This document shows, one piece after another, positions 1 to 64,000 of a DNA stretch of 64,000 nucleotides. Both the position numbers and the translations under genes were made by a program. Within the stretch, counting starts at the first letter, position 1. Each line of letters starts with the position of its first letter. The stretch comes from Fusobacteria bacterium ZRK30 (GTDB lineage: Bacteria > Fusobacteriota > Fusobacteriia > Fusobacteriales > Fusobacteriaceae): assembly GCA_024628785.1 (NCBI GenBank), contig CP102405.1, forward strand, positions 434,001 to 498,000, in the 5' to 3' direction. Under the pieces are notes generated by a model. That model was not told the DNA's origin. It did no database searches and worked only from the letters and a program-made list of their open reading frames with translations.

Positions 1-2245
<2,245 letters not shown>

Positions 2246-2529
2246 TATTATTAAAATAGAATTTTAATATTTTTTGCTTAATTTGTTTTTAGAATTTTTG
2301 AAATCTAATTATCGTTCAGTTATTTCTAACTCTTCGTTAATTATTGTTACACTCTCGTGTAACTGAAGATCTAATAAAATTGTTAATTTATTATTTCATT
2401 ACTATATAGTTTTCAATGTCCAACTGGTATTTTCTCTCAAAAAAGAGAACATTACCAAATAAATAGAGAAAGAGCAGTATAAATATTCTTTATGTAATAC
2501 CATTTGCATGGCCTCATAAAGTGCTCCTT
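2246..2529 (-). other. 16S-23S internal transcribed spacer, no tRNA
   Basis: This 284-base spacer contains no tRNA. It is almost identical to the spacers at 56233-56517 and 63244-63528. One visible difference is GAGGCCATGC here against GAGACCATGC in the other two. It carries the 3' arm of the 16S processing stem and the 5' arm of the 23S processing stem, as described for the right-hand operon. Confidence 0.9.
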
Positions 2530-4051
<1,522 letters not shown>

Positions 4052-4299
4052 TTTATATCCTAACTTCATAAATGAAGTTTAGCTATCTATTAAAAGATAA
4101 TTATTTTTATAGTGGTTCATTCCACTGTACACCTTAATCGATTGTTTGAAAACAAAGTTTCAAACGACAATTGAGTTTTTAATTTACACTTTCTTTCTCT
4201 ATTTAATTGCTAATGTCCTATTAAACGTCTCGCTTCAAGTCGCTTTCGCTTTCTCTCGCGGACAAGAATAAGTATACCGCGTTTACTACTTTTCGTCAA
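4052..4299 (-). promoter_or_regulatory. rRNA operon leader and promoter
   Basis: On the minus strand a strong promoter reads TTGACG (4294-4299), 17 bases, TATACT (4271-4276). The GCG before the -10 is shared with the other two rrn promoters. The leader then has a short copy-specific stretch followed by about 170 bases identical in all three operons. That conserved part contains the 5' arm of the 16S processing stem and a hairpin of CGTTTGAAAC type. The rest of the 4300-4413 gap is AT-rich sequence in which I see nothing else. Confidence 0.9.
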
Positions 4300-4410
4300 G
4301 ACTTTTTTTTATTTATTTTTATTTTTATTTATTTAACCATCTCTACCCCTAATTTTAATCTTAATTAAAACTAAGCTTAATACGTCCTTTCGTAATTAGA
4401 CGACCATAAA

Positions 4411-4466
4411 AAAAGAACCTCTAAATTGATGCAAAGTTAACTTTACATCAATTTAGAGGTTCTTAT
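4411..4466 (-). terminator. Intrinsic terminator after the sulfatase gene
   Basis: A long inverted repeat has arms AAGAACCTCTAAATTGATG and its complement, with AAAG/CTTT extending the stem. On the minus strand it ends in a T run. It lies just after the stop of the LtaS-like gene and separates it from the rRNA promoter. Confidence 0.85.
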
Positions 4467-4477
4467 AAACTTCGGGG

Positions 4478-6469
4478 TTAATTTAATTGTTGATTTTCTT
4501 TACCAAAAGTCCCTTCTTTTTCCTGTTCTATAGATAACTCCAAAAATGTTCTGGTTTTTTTTCTATAATTTTCTAAATCTACACCTTTTACTACTTTATT
4601 ATCTTTTTTATTTAAAAGTTTGTCTTTTTTCCCGATTATATCCTCTATATAGATATAATCTTTATCTATAACACCTACATACTGAGTGTCAACTACATAA
4701 GCAAACTCTTTTTTATTATCTTTTAAAAATAAATTTTGTCCCCATGTAGAATGTTCATATTTACCACCTAATATCCCCATAAGAGTTGGTAATATATCTG
4801 CTTGGGAACCCAAAGCTTCTATAACCTGAGGTCTTATCAATTGTTTATTAGGACTCCATATTAATAGTGGATTAGTAAATTTTTTCCAATCTATTTCAAC
4901 TGGCACACTCCTATTTGCCCCATGATCTGCCACAAATATAAATATAGTATTTTTAGCCCATTCTTCGTTCTTGACAGAATCTGTAAACCTGCCAATGGCA
5001 TAGTCTGCAAAAGCAACGCCATCATACTTTTTATACATCATTGGATACTTTTTTCCACTATGAGTTTTGAATTTTTCCGGGACATCATAGGGCGAATGAT
5101 TACTTAAGGTAAATACTTCTGTAAAAAAAGGCTGTTTCATCCTCTTTAGATCATAACTCATCTTATCAAAGACCTTGTCATCAGGGACTCCCCAGGCGAT
5201 AGTTCTATCCTCTCTGGAAAAACTTTTTACATCGGATATTTCATCAATACCACTCCTTACTAAAAACGCCTTCATATTGTCAAATTCAATATCTCCACCA
5301 TAATAGAAACTGGTGTTATACCCACGATTTTTTAATATATCAGGGATAGAGTAAAAAGTTCTTCTGCCCACTATAGATTTTTTTATCAAAGCTTGTCCAT
5401 AACTAGACGGGTATCCAGTTATCGCACTGACTACTCCTCTATTAGACCTTTTCCCAGTGGAGTAAATATTTTTAAAAATAATTCCCTCTTCAGCCAACTT
5501 GTTATAGTTAGGTGTTAGATCTGGTTCGAACCCCAAAGCTCCTATATTTACTCCCATAAAACTCTCCATAAGAACCATCACCACATTAGGCTTTATTATA
5601 GGTTTTTGTGTATCAGTAACCCTTCTCAATATATTTTTTCCAGGCAGATAGGTATCCTGTGACTGAGTCAGATAACCCCTCATATTAGTTTTTAGCTCCT
5701 CTGAAGAAAATCTCTTTTTTACAGAGTCAGCATTGCTTGATTTCATGTTCCTGTTTACATCCACCGACTGCAATAGTGCAAATACCCCATTAAGTGCTAT
5801 TTGGTTAGCAAAATAATTCTGAGAGAACTCAGCCCTTCCCCATGTAAGGGTAGCCCCTGTTATTCCCCCTCTGGCACTTATTACAAAAATAGGTACAGCC
5901 ACAATAATAACTATAGAAGATTTTATTACCTCTAAAAAATTAAATTCTAGATTCCTATTACTCACCTTATTAAAATTAATTATTGAACAAGCGGTATAGA
6001 TTATAACCGTCAACAAAATCCATAGAATAATCTTTATAACAGGATATTCCACCCAAAACGTTGACCAAATTTCATGCATATGACCTGTATATCCAAAAAC
6101 TGTAATATCAGCATGATGGGTAAACGTATTATAATACCAGATATCCAATATCATTATAGTAAAGAAAATAAGTCCTATTATAAAAGAATACAGATGGTGT
6201 AAACACCTACCAATTATCCCCAATCTTATTACAGACAAAACTTTATATAGAATATATACAGCTAACGACCCTAAAAGAATATAGGAACTCAGAGCACTGT
6301 CAAATATCAACCCATATTCAAAACTTCCGATATAATCCCTGAGATCTCCTCTTTCTTTTAAAGGAATGTTTACATATACAAATAATAATTTATTTATCGT
6401 TATCAAAATTAAAAGCAACAAATACTGATAAACTATATACTTAACTAATCCAACTTTTTCTTTTACCAT
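4478..6469 (-). CDS. LtaS-like membrane sulfatase / phosphoglycerol transferase family protein
   Basis: This 663-residue protein has about five membrane segments in residues 8-200 (near 11-33, 61-80, 92-113, 143-164 and 185-200). A long extracytoplasmic alkaline-phosphatase/sulfatase domain follows from about 293. Visible metal and catalytic residues are Glu302 in VLMESF, Thr338 in YSTGKRS (the expected nucleophile), and Asp515-His516 in VADHGAN. The family transfers glycerol-phosphate or phosphoethanolamine-type groups onto envelope glycans or lipids. In a diderm the acceptor could be a periplasmic glycan or LPS rather than lipoteichoic acid, and I cannot tell which. AGGAG precedes the ATG. 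It is the last gene of the leftward cluster, 25 bases after holB. Confidence 0.85.
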   Translation of the reverse strand: MVKEKVGLVKYIVYQYLLLLILITINKLLFVYVNIPLKERGDLRDYIGSFEYGLIFDSALSSYILLGSLAVYILYKVLSVIRLGIIGRCLHHLYSFIIGLIFFTIMILDIWYYNTFTHHADITVFGYTGHMHEIWSTFWVEYPVIKIILWILLTVIIYTACSIINFNKVSNRNLEFNFLEVIKSSIVIIVAVPIFVISARGGITGATLTWGRAEFSQNYFANQIALNGVFALLQSVDVNRNMKSSNADSVKKRFSSEELKTNMRGYLTQSQDTYLPGKNILRRVTDTQKPIIKPNVVMVLMESFMGVNIGALGFEPDLTPNYNKLAEEGIIFKNIYSTGKRSNRGVVSAITGYPSSYGQALIKKSIVGRRTFYSIPDILKNRGYNTSFYYGGDIEFDNMKAFLVRSGIDEISDVKSFSREDRTIAWGVPDDKVFDKMSYDLKRMKQPFFTEVFTLSNHSPYDVPEKFKTHSGKKYPMMYKKYDGVAFADYAIGRFTDSVKNEEWAKNTIFIFVADHGANRSVPVEIDWKKFTNPLLIWSPNKQLIRPQVIEALGSQADILPTLMGILGGKYEHSTWGQNLFLKDNKKEFAYVVDTQYVGVIDKDYIYIEDIIGKKDKLLNKKDNKVVKGVDLENYRKKTRTFLELSIEQEKEGTFGKENQQLN

Positions 6470-6494
6470 CTTAATTTTTCTCCTATTCTTTAAC

Positions 6495-7445
6495 CTAAAA
6501 ACTCAGAAAAAACAAAGTTAATGCTGCCTGGGTATTAATATTATGCCTCAGCCCCTGTTTCAACTCTATCAATTTTTCTGTGTATTTAGGAGTTTTTAAT
6601 CTCACTATGAATATATGCATCAATTCTTCAATTATCTTTCTCTCATGAGATTTATTTTCTACCAGTTTATCATCCTGTAAAGTAGATAACAAGTCAAAAA
6701 CTATAGAAAGTTTTTCTGATTTTTTTATCCTTCCTATATTATATATATAATCGTCTATTCCCTTTAATAGGTTGATCTTATATTTTAAAGTTTTTTCTGC
6801 AAGATGTAAATTGAGATCCTCACCTAAGACAGAGTAAGATCTAATCTCATTGAGATCAAACCTTTCCTCCTTCCACTCCAATATTTCTTCCATATTCCCC
6901 ATAAAAAAATCATATACTTTCTCAGTCACCCCTAAAGCTTCAGCAGAGGGTTTATCAATCTTTACCACAATAGATCTGGATAAAATAGTCGATAAAACAT
7001 TTAAAGTATTAGATATAAGGATAAAAAATGTTCCCTTAGGAGGTTCTTCCATTATCTTTAAAAGAGCATTTGCAGAATATTTATTCATACTCTCAATATC
7101 CTTTATAATAAAAACTTTTTTTCTTCCCTCATAACTAGAACTGGAAGCCTTATATATGGTATTTTTTATCTTATCTATCCCTACTTTGCTCTCTCCCTGT
7201 AAAAGACCAACAATCTCCAGGTCGGCATAGTTTCCATGTTTTATCTTTTTACAGACTTCACAGACACCACAATAGTTATTTTCTAACTCCGGGCAGTTCA
7301 TAGCCATGGTGAATGATATCGCTAATCCCAACAGATCTATTCCCTTATCCCCGTAGAAAAGATAGGTCCCCGATTCCTTATTTTGTTTCAATTCATTTTT
7401 TAGAAATGATTTTACTTCATCTCCAAAAATCAAACTATTAAACAT
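6495..7445 (-). CDS. holB: DNA polymerase III subunit delta'
   Basis: A 316-residue clamp-loader AAA+ subunit. The four zinc-binding cysteines are visible (C51, C59, C62, C65). The P-loop position reads YGDKGID and lacks the canonical GKT, as expected for the non-hydrolysing delta' subunit. ALLKIMEEPP and an SRS in place of the usual SRC motif follow. It loads the sliding clamp as part of the DnaX complex. The ATG overlaps the mreB stop by one base (TAATG), which implies translational coupling. Confidence 0.92.
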   Translation of the reverse strand: MFNSLIFGDEVKSFLKNELKQNKESGTYLFYGDKGIDLLGLAISFTMAMNCPELENNYCGVCEVCKKIKHGNYADLEIVGLLQGESKVGIDKIKNTIYKASSSSYEGRKKVFIIKDIESMNKYSANALLKIMEEPPKGTFFILISNTLNVLSTILSRSIVVKIDKPSAEALGVTEKVYDFFMGNMEEILEWKEERFDLNEIRSYSVLGEDLNLHLAEKTLKYKINLLKGIDDYIYNIGRIKKSEKLSIVFDLLSTLQDDKLVENKSHERKIIEELMHIFIVRLKTPKYTEKLIELKQGLRHNINTQAALTLFFLSF

Positions 7446-8674
7446 TATCTTTCAGCCTTCTCAATTTTTCTAAGAACAGCTAGTTTATCCAGGGCCAATC
7501 CAGCTCCTAGCACCACAGATTCCAAAGCATTGTCAGCTAAAACTACATTTAAAAGGGTGTTTTTAGCCAGCAGTTCCGGGAAGTTTCTAATCTTCGATCC
7601 TCCACCTGCCATAACTATCCCCTTATCTACTATATCAGCTGATAATTCTGGTGGTGTTTTTTCCAATACCTGCTTAACACTGGTTACTATAGCATCTAAG
7701 GAATCTTTTATGGCATCCAATACTTCACTTGAACTTATCTCTAATGGTTTTGGTAATCCAGTCATAAGGTCTCTTCCTTTAATTATCATCGTTTCATCCT
7801 CTTCTAAAGGAATTGCAGTACCTATCTTGATCTTAATCTCTTCAGCAGTTTTTTCCCCGATCAACAGATTATGTCTTCTCTTTATATATTTAATGATATC
7901 CTCATCGAAGTTATTTCCTGCAATCCTAATAGATTTACTTACAATAGTTCCTCCCAGTGAAATTACAGCTATATCTGTAGATCCTCCACCAATATCTACT
8001 ATCATATTTCCCTCAGGTGCCGAGATATCTATCCCTGCTCCTAAAGCCGCCGCTCTGGCTTCCTCTATTAAATACGCTCTCTTTGCTCCTGCTGAAATTG
8101 CAGCTTCCAATACAGCTCTTTTTTCTACTCCGGTTACTTCAATAGGGACACAGATCATTACTTCTGGCAACACCATATTTAACTTACCGAATACTTTCTT
8201 TATAAAATATTTTATCATCGCTTCTGTTATATCGTAATCAGCTATAACTCCCTCTCGGAGTGGTCTTACTGCCATTATATGATCAGGCGTTTTCCCTAAC
8301 ATATCCTTTGCTTCTTTTCCTACTGCTAAGACCTTCTTTGTTTCTCTGTCTACAGCTACTACAGATGGTTCATTCAAAACAATCTCTTCTTTTTGCTTAT
8401 TGTATACCAATGTATTTGCAGTTCCAAGATCTATCCCTATACTCTTTTGAAATTTAAAGCCTGGAAAACTCATATTAAATTTAAATTTACTTTTTTTCTT
8501 CATCTTTTTTTTCTCATCTCCTTTTTTAATATCATTTTCTTCTGCCTGTATAGGGAACTCATTAGTTTCCCCCTCCATTTCTATTCTTTCCTCTTCCTCT
8601 GGTATCACGGAATTTGCCCGCTTGTTCTGCATCATTATTTTTTTATTTCTCATCATTTTTCTTTTCAAATACAT
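7445..8674 (-). CDS. mreB: Rod-shape determining protein MreB with N-terminal extension
   Basis: An actin-like cytoskeletal ATPase that organises lateral wall synthesis at the inner membrane. Motifs include GIDLGTANTLVY (phosphate 1, from about residue 80), VDIGGGSTDIAV (phosphate 2) and VMAGGGSKI (adenosine). Read from the first ATG it has 409 residues, about 65-70 more than usual. The extra N-terminus is highly charged (EEEER, KKKMKKKSK) and probably disordered. The start is uncertain. ATGs at 8674, 8656, 8653 and 8578 (residue 33, with GAGGAAGAGG upstream) are all possible. The first overlaps the mini-III gene by 32 bases. Confidence 0.93.
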   Translation of the reverse strand: MYLKRKMMRNKKIMMQNKRANSVIPEEEERIEMEGETNEFPIQAEENDIKKGDEKKKMKKKSKFKFNMSFPGFKFQKSIGIDLGTANTLVYNKQKEEIVLNEPSVVAVDRETKKVLAVGKEAKDMLGKTPDHIMAVRPLREGVIADYDITEAMIKYFIKKVFGKLNMVLPEVMICVPIEVTGVEKRAVLEAAISAGAKRAYLIEEARAAALGAGIDISAPEGNMIVDIGGGSTDIAVISLGGTIVSKSIRIAGNNFDEDIIKYIKRRHNLLIGEKTAEEIKIKIGTAIPLEEDETMIIKGRDLMTGLPKPLEISSSEVLDAIKDSLDAIVTSVKQVLEKTPPELSADIVDKGIVMAGGGSKIRNFPELLAKNTLLNVVLADNALESVVLGAGLALDKLAVLRKIEKAER

Positions 8675-9035
8675 AATTTTCTATAATTCCCTCTATTATA
8701 TCTTCCCTTTTATTTATATAACACATGGCAATCAACGCTTCAAATGCTGTTGCGTTTTTATATTCCTTCATAGTACATGATTTTGGAAAAGTTGAAATTT
8801 TTGAATTTCTGGCTCTTCTGGCACAAGCTCTATATTCATCTTCTAATTCATCTACGATACTTAAATATATCTTACTCTGTGCCACAGCACTTACGTGAGC
8901 CTTGACCAATTTATTTAGATCTTTTACTTTAAGATTTCTTGCTATAAATTTTTCCCTAAGTCTCAGTTCCCATACAGCATCTCCTAAGTACGCCAGCGCT
9001 AATCCATTTAATTCCTTTATTCTTATATTGTCCAT
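8643..9035 (-). CDS. mrnC: Mini-ribonuclease 3
   Basis: A 130-residue protein consisting of the RNase III catalytic domain alone, without a dsRNA-binding domain. The N-terminal signature AYLGDAVWE holds catalytic Asp19. AFEALIAMCYI holds the second acidic cluster. The family matures the ends of 23S rRNA. The gene lies directly after cysS and overlaps its end by 13 bases, the same order as in Bacillus. The RBS is GGAAGGG. Confidence 0.93.
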   Translation of the reverse strand: MDNIRIKELNGLALAYLGDAVWELRLREKFIARNLKVKDLNKLVKAHVSAVAQSKIYLSIVDELEDEYRACARRARNSKISTFPKSCTMKEYKNATAFEALIAMCYINKREDIIEGIIENYVFEKKNDEK

Positions 9036-10516
9036 GTAGTTTTTTCCCTTCCGTCCTTTATTTTTACACCAATCTCAGCCATCTTATCTCTAATTTCGTC
9101 CGATAAAGCAAAGTTTTTATCTTTTTTAGCAGTTTTTCTCTGTTCTATTAAAAATTCAATTAATTCAACAGTTGAATTTTTTGTACTTTCTCCTAAAGGA
9201 TTTTCTATCCCAATTTGTTTTAGGAGTTCCGTCAACTCTGTAGTCAGGTCTTTGATCTGCTTTTCAACTACGATCTCCACTCCTAATACATCTATTAAAG
9301 TTGTTTTTATAAATGTATACACATCTTTTAAGACTTCCTTCCCTGCATTACTCAGTTTCTGCTCCATAGATTTATTAGCTTCTTTTATAAGTTCAAATAA
9401 TACACCTATAGCCTGGGCAGTGTTGAAATCCTCATCCATAGCTTCTACAAATCTTATTTTAGAACTCTCTAAAACAGCCTTTAATTCCATCCCGTCACTG
9501 CCATCAACTGAATTTTCAGTATCTAATTTTTCCAGCATAGCCAGCATACTGTTTTCAATCCTGTTTATTGCACTCTTAGCCATATTTAATTCTATTTCTG
9601 AAAAATCAATTGGTTTTCTATAATGAGATGAAAGCATGAAAAATCTAACAACTTTCCCTTCATAATCCTCTAAGATTTCACGAAGCAGGAAAAAGTTCCC
9701 TTTAGACTTAGACATTTTTTCCCCTTTGATGTTGATGTATCCATTATGAATCCAGTATCTGGCATAGTCTCCACCATAAGAACATTTTGATTGAGCTATC
9801 TCGTTTTCATGATGGGGGAATATAAGGTCCTGTCCTCCACCATGGATATCAAATGATGCTCCTAAATATTTTTCACTCATTGCACTACACTCAATATGCC
9901 ATCCCGGTCTACCTTTACCCCAAGGTGATCCCCAAGAAAGTTCCCCTTCTTTTGCTGTCTTCCACAGAGCAAAATCCACAGACGATTTTTTTATGTCGGT
10001 GATCTCTATTCTGGCTCCAGCTTTTAAATCTTCAATTTTTTGCCCGGATAATTCACCATAGTTTTCCTTATATTTCTCTACATCAAAATATACATCTCCG
10101 TGAGATTCATAAGCGTATCCCTTACTTTCCAATATCTTGATAGATCTTATCATCTCTTTGATATGGTCGGTAGCCTTAGGTCTTATCATCCCCTCTTCCT
10201 TTAGGTTTACTTTTTTTGTATCTTTTAGATAAGCTTCGATATATTTGTCAGCTATATCTTTTACCGTTACCCCTTCAGCATTAGCTTTTTCTATCATCTT
10301 GTCATCTACATCTGTAAAATTTTGTACATATGTAACTTTATAATCTCTATATTCAAAGTATCTTCTCACTGTGTCAAAAAAGATAGCAGGTCTTGCATTT
10401 CCTATATGGATATAGTTGTATACTGTTGGTCCACAAACATACATCTTCACCATACCAGGTTCTATAGGAATAAATTCTTCCAATTTTTTAGTAAGTGTAT
10501 TGTGTATCTTAATCAT
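9023..10516 (-). CDS. cysS: Cysteine--tRNA ligase
   Basis: A class I aminoacyl-tRNA synthetase of 497 residues that charges tRNA-Cys. Visible are zinc ligand Cys28 in YVCGPTVYN, the HIGN signature at 37-40, the GWHIECSAMS zinc region, and KMSKS near residue 268. I place the start at 10516 (MIKIHNTL), which has GGAGGG 7-8 bases upstream. A longer reading from 10561 would add 15 residues with no family match. The start overlaps the end of the upstream gene by 8 bases. Confidence 0.95.
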   Translation of the reverse strand: MIKIHNTLTKKLEEFIPIEPGMVKMYVCGPTVYNYIHIGNARPAIFFDTVRRYFEYRDYKVTYVQNFTDVDDKMIEKANAEGVTVKDIADKYIEAYLKDTKKVNLKEEGMIRPKATDHIKEMIRSIKILESKGYAYESHGDVYFDVEKYKENYGELSGQKIEDLKAGARIEITDIKKSSVDFALWKTAKEGELSWGSPWGKGRPGWHIECSAMSEKYLGASFDIHGGGQDLIFPHHENEIAQSKCSYGGDYARYWIHNGYINIKGEKMSKSKGNFFLLREILEDYEGKVVRFFMLSSHYRKPIDFSEIELNMAKSAINRIENSMLAMLEKLDTENSVDGSDGMELKAVLESSKIRFVEAMDEDFNTAQAIGVLFELIKEANKSMEQKLSNAGKEVLKDVYTFIKTTLIDVLGVEIVVEKQIKDLTTELTELLKQIGIENPLGESTKNSTVELIEFLIEQRKTAKKDKNFALSDEIRDKMAEIGVKIKDGREKTTWTI

Positions 10517-11777
10517 TTTTTTCGCCCTCCATCCTATTATATATTTCAAGTAACTCCCCATCTGTTATGGTTGTTCTTATTTTTATCTTATTTTTTTCTA
10601 CTTTTCCTCCCATATCCACGTATATATCCCTTAATATAGGGTTGTATAATCCTAGATTTAAAGATATATTCATAAATTCATCCTCTTTGGGAGTTATTGA
10701 TCCCTCTGACATAATTCCGTTATAGTAGATAATATTTTCTTTTATCTCTATCGTTTCCCCGTTGCCAAGGATATATTTATCTCCTTCTTTTTTTGCAAAG
10801 ATCTCGATGAGTTTCTTAAAGTCTTTTACCTCTTTCACAGGGAGGAGCATTTGATTTTTAGCGTAATCATAGACCATCTCTCCATCTACTTTGTCCATAT
10901 AGTCTTCAAAGTCTTTTCCTGTAAACATCTTCACCAAAGATAACATTGAGTTTATTTCTGAATTTACATTTCTTCTCATGAATACGGCCAAACCTCTAAA
11001 ATCAGTATTAGTGATATATATCTTGTCCTTGCCCATATATTTAGCAAATTTTCTATCCTTTTGCTCTATCCCATTAAGATATTTTGAAAATTCCAAATCA
11101 CCATATAGGTATCCATTCATAGATAATTCATTTTTTTCATAATCCACATTTATCTTTATAGCATCTAACCCTTGAGTTAACCCTTCCAAATCTATTACTG
11201 CTTCCCCTAAAGTATCACCTTTCATCTTAGAAGATATATTTTTATTTATCTCTTTTTTTACAAGTAATTTCATGTAGTCAGATAGTTTCATCACATCATC
11301 CGATATAAAATAATACCCTTTGTAGTTAGTCATATAAATTTTTTTATCCACATCATAATCTTCCTCAAGCTGTTTTTGATACACCTCTTTTAGAGAAAAA
11401 TAATTTTTTCCCAGATCATCAAAATATTCCCCCTGTTTAAATTTAGCAACAGGATATAACCACCCTAGGTTTATAACCATTATCTCCTTGTCCTCACCTT
11501 GATTTCCATCGTCAGAATCGTTGTAATAAATAAGGTCCAATCCCTTTATATATTTCGTCCACTTTTTAGCCTCTTCAAGGTCTGTCTGGGTAGCTTTTTC
11601 ATATAACTCATAGTAAGAGTTTACTTTCTTGCTGTTCAGATCTCCAACCGATATAACTGCTTTACTTTCCTTTATTACCAGCCTCTCGTGGGACAGTTGA
11701 AAAGTCAATAGATAAAAAACTAGCAATATTACTACTAAAACTACAGCGCCTATTATATTCTTTAATATTTTATTCAT
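10509..11777 (-). CDS. Membrane-anchored protein of unknown function
   Basis: I do not recognise this 422-residue protein. It has one N-terminal membrane segment (about residues 8-28, AVVLVVILLVFYLLTF type) with lysines before it. The remaining ~390 residues should lie outside the cytoplasm. They are rich in charged residues and beta-prone stretches such as YIIYYNGIMSEG. There is no cysteine lipobox or enzyme motif. It is embedded in the cluster between the amidase and cysS and overlaps cysS, so it is probably co-transcribed. GGGGG precedes the ATG. Confidence 0.7.
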   Translation of the reverse strand: MNKILKNIIGAVVLVVILLVFYLLTFQLSHERLVIKESKAVISVGDLNSKKVNSYYELYEKATQTDLEEAKKWTKYIKGLDLIYYNDSDDGNQGEDKEIMVINLGWLYPVAKFKQGEYFDDLGKNYFSLKEVYQKQLEEDYDVDKKIYMTNYKGYYFISDDVMKLSDYMKLLVKKEINKNISSKMKGDTLGEAVIDLEGLTQGLDAIKINVDYEKNELSMNGYLYGDLEFSKYLNGIEQKDRKFAKYMGKDKIYITNTDFRGLAVFMRRNVNSEINSMLSLVKMFTGKDFEDYMDKVDGEMVYDYAKNQMLLPVKEVKDFKKLIEIFAKKEGDKYILGNGETIEIKENIIYYNGIMSEGSITPKEDEFMNISLNLGLYNPILRDIYVDMGGKVEKNKIKIRTTITDGELLEIYNRMEGEKND

Positions 11778-11851
11778 AATATAACCCCCGTGCCTAACGG
11801 CAAACTTAAAACTAATAAAGGTAAATTTTCAATTTTTTATCATTTTATTAA

Positions 11852-12667
11852 TTATCCATTTATTCTTTTTAAACTTTTCATAACCAATCCTGGTTTTTCA
11901 TCTCTCATCACAGGGTTATTTATCCTGGATCTTCTCAAATCTCTCTTATCTAACTCCACTACTATCATTTCCTCTTCAAAACTTTTAGCTTCACCTAAAA
12001 CATCCCCATTTGGAGAATATACCCTGGATCCCCCAAAAAAATTTACCCCATCTTCATATCCTACCCTGTGGGCAAAGATATAAAAACTTGTGAGTAATTT
12101 AGAGTAAGTCTTCATCATCTCATCCCAAGTCTGGTTAGGAGACAATTTTGACTCTTGAGCTCCCCTTGACGGACTGTTTGCCAAGGTAAATACATAGTCA
12201 GCTCCATCCATACTCAACACATAAGGGTTTGAAAGATGCCAGGCATCTTCACATATCAAAATACCAAATCTACCAAATTTCGTATCAAATGCTTTTATTT
12301 CATTTCCAGACTTTAAATATCTTCCCTCATCAAAAAGACCATAGGTAGGCAGATATACTTTTCTGTGAGTATGCTGCAACTTTCCATCCTCTAAATAGAA
12401 GGCTGAATTATAGTAATAGTAATCCCTGCTTTCCTCTATACCACCAAACAAAATACTTATCTTTTTGCTCAGCTCATAAAACTCTTCTGGGATCCCTGCC
12501 ACATCATAGGTCAACTCTTCCAGGAGGTACCCGGTCAAAGATAGTTCCGGAAAAACTACCAGTTCCATGCCTTTTTTTATAGCACTCTCTATATATGATA
12601 TCATCTTTATCTTATTTTTCTCTACATTCCCAAGTGTTGGATTTATTTGTGCTACTGCTAATTTCAT
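11852..12667 (-). CDS. Carbon-nitrogen hydrolase (nitrilase superfamily amidase)
   Basis: A cytoplasmic 271-residue nitrilase-fold amidase with a complete Glu-Lys-Cys triad: Glu41 in FPELSLTG, Lys103 in HRKVYLP and Cys139 in ILICEDAWH. The CEDAWH nucleophile motif resembles the glutaminase half of glutamine-dependent NAD synthetase, but no synthetase domain is attached. Substrate possibilities are glutamine, an omega-amide or a carbamoyl compound. I cannot choose between them from sequence. The RBS is AGGAGTGG. It follows ispD by 23 bases. Confidence 0.82.
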   Translation of the reverse strand: MKLAVAQINPTLGNVEKNKIKMISYIESAIKKGMELVVFPELSLTGYLLEELTYDVAGIPEEFYELSKKISILFGGIEESRDYYYYNSAFYLEDGKLQHTHRKVYLPTYGLFDEGRYLKSGNEIKAFDTKFGRFGILICEDAWHLSNPYVLSMDGADYVFTLANSPSRGAQESKLSPNQTWDEMMKTYSKLLTSFYIFAHRVGYEDGVNFFGGSRVYSPNGDVLGEAKSFEEEMIVVELDKRDLRRSRINNPVMRDEKPGLVMKSLKRING

Positions 12668-12690
12668 GCTCCACTCCTTTTATTTTGCCG

Positions 12691-13398
12691 CTAATTTATA
12701 TTTTCTTTAGAAAAAATTAATAGGTCTTCCGGTGTAGTTATTTTTATATTTTCATAACTCCCCAAGATAATCCCCACAGATCCTCCGGCTTTTTCTACCA
12801 AAGATGAATCGTCTGTTCCTAAAAACTTTTGTTTTTTCGCCTGTTCATAACTACTGTGCAGGATTTCACCTCTAAATACCTGAGGAGTCTGGGCTGCAAA
12901 AAGCTGATCTCTTTTAGGAGTCTCTACTACCTCACCTTTTGAATTCACTACCTTTATAGTGTCTTTTACAGGTACTCCTACAACTATACCATCCAAATTA
13001 GTTTCCTTCATGAGTTTAGTATAAGAATCTTCTATATATCTATCCTCTATAAATGGTCTTACTCCATCCTGAACTCCAATTATACTCTCTTTTGGAAGGT
13101 ACTCCAATGCATTATAGATAGAATCCTGCCTTTCCTTTCCACCACTAACCACATCTATTACCTTATTTATTTTAAATGTTTCACACATCTTTTTCACTTC
13201 AGAAATATATTCTTTATTGGTTACAACTACAATTCCTGTTACCCTGTGATTTTTTTCAATCACTTCCAGAGTTTTTATAAATATTGGTTTTCCGCCTACC
13301 TCTAAAAACTGCTTGGGGTAGTCGAGTCCCATCCTCTTTCCAACTCCTGCTGCTGCCACTATATAATAATAATCTATTTCAGCGTTACTACTGTGCAT
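12691..13398 (-). CDS. ispD: 2-C-methyl-D-erythritol 4-phosphate cytidylyltransferase
   Basis: A 235-residue enzyme of the MEP isoprenoid pathway that makes CDP-methylerythritol from MEP and CTP. The N-terminal nucleotide-binding loop reads VAAAGVGKRMG with the conserved PKQFLEV. VQDGVRPF and a threonine/lysine-rich C-terminal region follow. The start overlaps the mutS2 end by 25 bases. Its pathway partner ispE is at 38290-39159. Confidence 0.95.
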   Translation of the reverse strand: MHSSNAEIDYYYIVAAAGVGKRMGLDYPKQFLEVGGKPIFIKTLEVIEKNHRVTGIVVVTNKEYISEVKKMCETFKINKVIDVVSGGKERQDSIYNALEYLPKESIIGVQDGVRPFIEDRYIEDSYTKLMKETNLDGIVVGVPVKDTIKVVNSKGEVVETPKRDQLFAAQTPQVFRGEILHSSYEQAKKQKFLGTDDSSLVEKAGGSVGIILGSYENIKITTPEDLLIFSKENIN

Positions 13399-15716
13399 CC
13401 TAATCCACCTTCATTCATATTTGCATCTCTAAAACTGGCTACATATCTACATGTTCTAAGATATTCCTGGATTCCCTTTCTTAGTTGTCCAGTTCCCTTT
13501 CCATGAACTACCTGAATATCAGTGTATCCATTCAATGTAGCTCTATCCATATAGTTTTCCAATTCATTTATTGCTTCATCTACCATCTGACCTCTCAGGT
13601 CGATCTTGTAGGTAGCGCTGCTTCCTTTATGGCTGTGCATCTTAGTGTATGTTTTTTTCTTCTCATCCTTCATTATTCCTATATCTTCTAGTGAAACTAC
13701 CATCTTTAGGATTCCTGCCTGTACTTGAGCTTGATCCTTATTCATAAATAGACGAAGGATAACTGCGTGCTGTTTTAAACTCTTTACAAAGACCTTGTCT
13801 CCTACCCCGTAAGATATCTTTCTGATAACTTTTGGTTTCATCATTAATTTTCTCTTTTTCTCTTCTACCATGGAGTTTCTAAGCATATTCAAACTTTTTT
13901 GAACATCCTTTACCTCGGCTTTTTTATTGTCTTCCCTTTGAATCTTGTCAACCAGAGCTTTTGCCTTAGCCTGCATATTTTTCATCATCTGTTCCGACTC
14001 TTTATATGCTTTTTCCAGTATCTCTTCTTTTTCTTTTTCCAATGTTCTTACTTTTTCAGCATACTGTTCCTTTAGCTTTTCAGCTTCAGACTTTAACTGT
14101 TTTACCTCTTCATTGGCTTTTTCCAGTTCATCTGATTGTTCCTTTATATTAGTTATCATTCCCTCTACTTTTTTATCCTCATCGCTGATATAACTTTTGG
14201 CTTTTTCAATCACTTCAGGAAGTATTCCCAATCTTTTGGCAATAGTCAGAGCATTACTCTCCCCTGGAATTCCCATGAGTAATCTATAAGTAGGTGACAG
14301 TGTCTCAGGATCAAATTCCATAGATGCTGTTTCAATCCCATCCTCGTTGTATCCATGAGCTTTTACCTCACTATAATGGGTAGATATCATTGATTTGCAC
14401 TTTTTTTCCTTGAGATAATCTATCACTGCCATGGCAAACGCCGATCCCTCTATGGGGTCTGTTCCTGAACCTAACTCATCTAGTAATACTAAACTTGCCT
14501 TAGTAACTCCTACCAGGATAGTTTGAATATTTTTTAGATGTGCCGAAAAAGATGACAGATTCTGTTCAATACTCTGTTCATCACCTATATCAGCATAGAC
14601 ACCACTAAAGTACCCTATATCTGTTTTATCACTGGCTGTAATCGGTATTCCGGATAACGTCATCACAGTCAATAATCCTGCTGTTTTTAAAGCTACTGTT
14701 TTACCACCGGTATTGGGCCCTGTAATCAATAGACTATTATAATTTTTTCCTAATTCAAAAGTTAAAGGCACAACTTCTCTGGGATTGATCAATGGATGTC
14801 TTCCCTCTACAATGGAGATATATTCCCTCTGATTTAATTTAGGGATTATACATTTATTATCCAATCCATAACTACACTTAGCATTTAAATAGTCTAAAAC
14901 TAAAAGAGTTTCTCCTACTTCCATCAACCCATCTAGATTAGCTCTCAGATTGTCAGTAAGTCTCAATAGGATCTTCCTTATCTCCTCTCTTTCCCTTACC
15001 TCTAGTTCTCTCATCTTATTGTTCAGTGAAACCACACTTATAGGCTCTATAAATACTGTCTGCCCGCTAGATGACCTGTCATGCTCTATTCCTTTAATCT
15101 GACCTTTAAAATCCGTTTTTACAGGTATTACACTTCTACCATCTCTCACCGTTACTATCTTTTCTTGGATAGCCTTGGCATATGATGGATTTGAAATAAG
15201 ATCATCAAATTTTCTTTTGATGTTGTTTTGAATTAATTTTTTACTATACCTGATATCTTTTAGATCCAGAGAGGCTGTATCTTTTATTTCTTTCTGGTTA
15301 TCGATAACTGCCTCAATCAACTCTTCTAGTCCCTTATATGTAGGTATATCTTTAAACCTCATATAGAGTCCTCTGTATTTCCCCTCTAATTCTTCAAATT
15401 TAGTTTTTATCACTCTGAATACCCTTAAATTTCTGGCAGTATGATAGAGATCCTCTACATCTAAATAAGTTCCTATAAGACTGGTTTTCTTTAAATAGAC
15501 CAATATATTTTTTATCTCCGACAGTTCAATACCACCGTCATACTTCAGCATGTCCATAAAATCTTGTACATTCTCTAATTCTTTCTTTATACTATTTATA
15601 TCTTTCATAGGAATAACATCTAATATTTTCCCCTTAGTTTCATCCAAAATAGCATATTCACTTATGTTTTCCTTTACCTTATCAAATTCCAATACGCTTA
15701 AACTGTGTTCATTCAT
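13374..15716 (-). CDS. mutS2: Endonuclease MutS2
   Basis: A 780-residue MutS-family ATPase with a C-terminal Smr nuclease domain. Walker A is ITGPNTGGKT at about 335, Walker B is LVLLDELGSGTDP, and a long coiled coil covers about 515-625. The Smr domain (IDLRGQMVDEA then VVHGKGTG) covers the last 80 residues. The family acts in rescue of collided ribosomes and/or suppression of homologous recombination, not in mismatch repair. It is the first gene of the leftward cluster. The RBS is AGAGG. Confidence 0.95.
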   Translation of the reverse strand: MNEHSLSVLEFDKVKENISEYAILDETKGKILDVIPMKDINSIKKELENVQDFMDMLKYDGGIELSEIKNILVYLKKTSLIGTYLDVEDLYHTARNLRVFRVIKTKFEELEGKYRGLYMRFKDIPTYKGLEELIEAVIDNQKEIKDTASLDLKDIRYSKKLIQNNIKRKFDDLISNPSYAKAIQEKIVTVRDGRSVIPVKTDFKGQIKGIEHDRSSSGQTVFIEPISVVSLNNKMRELEVREREEIRKILLRLTDNLRANLDGLMEVGETLLVLDYLNAKCSYGLDNKCIIPKLNQREYISIVEGRHPLINPREVVPLTFELGKNYNSLLITGPNTGGKTVALKTAGLLTVMTLSGIPITASDKTDIGYFSGVYADIGDEQSIEQNLSSFSAHLKNIQTILVGVTKASLVLLDELGSGTDPIEGSAFAMAVIDYLKEKKCKSMISTHYSEVKAHGYNEDGIETASMEFDPETLSPTYRLLMGIPGESNALTIAKRLGILPEVIEKAKSYISDEDKKVEGMITNIKEQSDELEKANEEVKQLKSEAEKLKEQYAEKVRTLEKEKEEILEKAYKESEQMMKNMQAKAKALVDKIQREDNKKAEVKDVQKSLNMLRNSMVEEKKRKLMMKPKVIRKISYGVGDKVFVKSLKQHAVILRLFMNKDQAQVQAGILKMVVSLEDIGIMKDEKKKTYTKMHSHKGSSATYKIDLRGQMVDEAINELENYMDRATLNGYTDIQVVHGKGTGQLRKGIQEYLRTCRYVASFRDANMNEGGLGCTVVTLK

Positions 15717-15763
15717 TTTACTACCTCTTTATTATTCGACTTTTATCTATATTTATACATTCT

Positions 15764-15792
15764 ATTATATCATAAGAGTTTTTTTTTTTACA
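15764..15792 (-). promoter_or_regulatory. Promoter of the mutS2-to-sulfatase cluster
   Basis: On the minus strand an extended -10 TGATATAAT has its hexamer at 15764-15769. A weak TGTAAA lies 17 bases upstream at 15787-15792. It is the only good promoter-like sequence before mutS2. Confidence 0.5.
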
Positions 15793-15822
15793 GAAAACTA
15801 TATCTTTATTGTAGAAAAAACC

Positions 15823-15851
15823 TTGCTTTTTTACTTGCTTTATGCTAAAAT
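15823..15851 (+). promoter_or_regulatory. rpmB promoter
   Basis: TTGCTT (15823-15828), 17 bases, then TAAAAT (15846-15851) preceded by TGC, an extended -10. It lies 37 bases before the rpmB ATG and diverges from the mutS2 promoter. Confidence 0.7.
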
Positions 15852-15888
15852 TTAAGCCGATGTTTTAATAAAGAGGAGGTGCAATATA

Positions 15889-16146
15889 ATGAAAAGATGT
15901 GAAATCACTGGTAAAGGTATGACTTTCGGACACAGTATCTCTCACGCTCATAACATGAACAAGAGAATATGGAAGCCAAACTTACAAACAGTTAAAGTTG
16001 AAATCAACGGTCAATTAACTAAAGTAAAAGTTTGTGTTAAAATGTTAAGATCTTTAAAAGCTGCAGATTCAGTTGAAGTTGCTAGAATTTTAAAGAAAAA
16101 TGCCGCTACTTTAAGCCCAAGAATAAACAAGGTTTTAAGCAAGTAA
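15889..16146 (+). CDS. rpmB: 50S ribosomal protein L28
   Basis: An 85-residue basic ribosomal protein. It starts MKRCEITGKGMTFGHSISHAHN, carries the conserved RIWKPNLQTV and ends in the lysine-rich tail. It has a near-perfect RBS (AGAGGAGGTG). It is a single-gene unit with its own promoter and terminator, and one of the few rightward genes left of the origin. Confidence 0.96.
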   Translation: MKRCEITGKGMTFGHSISHAHNMNKRIWKPNLQTVKVEINGQLTKVKVCVKMLRSLKAADSVEVARILKKNAATLSPRINKVLSK

Positions 16147-16151
16147 TAGCA

Positions 16152-16188
16152 TAAAAAAAGACAGCCATTAAGGATCTGTCTTTTTTTA
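16152..16188 (+). terminator. rpmB terminator
   Basis: AAAAAGACAG and CTGTCTTTTTTT form the hairpin and T run six bases after the rpmB stop. Confidence 0.85.
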
Positions 16189-16285
16189 TTTTTTGTAAAT
16201 AATATTTTGTATATTCCAGACTATCTTGATAAAATAAATTATCATTCCATAATAGATGAATCATTTATAGTAAGGAGGGAGCTCT

Positions 16286-16675
16286 ATGAACTATGTTATT
16301 CCAGCATTGTTATTTTCAGGAATTTCTATGTTTTTCAATGGTTATACCATTAGATATTTAAATCTGTCTCAATTGATCAGAGATTTTCATAACCAGCCGG
16401 ACAAAAATTGTAATATCAAAGCCCAAATTTCAAATTTTAGACTACGGGTAAAATATATTAAATGGATACAATTTTTTTCTGTATTTTCATTGTTTTTGGC
16501 TACCCTTTCTACATTTACTATTTTTTTTGAATATATTCAGATAGGATGGATTTTATTTACCACTTCCATCATTAGTTTTTTAATATCTCTCATTATTTCT
16601 GCCCTAGAAATTAAAATTTCTACAATAGCTTTAAACATTTCCTTAAAAGATGGAGGCGGTCCAAGATGCAGTTAA
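16286..16675 (+). CDS. DUF2721 family membrane protein, copy 1
   Basis: A 129-residue protein with three hydrophobic stretches (residues about 3-22, 58-80 and 88-110). An amphipathic stretch with LSQLIRDFHNQ lies between the first two. This matches the DUF2721 layout: one membrane segment, a cytoplasmic loop, then a hairpin of two. Function is unknown. AAGGAGGG precedes the ATG. A possible promoter is TTGATA at 16226 with TAATAG/CATAAT about 17 bases later. It overlaps the next paralogue by 10 bases. Confidence 0.75.
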   Translation: MNYVIPALLFSGISMFFNGYTIRYLNLSQLIRDFHNQPDKNCNIKAQISNFRLRVKYIKWIQFFSVFSLFLATLSTFTIFFEYIQIGWILFTTSIISFLISLIISALEIKISTIALNISLKDGGGPRCS

Positions 16676-17082
16676 CACTTACAACACCGGCATTAATTTT
16701 TTCTACCATTTCACTCCTGCTCTTAGCCTACACAAGCAGATTTTTGGCCCTAAGTAATCTTATCAGGTCACTGCATAACCAGGCAACCCAGGAGGTAAAT
16801 AGAGCCGGTATCCTTATGCCTCAAATAGAGAATTTAAAGTTAAGGATAAAAATTATAAAAAATATGCAATTAATAGGAATTTTTTCCCTGTTCTTCTGTG
16901 TCTTTTCCATGTTTTTAATATTTTTGCAACAGATTATCTTAGCAGAATTCGTCTTTGCCGGGAGTTTGATCCTACTGATGATCTCCCTGACTCTTTCCGC
17001 TATAGAGATAAATATCTCTGTAAAAGCATTGAATATAGAGTTGAGCCAGTGTATAGGGGATTCATGTAAATTGGTCAAATAA
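16666..17082 (+). CDS. DUF2721 family membrane protein, copy 2
   Basis: A 138-residue paralogue of the preceding protein with the same order: YTSRFLALSNLIRSLHNQ after the first membrane segment, LKLRIKIIKNMQ before the second, and SAIEINISVKALNIEL after the third. The two start codons and lengths suggest a tandem duplication that then diverged. The pair may form a hetero-oligomer in the inner membrane, which is inference. Confidence 0.78.
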   Translation: MQLTLTTPALIFSTISLLLLAYTSRFLALSNLIRSLHNQATQEVNRAGILMPQIENLKLRIKIIKNMQLIGIFSLFFCVFSMFLIFLQQIILAEFVFAGSLILLMISLTLSAIEINISVKALNIELSQCIGDSCKLVK

Positions 17083-17169
17083 AAAGCAACGTGACGTTGC
17101 ATCCAAACAGGCATAATCTAGATTTTTATAATCTTTTATTTATTCCGTAGATTTTATTATCTGAATAAT

Positions 17170-17203
17170 TAAAAAAATCGAGGAAATTCCTCGATTTTTA
17201 TTT
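17170..17203. terminator. Bidirectional terminator
   Basis: AAATCGAGGAAATTCCTCGATTT is a palindromic hairpin flanked by A7 on the left and T-rich sequence on the right. It serves both the DUF2721 pair and the converging heptosyltransferase gene, whose stop it touches. Confidence 0.85.
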
Positions 17204-18178
17204 TTTATCTATTATTTTCATTATATCTTCAGCACTGATATTCCTCATACAATTAAAATGATCTTTAGGACACTTTTTATCTCCGTGTAATGAACACGGG
17301 GAACATGGTTCATTACCATAGATCAAAACTCCTAACTCATCATATTCAAACATATTTGGATCTGTAGGGCCGAATATCACATAGGACTTTGTCTTAACTC
17401 CCCGGCCGATATGAAATGGTCCCGAGTCATTGGTCACCAAAAATTTTGCCCCTGCTAACAATGCTCCACTCTCTTTCAGACTCAATTCACCAGCCAGATT
17501 TATACAGATATTCCCACTTATTTTATTGATATTTTCACATTCTTCCTTCTCTTTAGGACTTCCAATCAGGATTACCTCTGCTTTATATCTTTCCTTTATC
17601 AATTGAGCTAATTTACCAAATCCTTCTATAGTCCATTTTTTAGTATTTTTAGAAGCTCCTGGTGCAAATACCACATAATTTTTATAGTTTTCTACTTTTT
17701 TTTCATCCTTTTTAGAAAAATTAAACTCTAAATCTTCTCCATTATAGTCTATCCCTAAAACTTTGAAAGCATCAAAGTAATTCTTCACTATGGTATTATC
17801 AGCTCTATATTTAATCAATCCAGATTTTACAAGGATAGTTTTATATAATGATCTTTTTATATACCTGAAAGTTTTCTCTCCCAAAAAAAATGTAATCAAT
17901 CTAGATCTTATCTTAGAGTGCAGATCAAACACATAATCATAGTTATTTTCTTTTAATAATTTTGAAAAACGCCTTATATTTTTTATTCCGTCATCTGTAT
18001 CTTTTTTAAAGATAATCAGATTATCTATATTAGGGTTCCCCTCTATAGCATCTTTAAATTTGTCCAAAACTATAAAATCAATCTTTAAATTTTTATTTTT
18101 TTCCTTTAATTTTTTTAGGATTGGGGTGGTCAATATAACATCCCCTATAGAACTCAGCCTTATTATTAATATCCTCAT
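17198..18178 (-). CDS. Glycosyltransferase family 9 (LPS heptosyltransferase-like)
   Basis: A 326-residue cytoplasmic GT9 enzyme that would add heptose or a related sugar to the LPS core. The N-terminal RLSSIGDVILTTPI binding loop and the C-terminal NDSGPFHIG and FGPTDP motifs are visible. A cysteine cluster near the end (CSPCSLHGDKKCPKDHFNC) is typical of one GT9 subgroup. The ATG at 18178 with GGGGGAAAA upstream is better than the TTG at 18190. It supports an outer membrane with LPS. It stands alone between two terminators. Confidence 0.88.
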   Translation of the reverse strand: MRILIIRLSSIGDVILTTPILKKLKEKNKNLKIDFIVLDKFKDAIEGNPNIDNLIIFKKDTDDGIKNIRRFSKLLKENNYDYVFDLHSKIRSRLITFFLGEKTFRYIKRSLYKTILVKSGLIKYRADNTIVKNYFDAFKVLGIDYNGEDLEFNFSKKDEKKVENYKNYVVFAPGASKNTKKWTIEGFGKLAQLIKERYKAEVILIGSPKEKEECENINKISGNICINLAGELSLKESGALLAGAKFLVTNDSGPFHIGRGVKTKSYVIFGPTDPNMFEYDELGVLIYGNEPCSPCSLHGDKKCPKDHFNCMRNISAEDIMKIIDKK

Positions 18179-18242
18179 TTTTTCCCCCAATCTATATTAC
18201 ACTAGTTTTTTATCATTTTATTATACCATAATTATCATTCAA

Positions 18243-18276
18243 AATAAAAAAAACCTAGTCGGAACTCCGACTAGGC
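18243..18276 (-). terminator. Terminator of the NhaC-family gene
   Basis: CCTAGTCGGA and TCCGACTAGG form a perfect stem. On the minus strand it is followed by a run of T. It lies 13 bases after the transporter stop. Confidence 0.9.
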
Positions 18277-18288
18277 TTACTAATTTTT

Positions 18289-20025
18289 TTATACTAACTC
18301 CACTTCTTCCCTTGTCTCTGATACTGTTTCTACTGATTTACCTACAAATCTTACAGTAAGTATAGTAGCTAGTATAGATATAGGCAATACTACATAGATA
18401 GATACTCCCATTCCAACTGGCAGATATCCAAATAATATTGTGATAGTTCCTACCGCAAGTGCATATACAATTTGAGTTTTTACATGCTCTATATGATCAC
18501 ATTCAGCTCCCATAGATGAAAGAATAGTCGTGTCAGATATTGGTGAACAATGATCCCCGAAGATAGCTCCTGTAAGAACTGCTCCTATACTCATGATTAT
18601 ATATGATGATAATGTTTCTCCCGATAATCCAGCAGCTCCACCGATAGCATTAGCTAATGGTATTGCCAGCGGCATCAATATTCCCATAGTTCCATATGAT
18701 GTTCCTGTAGAAAAAGCAATTACTGATCCCAAGACAAATATGATCGATGGCAGAATTGCTTTTGGTATAGTTCCAGCCAATGCGTTTACCAGGTATACAG
18801 ATGTTCCTAATTCCTTTATCAGAGATGTCAATGACCAAGCTAATAATAAGATAACTCCTGTGATCACCAATGATTTCATCCCATGTACCCAAGTGTCGAT
18901 AGCCTCTGAAAACTTAAATATTTTCTTAGATATCCCCATAACGATAGCTACGATGGATGCGAATAATGCTGCCTGGAATATTACCAATGAAGCATCTGCA
19001 TTTCCGAAAGTTTCTCTGATAGCATAGAACGACAATGGAGAATTATTTACAGTCTCTAGTACCGCTCCCTCTAAATAACCTTTTCCATTTAGATAGAAAC
19101 CTACAAACGAACCTATGATCAATACCATAATTGGTATGATAGCGTTCCATATGTTAAGCACTACTCCCTCTTTAGGAGCTATCATTGCCGCTTCTTCCGG
19201 ACTGACTTTAGCTGCTGAACCACTTGTTACCTGACCAGTTGTTCTGGCTCTTCTTTCAGCTTTAGCCATAGGACCAAATTCTCTCAAGAAATATGCTGTA
19301 GATGCTACAAATACCAACATCAAGATATTATAAAATCTATATGGAATTGTCTGTACAAAGATACTGTATGCATTTATATTTTCCATCCCTATAAGTGAAT
19401 ATCCGTCTTTTATTACCGATATCTCATATCCTACCCAGGTAGAGATAAGAGCTATTCCTGCAATTGGAGCTGCTGTTGAATCTATTATAAATGCTAATTT
19501 TTCTCTCGATATTCTCATCTTGTCTGTTATAGGTCTCATAATCGGTCCAACAATAAGTGCATTAGCATAGTCATCAAAGAAGATAAATAACCCCATAACC
19601 CAAGTGATCAATTGAGCTGACCTGGGAGTTTTAGCTCTTTTAGCCAAGGATTCTGCTACGGCTCTTGCTCCTCCCATCTTAGAGATCAATGCTACCAATC
19701 CACCGATAGTTAAACACTGTAAGATTATACCTGCATTCCATGAGTCTGCCATAGATCCGATGATTCTATTAGTTATATCAGAAAATCCTCCAATTAAACT
19801 AAACAGATAATTTTTCCCCTGAGTTATCCCCAATAAGAACGACCCCGAATAGATTCCTATAAACAACGACAAAATTACGTTTTTAGTAATAAAAGCTAAC
19901 GTTATAGCTATAACCGGCGGTAGAAGTGTCCACACTCCTAAATTTAACGCTGTCTCTGATGAATCCGCTCCAAACCCTAAACTACTCATAACTCCTAATA
20001 ACAATACAATTATTATACCTCTCAT
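18289..20025 (-). CDS. NhaC-family transporter, probably lysine uptake (LysW type)
   Basis: A 578-residue polytopic membrane protein of the NhaC superfamily. Family traits are FDDYANALIVG, GEHCSPISDTT-type GDHCSPISDTT, and FSTGTSYGTMGI. The N-terminus looks like a signal or first membrane segment. By homology alone it would be called a Na+/H+ antiporter. The lysine riboswitch upstream (20150-20320) changes the reading: NhaC-type proteins under L-box control have been predicted to be lysine transporters. Substrate assignment is therefore inference from regulation. RBS is AGGAGG and the start is ATG. Confidence 0.88.
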   Translation of the reverse strand: MRGIIIVLLLGVMSSLGFGADSSETALNLGVWTLLPPVIAITLAFITKNVILSLFIGIYSGSFLLGITQGKNYLFSLIGGFSDITNRIIGSMADSWNAGIILQCLTIGGLVALISKMGGARAVAESLAKRAKTPRSAQLITWVMGLFIFFDDYANALIVGPIMRPITDKMRISREKLAFIIDSTAAPIAGIALISTWVGYEISVIKDGYSLIGMENINAYSIFVQTIPYRFYNILMLVFVASTAYFLREFGPMAKAERRARTTGQVTSGSAAKVSPEEAAMIAPKEGVVLNIWNAIIPIMVLIIGSFVGFYLNGKGYLEGAVLETVNNSPLSFYAIRETFGNADASLVIFQAALFASIVAIVMGISKKIFKFSEAIDTWVHGMKSLVITGVILLLAWSLTSLIKELGTSVYLVNALAGTIPKAILPSIIFVLGSVIAFSTGTSYGTMGILMPLAIPLANAIGGAAGLSGETLSSYIIMSIGAVLTGAIFGDHCSPISDTTILSSMGAECDHIEHVKTQIVYALAVGTITILFGYLPVGMGVSIYVVLPISILATILTVRFVGKSVETVSETREEVELV

Positions 20026-20067
20026 ATCTTTCCTCCTAAGTATTTTGAAGAAAGGAGATCTTTTAAC

Positions 20068-20106
20068 TCAAAAAAAGAGTTATCGGATCTCTACCGATAA
20101 CTCTAA
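20068..20106 (-). terminator. Riboswitch expression-platform terminator
   Basis: On the minus strand AGAGTTATCGG and CCGATAACTCT form a stem followed by T7. It lies between the lysine aptamer and the transporter RBS, so it is the likely attenuator that forms when lysine is bound. Confidence 0.85.
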
Positions 20107-20144
20107 TTTATAAACCTATAATTATGTATAATAGGTTTTTATCT

Positions 20145-20322
20145 TAAAATCATTCGACAGCTCCCCATTATCTTCTGATAATGACAGTACTACAGATATT
20201 ATCCATAGTCCCAACTTAAGATTTCGACAAATCTTAAATTTCGGCAAAACTTCCTTTCTTTTGGTTTCAAAATCTATCCGACTCCTCCAAAATACTCTTA
20301 AGGTTTGCAACCTCTATCTTCA
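20145..20322 (-). ncRNA. Lysine riboswitch (L box)
   Basis: The minus strand matches the L-box core in order: AGAGGTTGCAAACCTTAAGAGTA in separate pieces (AGAGGTTGC, AAACC), TTTTGGAGGAGT, GAAAGGAAGTTTTGCCGAAATT, TTGGGACTATGG, CTGTAGTACTGTCATTATC, then ATAATGGGGAGCTGTCG. The P1 stem is GATAG with CTGTC. The five-helix layout and the conserved GCCGAA and GGGGAGCT elements are all present. It precedes only the NhaC-family gene. ORFs drawn through it are spurious. Confidence 0.93.
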
Positions 20323-20346
20323 TTCATATATTTTTATGTTGAGACT

Positions 20347-20375
20347 AGTATATCCATTTCAGTTATATTTGTCAA
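20347..20375 (-). promoter_or_regulatory. Promoter of the lysine riboswitch transcript
   Basis: On the minus strand TTGACA (20370-20375), 17 bases, TATACT (20347-20352). It lies about 25 bases before the aptamer. The remaining 20376-20486 is AT-rich gap downstream of the YeeE gene. Confidence 0.85.
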
Positions 20376-20486
20376 ACATATTTTTTTATAATTTTTATTT
20401 TTACTGCTATTTTTTAACCCTGCAATACTGTCTGGAATTAAGAGTTTGCAAGGTATTTTATCATCCGCAAAAGAATAAATAAAATA

Positions 20487-21785
20487 CTATTTTATTTTTA
20501 CTGCAACCCTGTTTCCTAAGATTCCTCCACCTACTAAAGCAGCAAAGAAAACCCATCCAGATAGTGAGAAGTTTGCAATTGGAGTATATAATGCTCCTAC
20601 GTTACAACCATTTGCAAGTCTAGTTCCAAGTCCCATCAATATTCCACCCATAGCATATAGAGCTGCTTGTTTGAATGTAATTTTGATTTCGCTTGTTGTT
20701 GTACTCTTAAACGTTCCAGCTAAAAGTAAGCAAATTACTGTTCCTACCATAATTCCAACGTTTTGAACATTGATTGGGTGATTGAAAAATGGCATTGTAT
20801 AGAATTTTACTGGGAAATTTGTAAAGTTAGATAATGATTCTGGTGATATTCCAAATATCATTAAGAATCTTCCGAACCACCATCCGTAAGGTGTAGAAGC
20901 TCCCCAACCGGCTTTAGTTACGCCCATTAATAATGTGAATATAACAGCTATTACCGATGCACCTACTTTCATAGACCATGGTGTAACAAATAATCTTGTA
21001 TATGTTTCTTCACTTAATAATTTGAACTCTTTATTACTATCTTTATCTTGTGTAACAATTTTAACTTGCTCTATTTCACTGGGTACCCCTGTAAAAGTTC
21101 CAGATACTCTTCTAGATGATTCATATTTTTTAGATAAGTATACTACAATTCCACAAAGTAATGAAGTTAATAAAACCGCTCCTAAATATCCATCTAATCC
21201 ATCCCATTTGAATAGATCCGGGAAATAAACTCCATTATATAATTTTGCACCTGTTTCAGATGTAAACCATGATTTTCTAATCCAGTCTGTTGGAATTCCA
21301 GCCTCTGTTACCCAAGCAGCAGCTCTTTGGAAAGGGAATCCTAAGAAAACACCCATACCAAAGAAGATAAGAGTAATGAATCCTCTTGAAAATCCTGTAA
21401 CAACGTCTGTTAAAACTCCTGATGCACAACAAACTGAGAATGTCATACCAAATCCAAACATAATTCCACCAAGGATCAATCCAGAGTTAACCTGGTTTAC
21501 CCAAAGATCGTATGAACTGGCGTCTGCATTATATAAAAATGCTGCCGACAAGATAGATGTACCTAAGAACATATAAGCTAATATTCTCATTAATTTTGTT
21601 GAACCTGTATTATAAGCTCTATTTACTGATCCTGCAAACCCCATAAATCCTCTAGTCAATGCATATCCAAATCCTGCTCCTGCTAATAATCTAAAAAATA
21701 ACATTGAGCTTCCCAGCATTGTTTTTCCTACAATTAACATTAGTATTAGTACTATTAATCCTGCCAAATTTTGACCCTTTTTCAT
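20487..21785 (-). CDS. YeeE/YedE family sulfur-compound transporter
   Basis: A 432-residue membrane protein made of two YeeE/YedE (sulf_transp) repeats with many hydrophobic segments. Each half has the conserved cysteine/glycine motif: SVCCASGVLTD in the first and GTRLANGCNVGALY in the second. Related proteins import thiosulfate or move sulfur equivalents through persulfide-like relay cysteines. The gene follows the CoA-disulfide reductase-rhodanese gene on the same strand, which supports a role in sulfur supply. ATG at 21785 has AGGAGG upstream. The TTG two codons earlier is less likely. Confidence 0.87.
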   Translation of the reverse strand: MKKGQNLAGLIVLILMLIVGKTMLGSSMLFFRLLAGAGFGYALTRGFMGFAGSVNRAYNTGSTKLMRILAYMFLGTSILSAAFLYNADASSYDLWVNQVNSGLILGGIMFGFGMTFSVCCASGVLTDVVTGFSRGFITLIFFGMGVFLGFPFQRAAAWVTEAGIPTDWIRKSWFTSETGAKLYNGVYFPDLFKWDGLDGYLGAVLLTSLLCGIVVYLSKKYESSRRVSGTFTGVPSEIEQVKIVTQDKDSNKEFKLLSEETYTRLFVTPWSMKVGASVIAVIFTLLMGVTKAGWGASTPYGWWFGRFLMIFGISPESLSNFTNFPVKFYTMPFFNHPINVQNVGIMVGTVICLLLAGTFKSTTTSEIKITFKQAALYAMGGILMGLGTRLANGCNVGALYTPIANFSLSGWVFFAALVGGGILGNRVAVKIK

Positions 21786-21849
21786 TTTCAAACCTCCTAA
21801 AATAATAATTAAATTTTGTATTTTTTTTCACGTTATATATCATAAAATT

Positions 21850-21876
21850 TAAGAGGAAGGTTTCCTTCCCCTTATT
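21850..21876 (-). terminator. Possible terminator or processing hairpin
   Basis: AAGGGGAAGG and CCTTCCTCTT (minus strand) pair around AAA and are followed by AAATTTT. It lies between the reductase stop and the YeeE gene. It may attenuate rather than end transcription. Confidence 0.5.
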
Positions 21877-21896
21877 TATTTAAACCAGTTTTTTTA

Positions 21897-23621
21897 TTAG
21901 AACTTTGTATTTTCTAAAGTTGCACAACAACCTACACAGTCACCGATCATAATCTCTTCCCTTGTTTTATCGTTGTAACAAGATACCTCTTCATACATCT
22001 TTACAAATTCATAACTTCCTGCAACGTTTTTAACGTCATAACCATTTGCCTGAAGCATCAATGTCATATTATAACTTCTTTCACCTGTTCTACAGTGAAC
22101 ATATACTGTCTTTGTTTTATCCAGTTCATCTAATCTCTCTCTCATAACACTCATAGGAATATTTACAGTTCCCTTTATATGTCCTGCCTCGTATTCACAA
22201 ACTTCTCTAACATCAATAACCTGCTCTCCTGCTTTTAATAGGTCATATACTTCCATAAATGTTACCTGCTTAAATGCACCTTCGTTTAAGTTTGAACCTA
22301 TGTATCCAATCTTATTTACTACATCTTTACCTGTTCCAAATGAAGGAGCATAAGTTAATTCTAAATCAAATAGATCCTCTACTGTCATACCGGCTTTTAT
22401 TGCAGTGGCTATTACGTCTGCCCTCTTGTCCGGTGCTCCTGCTGCTGCAAATTGAGCTCCTAATACTTTTCCAGTTTTCTTTTCAAATAAAAGTTTAGAG
22501 AATACCAAGTGTGCTCCCGGCATTATTCCTACTATTCCTGGAGGTGCTGCATATACTACTTCATAATCGATCCCTGAATCTTTTAACATCTTTTCAGATA
22601 ATCCTGTAGAAGCTATGTTCATATCAAATAATTTAACTACTCCTGATCCTATATAACCATTGTTTTTGATCTCTCTACCGCTTATTCTGTCAGCAATTAA
22701 TCTTCCTTGCTTATTAGCAGGACCTGCCATTGCTAATGGACATAAGTTTCCGGTTAACTGGTTTCTAACTAAGATTGCGTCTCCTGCTGCATAAACATCT
22801 TCTGCTGTTGTTTCATAGTTATCATTAGTCACTATATACCCTCTATCAGTTAATTCTATCCCTGAATCTTTTAAGAATCCAGTAGATGGTCTTACTCCTA
22901 TAGCTAAGATTACTCCATCAGTTTCTATCTCTCTTCCTGATTTTAATAATACTTTTTTAGTGTCAAATCCTTCTACAAGGTCTTCTAAAACCACTTCGAT
23001 TCCATGCTTAACCATTTCAGCCTGTCCGAAGTAAGATATCTCTTTATCTACAAATGGAATTATTTGATCAGTTCCCTCTACTAAAGTAACTTCTATCCCT
23101 GCTTCTCTTAAATTTTCAGCAGCTTCTAACCCTATGAATCCTCCACCTACTACAGTGATATGCTTAGGGTTTTTAGCTTTTACAAACTTCATTATCTTAG
23201 AGACATCAGGGACTGTCTTCAATACGAAGTTATCTATCTTATCTAATCCTTTAAACGGAGGTACGATGGCGTCTGCTCCAGGGGATACTACTAGTGCGTC
23301 ATATTTTTCAGTGGTTACTTCTTTAGTTAAAGTATTTTCAACTTCAATTGTTTTAGCCTCTGTATTTACAGATACAACATTGCTGTTTACTCTTGCATCT
23401 ATTTTATACTGACCTTTAAATTTTTTCGGTGTCATTAATATTAATGTTTCTTCCTGCTCAACTAAACCAGAGATATGATATGGTAAACAACAGTTTGAAA
23501 ATGATACTACCGGACCTCTTTCAAACATTATTATTTCTGCATTTTCATCTAATCTTCTTGATCTTGCTGCTGCTGATGCTCCACCTGCTACTCCACCTAC
23601 TACTAGTATTCTTTTGCTCAT
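21897..23621 (-). CDS. CoA-disulfide reductase family protein with C-terminal rhodanese
   Basis: A 574-residue FAD/NAD(P)H disulfide reductase (residues 1-450) fused to a rhodanese domain (about 470-550). FAD binding is shown by GGVAGGASAAAR at 9-20. The redox site SFSNCCLPYH has Cys44 plus Cys45 where most relatives have Gly. The rhodanese active loop is CRTGERS at Cys510. The tail ends in GDCVGCC (C562, C565, C566), which is unusual. Such fusions reduce CoA persulfide or polysulfide and relay sulfane sulfur. The start at 23621 has GGGAGGAG upstream. The reading from 23657 is unsupported. A CstR-like operator overlaps the promoter. Confidence 0.9.
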   Translation of the reverse strand: MSKRILVVGGVAGGASAAARSRRLDENAEIIMFERGPVVSFSNCCLPYHISGLVEQEETLILMTPKKFKGQYKIDARVNSNVVSVNTEAKTIEVENTLTKEVTTEKYDALVVSPGADAIVPPFKGLDKIDNFVLKTVPDVSKIMKFVKAKNPKHITVVGGGFIGLEAAENLREAGIEVTLVEGTDQIIPFVDKEISYFGQAEMVKHGIEVVLEDLVEGFDTKKVLLKSGREIETDGVILAIGVRPSTGFLKDSGIELTDRGYIVTNDNYETTAEDVYAAGDAILVRNQLTGNLCPLAMAGPANKQGRLIADRISGREIKNNGYIGSGVVKLFDMNIASTGLSEKMLKDSGIDYEVVYAAPPGIVGIMPGAHLVFSKLLFEKKTGKVLGAQFAAAGAPDKRADVIATAIKAGMTVEDLFDLELTYAPSFGTGKDVVNKIGYIGSNLNEGAFKQVTFMEVYDLLKAGEQVIDVREVCEYEAGHIKGTVNIPMSVMRERLDELDKTKTVYVHCRTGERSYNMTLMLQANGYDVKNVAGSYEFVKMYEEVSCYNDKTREEIMIGDCVGCCATLENTKF

Positions 23622-23671
23622 TGTACTCCTCCCGCTTTCTATTGTATTTTTTTTCACATCTATATCAAGTT

Positions 23672-23725
23672 TTTCTAATTTACTATACCCGGTACTAGTA
23701 TAGCAAATTAGAAATAGAGAGTCAA
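23672..23725 (-). promoter_or_regulatory. Promoter with CsoR/CstR-like operator for the reductase operon
   Basis: On the minus strand TTGACT (23720-23725), 17 bases, TATACT (23697-23702). A 43-base inverted repeat, with outer arms TTTCTAATTT and AAATTAGAAA, spans the -10 and start. Its centre reads TACCGGGTA on the minus strand (23683-23698), which resembles operators of CsoR-family regulators. A similar site lies in the promoter of the adjacent fusion regulator. Confidence 0.7.
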
Positions 23726-23927
23726 GTGTATTTACTTACTTTATGCATCTTTATCTCGATTTGGTTCATTCTTTTCTCTTTTAGTACTCCAAATCACTCA
23801 AAAATACTACTGATAGTACTGATTTTTTTTATTTATTTTTCATCTATTACTGCAGTATTCCATACAATAAATGTTATTTCTAGAAATTTTTAACAATCTT
23901 TAAGATTAATTTTTAATTTTCATTAAA

Positions 23928-23956
23928 TTGACAGAAAGTAATCCCGGGGTTATAAT
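23928..23956 (+). promoter_or_regulatory. Promoter and operator of the rhodanese-CsoR regulator
   Basis: TTGACA (23928-23933), 17 bases, TATAAT (23951-23956). The spacer contains TAATCCCGGGGTTATA (23939-23954), a CsoR/CstR-like pseudo-palindrome with a C/G core, which suggests autoregulation. The 200 bases between this and the reductase promoter are AT-rich and hold no gene that I can see. Confidence 0.7.
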
Positions 23957-23995
23957 ATCTTTATTATTAAAATCTAATTTACGAGGTATTTATTC

Positions 23996-24610
23996 ATGAA
24001 AAACGAAACTATAACAACTATATACAACTCTATTACTCCTCAAGAAACAAAAAAACTGATAACAAAGGAAAATGATCTTGTTATCATCGATGTGAGGACT
24101 GAAAAGGAATTTTTATACGAAGGAAGGTTAGATGGTGCTATCTTGATAGACTTTGAAAAACCACGTATCTTCAAAAGAGAAATTAAAAAACTAGATAGAA
24201 AAAAAACATATCTTATTTATTGTGCTGTTGGACATATAAGCAAAGAGGCTTGTATTGAGATGGCTGATTTAGGATTTGAAAATATCTACGAGATGAAGGG
24301 TGGATTAAAATCTTGGCAGCAGGATCTCGACCTGATCTGCACCATCTCAAAGTTGAATGACGAGGAGATAATCGAAGCTAGAAAAAGTATTATTACCAGG
24401 TTAAATAAAATTGAGGGTCAAATAAAGGGAATGAAAAAAATGCTCCTAAACGGAGAATATTGCGGTGATATATTAAATCAATCTCTGGCTGTAAAATCAG
24501 CTCTTAACAGTACTAACCAAGAGATTATGGAGATGTTTTCCAATGTCTGTATCACATCTGAAGAACACAAGAAAGATTTTTTCAAATATTTGAAAAAATT
24601 AATGGGATAA
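23996..24610 (+). CDS. Rhodanese-CsoR/CstR fusion transcriptional regulator
   Basis: A 204-residue fusion. Residues 10-112 are a rhodanese domain with active-site Cys76 in YCAVGHIS; the usual arginine of the loop is missing. Residues 128-204 are a CsoR/FrmR (DUF156) DNA-binding domain with RLNKIEGQIKGMKKML and GEYCGDIL. It has two cysteines, C156 and C185, at the positions used by persulfide sensors such as CstR. The second copper ligand His of CsoR is not obvious, which favours sulfur over copper sensing. It is divergent from the reductase-transporter operon and both promoters carry a similar operator. I infer a persulfide-responsive repressor with built-in sulfur transferase. Confidence 0.87.
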   Translation: MKNETITTIYNSITPQETKKLITKENDLVIIDVRTEKEFLYEGRLDGAILIDFEKPRIFKREIKKLDRKKTYLIYCAVGHISKEACIEMADLGFENIYEMKGGLKSWQQDLDLICTISKLNDEEIIEARKSIITRLNKIEGQIKGMKKMLLNGEYCGDILNQSLAVKSALNSTNQEIMEMFSNVCITSEEHKKDFFKYLKKLMG

Positions 24611-24642
24611 AAAAAAACAAGTGAAAACTTGTTTTTTTTTAT
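24608..24642. terminator. Bidirectional terminator
   Basis: AACAAGTGAAAACTTGTT hairpin flanked by A8 and T9, between the fusion regulator and the converging peptidase gene. Confidence 0.88.
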
Positions 24643-25460
24643 TTAAAATAATTCATAGGATTTGTCGGTATTCCATTTTTTCTAATTTCAAAATGAAGGT
24701 GGGGAGCAGTTACATTACCTGTTTCACCACTCTCTGCTATCAATTGTTCAGATTTTACACTCTGTCCATTTTTTACCTCTATCTTATTTAAGTGGGCATA
24801 CCTGGTTTCATATCCATTTAAATGTTTTATTATTACTAAATTTCCATAACCTTTCATCCATCCTGCATAAGTTACTACTCCATTTTCCGCTGCTTTTACA
24901 GGTACATAATTAGCTCGCAGATCCACAGCTCCATGTCCCAAGTATTTTTTCAATATAGGATGCAGTCTCCTCCCATAGGGACTGGTCACCCCTTTCCACT
25001 CTACTGGCCAATAAATATTTATTTCCTGCATACTATTATTATTTTTCCTTCTATCATTAGAGAGGTTTATCCTAGGATCTTTTATTATCAACTCTTGGCT
25101 TAGGTATATTTTATCTGATTTTAATTTATTGTCGATCTTTACCTGGTCTGCCTTTATTTGAAATTTATTTTCTATTCCAGACAGTGTATCTCCTTTTTTT
25201 ACCCGATATACAATAAAATTTTCCTTACTTATTAACAGTTTTTCACCTATATTTAGATATTTTCCAATTTGTGGATTATTATAGCTTAACACTCCTAAAT
25301 CCTGTTCATACCTCACTGCTATCTCCCCTAAAGTATCTCCTTTTTCAACTGTATAATTTATATAATCTTTATTTCCTGCCCCTATTATATCTTTAGAAGC
25401 TGCAAAACTCATATTTGAGCCCAGCAAAATTATGTAAAACATCAATAAAATTTTATTCAT
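24639..25460 (-). CDS. Periplasmic LysM/M23 peptidase
   Basis: A 273-residue exported cell-wall hydrolase. It has an N-terminal signal peptide (about residues 1-21, ending SFAAS), two LysM peptidoglycan-binding repeats (about 35-80 and 84-128; VEKGDTLGEI and VKKGDTLSGI), and an M23 metallopeptidase domain. Zinc ligands are in HGAVDLRA and HLHFE. It could be an active D,D-endopeptidase or an amidase activator of NlpD/EnvC type. The intact zinc site favours an active enzyme. ATG at 25460 is preferred to the TTG at 25466. Confidence 0.9.
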   Translation of the reverse strand: MNKILLMFYIILLGSNMSFAASKDIIGAGNKDYINYTVEKGDTLGEIAVRYEQDLGVLSYNNPQIGKYLNIGEKLLISKENFIVYRVKKGDTLSGIENKFQIKADQVKIDNKLKSDKIYLSQELIIKDPRINLSNDRRKNNNSMQEINIYWPVEWKGVTSPYGRRLHPILKKYLGHGAVDLRANYVPVKAAENGVVTYAGWMKGYGNLVIIKHLNGYETRYAHLNKIEVKNGQSVKSEQLIAESGETGNVTAPHLHFEIRKNGIPTNPMNYFK

Positions 25461-25487
25461 TTCCAATGTTCTCCCTTTTAGTTATAC

Positions 25488-25519
25488 AAAATAGGAGCCC
25501 CTGAGAGCTCCTATTTTTA
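25488..25519 (-). terminator. Terminator of the Spy-like gene
   Basis: AAATAGGAGC and GCTCCTATTT form a stem with a T run on the minus strand. Confidence 0.8.
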
Positions 25520-25530
25520 TTTATTTAGTC

Positions 25531-26028
25531 TTAGTTATTTCTATATCCGTTTCCGCCATTCATGTGGTTGCCATTTCCCATATGCCCATTCTTCATATGC
25601 TTTCCACCTGTAGATCCGCAATTACCTCTTGTCCCCTTATGACCCATAGAGATTCCATATTTCCCCTCTATATCACTTCTAAATTTCATACCATCCAATC
25701 TCTGCTTAGCTTTCATATCCAATATTTGTTTATTTACTCTTTCTACACTTTTCCAATTTACCTTATCTTCTGCTAATAATTTTTCTAATTCCAATTGCTT
25801 AGATCTCATATCTAAACTCTTTTTATAATTAGCTTCCCTTCTGTCCTGCATCATCTTAGTTAATTCTGTTTGTTGATTTTCAGATAAGTTATTCATCATT
25901 TGAGTATGGTACGATCCTCTTTGACCATTGTTATTCGTGTTGTTGTGCATATTTCCTGAGTTGTTATTTACTGCTCCAAAAGATAGTGCTGATACCATTA
26001 ATAAACCTACTATTATTTTCTTTTTCAT
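25531..26028 (-). CDS. Small periplasmic Spy/CpxP-like protein
   Basis: A 165-residue exported protein. A signal peptide (MKKKIIVGLLMVSALSFGA) is followed by an Asn/Gly/His/Met-rich stretch, then a helical region with LSENQQTELTKMMQDRR. That is close to the LTxxQ motif of Spy/CpxP/ZraP chaperones. The tail has several HMKNGHMGNGNHM-type His/Met repeats and one Cys, and could bind metal. ATG at 26028 has GGGGAG upstream. I infer an envelope stress or metal-binding role. Confidence 0.65.
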   Translation of the reverse strand: MKKKIIVGLLMVSALSFGAVNNNSGNMHNNTNNNGQRGSYHTQMMNNLSENQQTELTKMMQDRREANYKKSLDMRSKQLELEKLLAEDKVNWKSVERVNKQILDMKAKQRLDGMKFRSDIEGKYGISMGHKGTRGNCGSTGGKHMKNGHMGNGNHMNGGNGYRNN

Positions 26029-26121
26029 TTTAATCACTCCCCGATTTAGTTTATTTTACTTTCTTTACATAGATATAATAACCGACCTTTGTGAAGTTAA
26101 TGTGAAGAATAATAAAATTCT

Positions 26122-26152
26122 AAAAAAAAGTTCTCCTAAGAGAACTTTTAAT
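26122..26152 (-). terminator. Terminator-like hairpin after the GltD-Hdr gene
   Basis: AAAAGTTCTC and GAGAACTTTT pair around CTAA, with A8 on the left giving T8 on the minus strand. It sits just after the stop at 26163. Confidence 0.8.
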
Positions 26153-26162
26153 TTTTAACCTT

Positions 26163-28742
26163 TTAATTTTTATATTTTTTCAACCTCTTTTTTGCATCTA
26201 ATCTATTATGAAAACCGTAGTTACCACTTCTTTTCTTTGCATCTTTCTTCAAATAACAATCTCCATGAATTAAATCCAATATATGAAGTGAATCCAACCC
26301 GCCTAATTCCATAGATCCCCTGCATGAACCACAGTAGGAGATAATATGATCTTGGGTAGTATCGTTAACTCTTCTATCTACTATATCTTTATAGAGATTT
26401 TCATTTATACAACCTAACATTCCACCTACACCACAGCATCTTGTATTTTCTTTGATGTTATTCATCTCTTCATAATTATAGCCTAATTCCTCCAATATCC
26501 ATCTAACACTTTCGTGATGTGATCCAATATTTCTTGTAGGACAGGCATCGTGAATATTAAATATTACATCTGAAAGTTCCCCTACTTTCTTTTGATCTTT
26601 TGGAATACCTATCTTTTCTTTCATAAGATCCCAATAAGAAATAACTTCCTGAGTTGCATATTCATCATAAGTCATATAACAAGATGGGCATAGTGTTACT
26701 ATTATTTCTGCTCCCGTGCTGTCAATTTCTTTTTGTACACGAGAAAATCTCTCTTCAAACAACTCTTCTTCTCCAATTATCAGAGTTGGTTTTGCACAGC
26801 ATTGAAGTACCGCTCCTACCTCTTCTCCTAACACTTCCTTCATATGTAAAAGTGTATTTTCAATATGTTCTGGTAATGATGCAGATACTGTACATCCAGG
26901 TACCAATACATATTTAGTTTTCTTTTCACCTTTAATTGTTACCGAATACTTTTTACTGCATTCCAATTCCTGTCCATCATCTAAAGCATCATGTCCAGAA
27001 AGTGGTGAAAGACCATCATTAGCTTTTACATAACCTTTTCTCATATCCATAAAATTTTCTCTAATCTTAAAATCATTTGGACATTTTATAGTACATTGAC
27101 TACACTCATTACATGAATAAGCTATATTCATATCCATTTTTTCATATCCTTTTTCCAAATATTCTTTAAATAGTTCTTTGGGGCATGATGTATATTCTTT
27201 CATCATCATACATTCTTTCATGCAAAGTTTACACTCACATTGAAGACATCTGTTCGCTTCTTTTTCTGCCTGCTCCTTTGTAAAAGAAAATTCAACCTCG
27301 TCGAAAGATTTTATTCTTTCTGATGGATTCAATTCATTTACAGATACTCTTTCTACTTTTTCAGCCAAATCCCATCCTTTAGAAAGGTATTCAGTAGGCA
27401 TATAAAGTTTTGTCTCACACGACATCTCGTCCTCTTTTATCCTTCCTTCAAATATAGACTCTTTTTTCAAGAATCTATCTACAGAAGTGGCTGCCCTTCT
27501 TCCCTCTGACATCGCTCCAATTACTACAAATGATGAAGCACAATCTCCTGCTGCGAAGACTTTTTTATCGTTAGTTGACTGTAATGTAAATTCATCAGTT
27601 TCAAATGTTCCATTACCTTTTTTAGCTATTGTTTCTTCTTTATCAAAAGATGAATCTACACCTTGTCCTATAGCAAATACTACCGTATCCACATCTAATA
27701 TTCTTTTATTTTCTTCATTAAATTTCGGATTAAATCTTCTATCTTCATCAAAGATAGATATACATTCTTTAACTTCAAGTCCGCTTATTTTTCCATCTTC
27801 ACCTACAATTATTTTATTGGTCCCGACAGCTAGATTTATCTTAACCCCTTCTGCAAGGGCACCTTTAATTTCATGCATAGAGGAAGCCATGATTTCATAA
27901 GTAGATTCTAAACATACAGCATGAACTTCCTCTACTCCTTCAACCCTAAGGGATGCTCTGGCACAATCCATGGCAACATCTCCGCCACCAATAACTGCTA
28001 CTTTTTTTCCTGTACCTTTAATGTTCCTTGTTAAAGAAATCTCTCTTAAATACTCTGCTGCAGAATACACCCCTTTATTATCATGGTTTTCTAATCTTCT
28101 ATCTACCCTTCCTACATGTTTTCCAACAGCTAATATTACAGCATCATTTTCTTCCTTAAGAGTTTCAAATTCTATATCTACACCGATCTCTACCCCAAGC
28201 TTGATCTCTACTCCTAATTTTTCAAGGAAAGAATATTCTTCATCTATAATATTTCTAGGTAGTCTGTATTCAGGAATTCCTACTCTCATCATTCCTCCGA
28301 CTACATCCAGCTTCTCATAAATTGTTACACTATGACCTTTTCGAGCCAAGTCTGTAGCTGCCTGTGCTCCAGCTGGTCCCGACCCGATAACAGCAATTTT
28401 TTTTCCTGTTTCAGTTTCTTTTGAGATATCCCAATTTTTATGGTTGTCGAAGTTATCAGCTGCGTATCTTTTAAGATTTGCAACAGATATTGGGTTGTCT
28501 TCCCCCCCTCTTCTACAGCCGCCTTCACATGGATGAGCACAAATTCTTCCTAATATTTTTGGTAAAAAAAGTTTTTCTCTAATTACAGATATAGCTTCTT
28601 CTCCGTTTCCTTCTCCTATCAATCTTACGTATCTCTTTATATCGGTATGCATTGGACATGCTGACTGACACGCTGGTTTAGAGTCTCCCATACAGTTATC
28701 AACAATATTCTGCATATTATCAATTATATCTTTTTTTAACAT
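26163..28742 (-). CDS. GltD-like FAD oxidoreductase fused to heterodisulfide-reductase-type CCG domains
   Basis: An 859-residue iron-sulfur flavoprotein. Residues 15-100 hold the GltD-type Fe-S cysteines (CMGDSKPACQSACP, CAHPCEGGC). An FAD site (AVIGSGPAGAQAA) is near 118 and an NADPH site (AVIGGGDVAMDCA) near 245. From about 490, two further cysteine clusters appear (CLQCECKLCMKEC and CNECSQCTIKCP). Two CCG domains of the HdrB/HdrD/GlpC type follow (CCAKPTL, CCGVGG). The protein should pass electrons between NAD(P)H and a disulfide or quinone-like partner, but the substrate is unknown. It is downstream of a DMT transporter, 42 bases apart, in one operon. Confidence 0.82.
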   Translation of the reverse strand: MLKKDIIDNMQNIVDNCMGDSKPACQSACPMHTDIKRYVRLIGEGNGEEAISVIREKLFLPKILGRICAHPCEGGCRRGGEDNPISVANLKRYAADNFDNHKNWDISKETETGKKIAVIGSGPAGAQAATDLARKGHSVTIYEKLDVVGGMMRVGIPEYRLPRNIIDEEYSFLEKLGVEIKLGVEIGVDIEFETLKEENDAVILAVGKHVGRVDRRLENHDNKGVYSAAEYLREISLTRNIKGTGKKVAVIGGGDVAMDCARASLRVEGVEEVHAVCLESTYEIMASSMHEIKGALAEGVKINLAVGTNKIIVGEDGKISGLEVKECISIFDEDRRFNPKFNEENKRILDVDTVVFAIGQGVDSSFDKEETIAKKGNGTFETDEFTLQSTNDKKVFAAGDCASSFVVIGAMSEGRRAATSVDRFLKKESIFEGRIKEDEMSCETKLYMPTEYLSKGWDLAEKVERVSVNELNPSERIKSFDEVEFSFTKEQAEKEANRCLQCECKLCMKECMMMKEYTSCPKELFKEYLEKGYEKMDMNIAYSCNECSQCTIKCPNDFKIRENFMDMRKGYVKANDGLSPLSGHDALDDGQELECSKKYSVTIKGEKKTKYVLVPGCTVSASLPEHIENTLLHMKEVLGEEVGAVLQCCAKPTLIIGEEELFEERFSRVQKEIDSTGAEIIVTLCPSCYMTYDEYATQEVISYWDLMKEKIGIPKDQKKVGELSDVIFNIHDACPTRNIGSHHESVRWILEELGYNYEEMNNIKENTRCCGVGGMLGCINENLYKDIVDRRVNDTTQDHIISYCGSCRGSMELGGLDSLHILDLIHGDCYLKKDAKKRSGNYGFHNRLDAKKRLKKYKN

Positions 28743-28784
28743 ATTATTGCTCCTTTTAAAATTATATCTAATTTTTATGATTTT

Positions 28785-29774
28785 TTAATTATTTTCAGTT
28801 TTAACTTCAAGATTTTTTTTCTTTTTAAAATCATTGGGATTTATAGCAAAGATAAATACTCCTACGATTATTACTGCCCCACATACTGCTAAATAAGGTG
28901 TAATTTCTGTTCCTAATATTAGCCAGCTGAATATAATTGCCCAAAATGCTGCTGTACTGTTAAGAGCCGTTCCCATTGCAGCACCAATATAATCCACTGC
29001 CTTATACCATGAAAGATATGTTGTAGCTCCTAAAACAGCTATTCCGGCAAAATATAATATATCTCTGCTTTGGGCAATTTTTGCAACTACAGGGTATCCA
29101 CCGACTGCCGGCATAATTACTAAAGCATATACCGCAAAAGATGTAAGGTATCTAACCGTAAGAAACTGCTGAGGTGATGCCTTTATATTATCTTCATCTT
29201 TTATTTTTTTCATAGCATAACCAATAATAACCCCTTCAAATGCCCATCCAAGAACAGCTATACAGGTAAATGCTATCCCTTTATAAAAATCCGGGTATAG
29301 TGAAAGATCTACTTTTGAATACCCCAGAGCTGCCGAACCTATTAAACTGATAGTTATTCCTATTACCGCTCTCATAGAAAGTTTTTCTTTTAGTATAAAG
29401 TAAGACAGAATAGCTCCAACACCTGGATAAATAACTGAGATACTAGACGCATAAGCTGGTGCAGCATATTTAATTCCTATAACATAACCACTCATCCCTA
29501 CAGGAGCACCAACTATTGCTGCCAAAAGAGATACTTTACCTTTTTTAGTTTTTAACAGTTTAAAAACTCCTGCAAGTTCTTTTCTGAAAAACATAACAAC
29601 TGCTAACCAAAAAAAACAAAACCCATCATGCAAAAACGCTGATACCAATGCACTTGATTTAAACCCTTGTAATGTCGGGTTCTGTCCAACCATTCCCATC
29701 AATACTGTATCCAATCCCCACGCAAATCCTACTAAGATTCCAAAAAACAATCCCTTTTTTACATTATTATTCAT
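28785..29774 (-). CDS. DMT-superfamily (EamA) transporter
   Basis: A 329-residue inner-membrane protein with about ten hydrophobic segments in two EamA halves, starting near residues 7-27 and 170-190. GAPVGMSGYVIGIKYAAPAYASSISVIYPGVGAILSYFILKE is the hallmark region of the first half. A lysine-rich cytoplasmic tail ends it. It probably exports or imports a small metabolite. It is the first gene of an operon with the GltD-Hdr fusion, so the two may act on the same compound. Confidence 0.85.
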   Translation of the reverse strand: MNNNVKKGLFFGILVGFAWGLDTVLMGMVGQNPTLQGFKSSALVSAFLHDGFCFFWLAVVMFFRKELAGVFKLLKTKKGKVSLLAAIVGAPVGMSGYVIGIKYAAPAYASSISVIYPGVGAILSYFILKEKLSMRAVIGITISLIGSAALGYSKVDLSLYPDFYKGIAFTCIAVLGWAFEGVIIGYAMKKIKDEDNIKASPQQFLTVRYLTSFAVYALVIMPAVGGYPVVAKIAQSRDILYFAGIAVLGATTYLSWYKAVDYIGAAMGTALNSTAAFWAIIFSWLILGTEITPYLAVCGAVIIVGVFIFAINPNDFKKKKNLEVKTENN

Positions 29775-29811
29775 CCTTATTCTCCTCTATAGTTATTTAA
29801 TTCTCAAGAGC

Positions 29812-29850
29812 ATTATATGTAAGTTTTGTTTTTTTGTCAAACAAAACTTA
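29812..29850 (-). promoter_or_regulatory. Promoter and palindromic operator of the DMT operon
   Basis: On the minus strand TTGACA (29835-29840), 17 bases, TATAAT (29812-29817). A 31-base inverted repeat (29820-29850; arms TAAGTTTTGTTT and AACAAAACTTA) covers the -35 and spacer. This is a probable operator, perhaps for the MerR-type regulator encoded next upstream. Confidence 0.7.
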
Positions 29851-29955
29851 CCCTACGTAAACCTAAAAGTTAATATTAATTAACCAAAATAACACTTTTA
29901 ATCTTTTATTTTTAATTTTTAATTAACTCAAGGTCAATTCAATGAATAAAAATAT

Positions 29956-29988
29956 ACAAAAAAAAGCAGCATTTCTGCTACTTTTTTA
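29956..29988 (-). terminator. Terminator of the MerR-type gene
   Basis: On the minus strand GTAGCAG and CTGCTTTTTTTTT form a short stem and T run that overlaps the end of the regulator gene. Confidence 0.7.
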
Positions 29989-30775
29989 AAAGTTTTATTC
30001 TAAACTCTGAAATAACTAAAAACTTCTGTTCTGACTTACAAAGAATATTAGCTCTTGGAATCATATAAAATGATCCTTCTGTTTCAAGTTTATTTTTTTC
30101 TATATAATCCACAAAAAGGTTCATACTTTTTTTTCTTCCGTAAACATCATTTCTTGTATACATCACAAGATAATCCCCTTCATTTATCTCATTATTTTTC
30201 TTCCCATCATCTAAATATATATAATCAAATAGTTCCCATTTTTTTCCCTTGAAATTATCTTCCTCTATCACATAGACTATTTCCGATCCTAAATGTCCCA
30301 TGGAAATACTGTTATTATTTCCAAAATCCCAAATAGCCTCTATCTCCCTATCTATATCGATTGGGATCCTTTCCCTTAAAGCTTTATATTTTTTCTTTTT
30401 AAACTTCTTTATTTCAAAAGCTTCATTTTTATCACCTAATTTTTCTATTATCTCCAATTCTTCTTTTATTTTATTATTCTGTTCTTTTAGCTTTTTTATC
30501 TTTTCTATATTTTCATCGTGTACTGTCCTCAAAATCTTAAATTTTTCATGACAGCATTTACCGCCAAATAACTCCTGAATTTCCTTTAAAGGACACCCCT
30601 TTTCCTTCAACTCTTTTATATACATCAATTTTTTTATATTTTCTCTCGAATAATGTCTCTTTCCTCTTCCTTCCTGAATAGGAGTTATAAGACCTAATTC
30701 TTCATAATATCTAATTGTTCTCGTTGTTATTCCCAGATATTGAGACACCTCAGTTATACTAATTAAATCTTTCAT
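29978..30775 (-). CDS. MerR-family transcriptional regulator with effector-binding domain
   Basis: A 265-residue activator/repressor. Residues 1-70 are the winged helix of MerR proteins (ISITEVSQYLGITTRTIRYYEELGLI, then HYSRENIKKLMYIKELKEKG). A Cys pair (GGKCC) follows, then a dimer coiled coil to about residue 110. The last ~140 residues are likely a GyrI-like small-molecule-binding domain. ATG at 30775 has AGGAGA upstream; the upstream ATG at 30790 overlaps that RBS. It lies directly before the DMT-oxidoreductase operon on the same strand and probably controls it. Confidence 0.83.
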   Translation of the reverse strand: MKDLISITEVSQYLGITTRTIRYYEELGLITPIQEGRGKRHYSRENIKKLMYIKELKEKGCPLKEIQELFGGKCCHEKFKILRTVHDENIEKIKKLKEQNNKIKEELEIIEKLGDKNEAFEIKKFKKKKYKALRERIPIDIDREIEAIWDFGNNNSISMGHLGSEIVYVIEEDNFKGKKWELFDYIYLDDGKKNNEINEGDYLVMYTRNDVYGRKKSMNLFVDYIEKNKLETEGSFYMIPRANILCKSEQKFLVISEFRIKLLKK

Positions 30776-30904
30776 CTTCTTTCTCCTCATTTATTTAAGT
30801 ATAAAACATCATAAAAATATATCTATACAATTTAATTTTTTTAAAGTGTAACCTCTATAATTATAACAATATAATACAAAAAAATATATAGCTTTTTAAT
30901 CAAC

Positions 30905-30955
30905 AAAAAAAACATAAAACCAGTAAACCCACAGGGGGTCTCTAATCTTATGTTC
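30905..30955 (-). terminator. pgi terminator
   Basis: AACATAAGA and TTTTATGTT arms enclose an inner hairpin with CCCTGTGGG and are followed by T8 on the minus strand. It lies 20 bases after the pgi stop. Confidence 0.7.
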
Positions 30956-30974
30956 TTTATTTAAAGTTATAATA

Positions 30975-32321
30975 TTATTTTAATCTTTTCTTAATTTCTT
31001 CAGTTTCTTTTTCAAATCCTGGTTTTTCTAACAATGCAAACATATTGCTCTTATAAGCTTCTACACCTGGCTGATCAAAAGGATTTACCCCTAAAAGGTA
31101 TCCGCTGATTGCACAAGCTTTTTCAAAGAAGTAATACATATATCCTAAGTGATAAGGAGTAGCTTCCGGCAGATTGATAGTTAAGTTAGGTACATTCCCG
31201 TCTCTATGAGCTAATCTGGTTCCCTCTGCTGCCATCTTATTTACATAATCCATAGTTTTTCCCGCTAAATAGTTTAGTCCGTCTAAATTTAAGTCATCCT
31301 CTTCAATAACCATATCTAGTTCCGGTGTTTCTATATTGATAAGTGTTTCAAAAAGGTGTCTCTTTCCATCTTGGATATATTGTCCTAAAGAGTGTAGATC
31401 TGCAGTAAAGTCTGCTGATGCAGGATATAACCCTTTGTTGTCTTTACCTTCAGATTCACCGTATAACTGCTTCCACCATTCTGCGATATAGTGTAATCTA
31501 GGTTCATAGTTTATTAATAACTCTATGTTTTTACCCTTTCTATGAAGAATATTTCTTACAGCTGCATATTTATAACAGTCATTTTCAGCATATGGTTTCT
31601 TGTAGTCTACCATTGCATCTGCTGCTCCTGCCATAAGTGCATCTATGTCTATTCCTGCTGCTGCTATAGGTAATAATCCCACTGCTGTTAATACAGAGAA
31701 TCTTCCTCCTACATTGTCAGGGACTACAAATGTTTCATACCCCTCCCCTGTAGCTAATTTTTTTAATGCTCCTTTTTCTGCATCTGTTGTAGCATAGATT
31801 CTATCCTTAGCTTCATCTTTTCCATATTTTTCTATAAGTAATTTCTTTAATACTCTAAATGCTATTGCCGGTTCAGTAGTTGTACCTGATTTAGATATTA
31901 CATTTACTGAGAAATCTCTATCTCCAATTAACTCAATTAAATGCTTTAAATAAGTTCCTGAAATATTTGTTCCTGCAAAATATATCTCTGGAGTATCTCT
32001 TTTTTCTGCTGGTAATTCATTGTAGAATGTATGCGTTAAGAATTCTATTGCAGATTTAGCCCCCAAATAAGATCCACCTATTCCAACTACAATTAGAACT
32101 TCTGATTGTTTTTTTATTCTTTCAGCAGCGACCTTTATTCTTTTAAATTCCGCTTTGTCATAAGCTTCTGGTAAGTTTACCCATCCTAAGAAATCGTTTC
32201 CTGCTCCTGTACCTTCCATCAACGCTTTTTCAGCTGTCTCAATATGAGTATTCATAAATTCTAATTCGTGACCACCAAAAAACTGGTCATTATTAGAAAA
32301 ATCAAATGATAATTTTTTCAT
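30975..32321 (-). CDS. pgi: Glucose-6-phosphate isomerase
   Basis: A 448-residue cytoplasmic enzyme that interconverts glucose-6-phosphate and fructose-6-phosphate. The family signatures are visible: [33 protein letters not shown], and [23 protein letters not shown]. The length fits the short bacterial PGI group. GGAGGACAAAAG precedes the ATG. It stands between its own terminator and the SLH gene. Confidence 0.96.
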
Positions 32322-32368
32322 CTTTTGTCCTCCTGTAATTACTTAATTCTAAATAAACAATATATCTA

Positions 32369-32797
32369 TTATTTCAACTTTTCCAATTCCAACTTTAATT
32401 TTTCAATCTCAAGTTCATTGCTCCGAACCCTTTGGTTCAACATCTCTATATCGTCTTCATTGGCTTTTATCTTCTTTATATACAAATCTGTATTAAATCC
32501 CATCTTATTCAATTCATTGGAAAAATCATAGACTAGATGTTCTAATATCAATAGGTCTGACTGACTGGCCTTTGTTTCATCTATCTTATTCAAAGTTTTA
32601 GACAGATAGTAAACCAGATCATATTTATTGATATTTTTATCACCGTCAAAGCTTGTAGAATCTTTAGGCAGTATTCCATTTATATATAGATTTTCGATCG
32701 CTCTATATGCCCAATGTTCATTGGATATATCTCCATACATCTGTGAACTAAAAGTAATAGAGGTCACAGCTATAAATATTGTTAATATTTTTTTCAT
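32369..32797 (-). CDS. Secreted SLH-domain coiled-coil protein
   Basis: A 142-residue exported protein. A signal peptide (MKKILTIFIAVTSITFSSQ) is followed by one SLH-type domain (NEHWAYRAIENLYINGILP, then KNINKYDLVYYLSKTL). A C-terminal heptad coiled coil (about 105-142, ending LKLELEKLK) follows. SLH plus coiled coil is the layout of proteins that tether the outer membrane to peptidoglycan in diderm Negativicutes and relatives. Here the beta-barrel is absent. The start at 32797 has GGAGGAAAAAG upstream; a longer frame from 32869 is unsupported. Confidence 0.78.
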   Translation of the reverse strand: MKKILTIFIAVTSITFSSQMYGDISNEHWAYRAIENLYINGILPKDSTSFDGDKNINKYDLVYYLSKTLNKIDETKASQSDLLILEHLVYDFSNELNKMGFNTDLYIKKIKANEDDIEMLNQRVRSNELEIEKLKLELEKLK

Positions 32798-32834
32798 CTT
32801 TTTCCTCCATCCAATAACTTTAGTCTGTACTTTG

Positions 32835-32863
32835 AGTATAGCATATGTTTTTTTAGTTCGCAA
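32835..32863 (-). promoter_or_regulatory. Promoter of the SLH gene
   Basis: On the minus strand TTGCGA (32858-32863), 17 bases, TATACT (32835-32840), about 30 bases before the gene. Confidence 0.6.
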
Positions 32864-32970
32864 TTCCATTCAAAGTGTAAAATAAAACTCAAAAGTTGCA
32901 AAACAAAACCAATCTTCCTCTTGACAAATCAAGGTTTAGACTAAAGTTATATAAAACATCTAGATTGATT

Positions 32971-33822
32971 TTAAGCCTCTAAAAAGTCTTTAACATTTTG
33001 TATCTCATCTACACCCTGTATCCAACCTATCTCATAATATTTATTTAATTTATCTATATCGTGCTCTATCATGGAGGCATTTATATTTTTAGGTCTAATA
33101 ATATAAGCTTTGCCCAGCTTTTCTAACATCTCTAAAATTTGTATCGATTCATTATAATATAGATATCTATATTTTATAGCTTTAGTTAAGTTAGGAAATT
33201 TAGGATACCAAATAGAAGAAATTTTATGATACCAACCTTGTTTTTCTTCAAACCCTTTTGGATGTGTAAGAATGGCTATTATCTTTTTATTTCCATCTAA
33301 AATAGCTTTTCTTACAGGAATTGAATCAGCAATCCCTCCATCTAAAAAATTTTGATCTTTATATTTTACAATCTCACTTAAAAAAGGAAGAGAACAAGAA
33401 GATCTAATGATATCATCAACATCTGTTTTTTCATATTTATCTTTTTCAAAATATACAGGTTTTCCAGTAATACAATCTGTGCTTACGCTTATAAAAGTAT
33501 TTTTACTATTAAAAAAATTATCATAATTGAAAAAGTGTTTATCTCTATTGATAAATTCAAAAACAAATCTAGAATTTAGAACGGATTCACCTTTGATCAA
33601 CCTTTTAAAATTAATTAACCTCTTATCATTGATATATTCTGTATAAACTTTATAGTTTCTCTTTTTCTGTTTAGCTATATATGCTGCGCCATTATAAGCA
33701 CCTATAGAAACACCTATAACATATGGAACTTCTATTCCATATTCTAAAAATGCATCTAAAACACCTGTACTATAAACCCCTCTAGTTCCTCCACCTTCTA
33801 ATACCAACCCAATATTTTTCAT
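32971..33822 (-). CDS. Patatin-like phospholipase
   Basis: A 283-residue lipid acyl hydrolase with the Ser-Asp dyad of patatins. Residues 10-15 (GGGTRG) form the oxyanion hole, Ser39 sits in GVSIGAYNG, and FLDGGIADSIP near 165 provides the Asp. There is no signal peptide, so it is probably cytoplasmic or membrane-peripheral. It divides from the LysR gene by a 227-base gap that holds two inverted repeats. GAGAGG precedes the ATG. Confidence 0.9.
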   Translation of the reverse strand: MKNIGLVLEGGGTRGVYSTGVLDAFLEYGIEVPYVIGVSIGAYNGAAYIAKQKKRNYKVYTEYINDKRLINFKRLIKGESVLNSRFVFEFINRDKHFFNYDNFFNSKNTFISVSTDCITGKPVYFEKDKYEKTDVDDIIRSSCSLPFLSEIVKYKDQNFLDGGIADSIPVRKAILDGNKKIIAILTHPKGFEEKQGWYHKISSIWYPKFPNLTKAIKYRYLYYNESIQILEMLEKLGKAYIIRPKNINASMIEHDIDKLNKYYEIGWIQGVDEIQNVKDFLEA

Positions 33823-33880
33823 GTCTAAACCTCTCTTTTTAAAACTATAATAATTAAACTCAAATAACTTATATATTTCT

Positions 33881-34031
33881 TGATTTTTAATATTAAATCA
33901 TTTACTAAAAGGCTCTTTGAATGATATATTTTAAATATAATCTTCACTGAAGAGCTAGAACTTATCTTACAATTAAAATTAAGAACAAGTTAAATATTTA
34001 TATTCTATATAAATGATAGGTATAAACCTAT
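33881..34031. promoter_or_regulatory. Patatin/LysR intergenic inverted repeats
   Basis: The divergent gap contains TGATTT-8-AAATCA (33881-33900) and ATAGG-TATAAA-CCTAT (34016-34031, just before the LysR RBS). Such dyads are typical of LysR-type binding sites. They may autoregulate the LysR gene and possibly the patatin. Confidence 0.4.
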
Positions 34032-34049
34032 TAATAAGGAGGAACTATT

Positions 34050-34928
34050 ATGACTATAAGAAAATTAGAGATCTATTATACTGTATCTGAGATGCTTAAT
34101 ATGACAGAGGCAGCTAAGGTCCTTTATATAAGCCAGCCTTCCATAAGTCAGGTTATAAAAGAATTAGAAGAAGAAATGAAAGTTAAATTATTTCAAAGAC
34201 TGGGCCGAAAACTTTATATAACAGAAGAGGGAAAGGTCTTTCAAAAATATGCATTGAGAATGTTAAATTTATATGAAGAATCACAGAAAGTAATGGAAGA
34301 CATGAGGGAAGTCAGGTCTGGAAATCTAAGGATAGGAGCTAGTACAACTATAGGAACATATCTTTTGCCTGATATAATAGCCGACTTCAAACAAGAATAT
34401 CCTAAAGTTGATATAGAACTATATATTACAAATACCCAGGAAATATCAGAAGATTTATTAAAAAATAATATAGATATAGGATTAATAGAAGGAAAAATAG
34501 TGATAGAAGAACTAGAAACAATGGATCTTTGGGAAGATGAATTGATAATAATATCATCTCCTAATAAAAAATGGAAAAAAGTAATAGACCGTAAAAAATT
34601 AGAAGAAGAAACTTTTATACTTAGGGAAAAAGGGAGTGGAAGCAGAAAAACCTATGAAGATGCTATGGGAATAAGAGATAAAAATGTCTTTGTATTTGGA
34701 GGGACTGAAGCAATAAAAAGAGCCGTGATAAAAGACCTGGGAGTAGCTTGTGTTTCAAAGTTAACTATAGGAGAAGAGGAAAAAAGAAAAGAAATAACCG
34801 TGAGTCGAATAAAAAATTTAGAGATAAAGAGGCGTCTAAAGCTGCTCTACCATAAGGATAAAGAGTTTTCTAGATTGATAGAAAAATTTATAGAGTTTTC
34901 AAAAGAATATAATCTATCTAAAAATTAA
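34050..34928 (+). CDS. LysR-family transcriptional regulator
   Basis: A 292-residue regulator. Residues 1-60 are the winged helix-turn-helix (MTEAAKVLYISQPSISQVIKELEEE), and the rest is a periplasmic-binding-protein-like effector domain (GNLRIGASTTIGTYLLPDI). Regulators of this kind beside YeiH-type transporters are common. Here the adjacent YeiH gene is truncated, so its normal target may be lost. RBS AAGGAGG. Confidence 0.93.
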   Translation: MTIRKLEIYYTVSEMLNMTEAAKVLYISQPSISQVIKELEEEMKVKLFQRLGRKLYITEEGKVFQKYALRMLNLYEESQKVMEDMREVRSGNLRIGASTTIGTYLLPDIIADFKQEYPKVDIELYITNTQEISEDLLKNNIDIGLIEGKIVIEELETMDLWEDELIIISSPNKKWKKVIDRKKLEEETFILREKGSGSRKTYEDAMGIRDKNVFVFGGTEAIKRAVIKDLGVACVSKLTIGEEEKRKEITVSRIKNLEIKRRLKLLYHKDKEFSRLIEKFIEFSKEYNLSKN

Positions 34929-35043
34929 ATATATATGCTGATCTCATTAGGTTATTCCCTATACTAAATATCAATAATTAGTATTTCCCTTATTATTAAG
35001 TTTAGCTTAAAATATAATTATATTAGTAAAGGGAGTAAAAGAT

Positions 35044-35391
35044 ATGAATATTAAAAAAATTATACCAGGATTTATTGTTTGTTCTGTGATTGCATATATC
35101 GGAAGTGTTTTAGGTGGGATATTCCCAAAATTAGGAGGTGCAAGTTTCGCTATTATACTAGGAATTATTCTAGGAAATACTTTAGTCAAAAGTGACAAAT
35201 TTGCTGCTGGATCTGTTTTTTCAGAATCGAATCTATTGTCTTATTCAATAGTTCTTTTAGGAGGAACTCTCAACATATATAGTGTTTTTAGTGTAGGAGT
35301 TAAGGGAGTAAGTTTTATTATCCTTCAAATGGTCACAACTGTAGCTGCTGCTATAACACTTATAAAGATCATGTATGGGTTAAACTTCTAA
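35044..35391 (+). pseudogene. Truncated YeiH/UPF0324 family transporter
   Basis: 115 residues match the N-terminal third of the YeiH-type putative sulfate exporter family (usually about 330-340 residues): PGFIVCSVIAYIGSVLGGIFPKLGGASFAIILGIILGN, then SYSIVLLGGTLNIYSVFSVGVKG. The frame stops after KIMYGLNF, at the point where the conserved GLDRELALL-like segment would continue. A terminator follows at once, so the remaining two thirds have been deleted. It has a good start and an upstream -10 TATAAT, so it may still be expressed as a stub. Confidence 0.75.
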
Positions 35392-35402
35392 AAATATAAA
35401 AT

Positions 35403-35444
35403 TAATAAATCGAAAAATAACACAGTTATTTTTCGATTTATTTA
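35403..35444 (+). terminator. Terminator after the YeiH remnant
   Basis: ATAAATCGAAAAATAAC and GTTATTTTTCGATTTAT arms pair perfectly and end in T-rich sequence. Confidence 0.8.
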
Positions 35445-35447
35445 CTT

Positions 35448-35476
35448 TTAACGAATATTCAAAACTATGATATACT
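35448..35476 (+). promoter_or_regulatory. proBA promoter
   Basis: TTAACG (35448-35453), 17 bases, extended -10 TGATATACT (hexamer 35471-35476), 34 bases before the proB ATG. Confidence 0.65.
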
Positions 35477-35510
35477 GTAAAGAAAATTACAATTTGGAAG
35501 GTGGGATTTT

Positions 35511-36632
35511 ATGACTCGAAAAGAATATTTAAAAGACACAAAACGATTGGTTGTAAAGGTAGGAACATCTACTCTTACATTTGAAAATGGATTATTAAAC
35601 CTGTCTAGAATAGACAAATTAGTCCGTGAACTGGCTAACCTTCATAACAAAGGATATGAAGTTATACTGGTTACCTCGGGAGCTATCGGGGCCGGGATGG
35701 GTAGTTTGGGATTAAAAGAAAGACCTAAAACTCTTCCGGATAAACAGGCTGTTGCATCTGTAGGGCAGGTTGCCCTTATCCATCTATACCAGAAATTATT
35801 CTCTGAATATGGAAAACAGATAGGACAGCTGCTTTTGACCAAGGGAGATATATCCAATCGTGGAAGATATTTAAATGCTCGAAATTCTTGTCTGAGATTG
35901 ATTTCCATGGGAATCATTCCGGTTATCAATGAAAATGATTCGGTAGCTGTAGATGAGATAAAAGTAGGGGATAACGATACCCTCTCAGCTTTCACATCTA
36001 CCTTGATAGATGCAGACCTGTTGCTTATCCTATCTGATATAGACGGTTTATATACAGGCAATCCAAAGACCGATCCAAAAGCCACCCTTATTAATACAGT
36101 TAAAAAGATCGATGATCATATTAAAGATATAGCGACTGGAGCTGGAAGTAAATTCGGAACCGGAGGTATGGCTACTAAAATAAGTGCTGGTGAGATAGTT
36201 ACTTCTGCTGGAATCCCTATGATCATTGCCAAAGGATTTGATCCTTCTATTATAGGAGAGGTCATGGATGGCCAGGAGATCGGAACATTATTTTTAGAAA
36301 CTAAGATAAAATTAAAGGCTCGCAAACATTGGATCACCTATGGAACCACAAAAACAGGTAAGATATTTATAGATGATGGAGCCATCACAGCTCTCAAAAC
36401 TCATAACAGTCTTCTTTCTATTGGAATTGTAAGGTGTGAAGGAGATTTTCACAGGGGAGAAGTTGTCTCTATCTGTGACAGCAATGAAAATGAGGTTGCC
36501 GTTGGAATTTCTAACTACAGTCAGGTTGAGGTAGATCTTATAAAAGGGAAAAATTCTTCTGATATCAACCATATTTTAGGACACAAAGATTATGATGAAG
36601 TTATACATATGGATAACATGTTTATTTTTTAA
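35511..36632 (+). CDS. proB: Glutamate 5-kinase
   Basis: A 373-residue enzyme for the first step of proline synthesis (glutamate to glutamyl-5-phosphate). The amino-acid kinase domain covers about 1-260: VVKVGTSTL, VTSGAIGAGMGSLGL, NENDSVAVDEIKVGDNDTLSA and GTGGMATKISA. A C-terminal PUA domain follows (about 280-365). RBS GGAAGGTGGG. It is co-transcribed with proA, 18 bases downstream. proC is not in the window. Confidence 0.95.
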   Translation: MTRKEYLKDTKRLVVKVGTSTLTFENGLLNLSRIDKLVRELANLHNKGYEVILVTSGAIGAGMGSLGLKERPKTLPDKQAVASVGQVALIHLYQKLFSEYGKQIGQLLLTKGDISNRGRYLNARNSCLRLISMGIIPVINENDSVAVDEIKVGDNDTLSAFTSTLIDADLLLILSDIDGLYTGNPKTDPKATLINTVKKIDDHIKDIATGAGSKFGTGGMATKISAGEIVTSAGIPMIIAKGFDPSIIGEVMDGQEIGTLFLETKIKLKARKHWITYGTTKTGKIFIDDGAITALKTHNSLLSIGIVRCEGDFHRGEVVSICDSNENEVAVGISNYSQVEVDLIKGKNSSDINHILGHKDYDEVIHMDNMFIF

Positions 36633-36650
36633 TAGAGGAGATATATAATT

Positions 36651-37898
36651 ATGAAAAAATATATGAATGATATGGGTGTCTTAGCTAAAAAAGCTTCAAA
36701 AAAACTACTTCAAATGGATACCATTACTAAAAATAATATCTTGGAAGAGATGGCTAAAGAACTTTTAAATAATATAGAATTTATAAGATCAGAAAATGAA
36801 AAAGACCTGATTAAAGGTAGAGAAAATGGACTTACACCTGCTTTTATTGACAGATTGACTCTGACTGAGGAAAGAATCTATGGGATGGCCCAGGGGATCA
36901 AAACAATAATAGGTTTAGATGATCCTATCGGTGAAACTCTAAGCGGGTTCAGACATGAAAATGGGATGGAAATATCACAGATCCGTGTTCCTTTAGGAGT
37001 TATTGGGATGATCTTTGAATCTCGTCCAAATGTTACCGTAGATGCCGCTGTCCTTAGTTTAAAATCTGGGAATGCAATTATCTTAAGGGGCGGCTCAGAT
37101 GCTCTTTGTTCAAATATGGCTTTGGCTAAGGTAATTACTGAAGCAGGTAAAAAATTAGGTCTGCCTCATGGAGCTATTCAATTAATTGAAAATACTGACA
37201 GAAATTGTGTAAATGAATTGATTACCATGAATGATTTTATCGATGTAATTATCCCCCGGGGCGGGAAGGGATTAAAGCAAGCCATTCTTGCAGGAGCTAG
37301 TGTTCCTGTTATAGAAACAGGTGCAGGTCTGTGTCATACCTATGTTGATCATAGTGCTGATTTTAAGATGGCTATAGATATTATTATCAATGCCAAAACT
37401 TCTAGACCAGGAGTGTGCAATGCCATGGAAACTCTGTTGGTTCATAGTGATAGTATCTCTAAACTACTGCCTAGTTTGGGAGAAAAATTAGGAGATTTAG
37501 GAGTAGAGATTCGAGCTGATGAAAGATCTATAAAATACCTGGCCAACGCTATCCCTACAACTGATAATGATTGGAATACTGAATATTTAGATCTTATTTT
37601 ATCTATAAAAACTGTAGATTCTATAGATGAAGCCATAAAACATATAGATACTTACTCTACAAAACATTCAGAAGCAATCATTAGTGAAAATTATAAAAAT
37701 ACTCAAAAATTTTTGAGAGAAGTTGATTCTGCAGCAGTTTATGTCAATGCTTCTACCAGGTTTACTGATGGAGGAGCATTTGGATTTGGAGGAGAGATTG
37801 GTATAAGCACTCAAAAACTCCATGCAAGGGGACCTATGGGAATCAAAGAACTTACTTCTGTTAAATATATAATTAGAGGAGATGGACAGGTTAGATAG
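36651..37898 (+). CDS. proA: Glutamate-5-semialdehyde dehydrogenase
   Basis: A 415-residue NADPH-dependent enzyme that reduces glutamyl-5-phosphate to the semialdehyde. The family motifs PLGVIGMIFESRPNVT, LRGGSDA, IIPRGGKGLKQAI and the active-site region TSRPGVCNAMETLLV with Cys are visible, as is the C-terminal FGFGGEIGISTQKLHARGPMG. It is the second gene of proBA. Confidence 0.96.
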   Translation: MKKYMNDMGVLAKKASKKLLQMDTITKNNILEEMAKELLNNIEFIRSENEKDLIKGRENGLTPAFIDRLTLTEERIYGMAQGIKTIIGLDDPIGETLSGFRHENGMEISQIRVPLGVIGMIFESRPNVTVDAAVLSLKSGNAIILRGGSDALCSNMALAKVITEAGKKLGLPHGAIQLIENTDRNCVNELITMNDFIDVIIPRGGKGLKQAILAGASVPVIETGAGLCHTYVDHSADFKMAIDIIINAKTSRPGVCNAMETLLVHSDSISKLLPSLGEKLGDLGVEIRADERSIKYLANAIPTTDNDWNTEYLDLILSIKTVDSIDEAIKHIDTYSTKHSEAIISENYKNTQKFLREVDSAAVYVNASTRFTDGGAFGFGGEIGISTQKLHARGPMGIKELTSVKYIIRGDGQVR

Positions 37899-37915
37899 TC
37901 TAAATTCCAATTAAA

Positions 37916-37953
37916 ATAAAAAAATGCCGATAAATTTCGGCATTTTTTTATTT
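37916..37953. terminator. proBA / spoVG bidirectional terminator
   Basis: AAAAATGCCGATAAATTTCGGCATTTTT is a stem-loop with A and T runs on either side, between the converging proA and spoVG genes. Confidence 0.9.
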
Positions 37954-37960
37954 ATTTTTT

Positions 37961-38263
37961 CTAATCCTCTACAGGATCTGTTTCCTCTTTATTTTGTATT
38001 TCTTCCATCGTTTCATTGTATTTTTTTATAACAATCTCTGTTAAAACTCTTCTTAAATCAGGTGTAATAGGATGAGCTATATCCTTAAATTCACCATTGG
38101 GCATCTTTCTAGATGGCATAGCCACAAACATACCTTTTTGACCATCGATAACCTTTAACCCATGAATAACAAAACTTCCATCCAATGTGATGTCTGCATA
38201 AGCCTTTAACTTTAATTCATTTTCATTTTTTACCGTTCTCAGTCTTACATCTGTAATATTCAT
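37961..38263 (-). CDS. spoVG: Septation protein SpoVG
   Basis: A 100-residue nucleic-acid-binding regulator: MNITDVRLRTV at the start, then YADITLDGSFVIHGLKVIDGQKGMFVAMPSRK with the conserved HPITPDLR. In non-sporulating bacteria it acts as a small RNA/DNA-binding global regulator. ATG at 38263 has AGGAGAG upstream. It follows ispE by 26 bases, an order shared with Firmicutes (ispE ... spoVG). Confidence 0.95.
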   Translation of the reverse strand: MNITDVRLRTVKNENELKLKAYADITLDGSFVIHGLKVIDGQKGMFVAMPSRKMPNGEFKDIAHPITPDLRRVLTEIVIKKYNETMEEIQNKEETDPVED

Positions 38264-38289
38264 TTTTAGTACTCTCCTTTTTAGTTTAT

Positions 38290-39159
38290 TCAAAGAAAAC
38301 TACATATTTCAACTTTGCAGCCCTCCATTGTTGTTTTTATTTTGTCATAAATTCGATCTATATTATCTTTTTTTACAAAAGTGTAATAACAACTACCACT
38401 ACCAGACATATGAAACTTTATACCCTGATCTTTTCTTAATTTTTCTAATTTTTTTCTAAAATTGATTATATTTTTATCCTCTAACAACAGTCCCTGTTCC
38501 AAATGATTTTCCAGATAATTCTCTAGCTCGTCTAAATTACCGGATTTCATCCCTTTTATAATCTTATCTATATCAGCATCTTTTTTATTTTCTAATTTAG
38601 CATAATTTTTATATGCTACTATAGTGCTTACACCAAAATCTGGTTTTATCAAAATTATTTTATCTTTTATATTGTTTTCTATTACTTCTAAATTTTCTCC
38701 TATTCCCTCTACCCTGCTAGGTTTATTTAAAAGGAAAAAAGGGATATCTGCACCAATTCCCTTGGTTATCTCTATTGCCCTTTGGAAATTTATGGGATTA
38801 CCATAATATTTATTTAATGCATTAAAGAAAAATGCACCATTAGAACTTCCTCCTCCAAGACCGGCCTGAGACGGGATATTCTTTTTTAGATACACTTCTA
38901 TCATCTGTTTTTCTAATCCTGTTTCTTGGTAGAACTCCTCATAAATTTTAGATATTATATTGTCTTTTCCAACAGGAATTTCTTTTATATTCGTATCTAT
39001 TTTTAAATTTCCTTTTATCTCTTTAAAATTTATGGATAAATCATCCGAAAGGGATATGGGAACCATAACCATGTCTAAAAGATGATATCCATTTTCTGCT
39101 TTCCCAACTATATTCAATCCTAAGTTTATCTTAGCATTTGATTTTAACTCAACAATCAC
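38290..39159 (-). CDS. ispE: 4-diphosphocytidyl-2-C-methyl-D-erythritol kinase
   Basis: A 289-residue GHMP kinase of the MEP pathway that phosphorylates CDP-methylerythritol. Visible are KINLGLNIVGKAENGYHLLD at the N-terminus, the ATP-binding IPSQAGLGGGSSNGAFF, and HMSGSGSCYY near the C-terminus. An iteron starts 13 bases upstream of the ATG. It should function with ispD (12691-13398). Confidence 0.95.
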   Translation of the reverse strand: MIVELKSNAKINLGLNIVGKAENGYHLLDMVMVPISLSDDLSINFKEIKGNLKIDTNIKEIPVGKDNIISKIYEEFYQETGLEKQMIEVYLKKNIPSQAGLGGGSSNGAFFFNALNKYYGNPINFQRAIEITKGIGADIPFFLLNKPSRVEGIGENLEVIENNIKDKIILIKPDFGVSTIVAYKNYAKLENKKDADIDKIIKGMKSGNLDELENYLENHLEQGLLLEDKNIINFRKKLEKLRKDQGIKFHMSGSGSCYYTFVKKDNIDRIYDKIKTTMEGCKVEICSFL

Positions 39160-39171
39160 TGATACTCCTTT

Positions 39172-39193
39172 ATGTATACGTTCAATAATAAAC
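39172..39193 (+). repeat. Iteron upstream of ispE
   Basis: ATGTATACGTT-CAATAATAAAC, a full 22-base match to the origin-region iteron. It is the leftmost copy that I found. Confidence 0.8.
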
Positions 39194-39297
39194 TGTTTTT
39201 TAACTCAAATTTTATAGATTAATCCTCCCTTTAACCACATTTCAGATTTACTCAACTGCGAATAAACTGAATACTCGTGGATTAAAAGAAAATATAA

Positions 39298-39567
39298 CTA
39301 TTCACCTATCTCTATCTCCTTTACCTCTAATATCTTAAATAATTCCTCAGCTTCATCTTTTTTAGTATTTCCAATAGGAACTTCTAAAACTTCAACTTTC
39401 ATATATTTACTAAAATATTCCAACTCAATTATATCTCCCACATTTACTGTAGTCCCTGCCTTGGATATTTTTCCATTTAATTTTACCTTCTTATTATCAA
39501 GTACTGTCTTTGCTACAGGTCTTCTCTTTATTATTCTAGAAACCTTAAAAAATTTATCTAAACGCAT
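39298..39567 (-). CDS. rqcP: S4-domain RNA-binding protein RqcP
   Basis: An 89-residue S4-domain protein (MRLDKFFKVSRIIKRRPVAKTVLDNKKVKLNGK). It belongs to the YabO/RqcP family, which binds 50S subunits with RqcH and helps add C-terminal alanine tails to stalled chains. Position directly after mazG matches Bacillus (mfd...yabN-yabO). AGGAGGAACG precedes the ATG. An Hsp15-like role is the alternative. Confidence 0.88.
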   Translation of the reverse strand: MRLDKFFKVSRIIKRRPVAKTVLDNKKVKLNGKISKAGTTVNVGDIIELEYFSKYMKVEVLEVPIGNTKKDEAEELFKILEVKEIEIGE

Positions 39568-39664
39568 CGTTCCTCCTAATTTTCATACCTTAAAAAAAAG
39601 GTACTATTCCATAATATTTTATACTATATTTTTTCTCCCTCTCCAAATTAAATATTTTTTAAGG

Positions 39665-40417
39665 TTATTTCTTTTTTGCTTCATCCCATAATCTATCCAT
39701 CTCTTCTAGCGTACTTTCCTTCAGATCACAGTTATCTTCCACATATCTAAATCTGTTTTCAAATTTATTGTTAGTCTTCATCACTGAATCCACTATATCT
39801 ATATCTAATTTTCTAGCAATATTTACCAATGTAAAAACAACATCTCCTATCTCTTCCTTTAAATTTTCCCTGTCATTTTTTTCATATGCTTCTTTCATCT
39901 CACCTAATTCTTCCTCTAACTTATTTAATGCTCCTACCTCATCTTCCCAGTCAAAACCGACTTTGGCAGCTTTAACCTGTAATTTATATGCCTTGGCTAA
40001 AGGTGGATAAATTTTAGGAATCCCGTCTAAGACAGATTTTCTTCCCTTGTGTTCCTTCTCTTTTTTCTTTATCTCATCCCAGTTCCTCACGACATCCTTT
40101 GTTCCTTCTACCTCTACACCTGCAAAAATATGGGGATGTCTTCTGATCAATTTTTCACTGACTTTTTTAGCCACATCATCAATAGTAAACTCCCCTTCTT
40201 CCTCCTTTATTAGAGATTGAAAGATAATATTTAAAAGAAGATCTCCCAGCTCCCCCTTTAATTCCTCTCCTCCTATATCCATAGCTTCCAGAGTTTCATA
40301 GGTTTCCTCCAATAAATAAGGTTTTAAACTCTCAATAGTTTGTTCCCTGTCCCAAGGGCATCCGTCAGGAGCTCTTAATTTTTTCATTATATCCACTAAT
40401 TTATAAAATTCATTCAT
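39665..40417 (-). CDS. mazG: Nucleoside triphosphate pyrophosphohydrolase MazG
   Basis: A 250-residue enzyme with two MazG all-alpha domains. The first carries GCPWDREQT, EETYETLEA and GDLLLNIIFQ (about residues 15-110). The second carries EEIGDVVFTLVNIA (about 160-220). It clears aberrant NTPs. ATG at 40417 has GGAGGAAAG upstream. A longer frame from 40474 would run into an iteron and adds 19 unrelated residues. Confidence 0.94.
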   Translation of the reverse strand: MNEFYKLVDIMKKLRAPDGCPWDREQTIESLKPYLLEETYETLEAMDIGGEELKGELGDLLLNIIFQSLIKEEEGEFTIDDVAKKVSEKLIRRHPHIFAGVEVEGTKDVVRNWDEIKKKEKEHKGRKSVLDGIPKIYPPLAKAYKLQVKAAKVGFDWEDEVGALNKLEEELGEMKEAYEKNDRENLKEEIGDVVFTLVNIARKLDIDIVDSVMKTNNKFENRFRYVEDNCDLKESTLEEMDRLWDEAKKK

Positions 40418-40448
40418 CTCTTTCCTCCATAGTAAAAATATATACAAT

Positions 40449-40470
40449 ATGTATATGCTCAATAATAAAG
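40449..40470 (+). repeat. Iteron upstream of mazG
   Basis: ATGTATATGCT-CAATAATAAAG. It lies 32 bases upstream of the mazG start on the opposite strand and matches the consensus at all conserved positions. Confidence 0.8.
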
Positions 40471-40528
40471 TCACACTTTAATATTTTACTTCTAGTTTTA
40501 ATAGTATTTTATTTCTCTAAAAAATGCA

Positions 40529-40563
40529 ATAAAATAGGCGGCTATGCCACCTATTTTATTTTC
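40529..40563 (-). terminator. prsA terminator
   Basis: AAAATAGG and CCTATTTT pair with an inner GG/CC and loop, ten bases after the peptidylprolyl isomerase stop. T-rich tails lie on both sides. Confidence 0.75.
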
Positions 40564-40573
40564 TATATAACTT

Positions 40574-41434
40574 TTATTTTTTTATATAATCTTTCTTTAA
40601 TTCCTCTACCCAGGCTCTATATTCTTCAGCTCTTTTCTTATTTAACAGTTCCTTCTCTAAAGATGGTTTTACATCTTCAAAACTTAGGTATCCAGCTTCT
40701 TTTTTATCTTCAACATATATTATATGATAACCAAATTGTGTTTTAACAACAGTTCCATATATTTTTTCCGGCACTCCTGTGAAGGCTGCATCAGCAAATT
40801 CTTTTACCATTGAAGTTTTGTCAAACCATCCAAGTTCCCCGCCATTTTCAGATGTAGGTCCCTCAGAGTATTTTTTTGCCATCTCATTAAAGTTTGCTGG
40901 TGTAACTTCTGTTAATATTTTTTCAGCTCTTTTTTTAGCATCCTTTTTTTGAGCTTCAGTCATATCATCGCTTACATTTATTAATATATGAGCTGCTTTT
41001 ATTTGTTCTGGTGTCTTAAAGTTTTCCTTGCTTTTTTCATATTCAGCCTTTAATTCTGAATCTGTTAACTTTACACCCTCTACTATTTTCTTGTTAACCA
41101 CGTGACTGATTAATAGATCTTCTCTAATTCCTTCTAAATCTTTTTTATAAGATTCTGTGTCTTCAATTCCTGTTTTTACAGCTTCCTGTTTTAACATCTT
41201 TCTTACGCTTATCTCCTCTATCAGAGCTGCTCTACCCTTTTCAGATTTAGAGTACTCCTTATATTGAGCCGGCAGGGTATCTATTTTTTCCTGTAATTCT
41301 GCTTCAGTTAAATTTTCATTCCCGATAACCATAATTACATTAGATTCATCCTTAGTTTTTACCCCTCCCTCTTTTTTATTACAAGCCGTCAATGCCAATG
41401 AGGCTATGATCAATATTATTGCCATTTTTTTCAT
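40574..41434 (-). CDS. prsA: PrsA/SurA-like peptidylprolyl isomerase lipoprotein
   Basis: A 286-residue lipoprotein foldase. It has a signal sequence with lipobox LTAC (Cys about residue 18), a SurA_N-like helical region (about 40-135) and a parvulin domain (about 140-235; AAHILINVSDD, SEGPTSENGGELGWFDK, TQFGYHIIYV). It should assist folding of exported proteins. ATG at 41434 has AAAGGAGG upstream. It lies between mfd and mazG in the same transcription direction. Confidence 0.9.
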   Translation of the reverse strand: MKKMAIILIIASLALTACNKKEGGVKTKDESNVIMVIGNENLTEAELQEKIDTLPAQYKEYSKSEKGRAALIEEISVRKMLKQEAVKTGIEDTESYKKDLEGIREDLLISHVVNKKIVEGVKLTDSELKAEYEKSKENFKTPEQIKAAHILINVSDDMTEAQKKDAKKRAEKILTEVTPANFNEMAKKYSEGPTSENGGELGWFDKTSMVKEFADAAFTGVPEKIYGTVVKTQFGYHIIYVEDKKEAGYLSFEDVKPSLEKELLNKKRAEEYRAWVEELKKDYIKK

Positions 41435-41447
41435 TTTTTTCCTCCTT

Positions 41448-44408
41448 TTATTTATAATCTTCAAAGAATTCTTTTATACTATCTATCTCAATAGCTCCCT
41501 CTTTTTGGAGGTATCTTATCTTTTTAGACAGGATTAATTCTTGGATTTTTTCAATATTTATTTTGTTCTCTATAAATTTTATCCTGTATGATCCACCCTC
41601 TAATTTTATACTTTGAATATGATTTTTCTGAGCTATAATCTTTATAGTTAGATATTCAAACAGGTCTTCTACAACTTTTGGTAATCGCCCAAATCTGTCT
41701 TTTATTTCACATTTCATCTCCTCTAATTCAGAGATTGTATCTATAGTAACTAATCTTCTATATACCACTATTTTTTCTACTTCCTCTATATATTCACTAG
41801 GTATATATCCGTGAATCCCTATCTCTAGGTCGATATCCTCTATTATAGGTTCTTTTCCCTTTATCTTTTTTATCTCTTCATCCAGCATCTTAAGATACAT
41901 ATCATAACCAAACATTTTTAATGCTCCGTGTTGTTTTTCACCTAAAATTTCCCCGGCTCCCCTTATCTTCATGTCTTCCAAAGATAACTGAAACCCTGCT
42001 CCCAGATCTTTTATCTCTTTTATTGATTCTCTTTTTTGTTTTCCTTTTTCCGTTCCGCCCTTTAAAGAATCTACCAGGAGATAACAATAAGCTCGCTTGC
42101 TGCTTCTTCCTACCCTTCCACGGAGCTGATACACCTGGGATAATCCTAATTTATCAAAATTTTCTATGAGGATAGTGTTGGCATTTTCTATATCTATACC
42201 ATTTTCTATAATTGTCGTTGTAAGAAGTACATCTATCTCCCCGTTTTCAAAAGAATTTATCTTATACTTTATCTCATTTGAAGGCATCTGACCATGGATA
42301 TAATCTATTACAACATATTCGGGAATTATCTCTTTTAACTCCTTTAACTTAACTTTCATGCCCTTAACTGAATTATATAGGTAAAAAACCTGCCCCTCTC
42401 TGGCAACCTCTTTCATTATGGCATTTTTTATATCACCTTTATTTTTTTCTATAATATAAGTTTCTACTGGTATTCTATTGGTTGGAGGAGTCTGAATTAT
42501 AGATATATCCCTTATTCCCAAAAGAGCTAAATTTAATGTTCTAGGAATTGGGGTTGCTGTTAATGTCAACATATCCACATTGATCCTCATGGTTTTTAGA
42601 TGTTCCTTTGCCTTTACTCCAAATTTTTGCTCCTCATCTATTATAACTAACCCCAGATCTTTAAACTTTATATCTTTAGACAACAATCTATGGGTTCCTA
42701 TAATAAGGTCTATAACACCATCTTTTATTTTTTTTACTACCTCGGTTTGTTCTTTGGGAGTTTTCAATCTTGACAGCAGTTCCAATTCCAATGGGAAGTT
42801 TTGAAACCTTTCCTTAAATCTTTCAAAATGCTGGGTAGCCAAAACTGTAGTAGGAGCTAATATTACAACTTGCTTTCCATCCATAAGAGCTTTAAATGCC
42901 GCTCTCATAGCTACCTCTGTTTTTCCATATCCAACATCCCCACAGACTATCCTGTCCATGACAGATGGCGATTCCATATCCTCTTTTACATCTAATATAG
43001 CCTTTAGCTGATCCTTGGTCTCATTATATGGAAACCCTTCCTCAAATTCCTCCTGCCAAATAGTATCCTTGGTAAATGAATAACCTACGTTCATAGCTCT
43101 TTTAGCCTGTATTTCCAGAAGTTCTATTGCAAATTTTTCTATCTCTTTTTTTATTTTTTCCTGCCGTTTTCTAAACCCTCTTCTACCTAGTCTAAATATG
43201 TCAGGAACTACCCCTGGTTCAGATATATAACGCTCTATTTTATTTAGACTAGCTATAGGTACAAAAAGTTTATCTTCGTCTGCATATTTTATCTTTAAAT
43301 AGTCTGCACCATTTATATCTTCTACTCCCAAATAAATTCCTACACCATAAGTTTCATGAATTATATAATCATTTGGTAGTATCTGATCTATTTTTTTAAA
43401 TCTTATTCCATCTGCTCTTTTCTCACTTCTCTTTACCCTGATCCCCTTTAATTCCCTGTCTGTCAGGATAAGATCATCTTTATATTTAAATCCCTCATAG
43501 TGGGGATTTCTATGGATTTGTATAGATGTTCCGTCAAATATTTCAGTATATCTTCTTTTTTCCTCTGTCAAAATCGTTATATTTTTTTTTCGAGATAATT
43601 TTTTTATATAATCATAATTTTTATAATTTTCTATCTCCTCATCTTTAAACCGCTGTAGCTCTATCTTTTCCGATATCTTCTTTATCTTAGAATATTCCAG
43701 CCGGATCTCTTGCTCATCCTGTCTTTTATCTAAAATATATTCCTCTACCTTATAATTCAATATTTCTTCATTCTCTAAATAGACTTTTCTTTTGTCGTTC
43801 TTCAACCTATCCAGCAGATCTAAAAAAGTATAATTTTCATCTTTATTTTTGTTTATATACATTTGAATTTTATTTATTTTCTCCAGTGATCTCTGGGTTT
43901 CTGCATTGAATACACGTATTTCCTCTAAAAGATCATCGAAAAATTCCAAACGAATAGGGTGCTTTCCATCAAAAGCAAATATATCTAAGATATCTCCTCT
44001 AAGGCTGTATTCGCCTCTTTTTTCAACCAGATAATTTTTTTTAAATCCACTTTTTTCCAATTTTTCTATTATATTTTTTAATTTATATTCTTTTCCCACA
44101 CAAAATTCTAACAGTTCAGAATTTATAAAATATTTTTTAAAGATACTCTCAATAGATATCAATATCTTTGAATTACCTAACTTTAATTTTTCCAACAACT
44201 CAAAGGTTATACAGTCGAATTCCTCCTCTGTATAATTATAATTTTCTATCTTTAAAACATCTATATCTTCCTTTAGTGTGAAATAGTAGTCGATTATATT
44301 TTTATTAGAAGAGGATATATATATTACCTGATCCTTTTCAGATTCCAAAAAATAGGGAACTCCTCCCCTATATAGTTTCCCATTATTTATTGTTGATTTA
44401 AACTTCAT
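41448..44408 (-). CDS. mfd: Transcription-repair coupling factor Mfd
   Basis: A 986-residue ATP-driven translocase that removes stalled RNA polymerase and recruits UvrA. Visible are the N-terminal UvrB-like module (LRGDILDIFAFDGKHPIRLEFFDD), the RNAP-interacting CarD-like domain (DYIIHETYGVGIYLGVE), Walker A GDVGYGKTEVA, DEEQ, LTATPIPRTL, and motif VI QLRGRVGRS. I place the start at 44408 with AAAGGGG upstream. An earlier ATG at 44444 would begin with residues encoded by an iteron. A second iteron lies inside the gene (43841-43862). Confidence 0.95.
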   Translation of the reverse strand: MKFKSTINNGKLYRGGVPYFLESEKDQVIYISSSNKNIIDYYFTLKEDIDVLKIENYNYTEEEFDCITFELLEKLKLGNSKILISIESIFKKYFINSELLEFCVGKEYKLKNIIEKLEKSGFKKNYLVEKRGEYSLRGDILDIFAFDGKHPIRLEFFDDLLEEIRVFNAETQRSLEKINKIQMYINKNKDENYTFLDLLDRLKNDKRKVYLENEEILNYKVEEYILDKRQDEQEIRLEYSKIKKISEKIELQRFKDEEIENYKNYDYIKKLSRKKNITILTEEKRRYTEIFDGTSIQIHRNPHYEGFKYKDDLILTDRELKGIRVKRSEKRADGIRFKKIDQILPNDYIIHETYGVGIYLGVEDINGADYLKIKYADEDKLFVPIASLNKIERYISEPGVVPDIFRLGRRGFRKRQEKIKKEIEKFAIELLEIQAKRAMNVGYSFTKDTIWQEEFEEGFPYNETKDQLKAILDVKEDMESPSVMDRIVCGDVGYGKTEVAMRAAFKALMDGKQVVILAPTTVLATQHFERFKERFQNFPLELELLSRLKTPKEQTEVVKKIKDGVIDLIIGTHRLLSKDIKFKDLGLVIIDEEQKFGVKAKEHLKTMRINVDMLTLTATPIPRTLNLALLGIRDISIIQTPPTNRIPVETYIIEKNKGDIKNAIMKEVAREGQVFYLYNSVKGMKVKLKELKEIIPEYVVIDYIHGQMPSNEIKYKINSFENGEIDVLLTTTIIENGIDIENANTILIENFDKLGLSQVYQLRGRVGRSSKRAYCYLLVDSLKGGTEKGKQKRESIKEIKDLGAGFQLSLEDMKIRGAGEILGEKQHGALKMFGYDMYLKMLDEEIKKIKGKEPIIEDIDLEIGIHGYIPSEYIEEVEKIVVYRRLVTIDTISELEEMKCEIKDRFGRLPKVVEDLFEYLTIKIIAQKNHIQSIKLEGGSYRIKFIENKINIEKIQELILSKKIRYLQKEGAIEIDSIKEFFEDYK
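43841..43862 (-). repeat. Iteron inside mfd
   Basis: On the minus strand ATGTATATAAA-CAAAAATAAAG, in frame as MYINKNKD within Mfd. It matches all conserved positions despite being coding sequence. Confidence 0.75.
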
Positions 44409-44416
44409 AAATACCC

Positions 44417-44820
44417 CTTTATTTTTGTTAGTATACATTTCCACCTTATATTTTTCAATGGTTCACTCATAGGATGTTTTTTCATCTTTATTTATATATA
44501 AAGAGTTTATCATAGATCTTATATGAAAAATACAATAAACTTTTTTTGGGTTTAATTTTTAGTAAAAAGAAATTTTATAATATTATATCATTTATGTATA
44601 CACTCAATAATAAAAATATTTTACTAAATAAAAAAAGAAAATTTCTAAACTTTATTTTTATCCATATACATTTCTAGATTAAGAAATTCAATATCATTTA
44701 TGTATACTGACAAAAATAAACATATTCCTTTCATTTTTTTTTATATCTCTTTAAAATAATTTATTCATAATCTTCATGAGGAAAAAAATAACCTATATAT
44801 GTATACACTCAATAATAAAG
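44417..44820. repeat. Iteron cluster between mfd and the rep gene
   Basis: This 420-base gap holds five 22-base iterons: 44417-44438 (minus), 44594-44615 (plus), 44650-44671 (minus, one divergent core), 44700-44721 (plus) and 44799-44820 (plus). All fit ATGTATAY, three variable bases, CAAWAATAAAR, except that the third copy has TAA for CAA. The first lies directly before the mfd RBS. The rest of the gap is AT-rich with no gene. TTATCCATA within the 44650 copy is one base from a DnaA box. Confidence 0.85.
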
Positions 44821-44830
44821 TATCAATAAA

Positions 44831-44863
44831 TAAAAAAAGATCACTTCTGCGATCTTTTTTTAT
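44831..44863 (-). terminator. Terminator of the rep gene
   Basis: AAAAGATC and GATCTTTT around ACTTCTGC, with A and T runs. It ends the minus-strand rep gene. Confidence 0.85.
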
Positions 44864-44866
44864 TTA

Positions 44867-46738
44867 TTATTTCCCATCTTTTAAAGCTATCCCTATATAT
44901 TTCTTCAATGTTATAAAATATACTCTTTTGGATACCTTTCTTAAATTATATAAAAATTCTTTTGGTATATCCTCATATTGAGAACATAATTCCAGTGCTT
45001 TTTCTTCTATTATCAATTTTTGAAATTCATCTAAACCATGATAATCCTGCATAATATCATGTTTTGGAAGATCTTCAATAACATCTTTTATATTTGTTAT
45101 CTCCGGATTCTTCAGATGTTTTCTTGCCTTCTTTAGTTGTTTCTTGCTTTTTAAAGGTTTTTCCCTGGTTACCTGATTAAATAATGTTAGATTATTTTTA
45201 TTAGATTTTCTAGCATTTCTATCCATCTTTCTTAAATTTCTCAATATTCCATTGATATATTGAACTAAAGTAGATTTTATCTCTGAGTTAAGACGTTTAT
45301 ATAAAAGGTTTAATATATCAATAGCTACCTCTTCCCCATCTTCCCTTATAATCTTTTTAAATTTATTATCTACCCTCTTATTCCAAGCTCTAGAAACAAA
45401 TATATTTCTTTTACACTTGATTATCTTACTTTGAAGTTCCTCTGAGAAATCTTTTAATCTTTCTTTTACATCTTCAGATAGGTTAATTTCATTAGTTTTA
45501 TTCTTATCAACCTTTCCAGTAACTATCTCAGCATCTATTATCTCATTATCGTCTCTAATTTCTATTTCTTTTATTTTTTCTTTTATTTTTTCCTTAGTTA
45601 TAAGTGATTTTTCTTTCTTAGCTTTCTTGGCAGCATTTACTGCGTCCCATTTACCTTTATATTCAACTTGTTTTTCTTCTCCATTTAAATAACTAGATAT
45701 ATGACAAGTTCCATCTTTATCCTGATTAAATCTATAGTTTATATAATAACTATCCTCTTCGGCAACAAATTCAGAATTAAAATACTCCATATATCCCAAT
45801 TCTTCTAAAAGTAAAAAGGCTTTCTCAATTCTCTTTAAAACCTGCTTTACCCTGCTTAATACATAGACCCTTTTCTCACCAGTTTTATTTACTCTTTCAG
45901 TTTCCTGTTCCATTTTTAACGGAATTATAGCAGCTAAAGTTCTAATATTTATAGAATCCTCCTGCTTAGAATACCTTATTTTACTTATATATTTATAGAT
46001 CCTTGCAGCAATAGGATCCTTTTCCATTATTTCAATCAAAGCTTTAGAATTATATTTTATATATCTTTTGTCTTTAATTTTATTTCTAATATTTTTATTT
46101 AAAGTTACTTTATAATATACCTTTGTTCCAACTTTAAGTTTTTGATAGGTTAACAGTTTAAATTCTTCATCTTCAAATTGATAATTTCCCAGCTTACTAT
46201 GGTTAGATACTTCAAACTGGTATTCAGTACTTTTTAAATTTTTAAGAGCCTGAGCTACCTTGGTATAATAATTTCTATTCATCTTATTTCCTAAAAAATT
46301 AACTATAAAGTCTGAAATTTCAAACTTTATGTACTCATCTGTATCGTTGGTCTCCTTTTTTAATTCATAGAGAGATATCAGATATGTATAAATTTTCTCT
46401 TCAAAAATAGATGGCTGATAGATCTTGTCTTCTGAATTTTTTGCAACTAATGTACAATACATTGTTACTCCTAAATCTTCAAAAGAGTATTTAAAGTTTA
46501 TTTTTTTATTTTGTTTTTGAGGAGTAAAAAATGGAAAAACTATCATTTCTATTGGTATATTAATTATATTTTCTTTTAAATCTAAAAAATTTCCAGTTTC
46601 TTTAATAACAACTTCTCGAACTTCTATCTCAGGAAGTTCACTCATTTTTATATCAACTTTAGTCAGGTCAGTCAACAATGATCCAGTTTTATTTAAATTA
46701 AATTTATCTATTAAACCTGCATTTGCTTCCTTTGACAT
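44867..46738 (-). CDS. Plasmid-type replication initiator (Rep-like) protein
   Basis: A 623-residue protein that I recognise as Rep-like by its tandem winged-helix layout, not by a named family signature. Residues 60-360 contain FEEKIYTYLISLYELKKE, NYYTKVAQALKNLKSTEYQF and IEIMEKDPIAARIYKYISKI with ISKIRYSKQEDSINIRTLAAIIP, as in initiators that bind iterons. A Lys/Glu-rich linker (about 365-425) leads to a C-terminal helical region (430-623) of unknown role. It is divergent from rpmH, where dnaA normally sits, and is flanked by iteron clusters. GGAGGAG precedes the ATG. DnaA-type AAA+ motifs are absent. Function as chromosomal initiator is inference. Confidence 0.75.
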   Translation of the reverse strand: MSKEANAGLIDKFNLNKTGSLLTDLTKVDIKMSELPEIEVREVVIKETGNFLDLKENIINIPIEMIVFPFFTPQKQNKKINFKYSFEDLGVTMYCTLVAKNSEDKIYQPSIFEEKIYTYLISLYELKKETNDTDEYIKFEISDFIVNFLGNKMNRNYYTKVAQALKNLKSTEYQFEVSNHSKLGNYQFEDEEFKLLTYQKLKVGTKVYYKVTLNKNIRNKIKDKRYIKYNSKALIEIMEKDPIAARIYKYISKIRYSKQEDSINIRTLAAIIPLKMEQETERVNKTGEKRVYVLSRVKQVLKRIEKAFLLLEELGYMEYFNSEFVAEEDSYYINYRFNQDKDGTCHISSYLNGEEKQVEYKGKWDAVNAAKKAKKEKSLITKEKIKEKIKEIEIRDDNEIIDAEIVTGKVDKNKTNEINLSEDVKERLKDFSEELQSKIIKCKRNIFVSRAWNKRVDNKFKKIIREDGEEVAIDILNLLYKRLNSEIKSTLVQYINGILRNLRKMDRNARKSNKNNLTLFNQVTREKPLKSKKQLKKARKHLKNPEITNIKDVIEDLPKHDIMQDYHGLDEFQKLIIEEKALELCSQYEDIPKEFLYNLRKVSKRVYFITLKKYIGIALKDGK

Positions 46739-47045
46739 AACTCCTCCATTAATTTTTGTCCATTCACAATAATAATCCCAGTGTCATTCATAGTATCATC
46801 AAAATTAAATAAATTCAATCTTTATTTTTGAAAGTATACATATAATCGGTTATATTTTTTAGGAATATAACTCATTTTACTTAACTTTTTTTATTTAATA
46901 TAATCATCATAAAAAATCACTTTATTAAACTTTTAAAAAATAATAATAAATTATGTATACGAACATTAATAATATATATATACTAATAAATCCTAATTAT
47001 CTTAGGGTTATAAAAAATAAGTATTGAAAAACCTAGTTTTAAACT

Positions 47046-47275
47046 ATGTCCATACACAATAATAATTACATTATATTGAATTTATTGTATTTATTGACCC
47101 TTAAACCATCTCTGATATCTAAACCCTTAAAAACTAAGGTATTCTCATTATGTATATCTACAATAATAATACATCTATCTCTAAAACAACGTATTTATTG
47201 AGGTCATTTTATATCTAAAAATAATAACCCTTTAAAATAAAGGCTTTCATTAAGTGTATATCTACAATAATAATA
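47046..47275 (+). repeat. Three helically phased iterons in ~104-bp direct repeats
   Basis: The CAATAATAAT cores begin at 47057, 47161 and 47265, an exact 104-base period (close to ten helical turns). The 5' halves are ATGTCCATACA, ATGTATATCTA and GTGTATATCTA. Sequence between the second and third copies is also similar (TATTTATTGA, ATATCTAAA, AACCCTT, AAGG..TTTC.CATTA), so the unit was duplicated as a block. Confidence 0.85.
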
Positions 47276-47414
47276 AATATTTACTTTTTTCTTTTCTAGC
47301 CCTTATAAAATATAGATTTTCTTTATAACAAATATTGGCTTTACTTTTACTACATCTTACAAAAAACAAATACTCTTTTTGGTTACTTTTATAAAAAACT
47401 TATTTAAAATTATC

Positions 47415-47443
47415 TTGACAAAATATAACTTATATATTAGAAT
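47415..47443 (+). promoter_or_regulatory. rpmH promoter
   Basis: TTGACA (47415-47420), 17 bases, TAGAAT (47438-47443), 50 bases before the rpmH ATG, at the right end of the origin gap. Confidence 0.75.
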
Positions 47444-47493
47444 AATAAACTGAAATGACAATTTTTTTAACGTAACAGGAGGTGTAATCAAAA

Positions 47494-47634
47494 ATGGCAA
47501 GCAAGAGAACTTTTCAACCAAATAAAAGAAAAAGAAAAAAAGAACACGGGTTCAGAAAAAGAATGGCAACTAAAGCAGGAAGATCTGTTTTAAAGAGAAG
47601 AAGAGCTAAAGGTAGAACGAAATTATCAGCATAA
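47494..47634 (+). CDS. rpmH: 50S ribosomal protein L34
   Basis: A 46-residue basic protein, too short for most ORF cut-offs. It begins [20 protein letters not shown] and ends [10 protein letters not shown], the classic L34 pattern. The RBS is CAGGAGGTG. It is the first gene rightward from the origin, as in most bacteria. A terminator separates it from rnpA, so downstream genes need read-through. Confidence 0.97.
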
Positions 47635-47665
47635 AACCCGGTGTTCATATCACCGGGTTTTTAAA
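47633..47665 (+). terminator. rpmH terminator
   Basis: AAAACCCGGTG and CACCGGGTTTTT form a strong stem with a T run, immediately after the rpmH stop. Confidence 0.88.
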
Positions 47666-47684
47666 AATATTTTAAGGAGATTTT

Positions 47685-48023
47685 ATGTTGAAGTTAAAAA
47701 CAAAATCTGAATTCTTAAAAGTATATAACCAAGGAGAAAAACACTTTGGTTATTTTCAGTTGATCTATTTTAAAAAAAATAATTTACAAGAAAATAGATT
47801 AGGAGTAGTAGCTAGTAAAAAAACTGGCAATGCTGTTTGTCGGAATAAGTTAAAAAGACTTTTTAGAGAAAATTTTAGAAAACAAGATAAAAATTTAAAA
47901 CAAGGATATGATATAATTTTTATAGCTAAGAAAAATGCAGGAGAACAATTTAAGACTCTGAGTTTATCCATGATCGAAAAGGATAGTATAAAAATATTTA
48001 AAAGAGCCAAAATATTTCTATGA
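47685..48023 (+). CDS. rnpA: Ribonuclease P protein component
   Basis: A 112-residue basic protein that assists the RNase P RNA in 5' tRNA processing. The signature [21 protein letters not shown] is present. The length fits the family. It overlaps the next gene, yidD, by four bases (ATGA). Confidence 0.95.
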
Positions 48024-48229
48024 AATATCTTTTAATATTTTTTGTAAAATTATATCAGTGGTTTATTTCACCAGTCTTAAAAAAAAATTGTAGATTTCAA
48101 CCTACTTGTTCTACTTATATGATTCTAGCAATAAAAAAGTATGGAAGTATTAAAGGTGTGTATCTAGGTCTTAAAAGATTATCAAAATGTCATCCTTTTT
48201 ATAAGGGTGGTTACGACCCAGTACCTTAA
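48020..48229 (+). CDS. yidD: Membrane protein insertion efficiency factor YidD
   Basis: A 69-residue protein with an amphipathic N-terminus and the family core [17 protein letters not shown]...[14 protein letters not shown]. It sits between rnpA and yidC as in most bacteria and is translationally coupled to rnpA. Confidence 0.95.
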
Positions 48230-48248
48230 ATTATGAGGAGGAACAAAG

Positions 48249-48899
48249 TTGATCGGAGCTGTATACGGAGCACTTCAAGGCGTTTTAGAAAGTGCGATAG
48301 AAATGATGTATAATATTTTTGGGAATTATGGATTAGCTATAATTGGTATAACTATTTTAATAAAATTAGTATTACTACCACTTACGTTAAAACAAGATAA
48401 ATCTATGGGTGCTATGAAAAAATTGCAACCAGAATTAGAAGCACTTAAAGAGAAATACAAAAACGATCCGCAAACATTAAATCAGAAAACAATTGAACTA
48501 TATAAAATACATAAGGTGAACCCTGCAAGTGGTTGTTTACCTATATTATTACAAATGCCAATATTATTTGCACTTTTTGGAGTTTTAAGAAAAACAGGAG
48601 CAGATGGAGGAGTTATAGCAGATGGAGCTAAATTTCTTTGGTTAACATTATCTCAACCAGATCCACTTTATTTATTACCATTATTAAATGGTGCTGTATC
48701 TTATTTCCAACAGAAATTAATGAGTGCAAGTCAAGGATCTGCTAACCCGCAAATGAAAATGATGACTTACATGTTTCCTGTAATGATGATATTTATCTCA
48801 TACAAGATGCCAGCAGGATTACAATTGTACTGGTTTGTATCTAGTTTGGCTTCAGTAGCACAACAATATTATATAATGAGTAGAAGGGATGAGGCGTAA
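48249..48899 (+). CDS. yidC: Membrane protein insertase YidC (short form)
   Basis: A 216-residue insertase with five membrane segments: about 24-44, 96-116 and three more to the end (YGLAIIGITILIKLVLLPL, GCLPILLQMPILFALFGVL, YLLPLLNGAVSYFQQKL, MFPVMMIFISYKMPAGLQLYW). The substrate-groove Arg is absent at its usual position but Lys residues lie nearby. It lacks the large periplasmic domain found in proteobacterial YidC, so it is the Gram-positive-like form although the cell is a diderm. It starts with TTG after TGAGGAGG, a strong RBS. Confidence 0.9.
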   Translation: MIGAVYGALQGVLESAIEMMYNIFGNYGLAIIGITILIKLVLLPLTLKQDKSMGAMKKLQPELEALKEKYKNDPQTLNQKTIELYKIHKVNPASGCLPILLQMPILFALFGVLRKTGADGGVIADGAKFLWLTLSQPDPLYLLPLLNGAVSYFQQKLMSASQGSANPQMKMMTYMFPVMMIFISYKMPAGLQLYWFVSSLASVAQQYYIMSRRDEA

Positions 48900-48900
48900 A

Positions 48901-49536
48901 ATGAACTTAACTTATCAAATTAAAGCTAAATCAAAAGACGAAGCTATAATCAAAGCTGTAAAAGACCATAATATTGATAAGAATAAAATCGTAGAAGTTA
49001 TTGAAATATCAAAAGCAACTTCATTTTTTGGTTTTTTTAAAAAAGATGGAGAATACGAGATTCAAATGGAAAAAACAGTTGAGATAGTAGAGACTAAAAT
49101 AGAAGATATAGTAGTAGAAAGAGCCAATGAATTATTAAATAATATGGGACTAGTTTTAGATGTAGATATTCTAGAAGCTAGAGACCATTATGTTTTAATC
49201 AATCTATCTGGTGAAGACAATGGAATAATCATAGGAAAAAAAGGTAAAACTTTAAATAGTTTTGAATACCTTTTAAATTCTTTATGCAAAAGTGTAAAAG
49301 TAGAAGTGGATGTAGAAGGATTTAAAGCTAAAAGAGCAGAAACTCTTAGAGATTTAGCTAGAAAAATGGCTGAAAAAGCATTAAATACTGATAAAATAGT
49401 AAAGTTAAATCCAATGCCACCAAGAGAAAGAAAGATAATTCATGAGATAGTGAACAAATATAAGGAGCTTGATACTTTCAGTGAAGGAAGAGATCCTAAG
49501 AGATATATTGTAATTAAAAGAAAAAGAATGGGGTAA
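48901..49536 (+). CDS. jag: Jag/KhpB RNA-binding protein
   Basis: A 211-residue protein with an N-terminal Jag domain (residues 1-50; [14 protein letters not shown]), a KH domain (about 75-145; [19 protein letters not shown]) and a C-terminal R3H domain (about 150-210; [13 protein letters not shown]). It binds RNA and influences cell division and wall synthesis with KhpA. The start at 48901 fits the family. A start at 48889 overlapping yidC would add four residues. Confidence 0.93.
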
Positions 49537-49540
49537 AACT

Positions 49541-50908
49541 ATGTTTGATACAATAGCGGCAATATCTACTCCTAGAGGAGAAGGTGGAATAGGAATTGTC
49601 AGAATGTCTGGAGGAGACTCTATAAACATTCTTTCGAAAATATTTAGACCGATATCTAACAAAAAAGTAGAAGAATTAAAGAATTTTACTATTAATTATG
49701 GACATCTGTATTCAGGTGAAAAATTAGTAGATGAAGTAATGGTCAGTATAATGAAGGGTCCCAAAACTTATACTAAGGAAGATATAGTAGAGATAAACTG
49801 CCACGGTGGATATCTTATGACTGAAAAAGTATTGGAGTTAGTTTTGTCTAGTGGAGCTAGAATTGCTGAGCAGGGTGAATTTACAAGAAGAGCTTTTATG
49901 AATGGAAGATTAGATCTTACCCAGGCAGAAGCTATAATTGATTTAATCCATGGTAAAACAGAAAAAAGTTTGTCTCTTTCATTGGATCAATTAAGAGGAG
50001 ATTTAAAAGACCAGATATTACATCTAAAGAAACTACTTCTAGATGTAGTTGCCCATATAAATGTGGTTTTAGATTATCCTGAAGAGGGAATCGACGATCC
50101 GTTACCAGAAGGTTTAGTAGATAATTTAAAGGAAGTTTTAGAAACTTCGGATAAATTATCAGCCTCTTATACCCAGGGAAAGATGATTAAAGAGGGAGTA
50201 AAAACAGCAATAGTTGGAAAACCTAATGTAGGAAAATCCAGTTTGTTAAACTCTTTATTAAAAGAAGAAAGAGCAATAGTAACTCATATTCCAGGAACAA
50301 CAAGGGATGTAATAGAGGAAATTGTCAATATAAAGGGAATACCACTTATCCTGGCTGATACAGCAGGAATCAGAAATACAGATGATATTATCGAAAGTAT
50401 TGGAGTGGAGAAATCTGAAAAGTTATTAAATGATTCAGATTTAATCTTGTTTGTTGTAGATGGCTCTAGAGAACTCAGTGAAGAGGATCTTAGAGTACAC
50501 AACAGTATTCATGCAGAAAAAGTTGTAGGGATATTAAATAAGATAGATATGGAACAAAAAATAGACTTATCTAAATTAGATAAAGTAGGTAGATGGATTG
50601 AAATTTCAGCGAAAGAAAATATTGGTATAACTAATATGGAAGAAGAAATATATTCTTATATTGTATCAGGTAAGGTTGAAGATTCATCGCAAACTTTAGT
50701 TATAACTAATATCAGACACAGATCTGCTCTAGTTAAAACAAAAGAAGCTATAGAAAATATATTTGAAACAATAAATATGGGATTACCAATGGATCTAATA
50801 GCTGTAGATTTAAAAGAAGCTTTAGATGCGCTATCAGAAGTGACTGGAGAGATATCATCGGAAGATGTTTTAGATCATATATTTAGTAATTTTTGTGTAG
50901 GAAAATAA
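49541..50908 (+). CDS. mnmE: tRNA modification GTPase MnmE
   Basis: A 455-residue GTPase that, with MnmG, makes the 5-carboxymethylaminomethyl group on U34 of some tRNAs. The N-terminal folate-binding domain ([19 protein letters not shown]) is followed by the G domain near residue 225 ([25 protein letters not shown]). The C-terminus ends in FCVGK, the conserved CxGK. It is four bases after jag. Confidence 0.96.
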
Positions 50909-50924
50909 ATTATAAAAAAAATAT

Positions 50925-50960
50925 GAAATACTGCAGATATTTCTGCAGTATTTTTTTCTT
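50925..50960 (+). terminator. mnmE terminator
   Basis: AAATACTGCAG and CTGCAGTATTT pair around ATATTT and are followed by a T run. mnmG may have its own promoter or depend on read-through. Confidence 0.85.
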
Positions 50961-50993
50961 TTAATACATAGTATTTATATTTTAAAGAAAAAA

Positions 50994-51015
50994 ATGTATA
51001 CGAACAAAAATAAAG
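50994..51015 (+). repeat. Iteron just upstream of mnmG
   Basis: ATGTATACGAA-CAAAAATAAAG. It is open to the mnmG frame and would encode MYTNKNK, so gene callers may extend mnmG into it. Confidence 0.85.
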
Positions 51016-51032
51016 TAAAAAAAGGAGAACTT

Positions 51033-52883
51033 ATGAATTATGATGTAATCGTTGTAGGTGGAGGACATGCTGGATGTGAAGCTGCACTAGCTTCAGCAAG
51101 ATCAGGATTAAAAACAGCTCTATTTACAATATATTTAGATACTATAGCTATGATGTCGTGCAATCCTTCTATAGGAGGACCAGGAAAAAGTCATATAGTT
51201 GCAGAAGTAGATATATTAGGTGGAGAGATTGGGAAACATACCGATAAATATAATTTACAGTTAAAACACTTAAATACCAGTAAGGGACCTGCAGCCAGGA
51301 TTACTCGTGGACAAGCGGATAAATATTGGTATAGGGTAAAAATGAAAGAGATGATAGAAAATACTCCTAACTTAGATAGTATTCAAGGTACAGTAGAGGA
51401 CATTATTATTGAGGATGGACAAATAAAAGGTGTTATCTCCGACCTGGGAATTGAATATGGAGCAAGTTCGGTAATATTAGCTACCGGAACTTTCTTAAAG
51501 GGACGAATAGTTATTGGAGATGTAAAGTATCCTGCAGGTAGGATAGGCGAGAAGTCTGCTGAAAAATTATCAGATGCATTGGTTAAAAGCGGAATAATAC
51601 TGGATAGGTATCAAACTGCTACTCCTCCAAGGGTGGATATGAGAACTGTGGATTTCAGTAAGATGAAGGAGATGCATGGAGAAGATCATCCAAAATATTT
51701 TTCATTGTTTACTAAGAAGGAAAAAAATAATAATGCACCTACATGGCTGACATACACAACTCCTGAAACTGTAAAAGTAGCTCAAGACTTGTTGGAGTAT
51801 TCACCAATAGTAAGTGGGATAATAGAAACTCATGGGCCGAGACACTGCCCGTCACTGGATAGAAAAGTTTTAAACTTTCCTGAGAAAACAAATCATCAAA
51901 TTTTCTTGGAATTGGAATCAAAAGAAACAAATGAACTTTATGTAAATGGTTTGACAACAGCTATGCCCCCATTTGCTCAAGAAAAAATGATGAGAACTAT
52001 AGCAGGATTAGAAAATGCTAAAATAATGAGGTATGGTTATGCAGTAGAATATGACTATGCACCATCTTATCAGTTGTATCCTAGTTTAGAGAGTAAAAAG
52101 ATAAAAAATCTTTATTTTGCAGGACAGATAAATGGAACTTCTGGATATGAAGAAGCTGCAGCTCAAGGATTTTTAGCAGGGGTAAATGCCAGTAGAAAAG
52201 TATTAGGGAAAGAACCTGTTATAATAGATAGAACAGAGGGTTACCTAGGGGTATTAGTCGATGATATAATCCATAAAAAAACTCCAGAACCATATAGAGT
52301 ATTACCGTCTAGAGCAGAATACAGATTAACTCTTAGATTTGACAATGCATTTATGAGACTAATAGATAAAGCTAAAGAGATAGGTATTGTTTCTGAGGAT
52401 AAAATTAAGTTTTTAGAGGACGCCAGAGAGACGGTAAGATATGAAGTTGAAAGAATAAATCAAATAAGTATCTCCATGAAACAGGCAAATGAAGTTTTAG
52501 AAAGTGTAGATGCCAAGGACAGATTTGGTAAAGGGGTAAAATTATCTGAACTATTAAAACAAAAAGAAGTTACCTATGATTCTTTGGGATTAATTATAGA
52601 TGTTAAAGAGTTGCCTACATTTGTTAAAAACCAGATTGAAACTATAGTTAAGTACAATGCATTTATTGAGAGAGAAAAAACACAAATAGAAAAGTTTAGA
52701 AAATTAGAGAGTATGAAAATACCAGAAGGATTTAAATTTGAAACCATAGCAGGATTATCTAATATAGCCAGAGATGGATTAGAACAGATAAAACCGTTGT
52801 CTATTGGAGAAGCTACAAGGATAAGTGGGGTAACAGGAAATGATATAGCAATACTTATTACAAATTTAGAGAATATGAAATAA
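51033..52883 (+). CDS. mnmG: tRNA uridine 5-carboxymethylaminomethyl modification protein MnmG
   Basis: A 616-residue FAD enzyme, partner of MnmE. The N-terminal FAD loop is VVGGGHAGCEAALASARSG. AMMSCNPSIGGPGKSH, QTATPPRVD and GQINGTSGYEEAAAQG are all family marks. I choose the ATG at 51033 because AAAAAGGAG precedes it and the family starts here. The upstream in-frame ATG at 50994 lies in an iteron. Confidence 0.96.
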   Translation: MNYDVIVVGGGHAGCEAALASARSGLKTALFTIYLDTIAMMSCNPSIGGPGKSHIVAEVDILGGEIGKHTDKYNLQLKHLNTSKGPAARITRGQADKYWYRVKMKEMIENTPNLDSIQGTVEDIIIEDGQIKGVISDLGIEYGASSVILATGTFLKGRIVIGDVKYPAGRIGEKSAEKLSDALVKSGIILDRYQTATPPRVDMRTVDFSKMKEMHGEDHPKYFSLFTKKEKNNNAPTWLTYTTPETVKVAQDLLEYSPIVSGIIETHGPRHCPSLDRKVLNFPEKTNHQIFLELESKETNELYVNGLTTAMPPFAQEKMMRTIAGLENAKIMRYGYAVEYDYAPSYQLYPSLESKKIKNLYFAGQINGTSGYEEAAAQGFLAGVNASRKVLGKEPVIIDRTEGYLGVLVDDIIHKKTPEPYRVLPSRAEYRLTLRFDNAFMRLIDKAKEIGIVSEDKIKFLEDARETVRYEVERINQISISMKQANEVLESVDAKDRFGKGVKLSELLKQKEVTYDSLGLIIDVKELPTFVKNQIETIVKYNAFIEREKTQIEKFRKLESMKIPEGFKFETIAGLSNIARDGLEQIKPLSIGEATRISGVTGNDIAILITNLENMK

Positions 52884-52922
52884 AATTTTAGGTAAAATAC
52901 AAAGTATTGTCTGTTAACAAAT

Positions 52923-52944
52923 ATGTATATAGACAAAAATAAAG
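52923..52944 (+). repeat. Iteron downstream of mnmG
   Basis: ATGTATATAGA-CAAAAATAAAG, the rightmost clear copy, between mnmG and the fluoride riboswitch. Confidence 0.85.
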
Positions 52945-52964
52945 TTGAACTATATATATTTATA

Positions 52965-52994
52965 TTTACTTAAAAATATTTTGTATGATATAAT
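52965..52994 (+). promoter_or_regulatory. Promoter of the fluoride riboswitch transcript
   Basis: A good -10 TGATATAAT (hexamer 52989-52994) has TTTACT 18 bases upstream at 52965-52970. It lies directly before the aptamer. Confidence 0.6.
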
Positions 52995-53001
52995 TTATCC
53001 A

Positions 53002-53063
53002 GGAGATGAAGCTCTCCTTAGATTTGGATCTAAAACTACTTGCAAAAAGTTAATGGCTTCTAC
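53002..53063 (+). ncRNA. Fluoride riboswitch (crcB motif)
   Basis: The order GGAGATGAAGCTCTCC, a variable hairpin (TTAGATTTGGATCTAAA), AACT...AGTT, then AATGGCTTCTAC matches the fluoride aptamer, including the GATG box and the pseudoknot GAAGC/GCTTC. It is 62 bases long. It overlaps a terminator and precedes a cation/proton antiporter, a gene class already known from this riboswitch regulon. Confidence 0.92.
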
Positions 53064-53100
53064 ACCGATACAATTTTTGTATTGGTGTAGAAGTTTTTTT
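53057..53100 (+). terminator. Fluoride riboswitch terminator
   Basis: CTTCTACACCGATACAA and TTGTATTGGTGTAGAAG form a stem followed by T7. Its 5' arm includes the aptamer's pseudoknot strand, so fluoride binding should block the terminator and switch the gene on. Confidence 0.88.
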
Positions 53101-53125
53101 ATTATATATATTTAGGAGGAAAATT

Positions 53126-54313
53126 ATGTTAAATGTTTTGGTTTCGTTTTTAATTTTATTTGTAGGTGGAGTAATAGTTGGAAAATTAGTTGAAAAAATA
53201 TATCTGCCCAAATTAATAGGTATGATTGCATTTGGTTGTTTAGCCAATGTATATCTAAAAATAATAGATCCTGCAGCTTTGGAATTGGGGGGAGTTTTAA
53301 AAAATCTAGCTTTGGTCGTAGTATTATTAATAGCAGGTTTAGGGATTAGAAAAAAACAAATAAAAAAAGTAGGAAGAGCAGCAGTACTTCTCAGTTTGAT
53401 ACCTGTGTCAGTAGAGGGGTTGGCAGTTATGTTTTTATCCATAAAATTTTTGGGGCTGCCAACGATACAAGCTGGAATATTGGGATTTATAATAGCGGCA
53501 GTGAGTCCGGCAGTATTAGTTCCTGCCATGGTAGACCTGATAAAGAGAGGTTTAGGAGAAAAAAAAGCTATACCTCAAATGCTTCTGACAGGAGCTTCTG
53601 CAGATGATAGTGTAGCCATTGCTATGTTTACATCCTTCATGGGGATGTATCTAGGTACCAGTGGTGGAATTTTAAAAAATTTAATAACTATACCAATTTC
53701 TACAGCAATAGGAATAGTTGTAGGAGTTATAGTCGCTGTAATAGCAGGGGAAATATCTAAAAAAATAAAATCTGAAATCTTCCAGACTATATTAGTAGGA
53801 GGAATGGCAGTTGGAATGAGGATAATTGAAACTACATATCATTTAAGATACTTTAATTCCCTTTTAGGAATAATGGTAATTGGTTATGTAATAACTAACT
53901 ATTATGAATGGTTAGGAAATAATATAATGGATGGTTTGGGAAAAGCCTGGTCAGTAGGAGCGGTATTTTTATTTACATTAGTAGGAACAGCTATAGATCC
54001 TTCACTTGTTGGAAATATATTTTATATTGGTAGCGTGATAGTATTTATATCTCTTATAGTAAGGTCAATTGGTGTATTAATAGCTCTGATAGGTACAGAT
54101 TTAAATATGAAAGAGAGATTGTTTTGTGTAATAGCTTACCTGCCTAAAGCAACGGTTCAATCAGCTAAAGCTGGTATACCTGTTCAAATGGGTGTGGTAG
54201 GAGGAGAGTTGATACAAGCCATGGCAATATTAAGTGTAATTATAACGGCACCGGTAGGTGCTATTGGAATAAGGTTGAGTGCAGATAAATTATTGGAAAA
54301 AAAAATTAATTAA
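53126..54313 (+). CDS. Cation/proton antiporter (CPA/NhaP-like), fluoride-responsive
   Basis: A 395-residue inner-membrane protein with about twelve hydrophobic segments. LPKLIGMIAFG near residue 30 and SADDSVAIAMFTSF near residue 153 (paired aspartates of the ion site) are typical of CPA exchangers. Control by a fluoride riboswitch suggests that it exports fluoride or corrects pH or sodium imbalance during fluoride stress. It has no C-terminal TrkA/RCK domain. AGGAGGAAAA precedes the ATG. Confidence 0.88.
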   Translation: MLNVLVSFLILFVGGVIVGKLVEKIYLPKLIGMIAFGCLANVYLKIIDPAALELGGVLKNLALVVVLLIAGLGIRKKQIKKVGRAAVLLSLIPVSVEGLAVMFLSIKFLGLPTIQAGILGFIIAAVSPAVLVPAMVDLIKRGLGEKKAIPQMLLTGASADDSVAIAMFTSFMGMYLGTSGGILKNLITIPISTAIGIVVGVIVAVIAGEISKKIKSEIFQTILVGGMAVGMRIIETTYHLRYFNSLLGIMVIGYVITNYYEWLGNNIMDGLGKAWSVGAVFLFTLVGTAIDPSLVGNIFYIGSVIVFISLIVRSIGVLIALIGTDLNMKERLFCVIAYLPKATVQSAKAGIPVQMGVVGGELIQAMAILSVIITAPVGAIGIRLSADKLLEKKIN

Positions 54314-54320
54314 TAAAAAA

Positions 54321-54353
54321 ATATGTTATCAACATTACATGTTGATAACATAT
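54321..54353. other. Perfect inverted repeat after the antiporter gene
   Basis: ATATGTTATCAAC and GTTGATAACATAT pair around ATTACAT. An A run precedes but no T run follows, so it could be a terminator acting leftward, an mRNA 3' stabiliser, or a protein-binding site. Confidence 0.6.
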
Positions 54354-54463
54354 AAGTTGTCTGGCTGTAAGTCAATAAAATAAACGATAGTTGATGTTTT
54401 GTTTTTTAAAAACAAAAAAAACAAAAAAAACAAAAAAAAATTCATAAAAAAACAAAAAAATCC

Positions 54464-54711
54464 TTGACGAAAACTTGTAAACGCGGTATACTTCTTCTTG
54501 TCCGCGAGGGAAAGCGAAAGCGACTTGAAGCGAGACAAACAACAGGACATTAGCAATTAAATAGAGAAAGAAAGTGTAAATTAAAAACTCAATTGTCGTT
54601 TGAAACTTTGTTTTCAAACAATCGATTAAGGTGTACAGTGGAATGAACCACTATAAAAATAATTATCTTTTAATAGATAGCTAAACTTCATTTATGAAGT
54701 TAGGATATAAA
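54464..54711 (+). promoter_or_regulatory. rRNA operon promoter and leader
   Basis: TTGACG (54464-54469), 17 bases, TATACT (54487-54492), preceded by a long A-rich stretch (54405-54462) that could act as an UP element. The leader shares about 170 bases with the other operons. GGACATTAGCAATTAAATAG (54545-54564, continuing to 54570) pairs with 56291-56316 in the spacer to form the 16S processing stem. Confidence 0.9.
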
Positions 54712-56232
<1,521 letters not shown>

Positions 56233-56517
56233 TAAGGAGCACTTTATGAGACCATGCAAATGGTATTACATAAAGAATATTTATACTGCTCTTTCTCTAT
56301 TTATTTGGTAATGTTCTCTTTTTTGAGAGAAAATACCAGTTGGACATTGAAAACTATATAGTAATGAAATAATAAATTAACAATTTTATTAGATCTTCAG
56401 TTACACGAGAGTGTAACAATAATTAACGAAGAGTTAGAAATAACTGAACGATAATTAGATTTCAAAAATTCTAAAAACAAATTAAGCAAAAAATATTAAA
56501 ATTCTATTTTAATAATA
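56233..56517 (+). other. 16S-23S spacer with processing stems, no tRNA
   Basis: The spacer holds the 3' arm of the 16S stem (CTTTCTCTATTTATTTGGTA, 56291-56310, continuing to 56316), complementary to the leader. It also holds the 5' arm of the 23S stem (56344-56381), complementary to 59482-59518 after 23S. Both are probable RNase III substrates. A hairpin TTCTCT/AGAGAA lies between them. Confidence 0.85.
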
Positions 56518-59460
<2,943 letters not shown>

Positions 59461-59481
59461 AAAGTAAATGATTTTTAGAAA

Positions 59482-59518
59482 GTTAATTTATGAAACATTA
59501 TTATATAGTTTTGAATGT
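59482..59518 (+). other. 3' arm of the 23S processing stem
   Basis: GTTAATTTATGAAACATT and ATTATATAGTTTTGAATGT are largely complementary to 56344-56381 in the spacer. Confidence 0.75.
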
Positions 59519-59542
59519 TTAACAATATTCAATAAGAAAGTA

Positions 59543-59662
59543 AGCTTGGTAAGAAAAGCTACGGGGGTACACCTGGTCACATTCCGAACCCAGAAGTTAA
59601 GTCCGTAAACGCCGAAAGTACTTAGGGGGCAGCCCCTTGGGAGGATAGGAACTTGCCAAGTC
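59543..59662 (+). rRNA. rrf: 5S ribosomal RNA
   Basis: About 120 bases. The core ACACCTGGTCACATTCCGAACC, read as ACACCTGGTC then ACATTCCGAACC, and AGAAGTTAAGTCC are diagnostic. The ends CTTGG and CCAAG pair. The tRNA cluster follows by 9 bases. Confidence 0.95.
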
Positions 59663-59671
59663 TTTCAAAAT

Positions 59672-59747
59672 GCTTCTTTAGCTCAGTTGGTAGAGCGCTC
59701 GACTGTTAATCGAGTTGTCACAGGTTCAAGTCCTGTAAGAAGCGCCA
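59672..59747 (+). tRNA. tRNA-Asn (GTT)
   Basis: 76 bases, anticodon loop CTGTTAA between CTCGA and TCGAG, CCA encoded. First of twelve tRNAs after 5S. Confidence 0.96.
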
Positions 59748-59752
59748 TTTAA

Positions 59753-59829
59753 CGGAGCATAGCGCAGCCCGGTAGCGCACCTGCCTTGGGAGCAGGGGGT
59801 CATAGGTTCGAATCCTATTGTTCCGACCA
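59753..59829 (+). tRNA. tRNA-Pro (TGG)
   Basis: 77 bases, anticodon loop CTTGGGA between CCTGC and GCAGG, CCA encoded. Confidence 0.96.
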
Positions 59830-59852
59830 TTTTTAATAGAATATAGCAAGAT

Positions 59853-59930
<78 letters not shown>

Positions 59931-59945
59931 AAAATTCTTTTAAAA

Positions 59946-60022
<77 letters not shown>

Positions 60023-60035
60023 TTTAAACAAATAT

Positions 60036-60112
60036 GGTGGTTGTAGTTCAGTTGGTAGAGCGCCAGTTTGTGGTACTGGTTGTCGCGGGTTCAAGTCCCG
60101 TCAGCCACCCCA
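60036..60112 (+). tRNA. tRNA-His (GTG)
   Basis: 77 bases including G-1 at 60036, which can pair with the discriminator C at 60109, the identity feature of tRNA-His. Anticodon loop TTGTGGT. Confidence 0.95.
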
Positions 60113-60125
60113 ATAAAAAAAATAT

Positions 60126-60201
60126 GCGCCACTAGCTCAGCTGGTAGAGCACTCGACTTTTAATCGAGTTGTCACAGGTTCAAACCCTGTGTGGCGCACC
60201 A
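60126..60201 (+). tRNA. tRNA-Lys (TTT)
   Basis: 76 bases, acceptor GCGCCAC/GTGGCGC, anticodon loop CTTTTAA, CCA encoded. Confidence 0.96.
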
Positions 60202-60216
60202 TAAAAAACAAAGTAT

Positions 60217-60292
<76 letters not shown>

Positions 60293-60310
60293 CAAATAAT
60301 TTTTAAGTAT

Positions 60311-60385
60311 GCTCCGTTCGTCTATCGGTTAGGATTCTTGGTTTTCACTCAAGCGGGAGGGGTTCAACTCCCCTACGGAGTACCA
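60311..60385 (+). tRNA. tRNA-Glu (TTC)
   Basis: 75 bases, acceptor GCTCCGT/ACGGAGT with GU closing, anticodon loop TTTTCAC, CCA encoded. Confidence 0.94.
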
Positions 60386-60409
60386 TATTTAAAAATATTA
60401 TATGTATAC

Positions 60410-60497
60410 GGTGGGATGTCCGAACTGGCTAAGGAGCCGGTCTTGAAAACCGGTGAACCCGCAAGGGGTCTGGGTTCGAGTCCCAGTCCCATCGCCA
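60410..60497 (+). tRNA. tRNA-Ser (TGA)
   Basis: 88 bases with a long variable arm (GAACCCGCAAGGGGTC region), anticodon loop CTTGAAA, CCA encoded. Confidence 0.95.
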
Positions 60498-60506
60498 TAC
60501 ATATAT

Positions 60507-60582
<76 letters not shown>

Positions 60583-60587
60583 CTTAT

Positions 60588-60663
60588 GCTCGCATAGCTC
60601 AGTTGGGAGAGCACCTGCCTTACAAGCAGGGGGTCACTGGTTCAAGTCCAGTTGTGAGCACCA
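60588..60663 (+). tRNA. tRNA-Val (TAC)
   Basis: 76 bases, anticodon loop CTTACAA between CCTGC and GCAGG, CCA encoded. Confidence 0.96.
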
Positions 60664-60685
60664 TTTAAATTTAATAGTATTATAT

Positions 60686-60762
<77 letters not shown>

Positions 60763-60773
60763 TATAAAAACTT

Positions 60774-60802
60774 TAAAAGTCTCTTTTGAGACTTTTTTTT
60801 AT
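60774..60802 (+). terminator. Terminator of the rRNA-tRNA operon
   Basis: AAAGTCTC and GAGACTTT around TTTT, followed by more T, twelve bases after tRNA-Asp. Confidence 0.9.
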
Positions 60803-61484
60803 ACAAAATTATATATAGGTAGCTTTAAAATCAAGACTTAATTTATGTCTACATATAATAATAAAATTGAAAGAAAAATCTTGAACTCTAATAAATTAAT
60901 TTAGTGTGTGAAATAGATATAACCAAAAAGGGTGGCTATAAGTAATTTTTTTGCTTGAGTTATCCTTTTTTGCTTTAAAATTTAATAAGAAACTTATCTA
61001 TAAAAATGATTTTATTTTAAAGATTTAAGTTTTACTTTTTATGTTTTTTGATCGATAAGTATAAATTACAATGTCAAAGGCAAACCGAAGTAAAAATAGT
61101 GGGGAGACACTAACTAACAATTGTTATTATAGAAGCACTACATGACTATAAACTTCAAAACAGGAGGTTGGTAATGATTTCTGTAGCGAAGGGCGATATT
61201 TGTTGCTGTTTGCGAGGTAGGTTCTATATATACTTTTTTGCTGACATTTCTTAATAATTAGTTTACTTGGAAGAGAAATAGAGTATTTAAAAACAGTAAA
61301 ATAACGAAAACGTTATCCTATTTTAAAGGAGATCTTTATTTTTTTGAATTATTTCATTTGTAATAACAAATGTGTTTTATCGGTTGTAAGGTAATAAAAA
61401 TAGGTATTAATAGAGGCCATTCTGCTTTTAAATTCTATTTTGGGAAATGTTTTGAAAAAACACAATAAAAAAACAAAAAAATCC
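60803..61484 (+). other. Intergenic stretch between tandem rRNA operons
   Basis: About 680 bases with no clear gene. It holds a possible degenerate iteron (60845-60866), a long wobble-rich hairpin (60925-60970, arms AAAAAGGGTGGCTATAAGTAA-like and complement, then T6), a possible leader-type RNA and small ORF (61074-61254, listed separately), and short hairpins at 61301-61316 (ATAACGAAAACGTTAT) and 61355-61372 (CATTTGT/ACAAATG). Confidence 0.6.
61174..61254 (+). CDS. Possible 26-residue leader-like peptide with a Cys run
   Basis: An ORF of 26 codons follows a near-perfect RBS (CAGGAGGTTGGTA). It encodes a peptide starting MISVAKGDICCCLRGR, with three consecutive cysteines at residues 10-12. 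Upstream, 61074-61173 has AAAGGCAAACCGAAG and GGGGAGAC blocks that look structured. A Cys-run leader peptide would suit cysteine-sensing attenuation, but no biosynthetic gene follows, only an rRNA operon. It may be a relic. I do not recognise the family. Confidence 0.4.
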   Translation: MISVAKGDICCCLRGRFYIYFFADIS

Positions 61485-61721
61485 TTGACGAAAAGCTGTA
61501 AACGCGGTATACTTCTTCTTGTGCATCAGAGAAATATCTTTGAAGCCAACAAAAGGACATTAGCAATTAAATAGAGAAAGAAAGTGTAAATTAAAAACTC
61601 AATTGTCGTTTGAAACTTTGTTTTCAAACAATCGATTAAGGTGTACAGTGGAATGAACCACTATAAAAATAATTATCTTTTAATAGATAGCTAAACTTCA
61701 TTTATGAAGTTAGGATATAAA
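61485..61721 (+). promoter_or_regulatory. Promoter and leader of the third rRNA operon
   Basis: TTGACG (61485-61490), 17 bases, TATACT (61508-61513). The first ~40 transcribed bases (TTGTGCATCAGAGAAATATC) differ from the other two operons. From GGACATTAGC (61554) on, the leader is identical to them. Confidence 0.88.
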
Positions 61722-63243
<1,522 letters not shown>

Positions 63244-63528
63244 TAAGGAGCACTTTATGAGACCATGCAAATGGTATTACATAAAGAATATTTATACTGC
63301 TCTTTCTCTATTTATTTGGTAATGTTCTCTTTTTTGAGAGAAAATACCAGTTGGACATTGAAAACTATATAGTAATGAAATAATAAATTAACAATTTTAT
63401 TAGATCTTCAGTTACACGAGAGTGTAACAATAATTAACGAAGAGTTAGAAATAACTGAACGATAATTAGATTTCAAAAATTCTAAAAACAAATTAAGCAA
63501 AAAATATTAAAATTCTATTTTAATAATA
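63244..63528 (+). other. 16S-23S spacer of the third operon
   Basis: Identical by eye to 56233-56517. It contains no tRNA and the same two processing-stem arms. Confidence 0.9.
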
Positions 63529-64000
63529 GGTTAAGAAATTAAGGGCGCACGGAGAATGCCTTGGTAATAAGAGCCGATGAAGGACGTGATAAGCTGCGAT
63601 AAGCTAAGACAAGCTGCAATTGAGCGTAATAGTCTTAGATTTCCGAATGGGTAAACCTACTAGTTTGAAGAACTAGTGTGGAAACGGGAACCGGATGAAC
63701 TGAAACATCTAAGTAATCCGAGGAAGAGAAAGTAAAAACGATTCCCTAAGTAGCGGCGAGCGAACGGGGAAGAGCCCAAACCGAACAAGTGTGATAGCAT
63801 GCAGGCGTTGCTTGTTGGGGGTAGTGGGATACAGAGTAGCAGATCTGCAAAGTCTGCGCTTGACTAACAAAGGTACTAGAATGAACTGGAAAGTTCAACC
63901 GTAGAAGGTGATAGTCCTGTATAGGGAACTTATGTTAGCAAGTCACTGTAATCCCAAGTAGCACGGGACACGAGAAACCCTGTGTGAATCAGCGAGGACC
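63529..64000 (+). rRNA. rrl: 23S ribosomal RNA (5' part, cut by window edge)
   Basis: The first ~470 bases of 23S. It differs from the complete copy at GTAATAAGAG (63574 region) and at 63835-63856, where it matches the minus-strand copy instead. Confidence 0.97.

What the first reader, a model, noticed from the sequence alone, without database searches (positions are those of the whole stretch)
44867..47493. Chromosome origin region built on a plasmid-type Rep protein and iterons
The rpmH-rnpA-yidD-yidC-jag-mnmE-mnmG block and the strand switch mark the usual oriC position. The divergent gene that should be dnaA is instead a 623-residue Rep-like initiator, and the gap holds iterons rather than an obvious DnaA-box array. 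Seen: gene order, strand switch, repeats. Inferred: that Rep initiates chromosome replication.
Basis: partly seen in the sequence, partly recalled or inferred. Interest (0 to 1): 0.9.

Follow-up and report, generated by a model that had tools for sequence, protein, structure and literature searches.

The report
Plasmid-type Rep protein replaces chromosomal DnaA
In a whole family of bacteria (Fusobacteriaceae, which includes the human oral and gut genus Fusobacterium) the near-universal chromosome-starting gene dnaA is gone, and its exact place at the replication origin is held by a plasmid-like initiator gene with its own conserved binding-site array, so these bacteria most likely copy their main chromosome with a captured plasmid system.

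Summary
The 623-aa gene (44867-46738, minus) is a tandem winged-helix initiator: Pfam RPA, best folds RctB, RepE and Pi. It lies at the only minus-to-plus GC-skew switch of a 2.37-Mb Psychrilyobacter chromosome. The genome has no DnaA. Across the phylum, 0 of 61 Fusobacteriaceae genomes encode DnaA and 59 encode this Rep; in sister families 36 of 37 encode DnaA and none has a chromosomal Rep. Where dnaA heads the yaaA-recF-dciA-gyrB operon in relatives, Rep sits there in Ilyobacter, Fusobacterium and others. The Rep-rpmH gaps of 31 family origins hold 185 copies of a 21-bp box (2 expected), no DnaA boxes, spacings in helical-turn steps around 105 bp, and in most genera an ACA-rich element after the last box. 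All 29 chromosomal Reps form one clade against plasmid Reps. Best reading: one ancestral capture of a plasmid Rep/iteron origin that took over primary-chromosome initiation and allowed dnaA loss. Shown: replacement, cognate sites, origin position, purifying selection. Inferred: that Rep melts the origin and loads the helicase. I found no published report; a 2007 Fusobacterium genome paper called the ORF in this place one "with low identity to DnaA".

The parts
44867..46738 (-). rep: 623-aa chromosomal initiator. Two winged-helix domains (about residues 80-213 and 231-337), linker, C-terminal helical module (421-623) shared with fusobacterial plasmid Reps
   Evidence: ORF; Pfam RPA PF10134 E 4.7e-6 at 26.8 bits, cutoff 27; AF2 model and Foldseek to RctB 5tbf E 5e-6, RepE54, Pi-iteron complex; dN/dS 0.025-0.057
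46739..47493 (.). rep-rpmH gap, proposed oriC, 755 bp, 20% GC
   Evidence: GC-skew switch; conserved blocks among congeners
46756..46776 (+). Rep box 1, between the rep start codon and its likely promoter; proposed autoregulatory operator
   Evidence: a box 12-67 bp upstream of rep ATG recurs in nearly all family origins
46821..46841 (-). Rep box 2, inverted
   Evidence: conserved in all six congeners examined
46953..46973 (+). Rep box 3 (array)
47046..47066 (+). Rep box 4 (array), 93 bp after box 3
47150..47170 (+). Rep box 5 (array), 104 bp after box 4; exact consensus
47254..47274 (+). Rep box 6 (array), 104 bp after box 5
47351..47374 (+). ACA-rich element TACATCTTACAAAAAACAAATACT, proposed DNA-unwinding element / single-strand loading site, 97 bp after the last box
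   Evidence: family-wide counterpart TACATWWAACAWWATACAAAAAACAA..CAACTA at 74, 82-84 or 94-97 bp after the last box in most genera
47415..47443 (+). rpmH promoter TTGACA-17-TAGAAT
   Evidence: TTGACAAA present in 16 of 17 gaps compared
47494..47634 (+). rpmH, first gene of the divergent rpmH-rnpA-yidD-yidC-jag-mnmE-mnmG block
44594..44819 (.). four further Rep boxes downstream of rep, in the rep-mfd gap (44594 +, 44651 -, 44700 +, 44799 +)
39172..40469 (+). two outlying Rep boxes (39172-39192 upstream of ispE, 40449-40469 near the mazG start)
43842..44438 (-). two Rep boxes, inside mfd (43842-43862) and at its start (44418-44438)
50994..52943 (+). two Rep boxes flanking mnmG (50994-51014, 52923-52943)

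Best explanation
This is the origin of the primary chromosome of a Psychrilyobacter species. Its initiator is not DnaA but a plasmid-descended tandem winged-helix Rep protein encoded at the origin. Proposed working: Rep binds the 21-bp boxes in the rep-rpmH gap. The boxes lie about 8-11 (mostly 9-10) helical turns apart, so bound Reps would stand on one face of the DNA and could wrap or bridge it. The strain opens the ACA-rich, AT-rich element that sits where the next box would be, next to the rpmH promoter, and Rep or its C-terminal module helps deliver DnaB, with DciA as the helicase operator. The box just upstream of rep would let Rep repress its own gene, and the scattered boxes within some kilobases would titrate Rep, setting initiation frequency. 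A plasmid Rep of this type was captured once, in the ancestor of Fusobacteriaceae, in the dnaA slot of the dnaA-yaaA-recF-dciA-gyrB-gyrA operon, after which dnaA was lost. Shown here: absence of DnaA, position at the skew switch, dnaA-slot synteny, one clade of chromosomal Reps, cognate box array, purifying selection. Inferred: binding, melting, helicase loading, autoregulation, titration.
For: No DnaA domain IV in the genome or in any of 61 family genomes, several closed in one contig; 36 of 37 genomes of sister families have it. Rep in 59 of 61 family genomes; outside the family only on a Haliovirga plasmid. Rep is divergent from rpmH-mnmG throughout, and in most genera heads yaaA-recF-dciA-(remB)-gyrB-gyrA exactly where dnaA does in relatives. 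GC-skew minimum at Rep in two chromosomes. Box array: 185 sites against 1.95 expected in 31 origins, concentrated at the origin genome-wide, 0-1 sites in DnaA-bearing controls. Gap DNA: 0 DnaA boxes and 89 strict Rep boxes in 24.2 kb for the Rep family; 28 DnaA boxes and 0 Rep boxes in 11.6 kb for DnaA-bearing relatives. Spacing in helical-turn classes, none of 20,000 null draws as strong. Fold match to RctB, RepE, Pi. dN/dS 0.025-0.057. One clade of 29 chromosomal Reps, 100/99 support. DciA retained.
Against: No experiment: no origin mapping, no binding assay, no essentiality data. The Pfam score of the window protein is just below the curated cut-off, and the fold matches have modest TM-scores (0.5-0.6 on the target). 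Two draft family genomes lack a Rep hit (G040, G046). The ACA-rich element is weak or not found in six or seven of 31 gaps, some of them cut by contig ends, and its local ACA density alone is not significant in the window. The C-terminal module has no known fold match, so helicase loading by it is a guess.
Confidence: 0.9

Rival explanations
1. Rep is an origin-bound regulator or remnant (for instance a transcription factor or copy-number regulator), while an unrecognised non-DnaA protein actually initiates at this locus.
For: Rep boxes also lie near the starts of ispE, mazG, mfd and mnmG, as DnaA boxes do for DnaA's regulatory role; no biochemistry is available.
Against: Rep has the fold of true iteron initiators, replaces dnaA in its own operon, its relatives are the initiators of each secondary replicon in the same genomes, and the 31 origins share array plus adjacent AT-rich element.
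Confidence: 0.05
2. The family replicates its chromosome without a dedicated initiator (recombination- or R-loop-driven, as proposed for dnaA-less cyanobacteria), and rep is an integrated plasmid that happens to sit at the old oriC.
For: Free-living bacteria without dnaA are known among cyanobacteria (PMC7198777).
Against: Those cyanobacteria have irregular GC skew and multiple origins, whereas here the skew is cleanly two-sided with one minimum at rep. Rep is in 59 of 61 genomes, vertically inherited as one clade and under strong purifying selection; no plasmid backbone genes flank it.
Confidence: 0.03
3. A divergent dnaA is present but missed by the searches, for example lost from assemblies or too derived to score.
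For: [quoted passage not shown] nucleatum (PMC1924603).
Against: The ORF upstream of (yaaA-)recF-gyrB in the Fusobacterium genomes read here is this Rep, with RPA not DnaA domains. Two models agree on absence in 61 genomes, seven or more of them closed or single-contig; even the most divergent true DnaA of the phylum scored 336 bits. No DnaA boxes in 24 kb of origin gaps.
Confidence: 0.02

Closest known systems
RctB / oriCII of Vibrio chromosome II
   Same: Plasmid-like tandem winged-helix initiator of a chromosome-size replicon; best Foldseek match of the model (5tbf, 5ubf); site array next to the initiator gene.
   Different: RctB serves a secondary chromosome in cells that keep DnaA for chromosome I (own knowledge). 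Here the Rep serves the primary chromosome and DnaA is gone. No sequence relation found; site motif and spacing differ.
Iteron plasmid replicons (F RepE, R6K Pi, RK2 TrfA; Pfam RPA and Rep_3)
   Same: Fold of the DNA-binding half, direct repeats beside rep, AT-rich opening region, likely autoregulatory site; iterons act cooperatively only when on the same helical face (PMC4980987).
   Different: Boxes 84-118 bp apart instead of close-packed repeats of about 22 bp (own knowledge), conserved over a bacterial family, additional boxes scattered over kilobases, extra C-terminal module, and role on a chromosome without DnaA.
DnaA-oriC, the standard bacterial origin
   Same: Locus position, divergent rpmH block, downstream yaaA-recF-dciA-gyrB-gyrA, single bidirectional origin by GC skew, initiator gene beside its binding sites.
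   Different: Initiator protein and binding sites are both unrelated; no AAA+ ATPase, no DnaA domain IV, no DnaA boxes.
dnaA-less free-living cyanobacteria (PMC7198777)
   Same: Free-living bacteria whose genomes lack dnaA.
   Different: Irregular GC skew, multiple origins and no identified substitute there; here one origin and an identified substitute.
Integrative suppression, e.g. S. elongatus dnaA deletion rescued by an integrated plasmid origin (cited in PMC7198777)
   Same: A plasmid replicon drives the chromosome when dnaA is absent.
   Different: Laboratory rescue; here natural, ancient, at oriC itself and fixed in a family.

Membership tests
Tandem winged-helix iteron initiators (RepE/Pi/RctB fold) | Two consecutive winged-helix DNA-binding domains | tested here: met
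   AF2 secondary structure order and Foldseek hits to RctB, RepE54 and Pi, probability 1.00
Tandem winged-helix iteron initiators (RepE/Pi/RctB fold) | Repeated cognate sites beside the rep gene | tested here: met
   185 boxes against 1.95 expected in 31 origins
Tandem winged-helix iteron initiators (RepE/Pi/RctB fold) | Sequence-specific binding and origin melting | not testable with these tools
   needs purified protein
Pfam PF10134 RPA (Replication initiator protein A) | Score over curated cut-off | tested here: inconclusive
   Window protein 26.8 bits, just under the cut-off of 27; orthologues in I. polytropus 29.0 and F. vincentii 31.5 are over it
DnaA (TIGR00362; Bac_DnaA + Bac_DnaA_C) | AAA+ ATPase domain and domain IV helix-turn-helix | tested here: not met
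   No DnaA match in the protein or genome
DnaA-oriC origin | Cluster of DnaA boxes | tested here: not met
   0 in 24.2 kb of Rep-family gaps; 28 in 11.6 kb of relatives with dnaA
DnaA-oriC origin | Gene neighbourhood and GC-skew minimum | tested here: met
RctB / chromosome II system | Initiator of a secondary replicon beside a DnaA-driven chromosome | tested here: not met
   The replicon is the main chromosome; no DnaA in the cell; the secondary replicons carry their own Rep paralogues

The most novel reading that the evidence does not exclude
An entire bacterial family has exchanged the universal DnaA-oriC system of its primary chromosome, in place and once, for a plasmid-type Rep with a new origin architecture: boxes about ten helical turns apart ending in a phased ACA-rich opening element, a novel C-terminal replisome-recruiting module, and a chromosomal titration field of Rep boxes. 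This would be the first natural primary bacterial chromosome with a known non-DnaA initiator.
Probability: 0.85. Interest if true: 0.95.

Novelty: new variant of a known kind. Interest (0 to 1): 0.92.

Why it matters
DnaA is treated as the universal bacterial chromosome initiator; the known dnaA-less cases are symbionts and parasites and some cyanobacteria, without an identified substitute. Here a whole family, including a human-associated genus with genetic tools, appears to run its chromosome on a captured plasmid initiator. That makes testable how an ATPase-based initiation switch can be replaced, how once-per-cycle control works without DnaA, and whether chromosome and megaplasmid replication in one cell are run by paralogues of one protein family. 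It also means that drugs or markers based on DnaA do not apply to Fusobacterium, and that origin databases built on DnaA boxes would mislabel it.

Tried and rejected
Hidden dnaA elsewhere: rejected by two models over 98 genomes; the PF00308 hits in the own genome are IstB-like ORFs of 148-252 aa. Integrated plasmid or misassembly: rejected by size, skew and recurrence in closed genomes. Finding a solved relative by sequence: none; by fold: RctB/RepE/Pi. Relatives in phages: none; NCBIfam and PHROGs: nothing useful. C-terminal module fold search: nothing at E<0.1. A scan of ACA density alone for the opening element was not significant in most single gaps; the support is its conserved sequence and distance. 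A first tree with very divergent plasmid Reps (Rep_3-type) had long-branch artefacts and nested the plasmid clade inside the chromosomal one; dropping them gave a clean split. Literature for dnaA-less Fusobacterium: nothing in ten searches of open-access papers; the 2002 F. nucleatum genome paper is not held, so a mention there or in a subscription paper cannot be excluded.

Full report
What is there. The window lies at 434,001-498,000 of a 2,367,115-bp contig of a 3.6-Mb genome in five contigs (lengths). Orthologues with names put it in or next to Psychrilyobacter, family Fusobacteriaceae. The gene at 44867-46738 (-) encodes 623 aa and is divergent from rpmH-rnpA-yidD-yidC-jag-mnmE-mnmG. Between them lie 755 bp at 20% GC.

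Origin position. GC skew changes sign at this gap in the window. Sampling 20 kb every 60 kb round the contig gives negative skew up to 440 kb, positive from 480 kb to about 1.35 Mb, a mixed zone, and negative from 1.62 Mb. The minus-to-plus switch is at rep (478.9-480.7 kb) and the opposite switch about half a chromosome away. Ilyobacter polytropus chromosome I (2,046,464 bp, identified by its length in PMC3035301) gives the same picture with rep at position 24.

No DnaA. Bac_DnaA_C finds nothing in this genome at E<=1, while the same search finds it in the bacterial control genomes. Over 98 genomes of the phylum, family f1 (61 genomes, several in a single contig) has 0 matches and the other families 36 of 37, the missing one being 82% complete. 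The full-length model TIGR00362 agrees: at least 336 bits in those 36, at most 65 bits (short DnaC/IstB-like ATPases) in f1.

Rep instead. The window protein finds a counterpart in 59 of 61 f1 genomes; the two without are drafts of 93% and 70% completeness. Outside f1 it finds only the Rep of Haliovirga abyssi plasmid pHIC, which is followed by parA and parB. In DnaA-bearing relatives the order is dnaA-yaaA-recF-dciA-remB-gyrB-gyrA (G084, Haliovirga chromosome); in Ilyobacter, Propionigenium, Fusobacterium vincentii, F. gastrosuis and others it is rep-yaaA-recF-dciA-(remB)-gyrB-gyrA with the same rpmH block on the other side. In the window species the yaaA-recF-dciA-gyrBA block has moved 74 kb away, which is why the window alone did not show it. 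Replacement in place is therefore the simplest history.

Identity of Rep. Pfam RPA matches residues 67-268 (26.8 bits, cut-off 27), and orthologues exceed the cut-off. An AF2 model from 30 homologues (mean pLDDT 67.6, most of the two winged-helix domains at 70-90) has RctB, RepE54 and the Pi-iteron complex as its seven best PDB matches, all at probability 1.00. The C-terminal 200 residues form an all-helical module without a fold match that is shared with megaplasmid Reps of RPA type and also with small-plasmid initiators of Rep_3 type on contigs C4 and C5 of the same genome. A module kept while the DNA-binding half is changed is a good candidate for the contact with the replisome; that is inference. 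dN/dS of the chromosomal rep between congeners is 0.025-0.057. In a maximum-likelihood tree 29 chromosomal Reps are one side of a branch with 100/99 support, and plasmid and megaplasmid Reps the other, in all of 200 bootstrap trees; this needed removal of the very divergent plasmid Reps, which in a first tree broke the split.

Binding sites. The consensus over 128 sites is TGTATAYnnnCAATAATA, with an AAA about 18 bp upstream of the core. In 31 family gaps 185 sites within 2 mismatches of the 21-bp form are found against 1.95 expected, nearly all on one strand. Distances between neighbours fall in the classes 83-84, 91-96, 101-106 and 114-118 bp, steps of about one helical turn; with one representative per genus or major branch (29 spacings) none of 20,000 draws from a uniform or normal null was as periodic. 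These representatives are still related, so the number is a guide, but the classes recur in different genera with different spacer sequence. Genome-wide the strict core occurs 2-22 times per family genome, mostly near the origin, against 0-1 in ten DnaA-bearing controls. In the own genome 14 of 20 sites lie within 6.5 kb of rep. The swap is mutual at the DNA level: 0 DnaA boxes and 89 strict Rep boxes in 24.2 kb of family gaps, 28 and 0 in 11.6 kb upstream of dnaA in relatives.

Opening element. After the last box most genera have an ACA-repeat element (TACATATAACATTATACAAAAAACAAAAAACAACTA in Cetobacterium; TACATCTTACAAAAAACAAATACT at 47351-47374 here) that starts 74, 82-84 or 94-97 bp downstream, again in helical steps, followed by the rpmH promoter. 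By position and composition it is the likely DNA-unwinding element; no melting data exist.

Mechanism. Shown: the position, the exchange of initiator and sites, the array and its phasing, one origin of the chromosomal clade, selection. Inferred: Rep binds the boxes on one face of the DNA, wraps or bridges about 300-500 bp, opens the ACA-rich element, and recruits DnaB with the retained DciA, perhaps by its C-terminal module; the box at the rep start gives autorepression and the outlying boxes titration. Cooperative binding that depends on helical face is known for iteron Reps (PMC4980987).

Known or new. Ohbayashi et al. 2020 state that free-living bacteria without dnaA were unknown before some cyanobacteria, which use multiple origins. 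Karpathy et al. 2007 placed the F. [quoted passage not shown] No open-access paper found says that Fusobacterium lacks DnaA or uses a Rep; subscription papers and preprints were not searchable. I therefore call it a new variant of a known kind (plasmid-type replicon), in a role that I could not find described.

Noticed in passing
G026 C1:1324886/1325100, G027 C1:3248545/3248757, G028 C1:3151297/3151507, G029 C1:35978/36140: In four Fusobacterium-group genomes a pair of Rep boxes 160-214 bp apart lies 34-60 kb from the origin on the gyrA side; possibly a remote titration or timing site.
   Followed up: no
L073, NZ_CP084075.1 (F. vincentii 'plasmid pSB055A', 2,108,235 bp): A public record labelled plasmid holds the rpmH-mnmG block, rep, recF and gyrBA: it is the chromosome, perhaps mislabelled because of the plasmid-like origin.
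   Followed up: partly
L225 (G009 C6:11933-13734): A Cetobacterium contig carries a decayed second rep (many stop codons) with an intact box array next to an intact copy identical to the chromosomal one.
   Followed up: no
window 39172, 40449, 44418, 50994: Rep boxes lie at or just upstream of the starts of ispE, mazG, mfd and mnmG; Rep may also act as a transcription regulator, as DnaA does.
   Followed up: partly
L208 (G041 C1:122200-123927): A second, divergent RPA-like Rep on a 449-kb contig groups next to the chromosomal clade; possibly a megaplasmid close to the donor lineage.
   Followed up: partly
L088, L089 (G000 C4 and C5): Small-plasmid initiators with Rep_3-type DNA-binding halves share the C-terminal module of the chromosomal Rep, so the module has been combined with different initiator types.
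   Followed up: partly
G000, nine places: Many IS21-type IstB copies on the chromosome, the 1.04-Mb replicon and C5.
   Followed up: no
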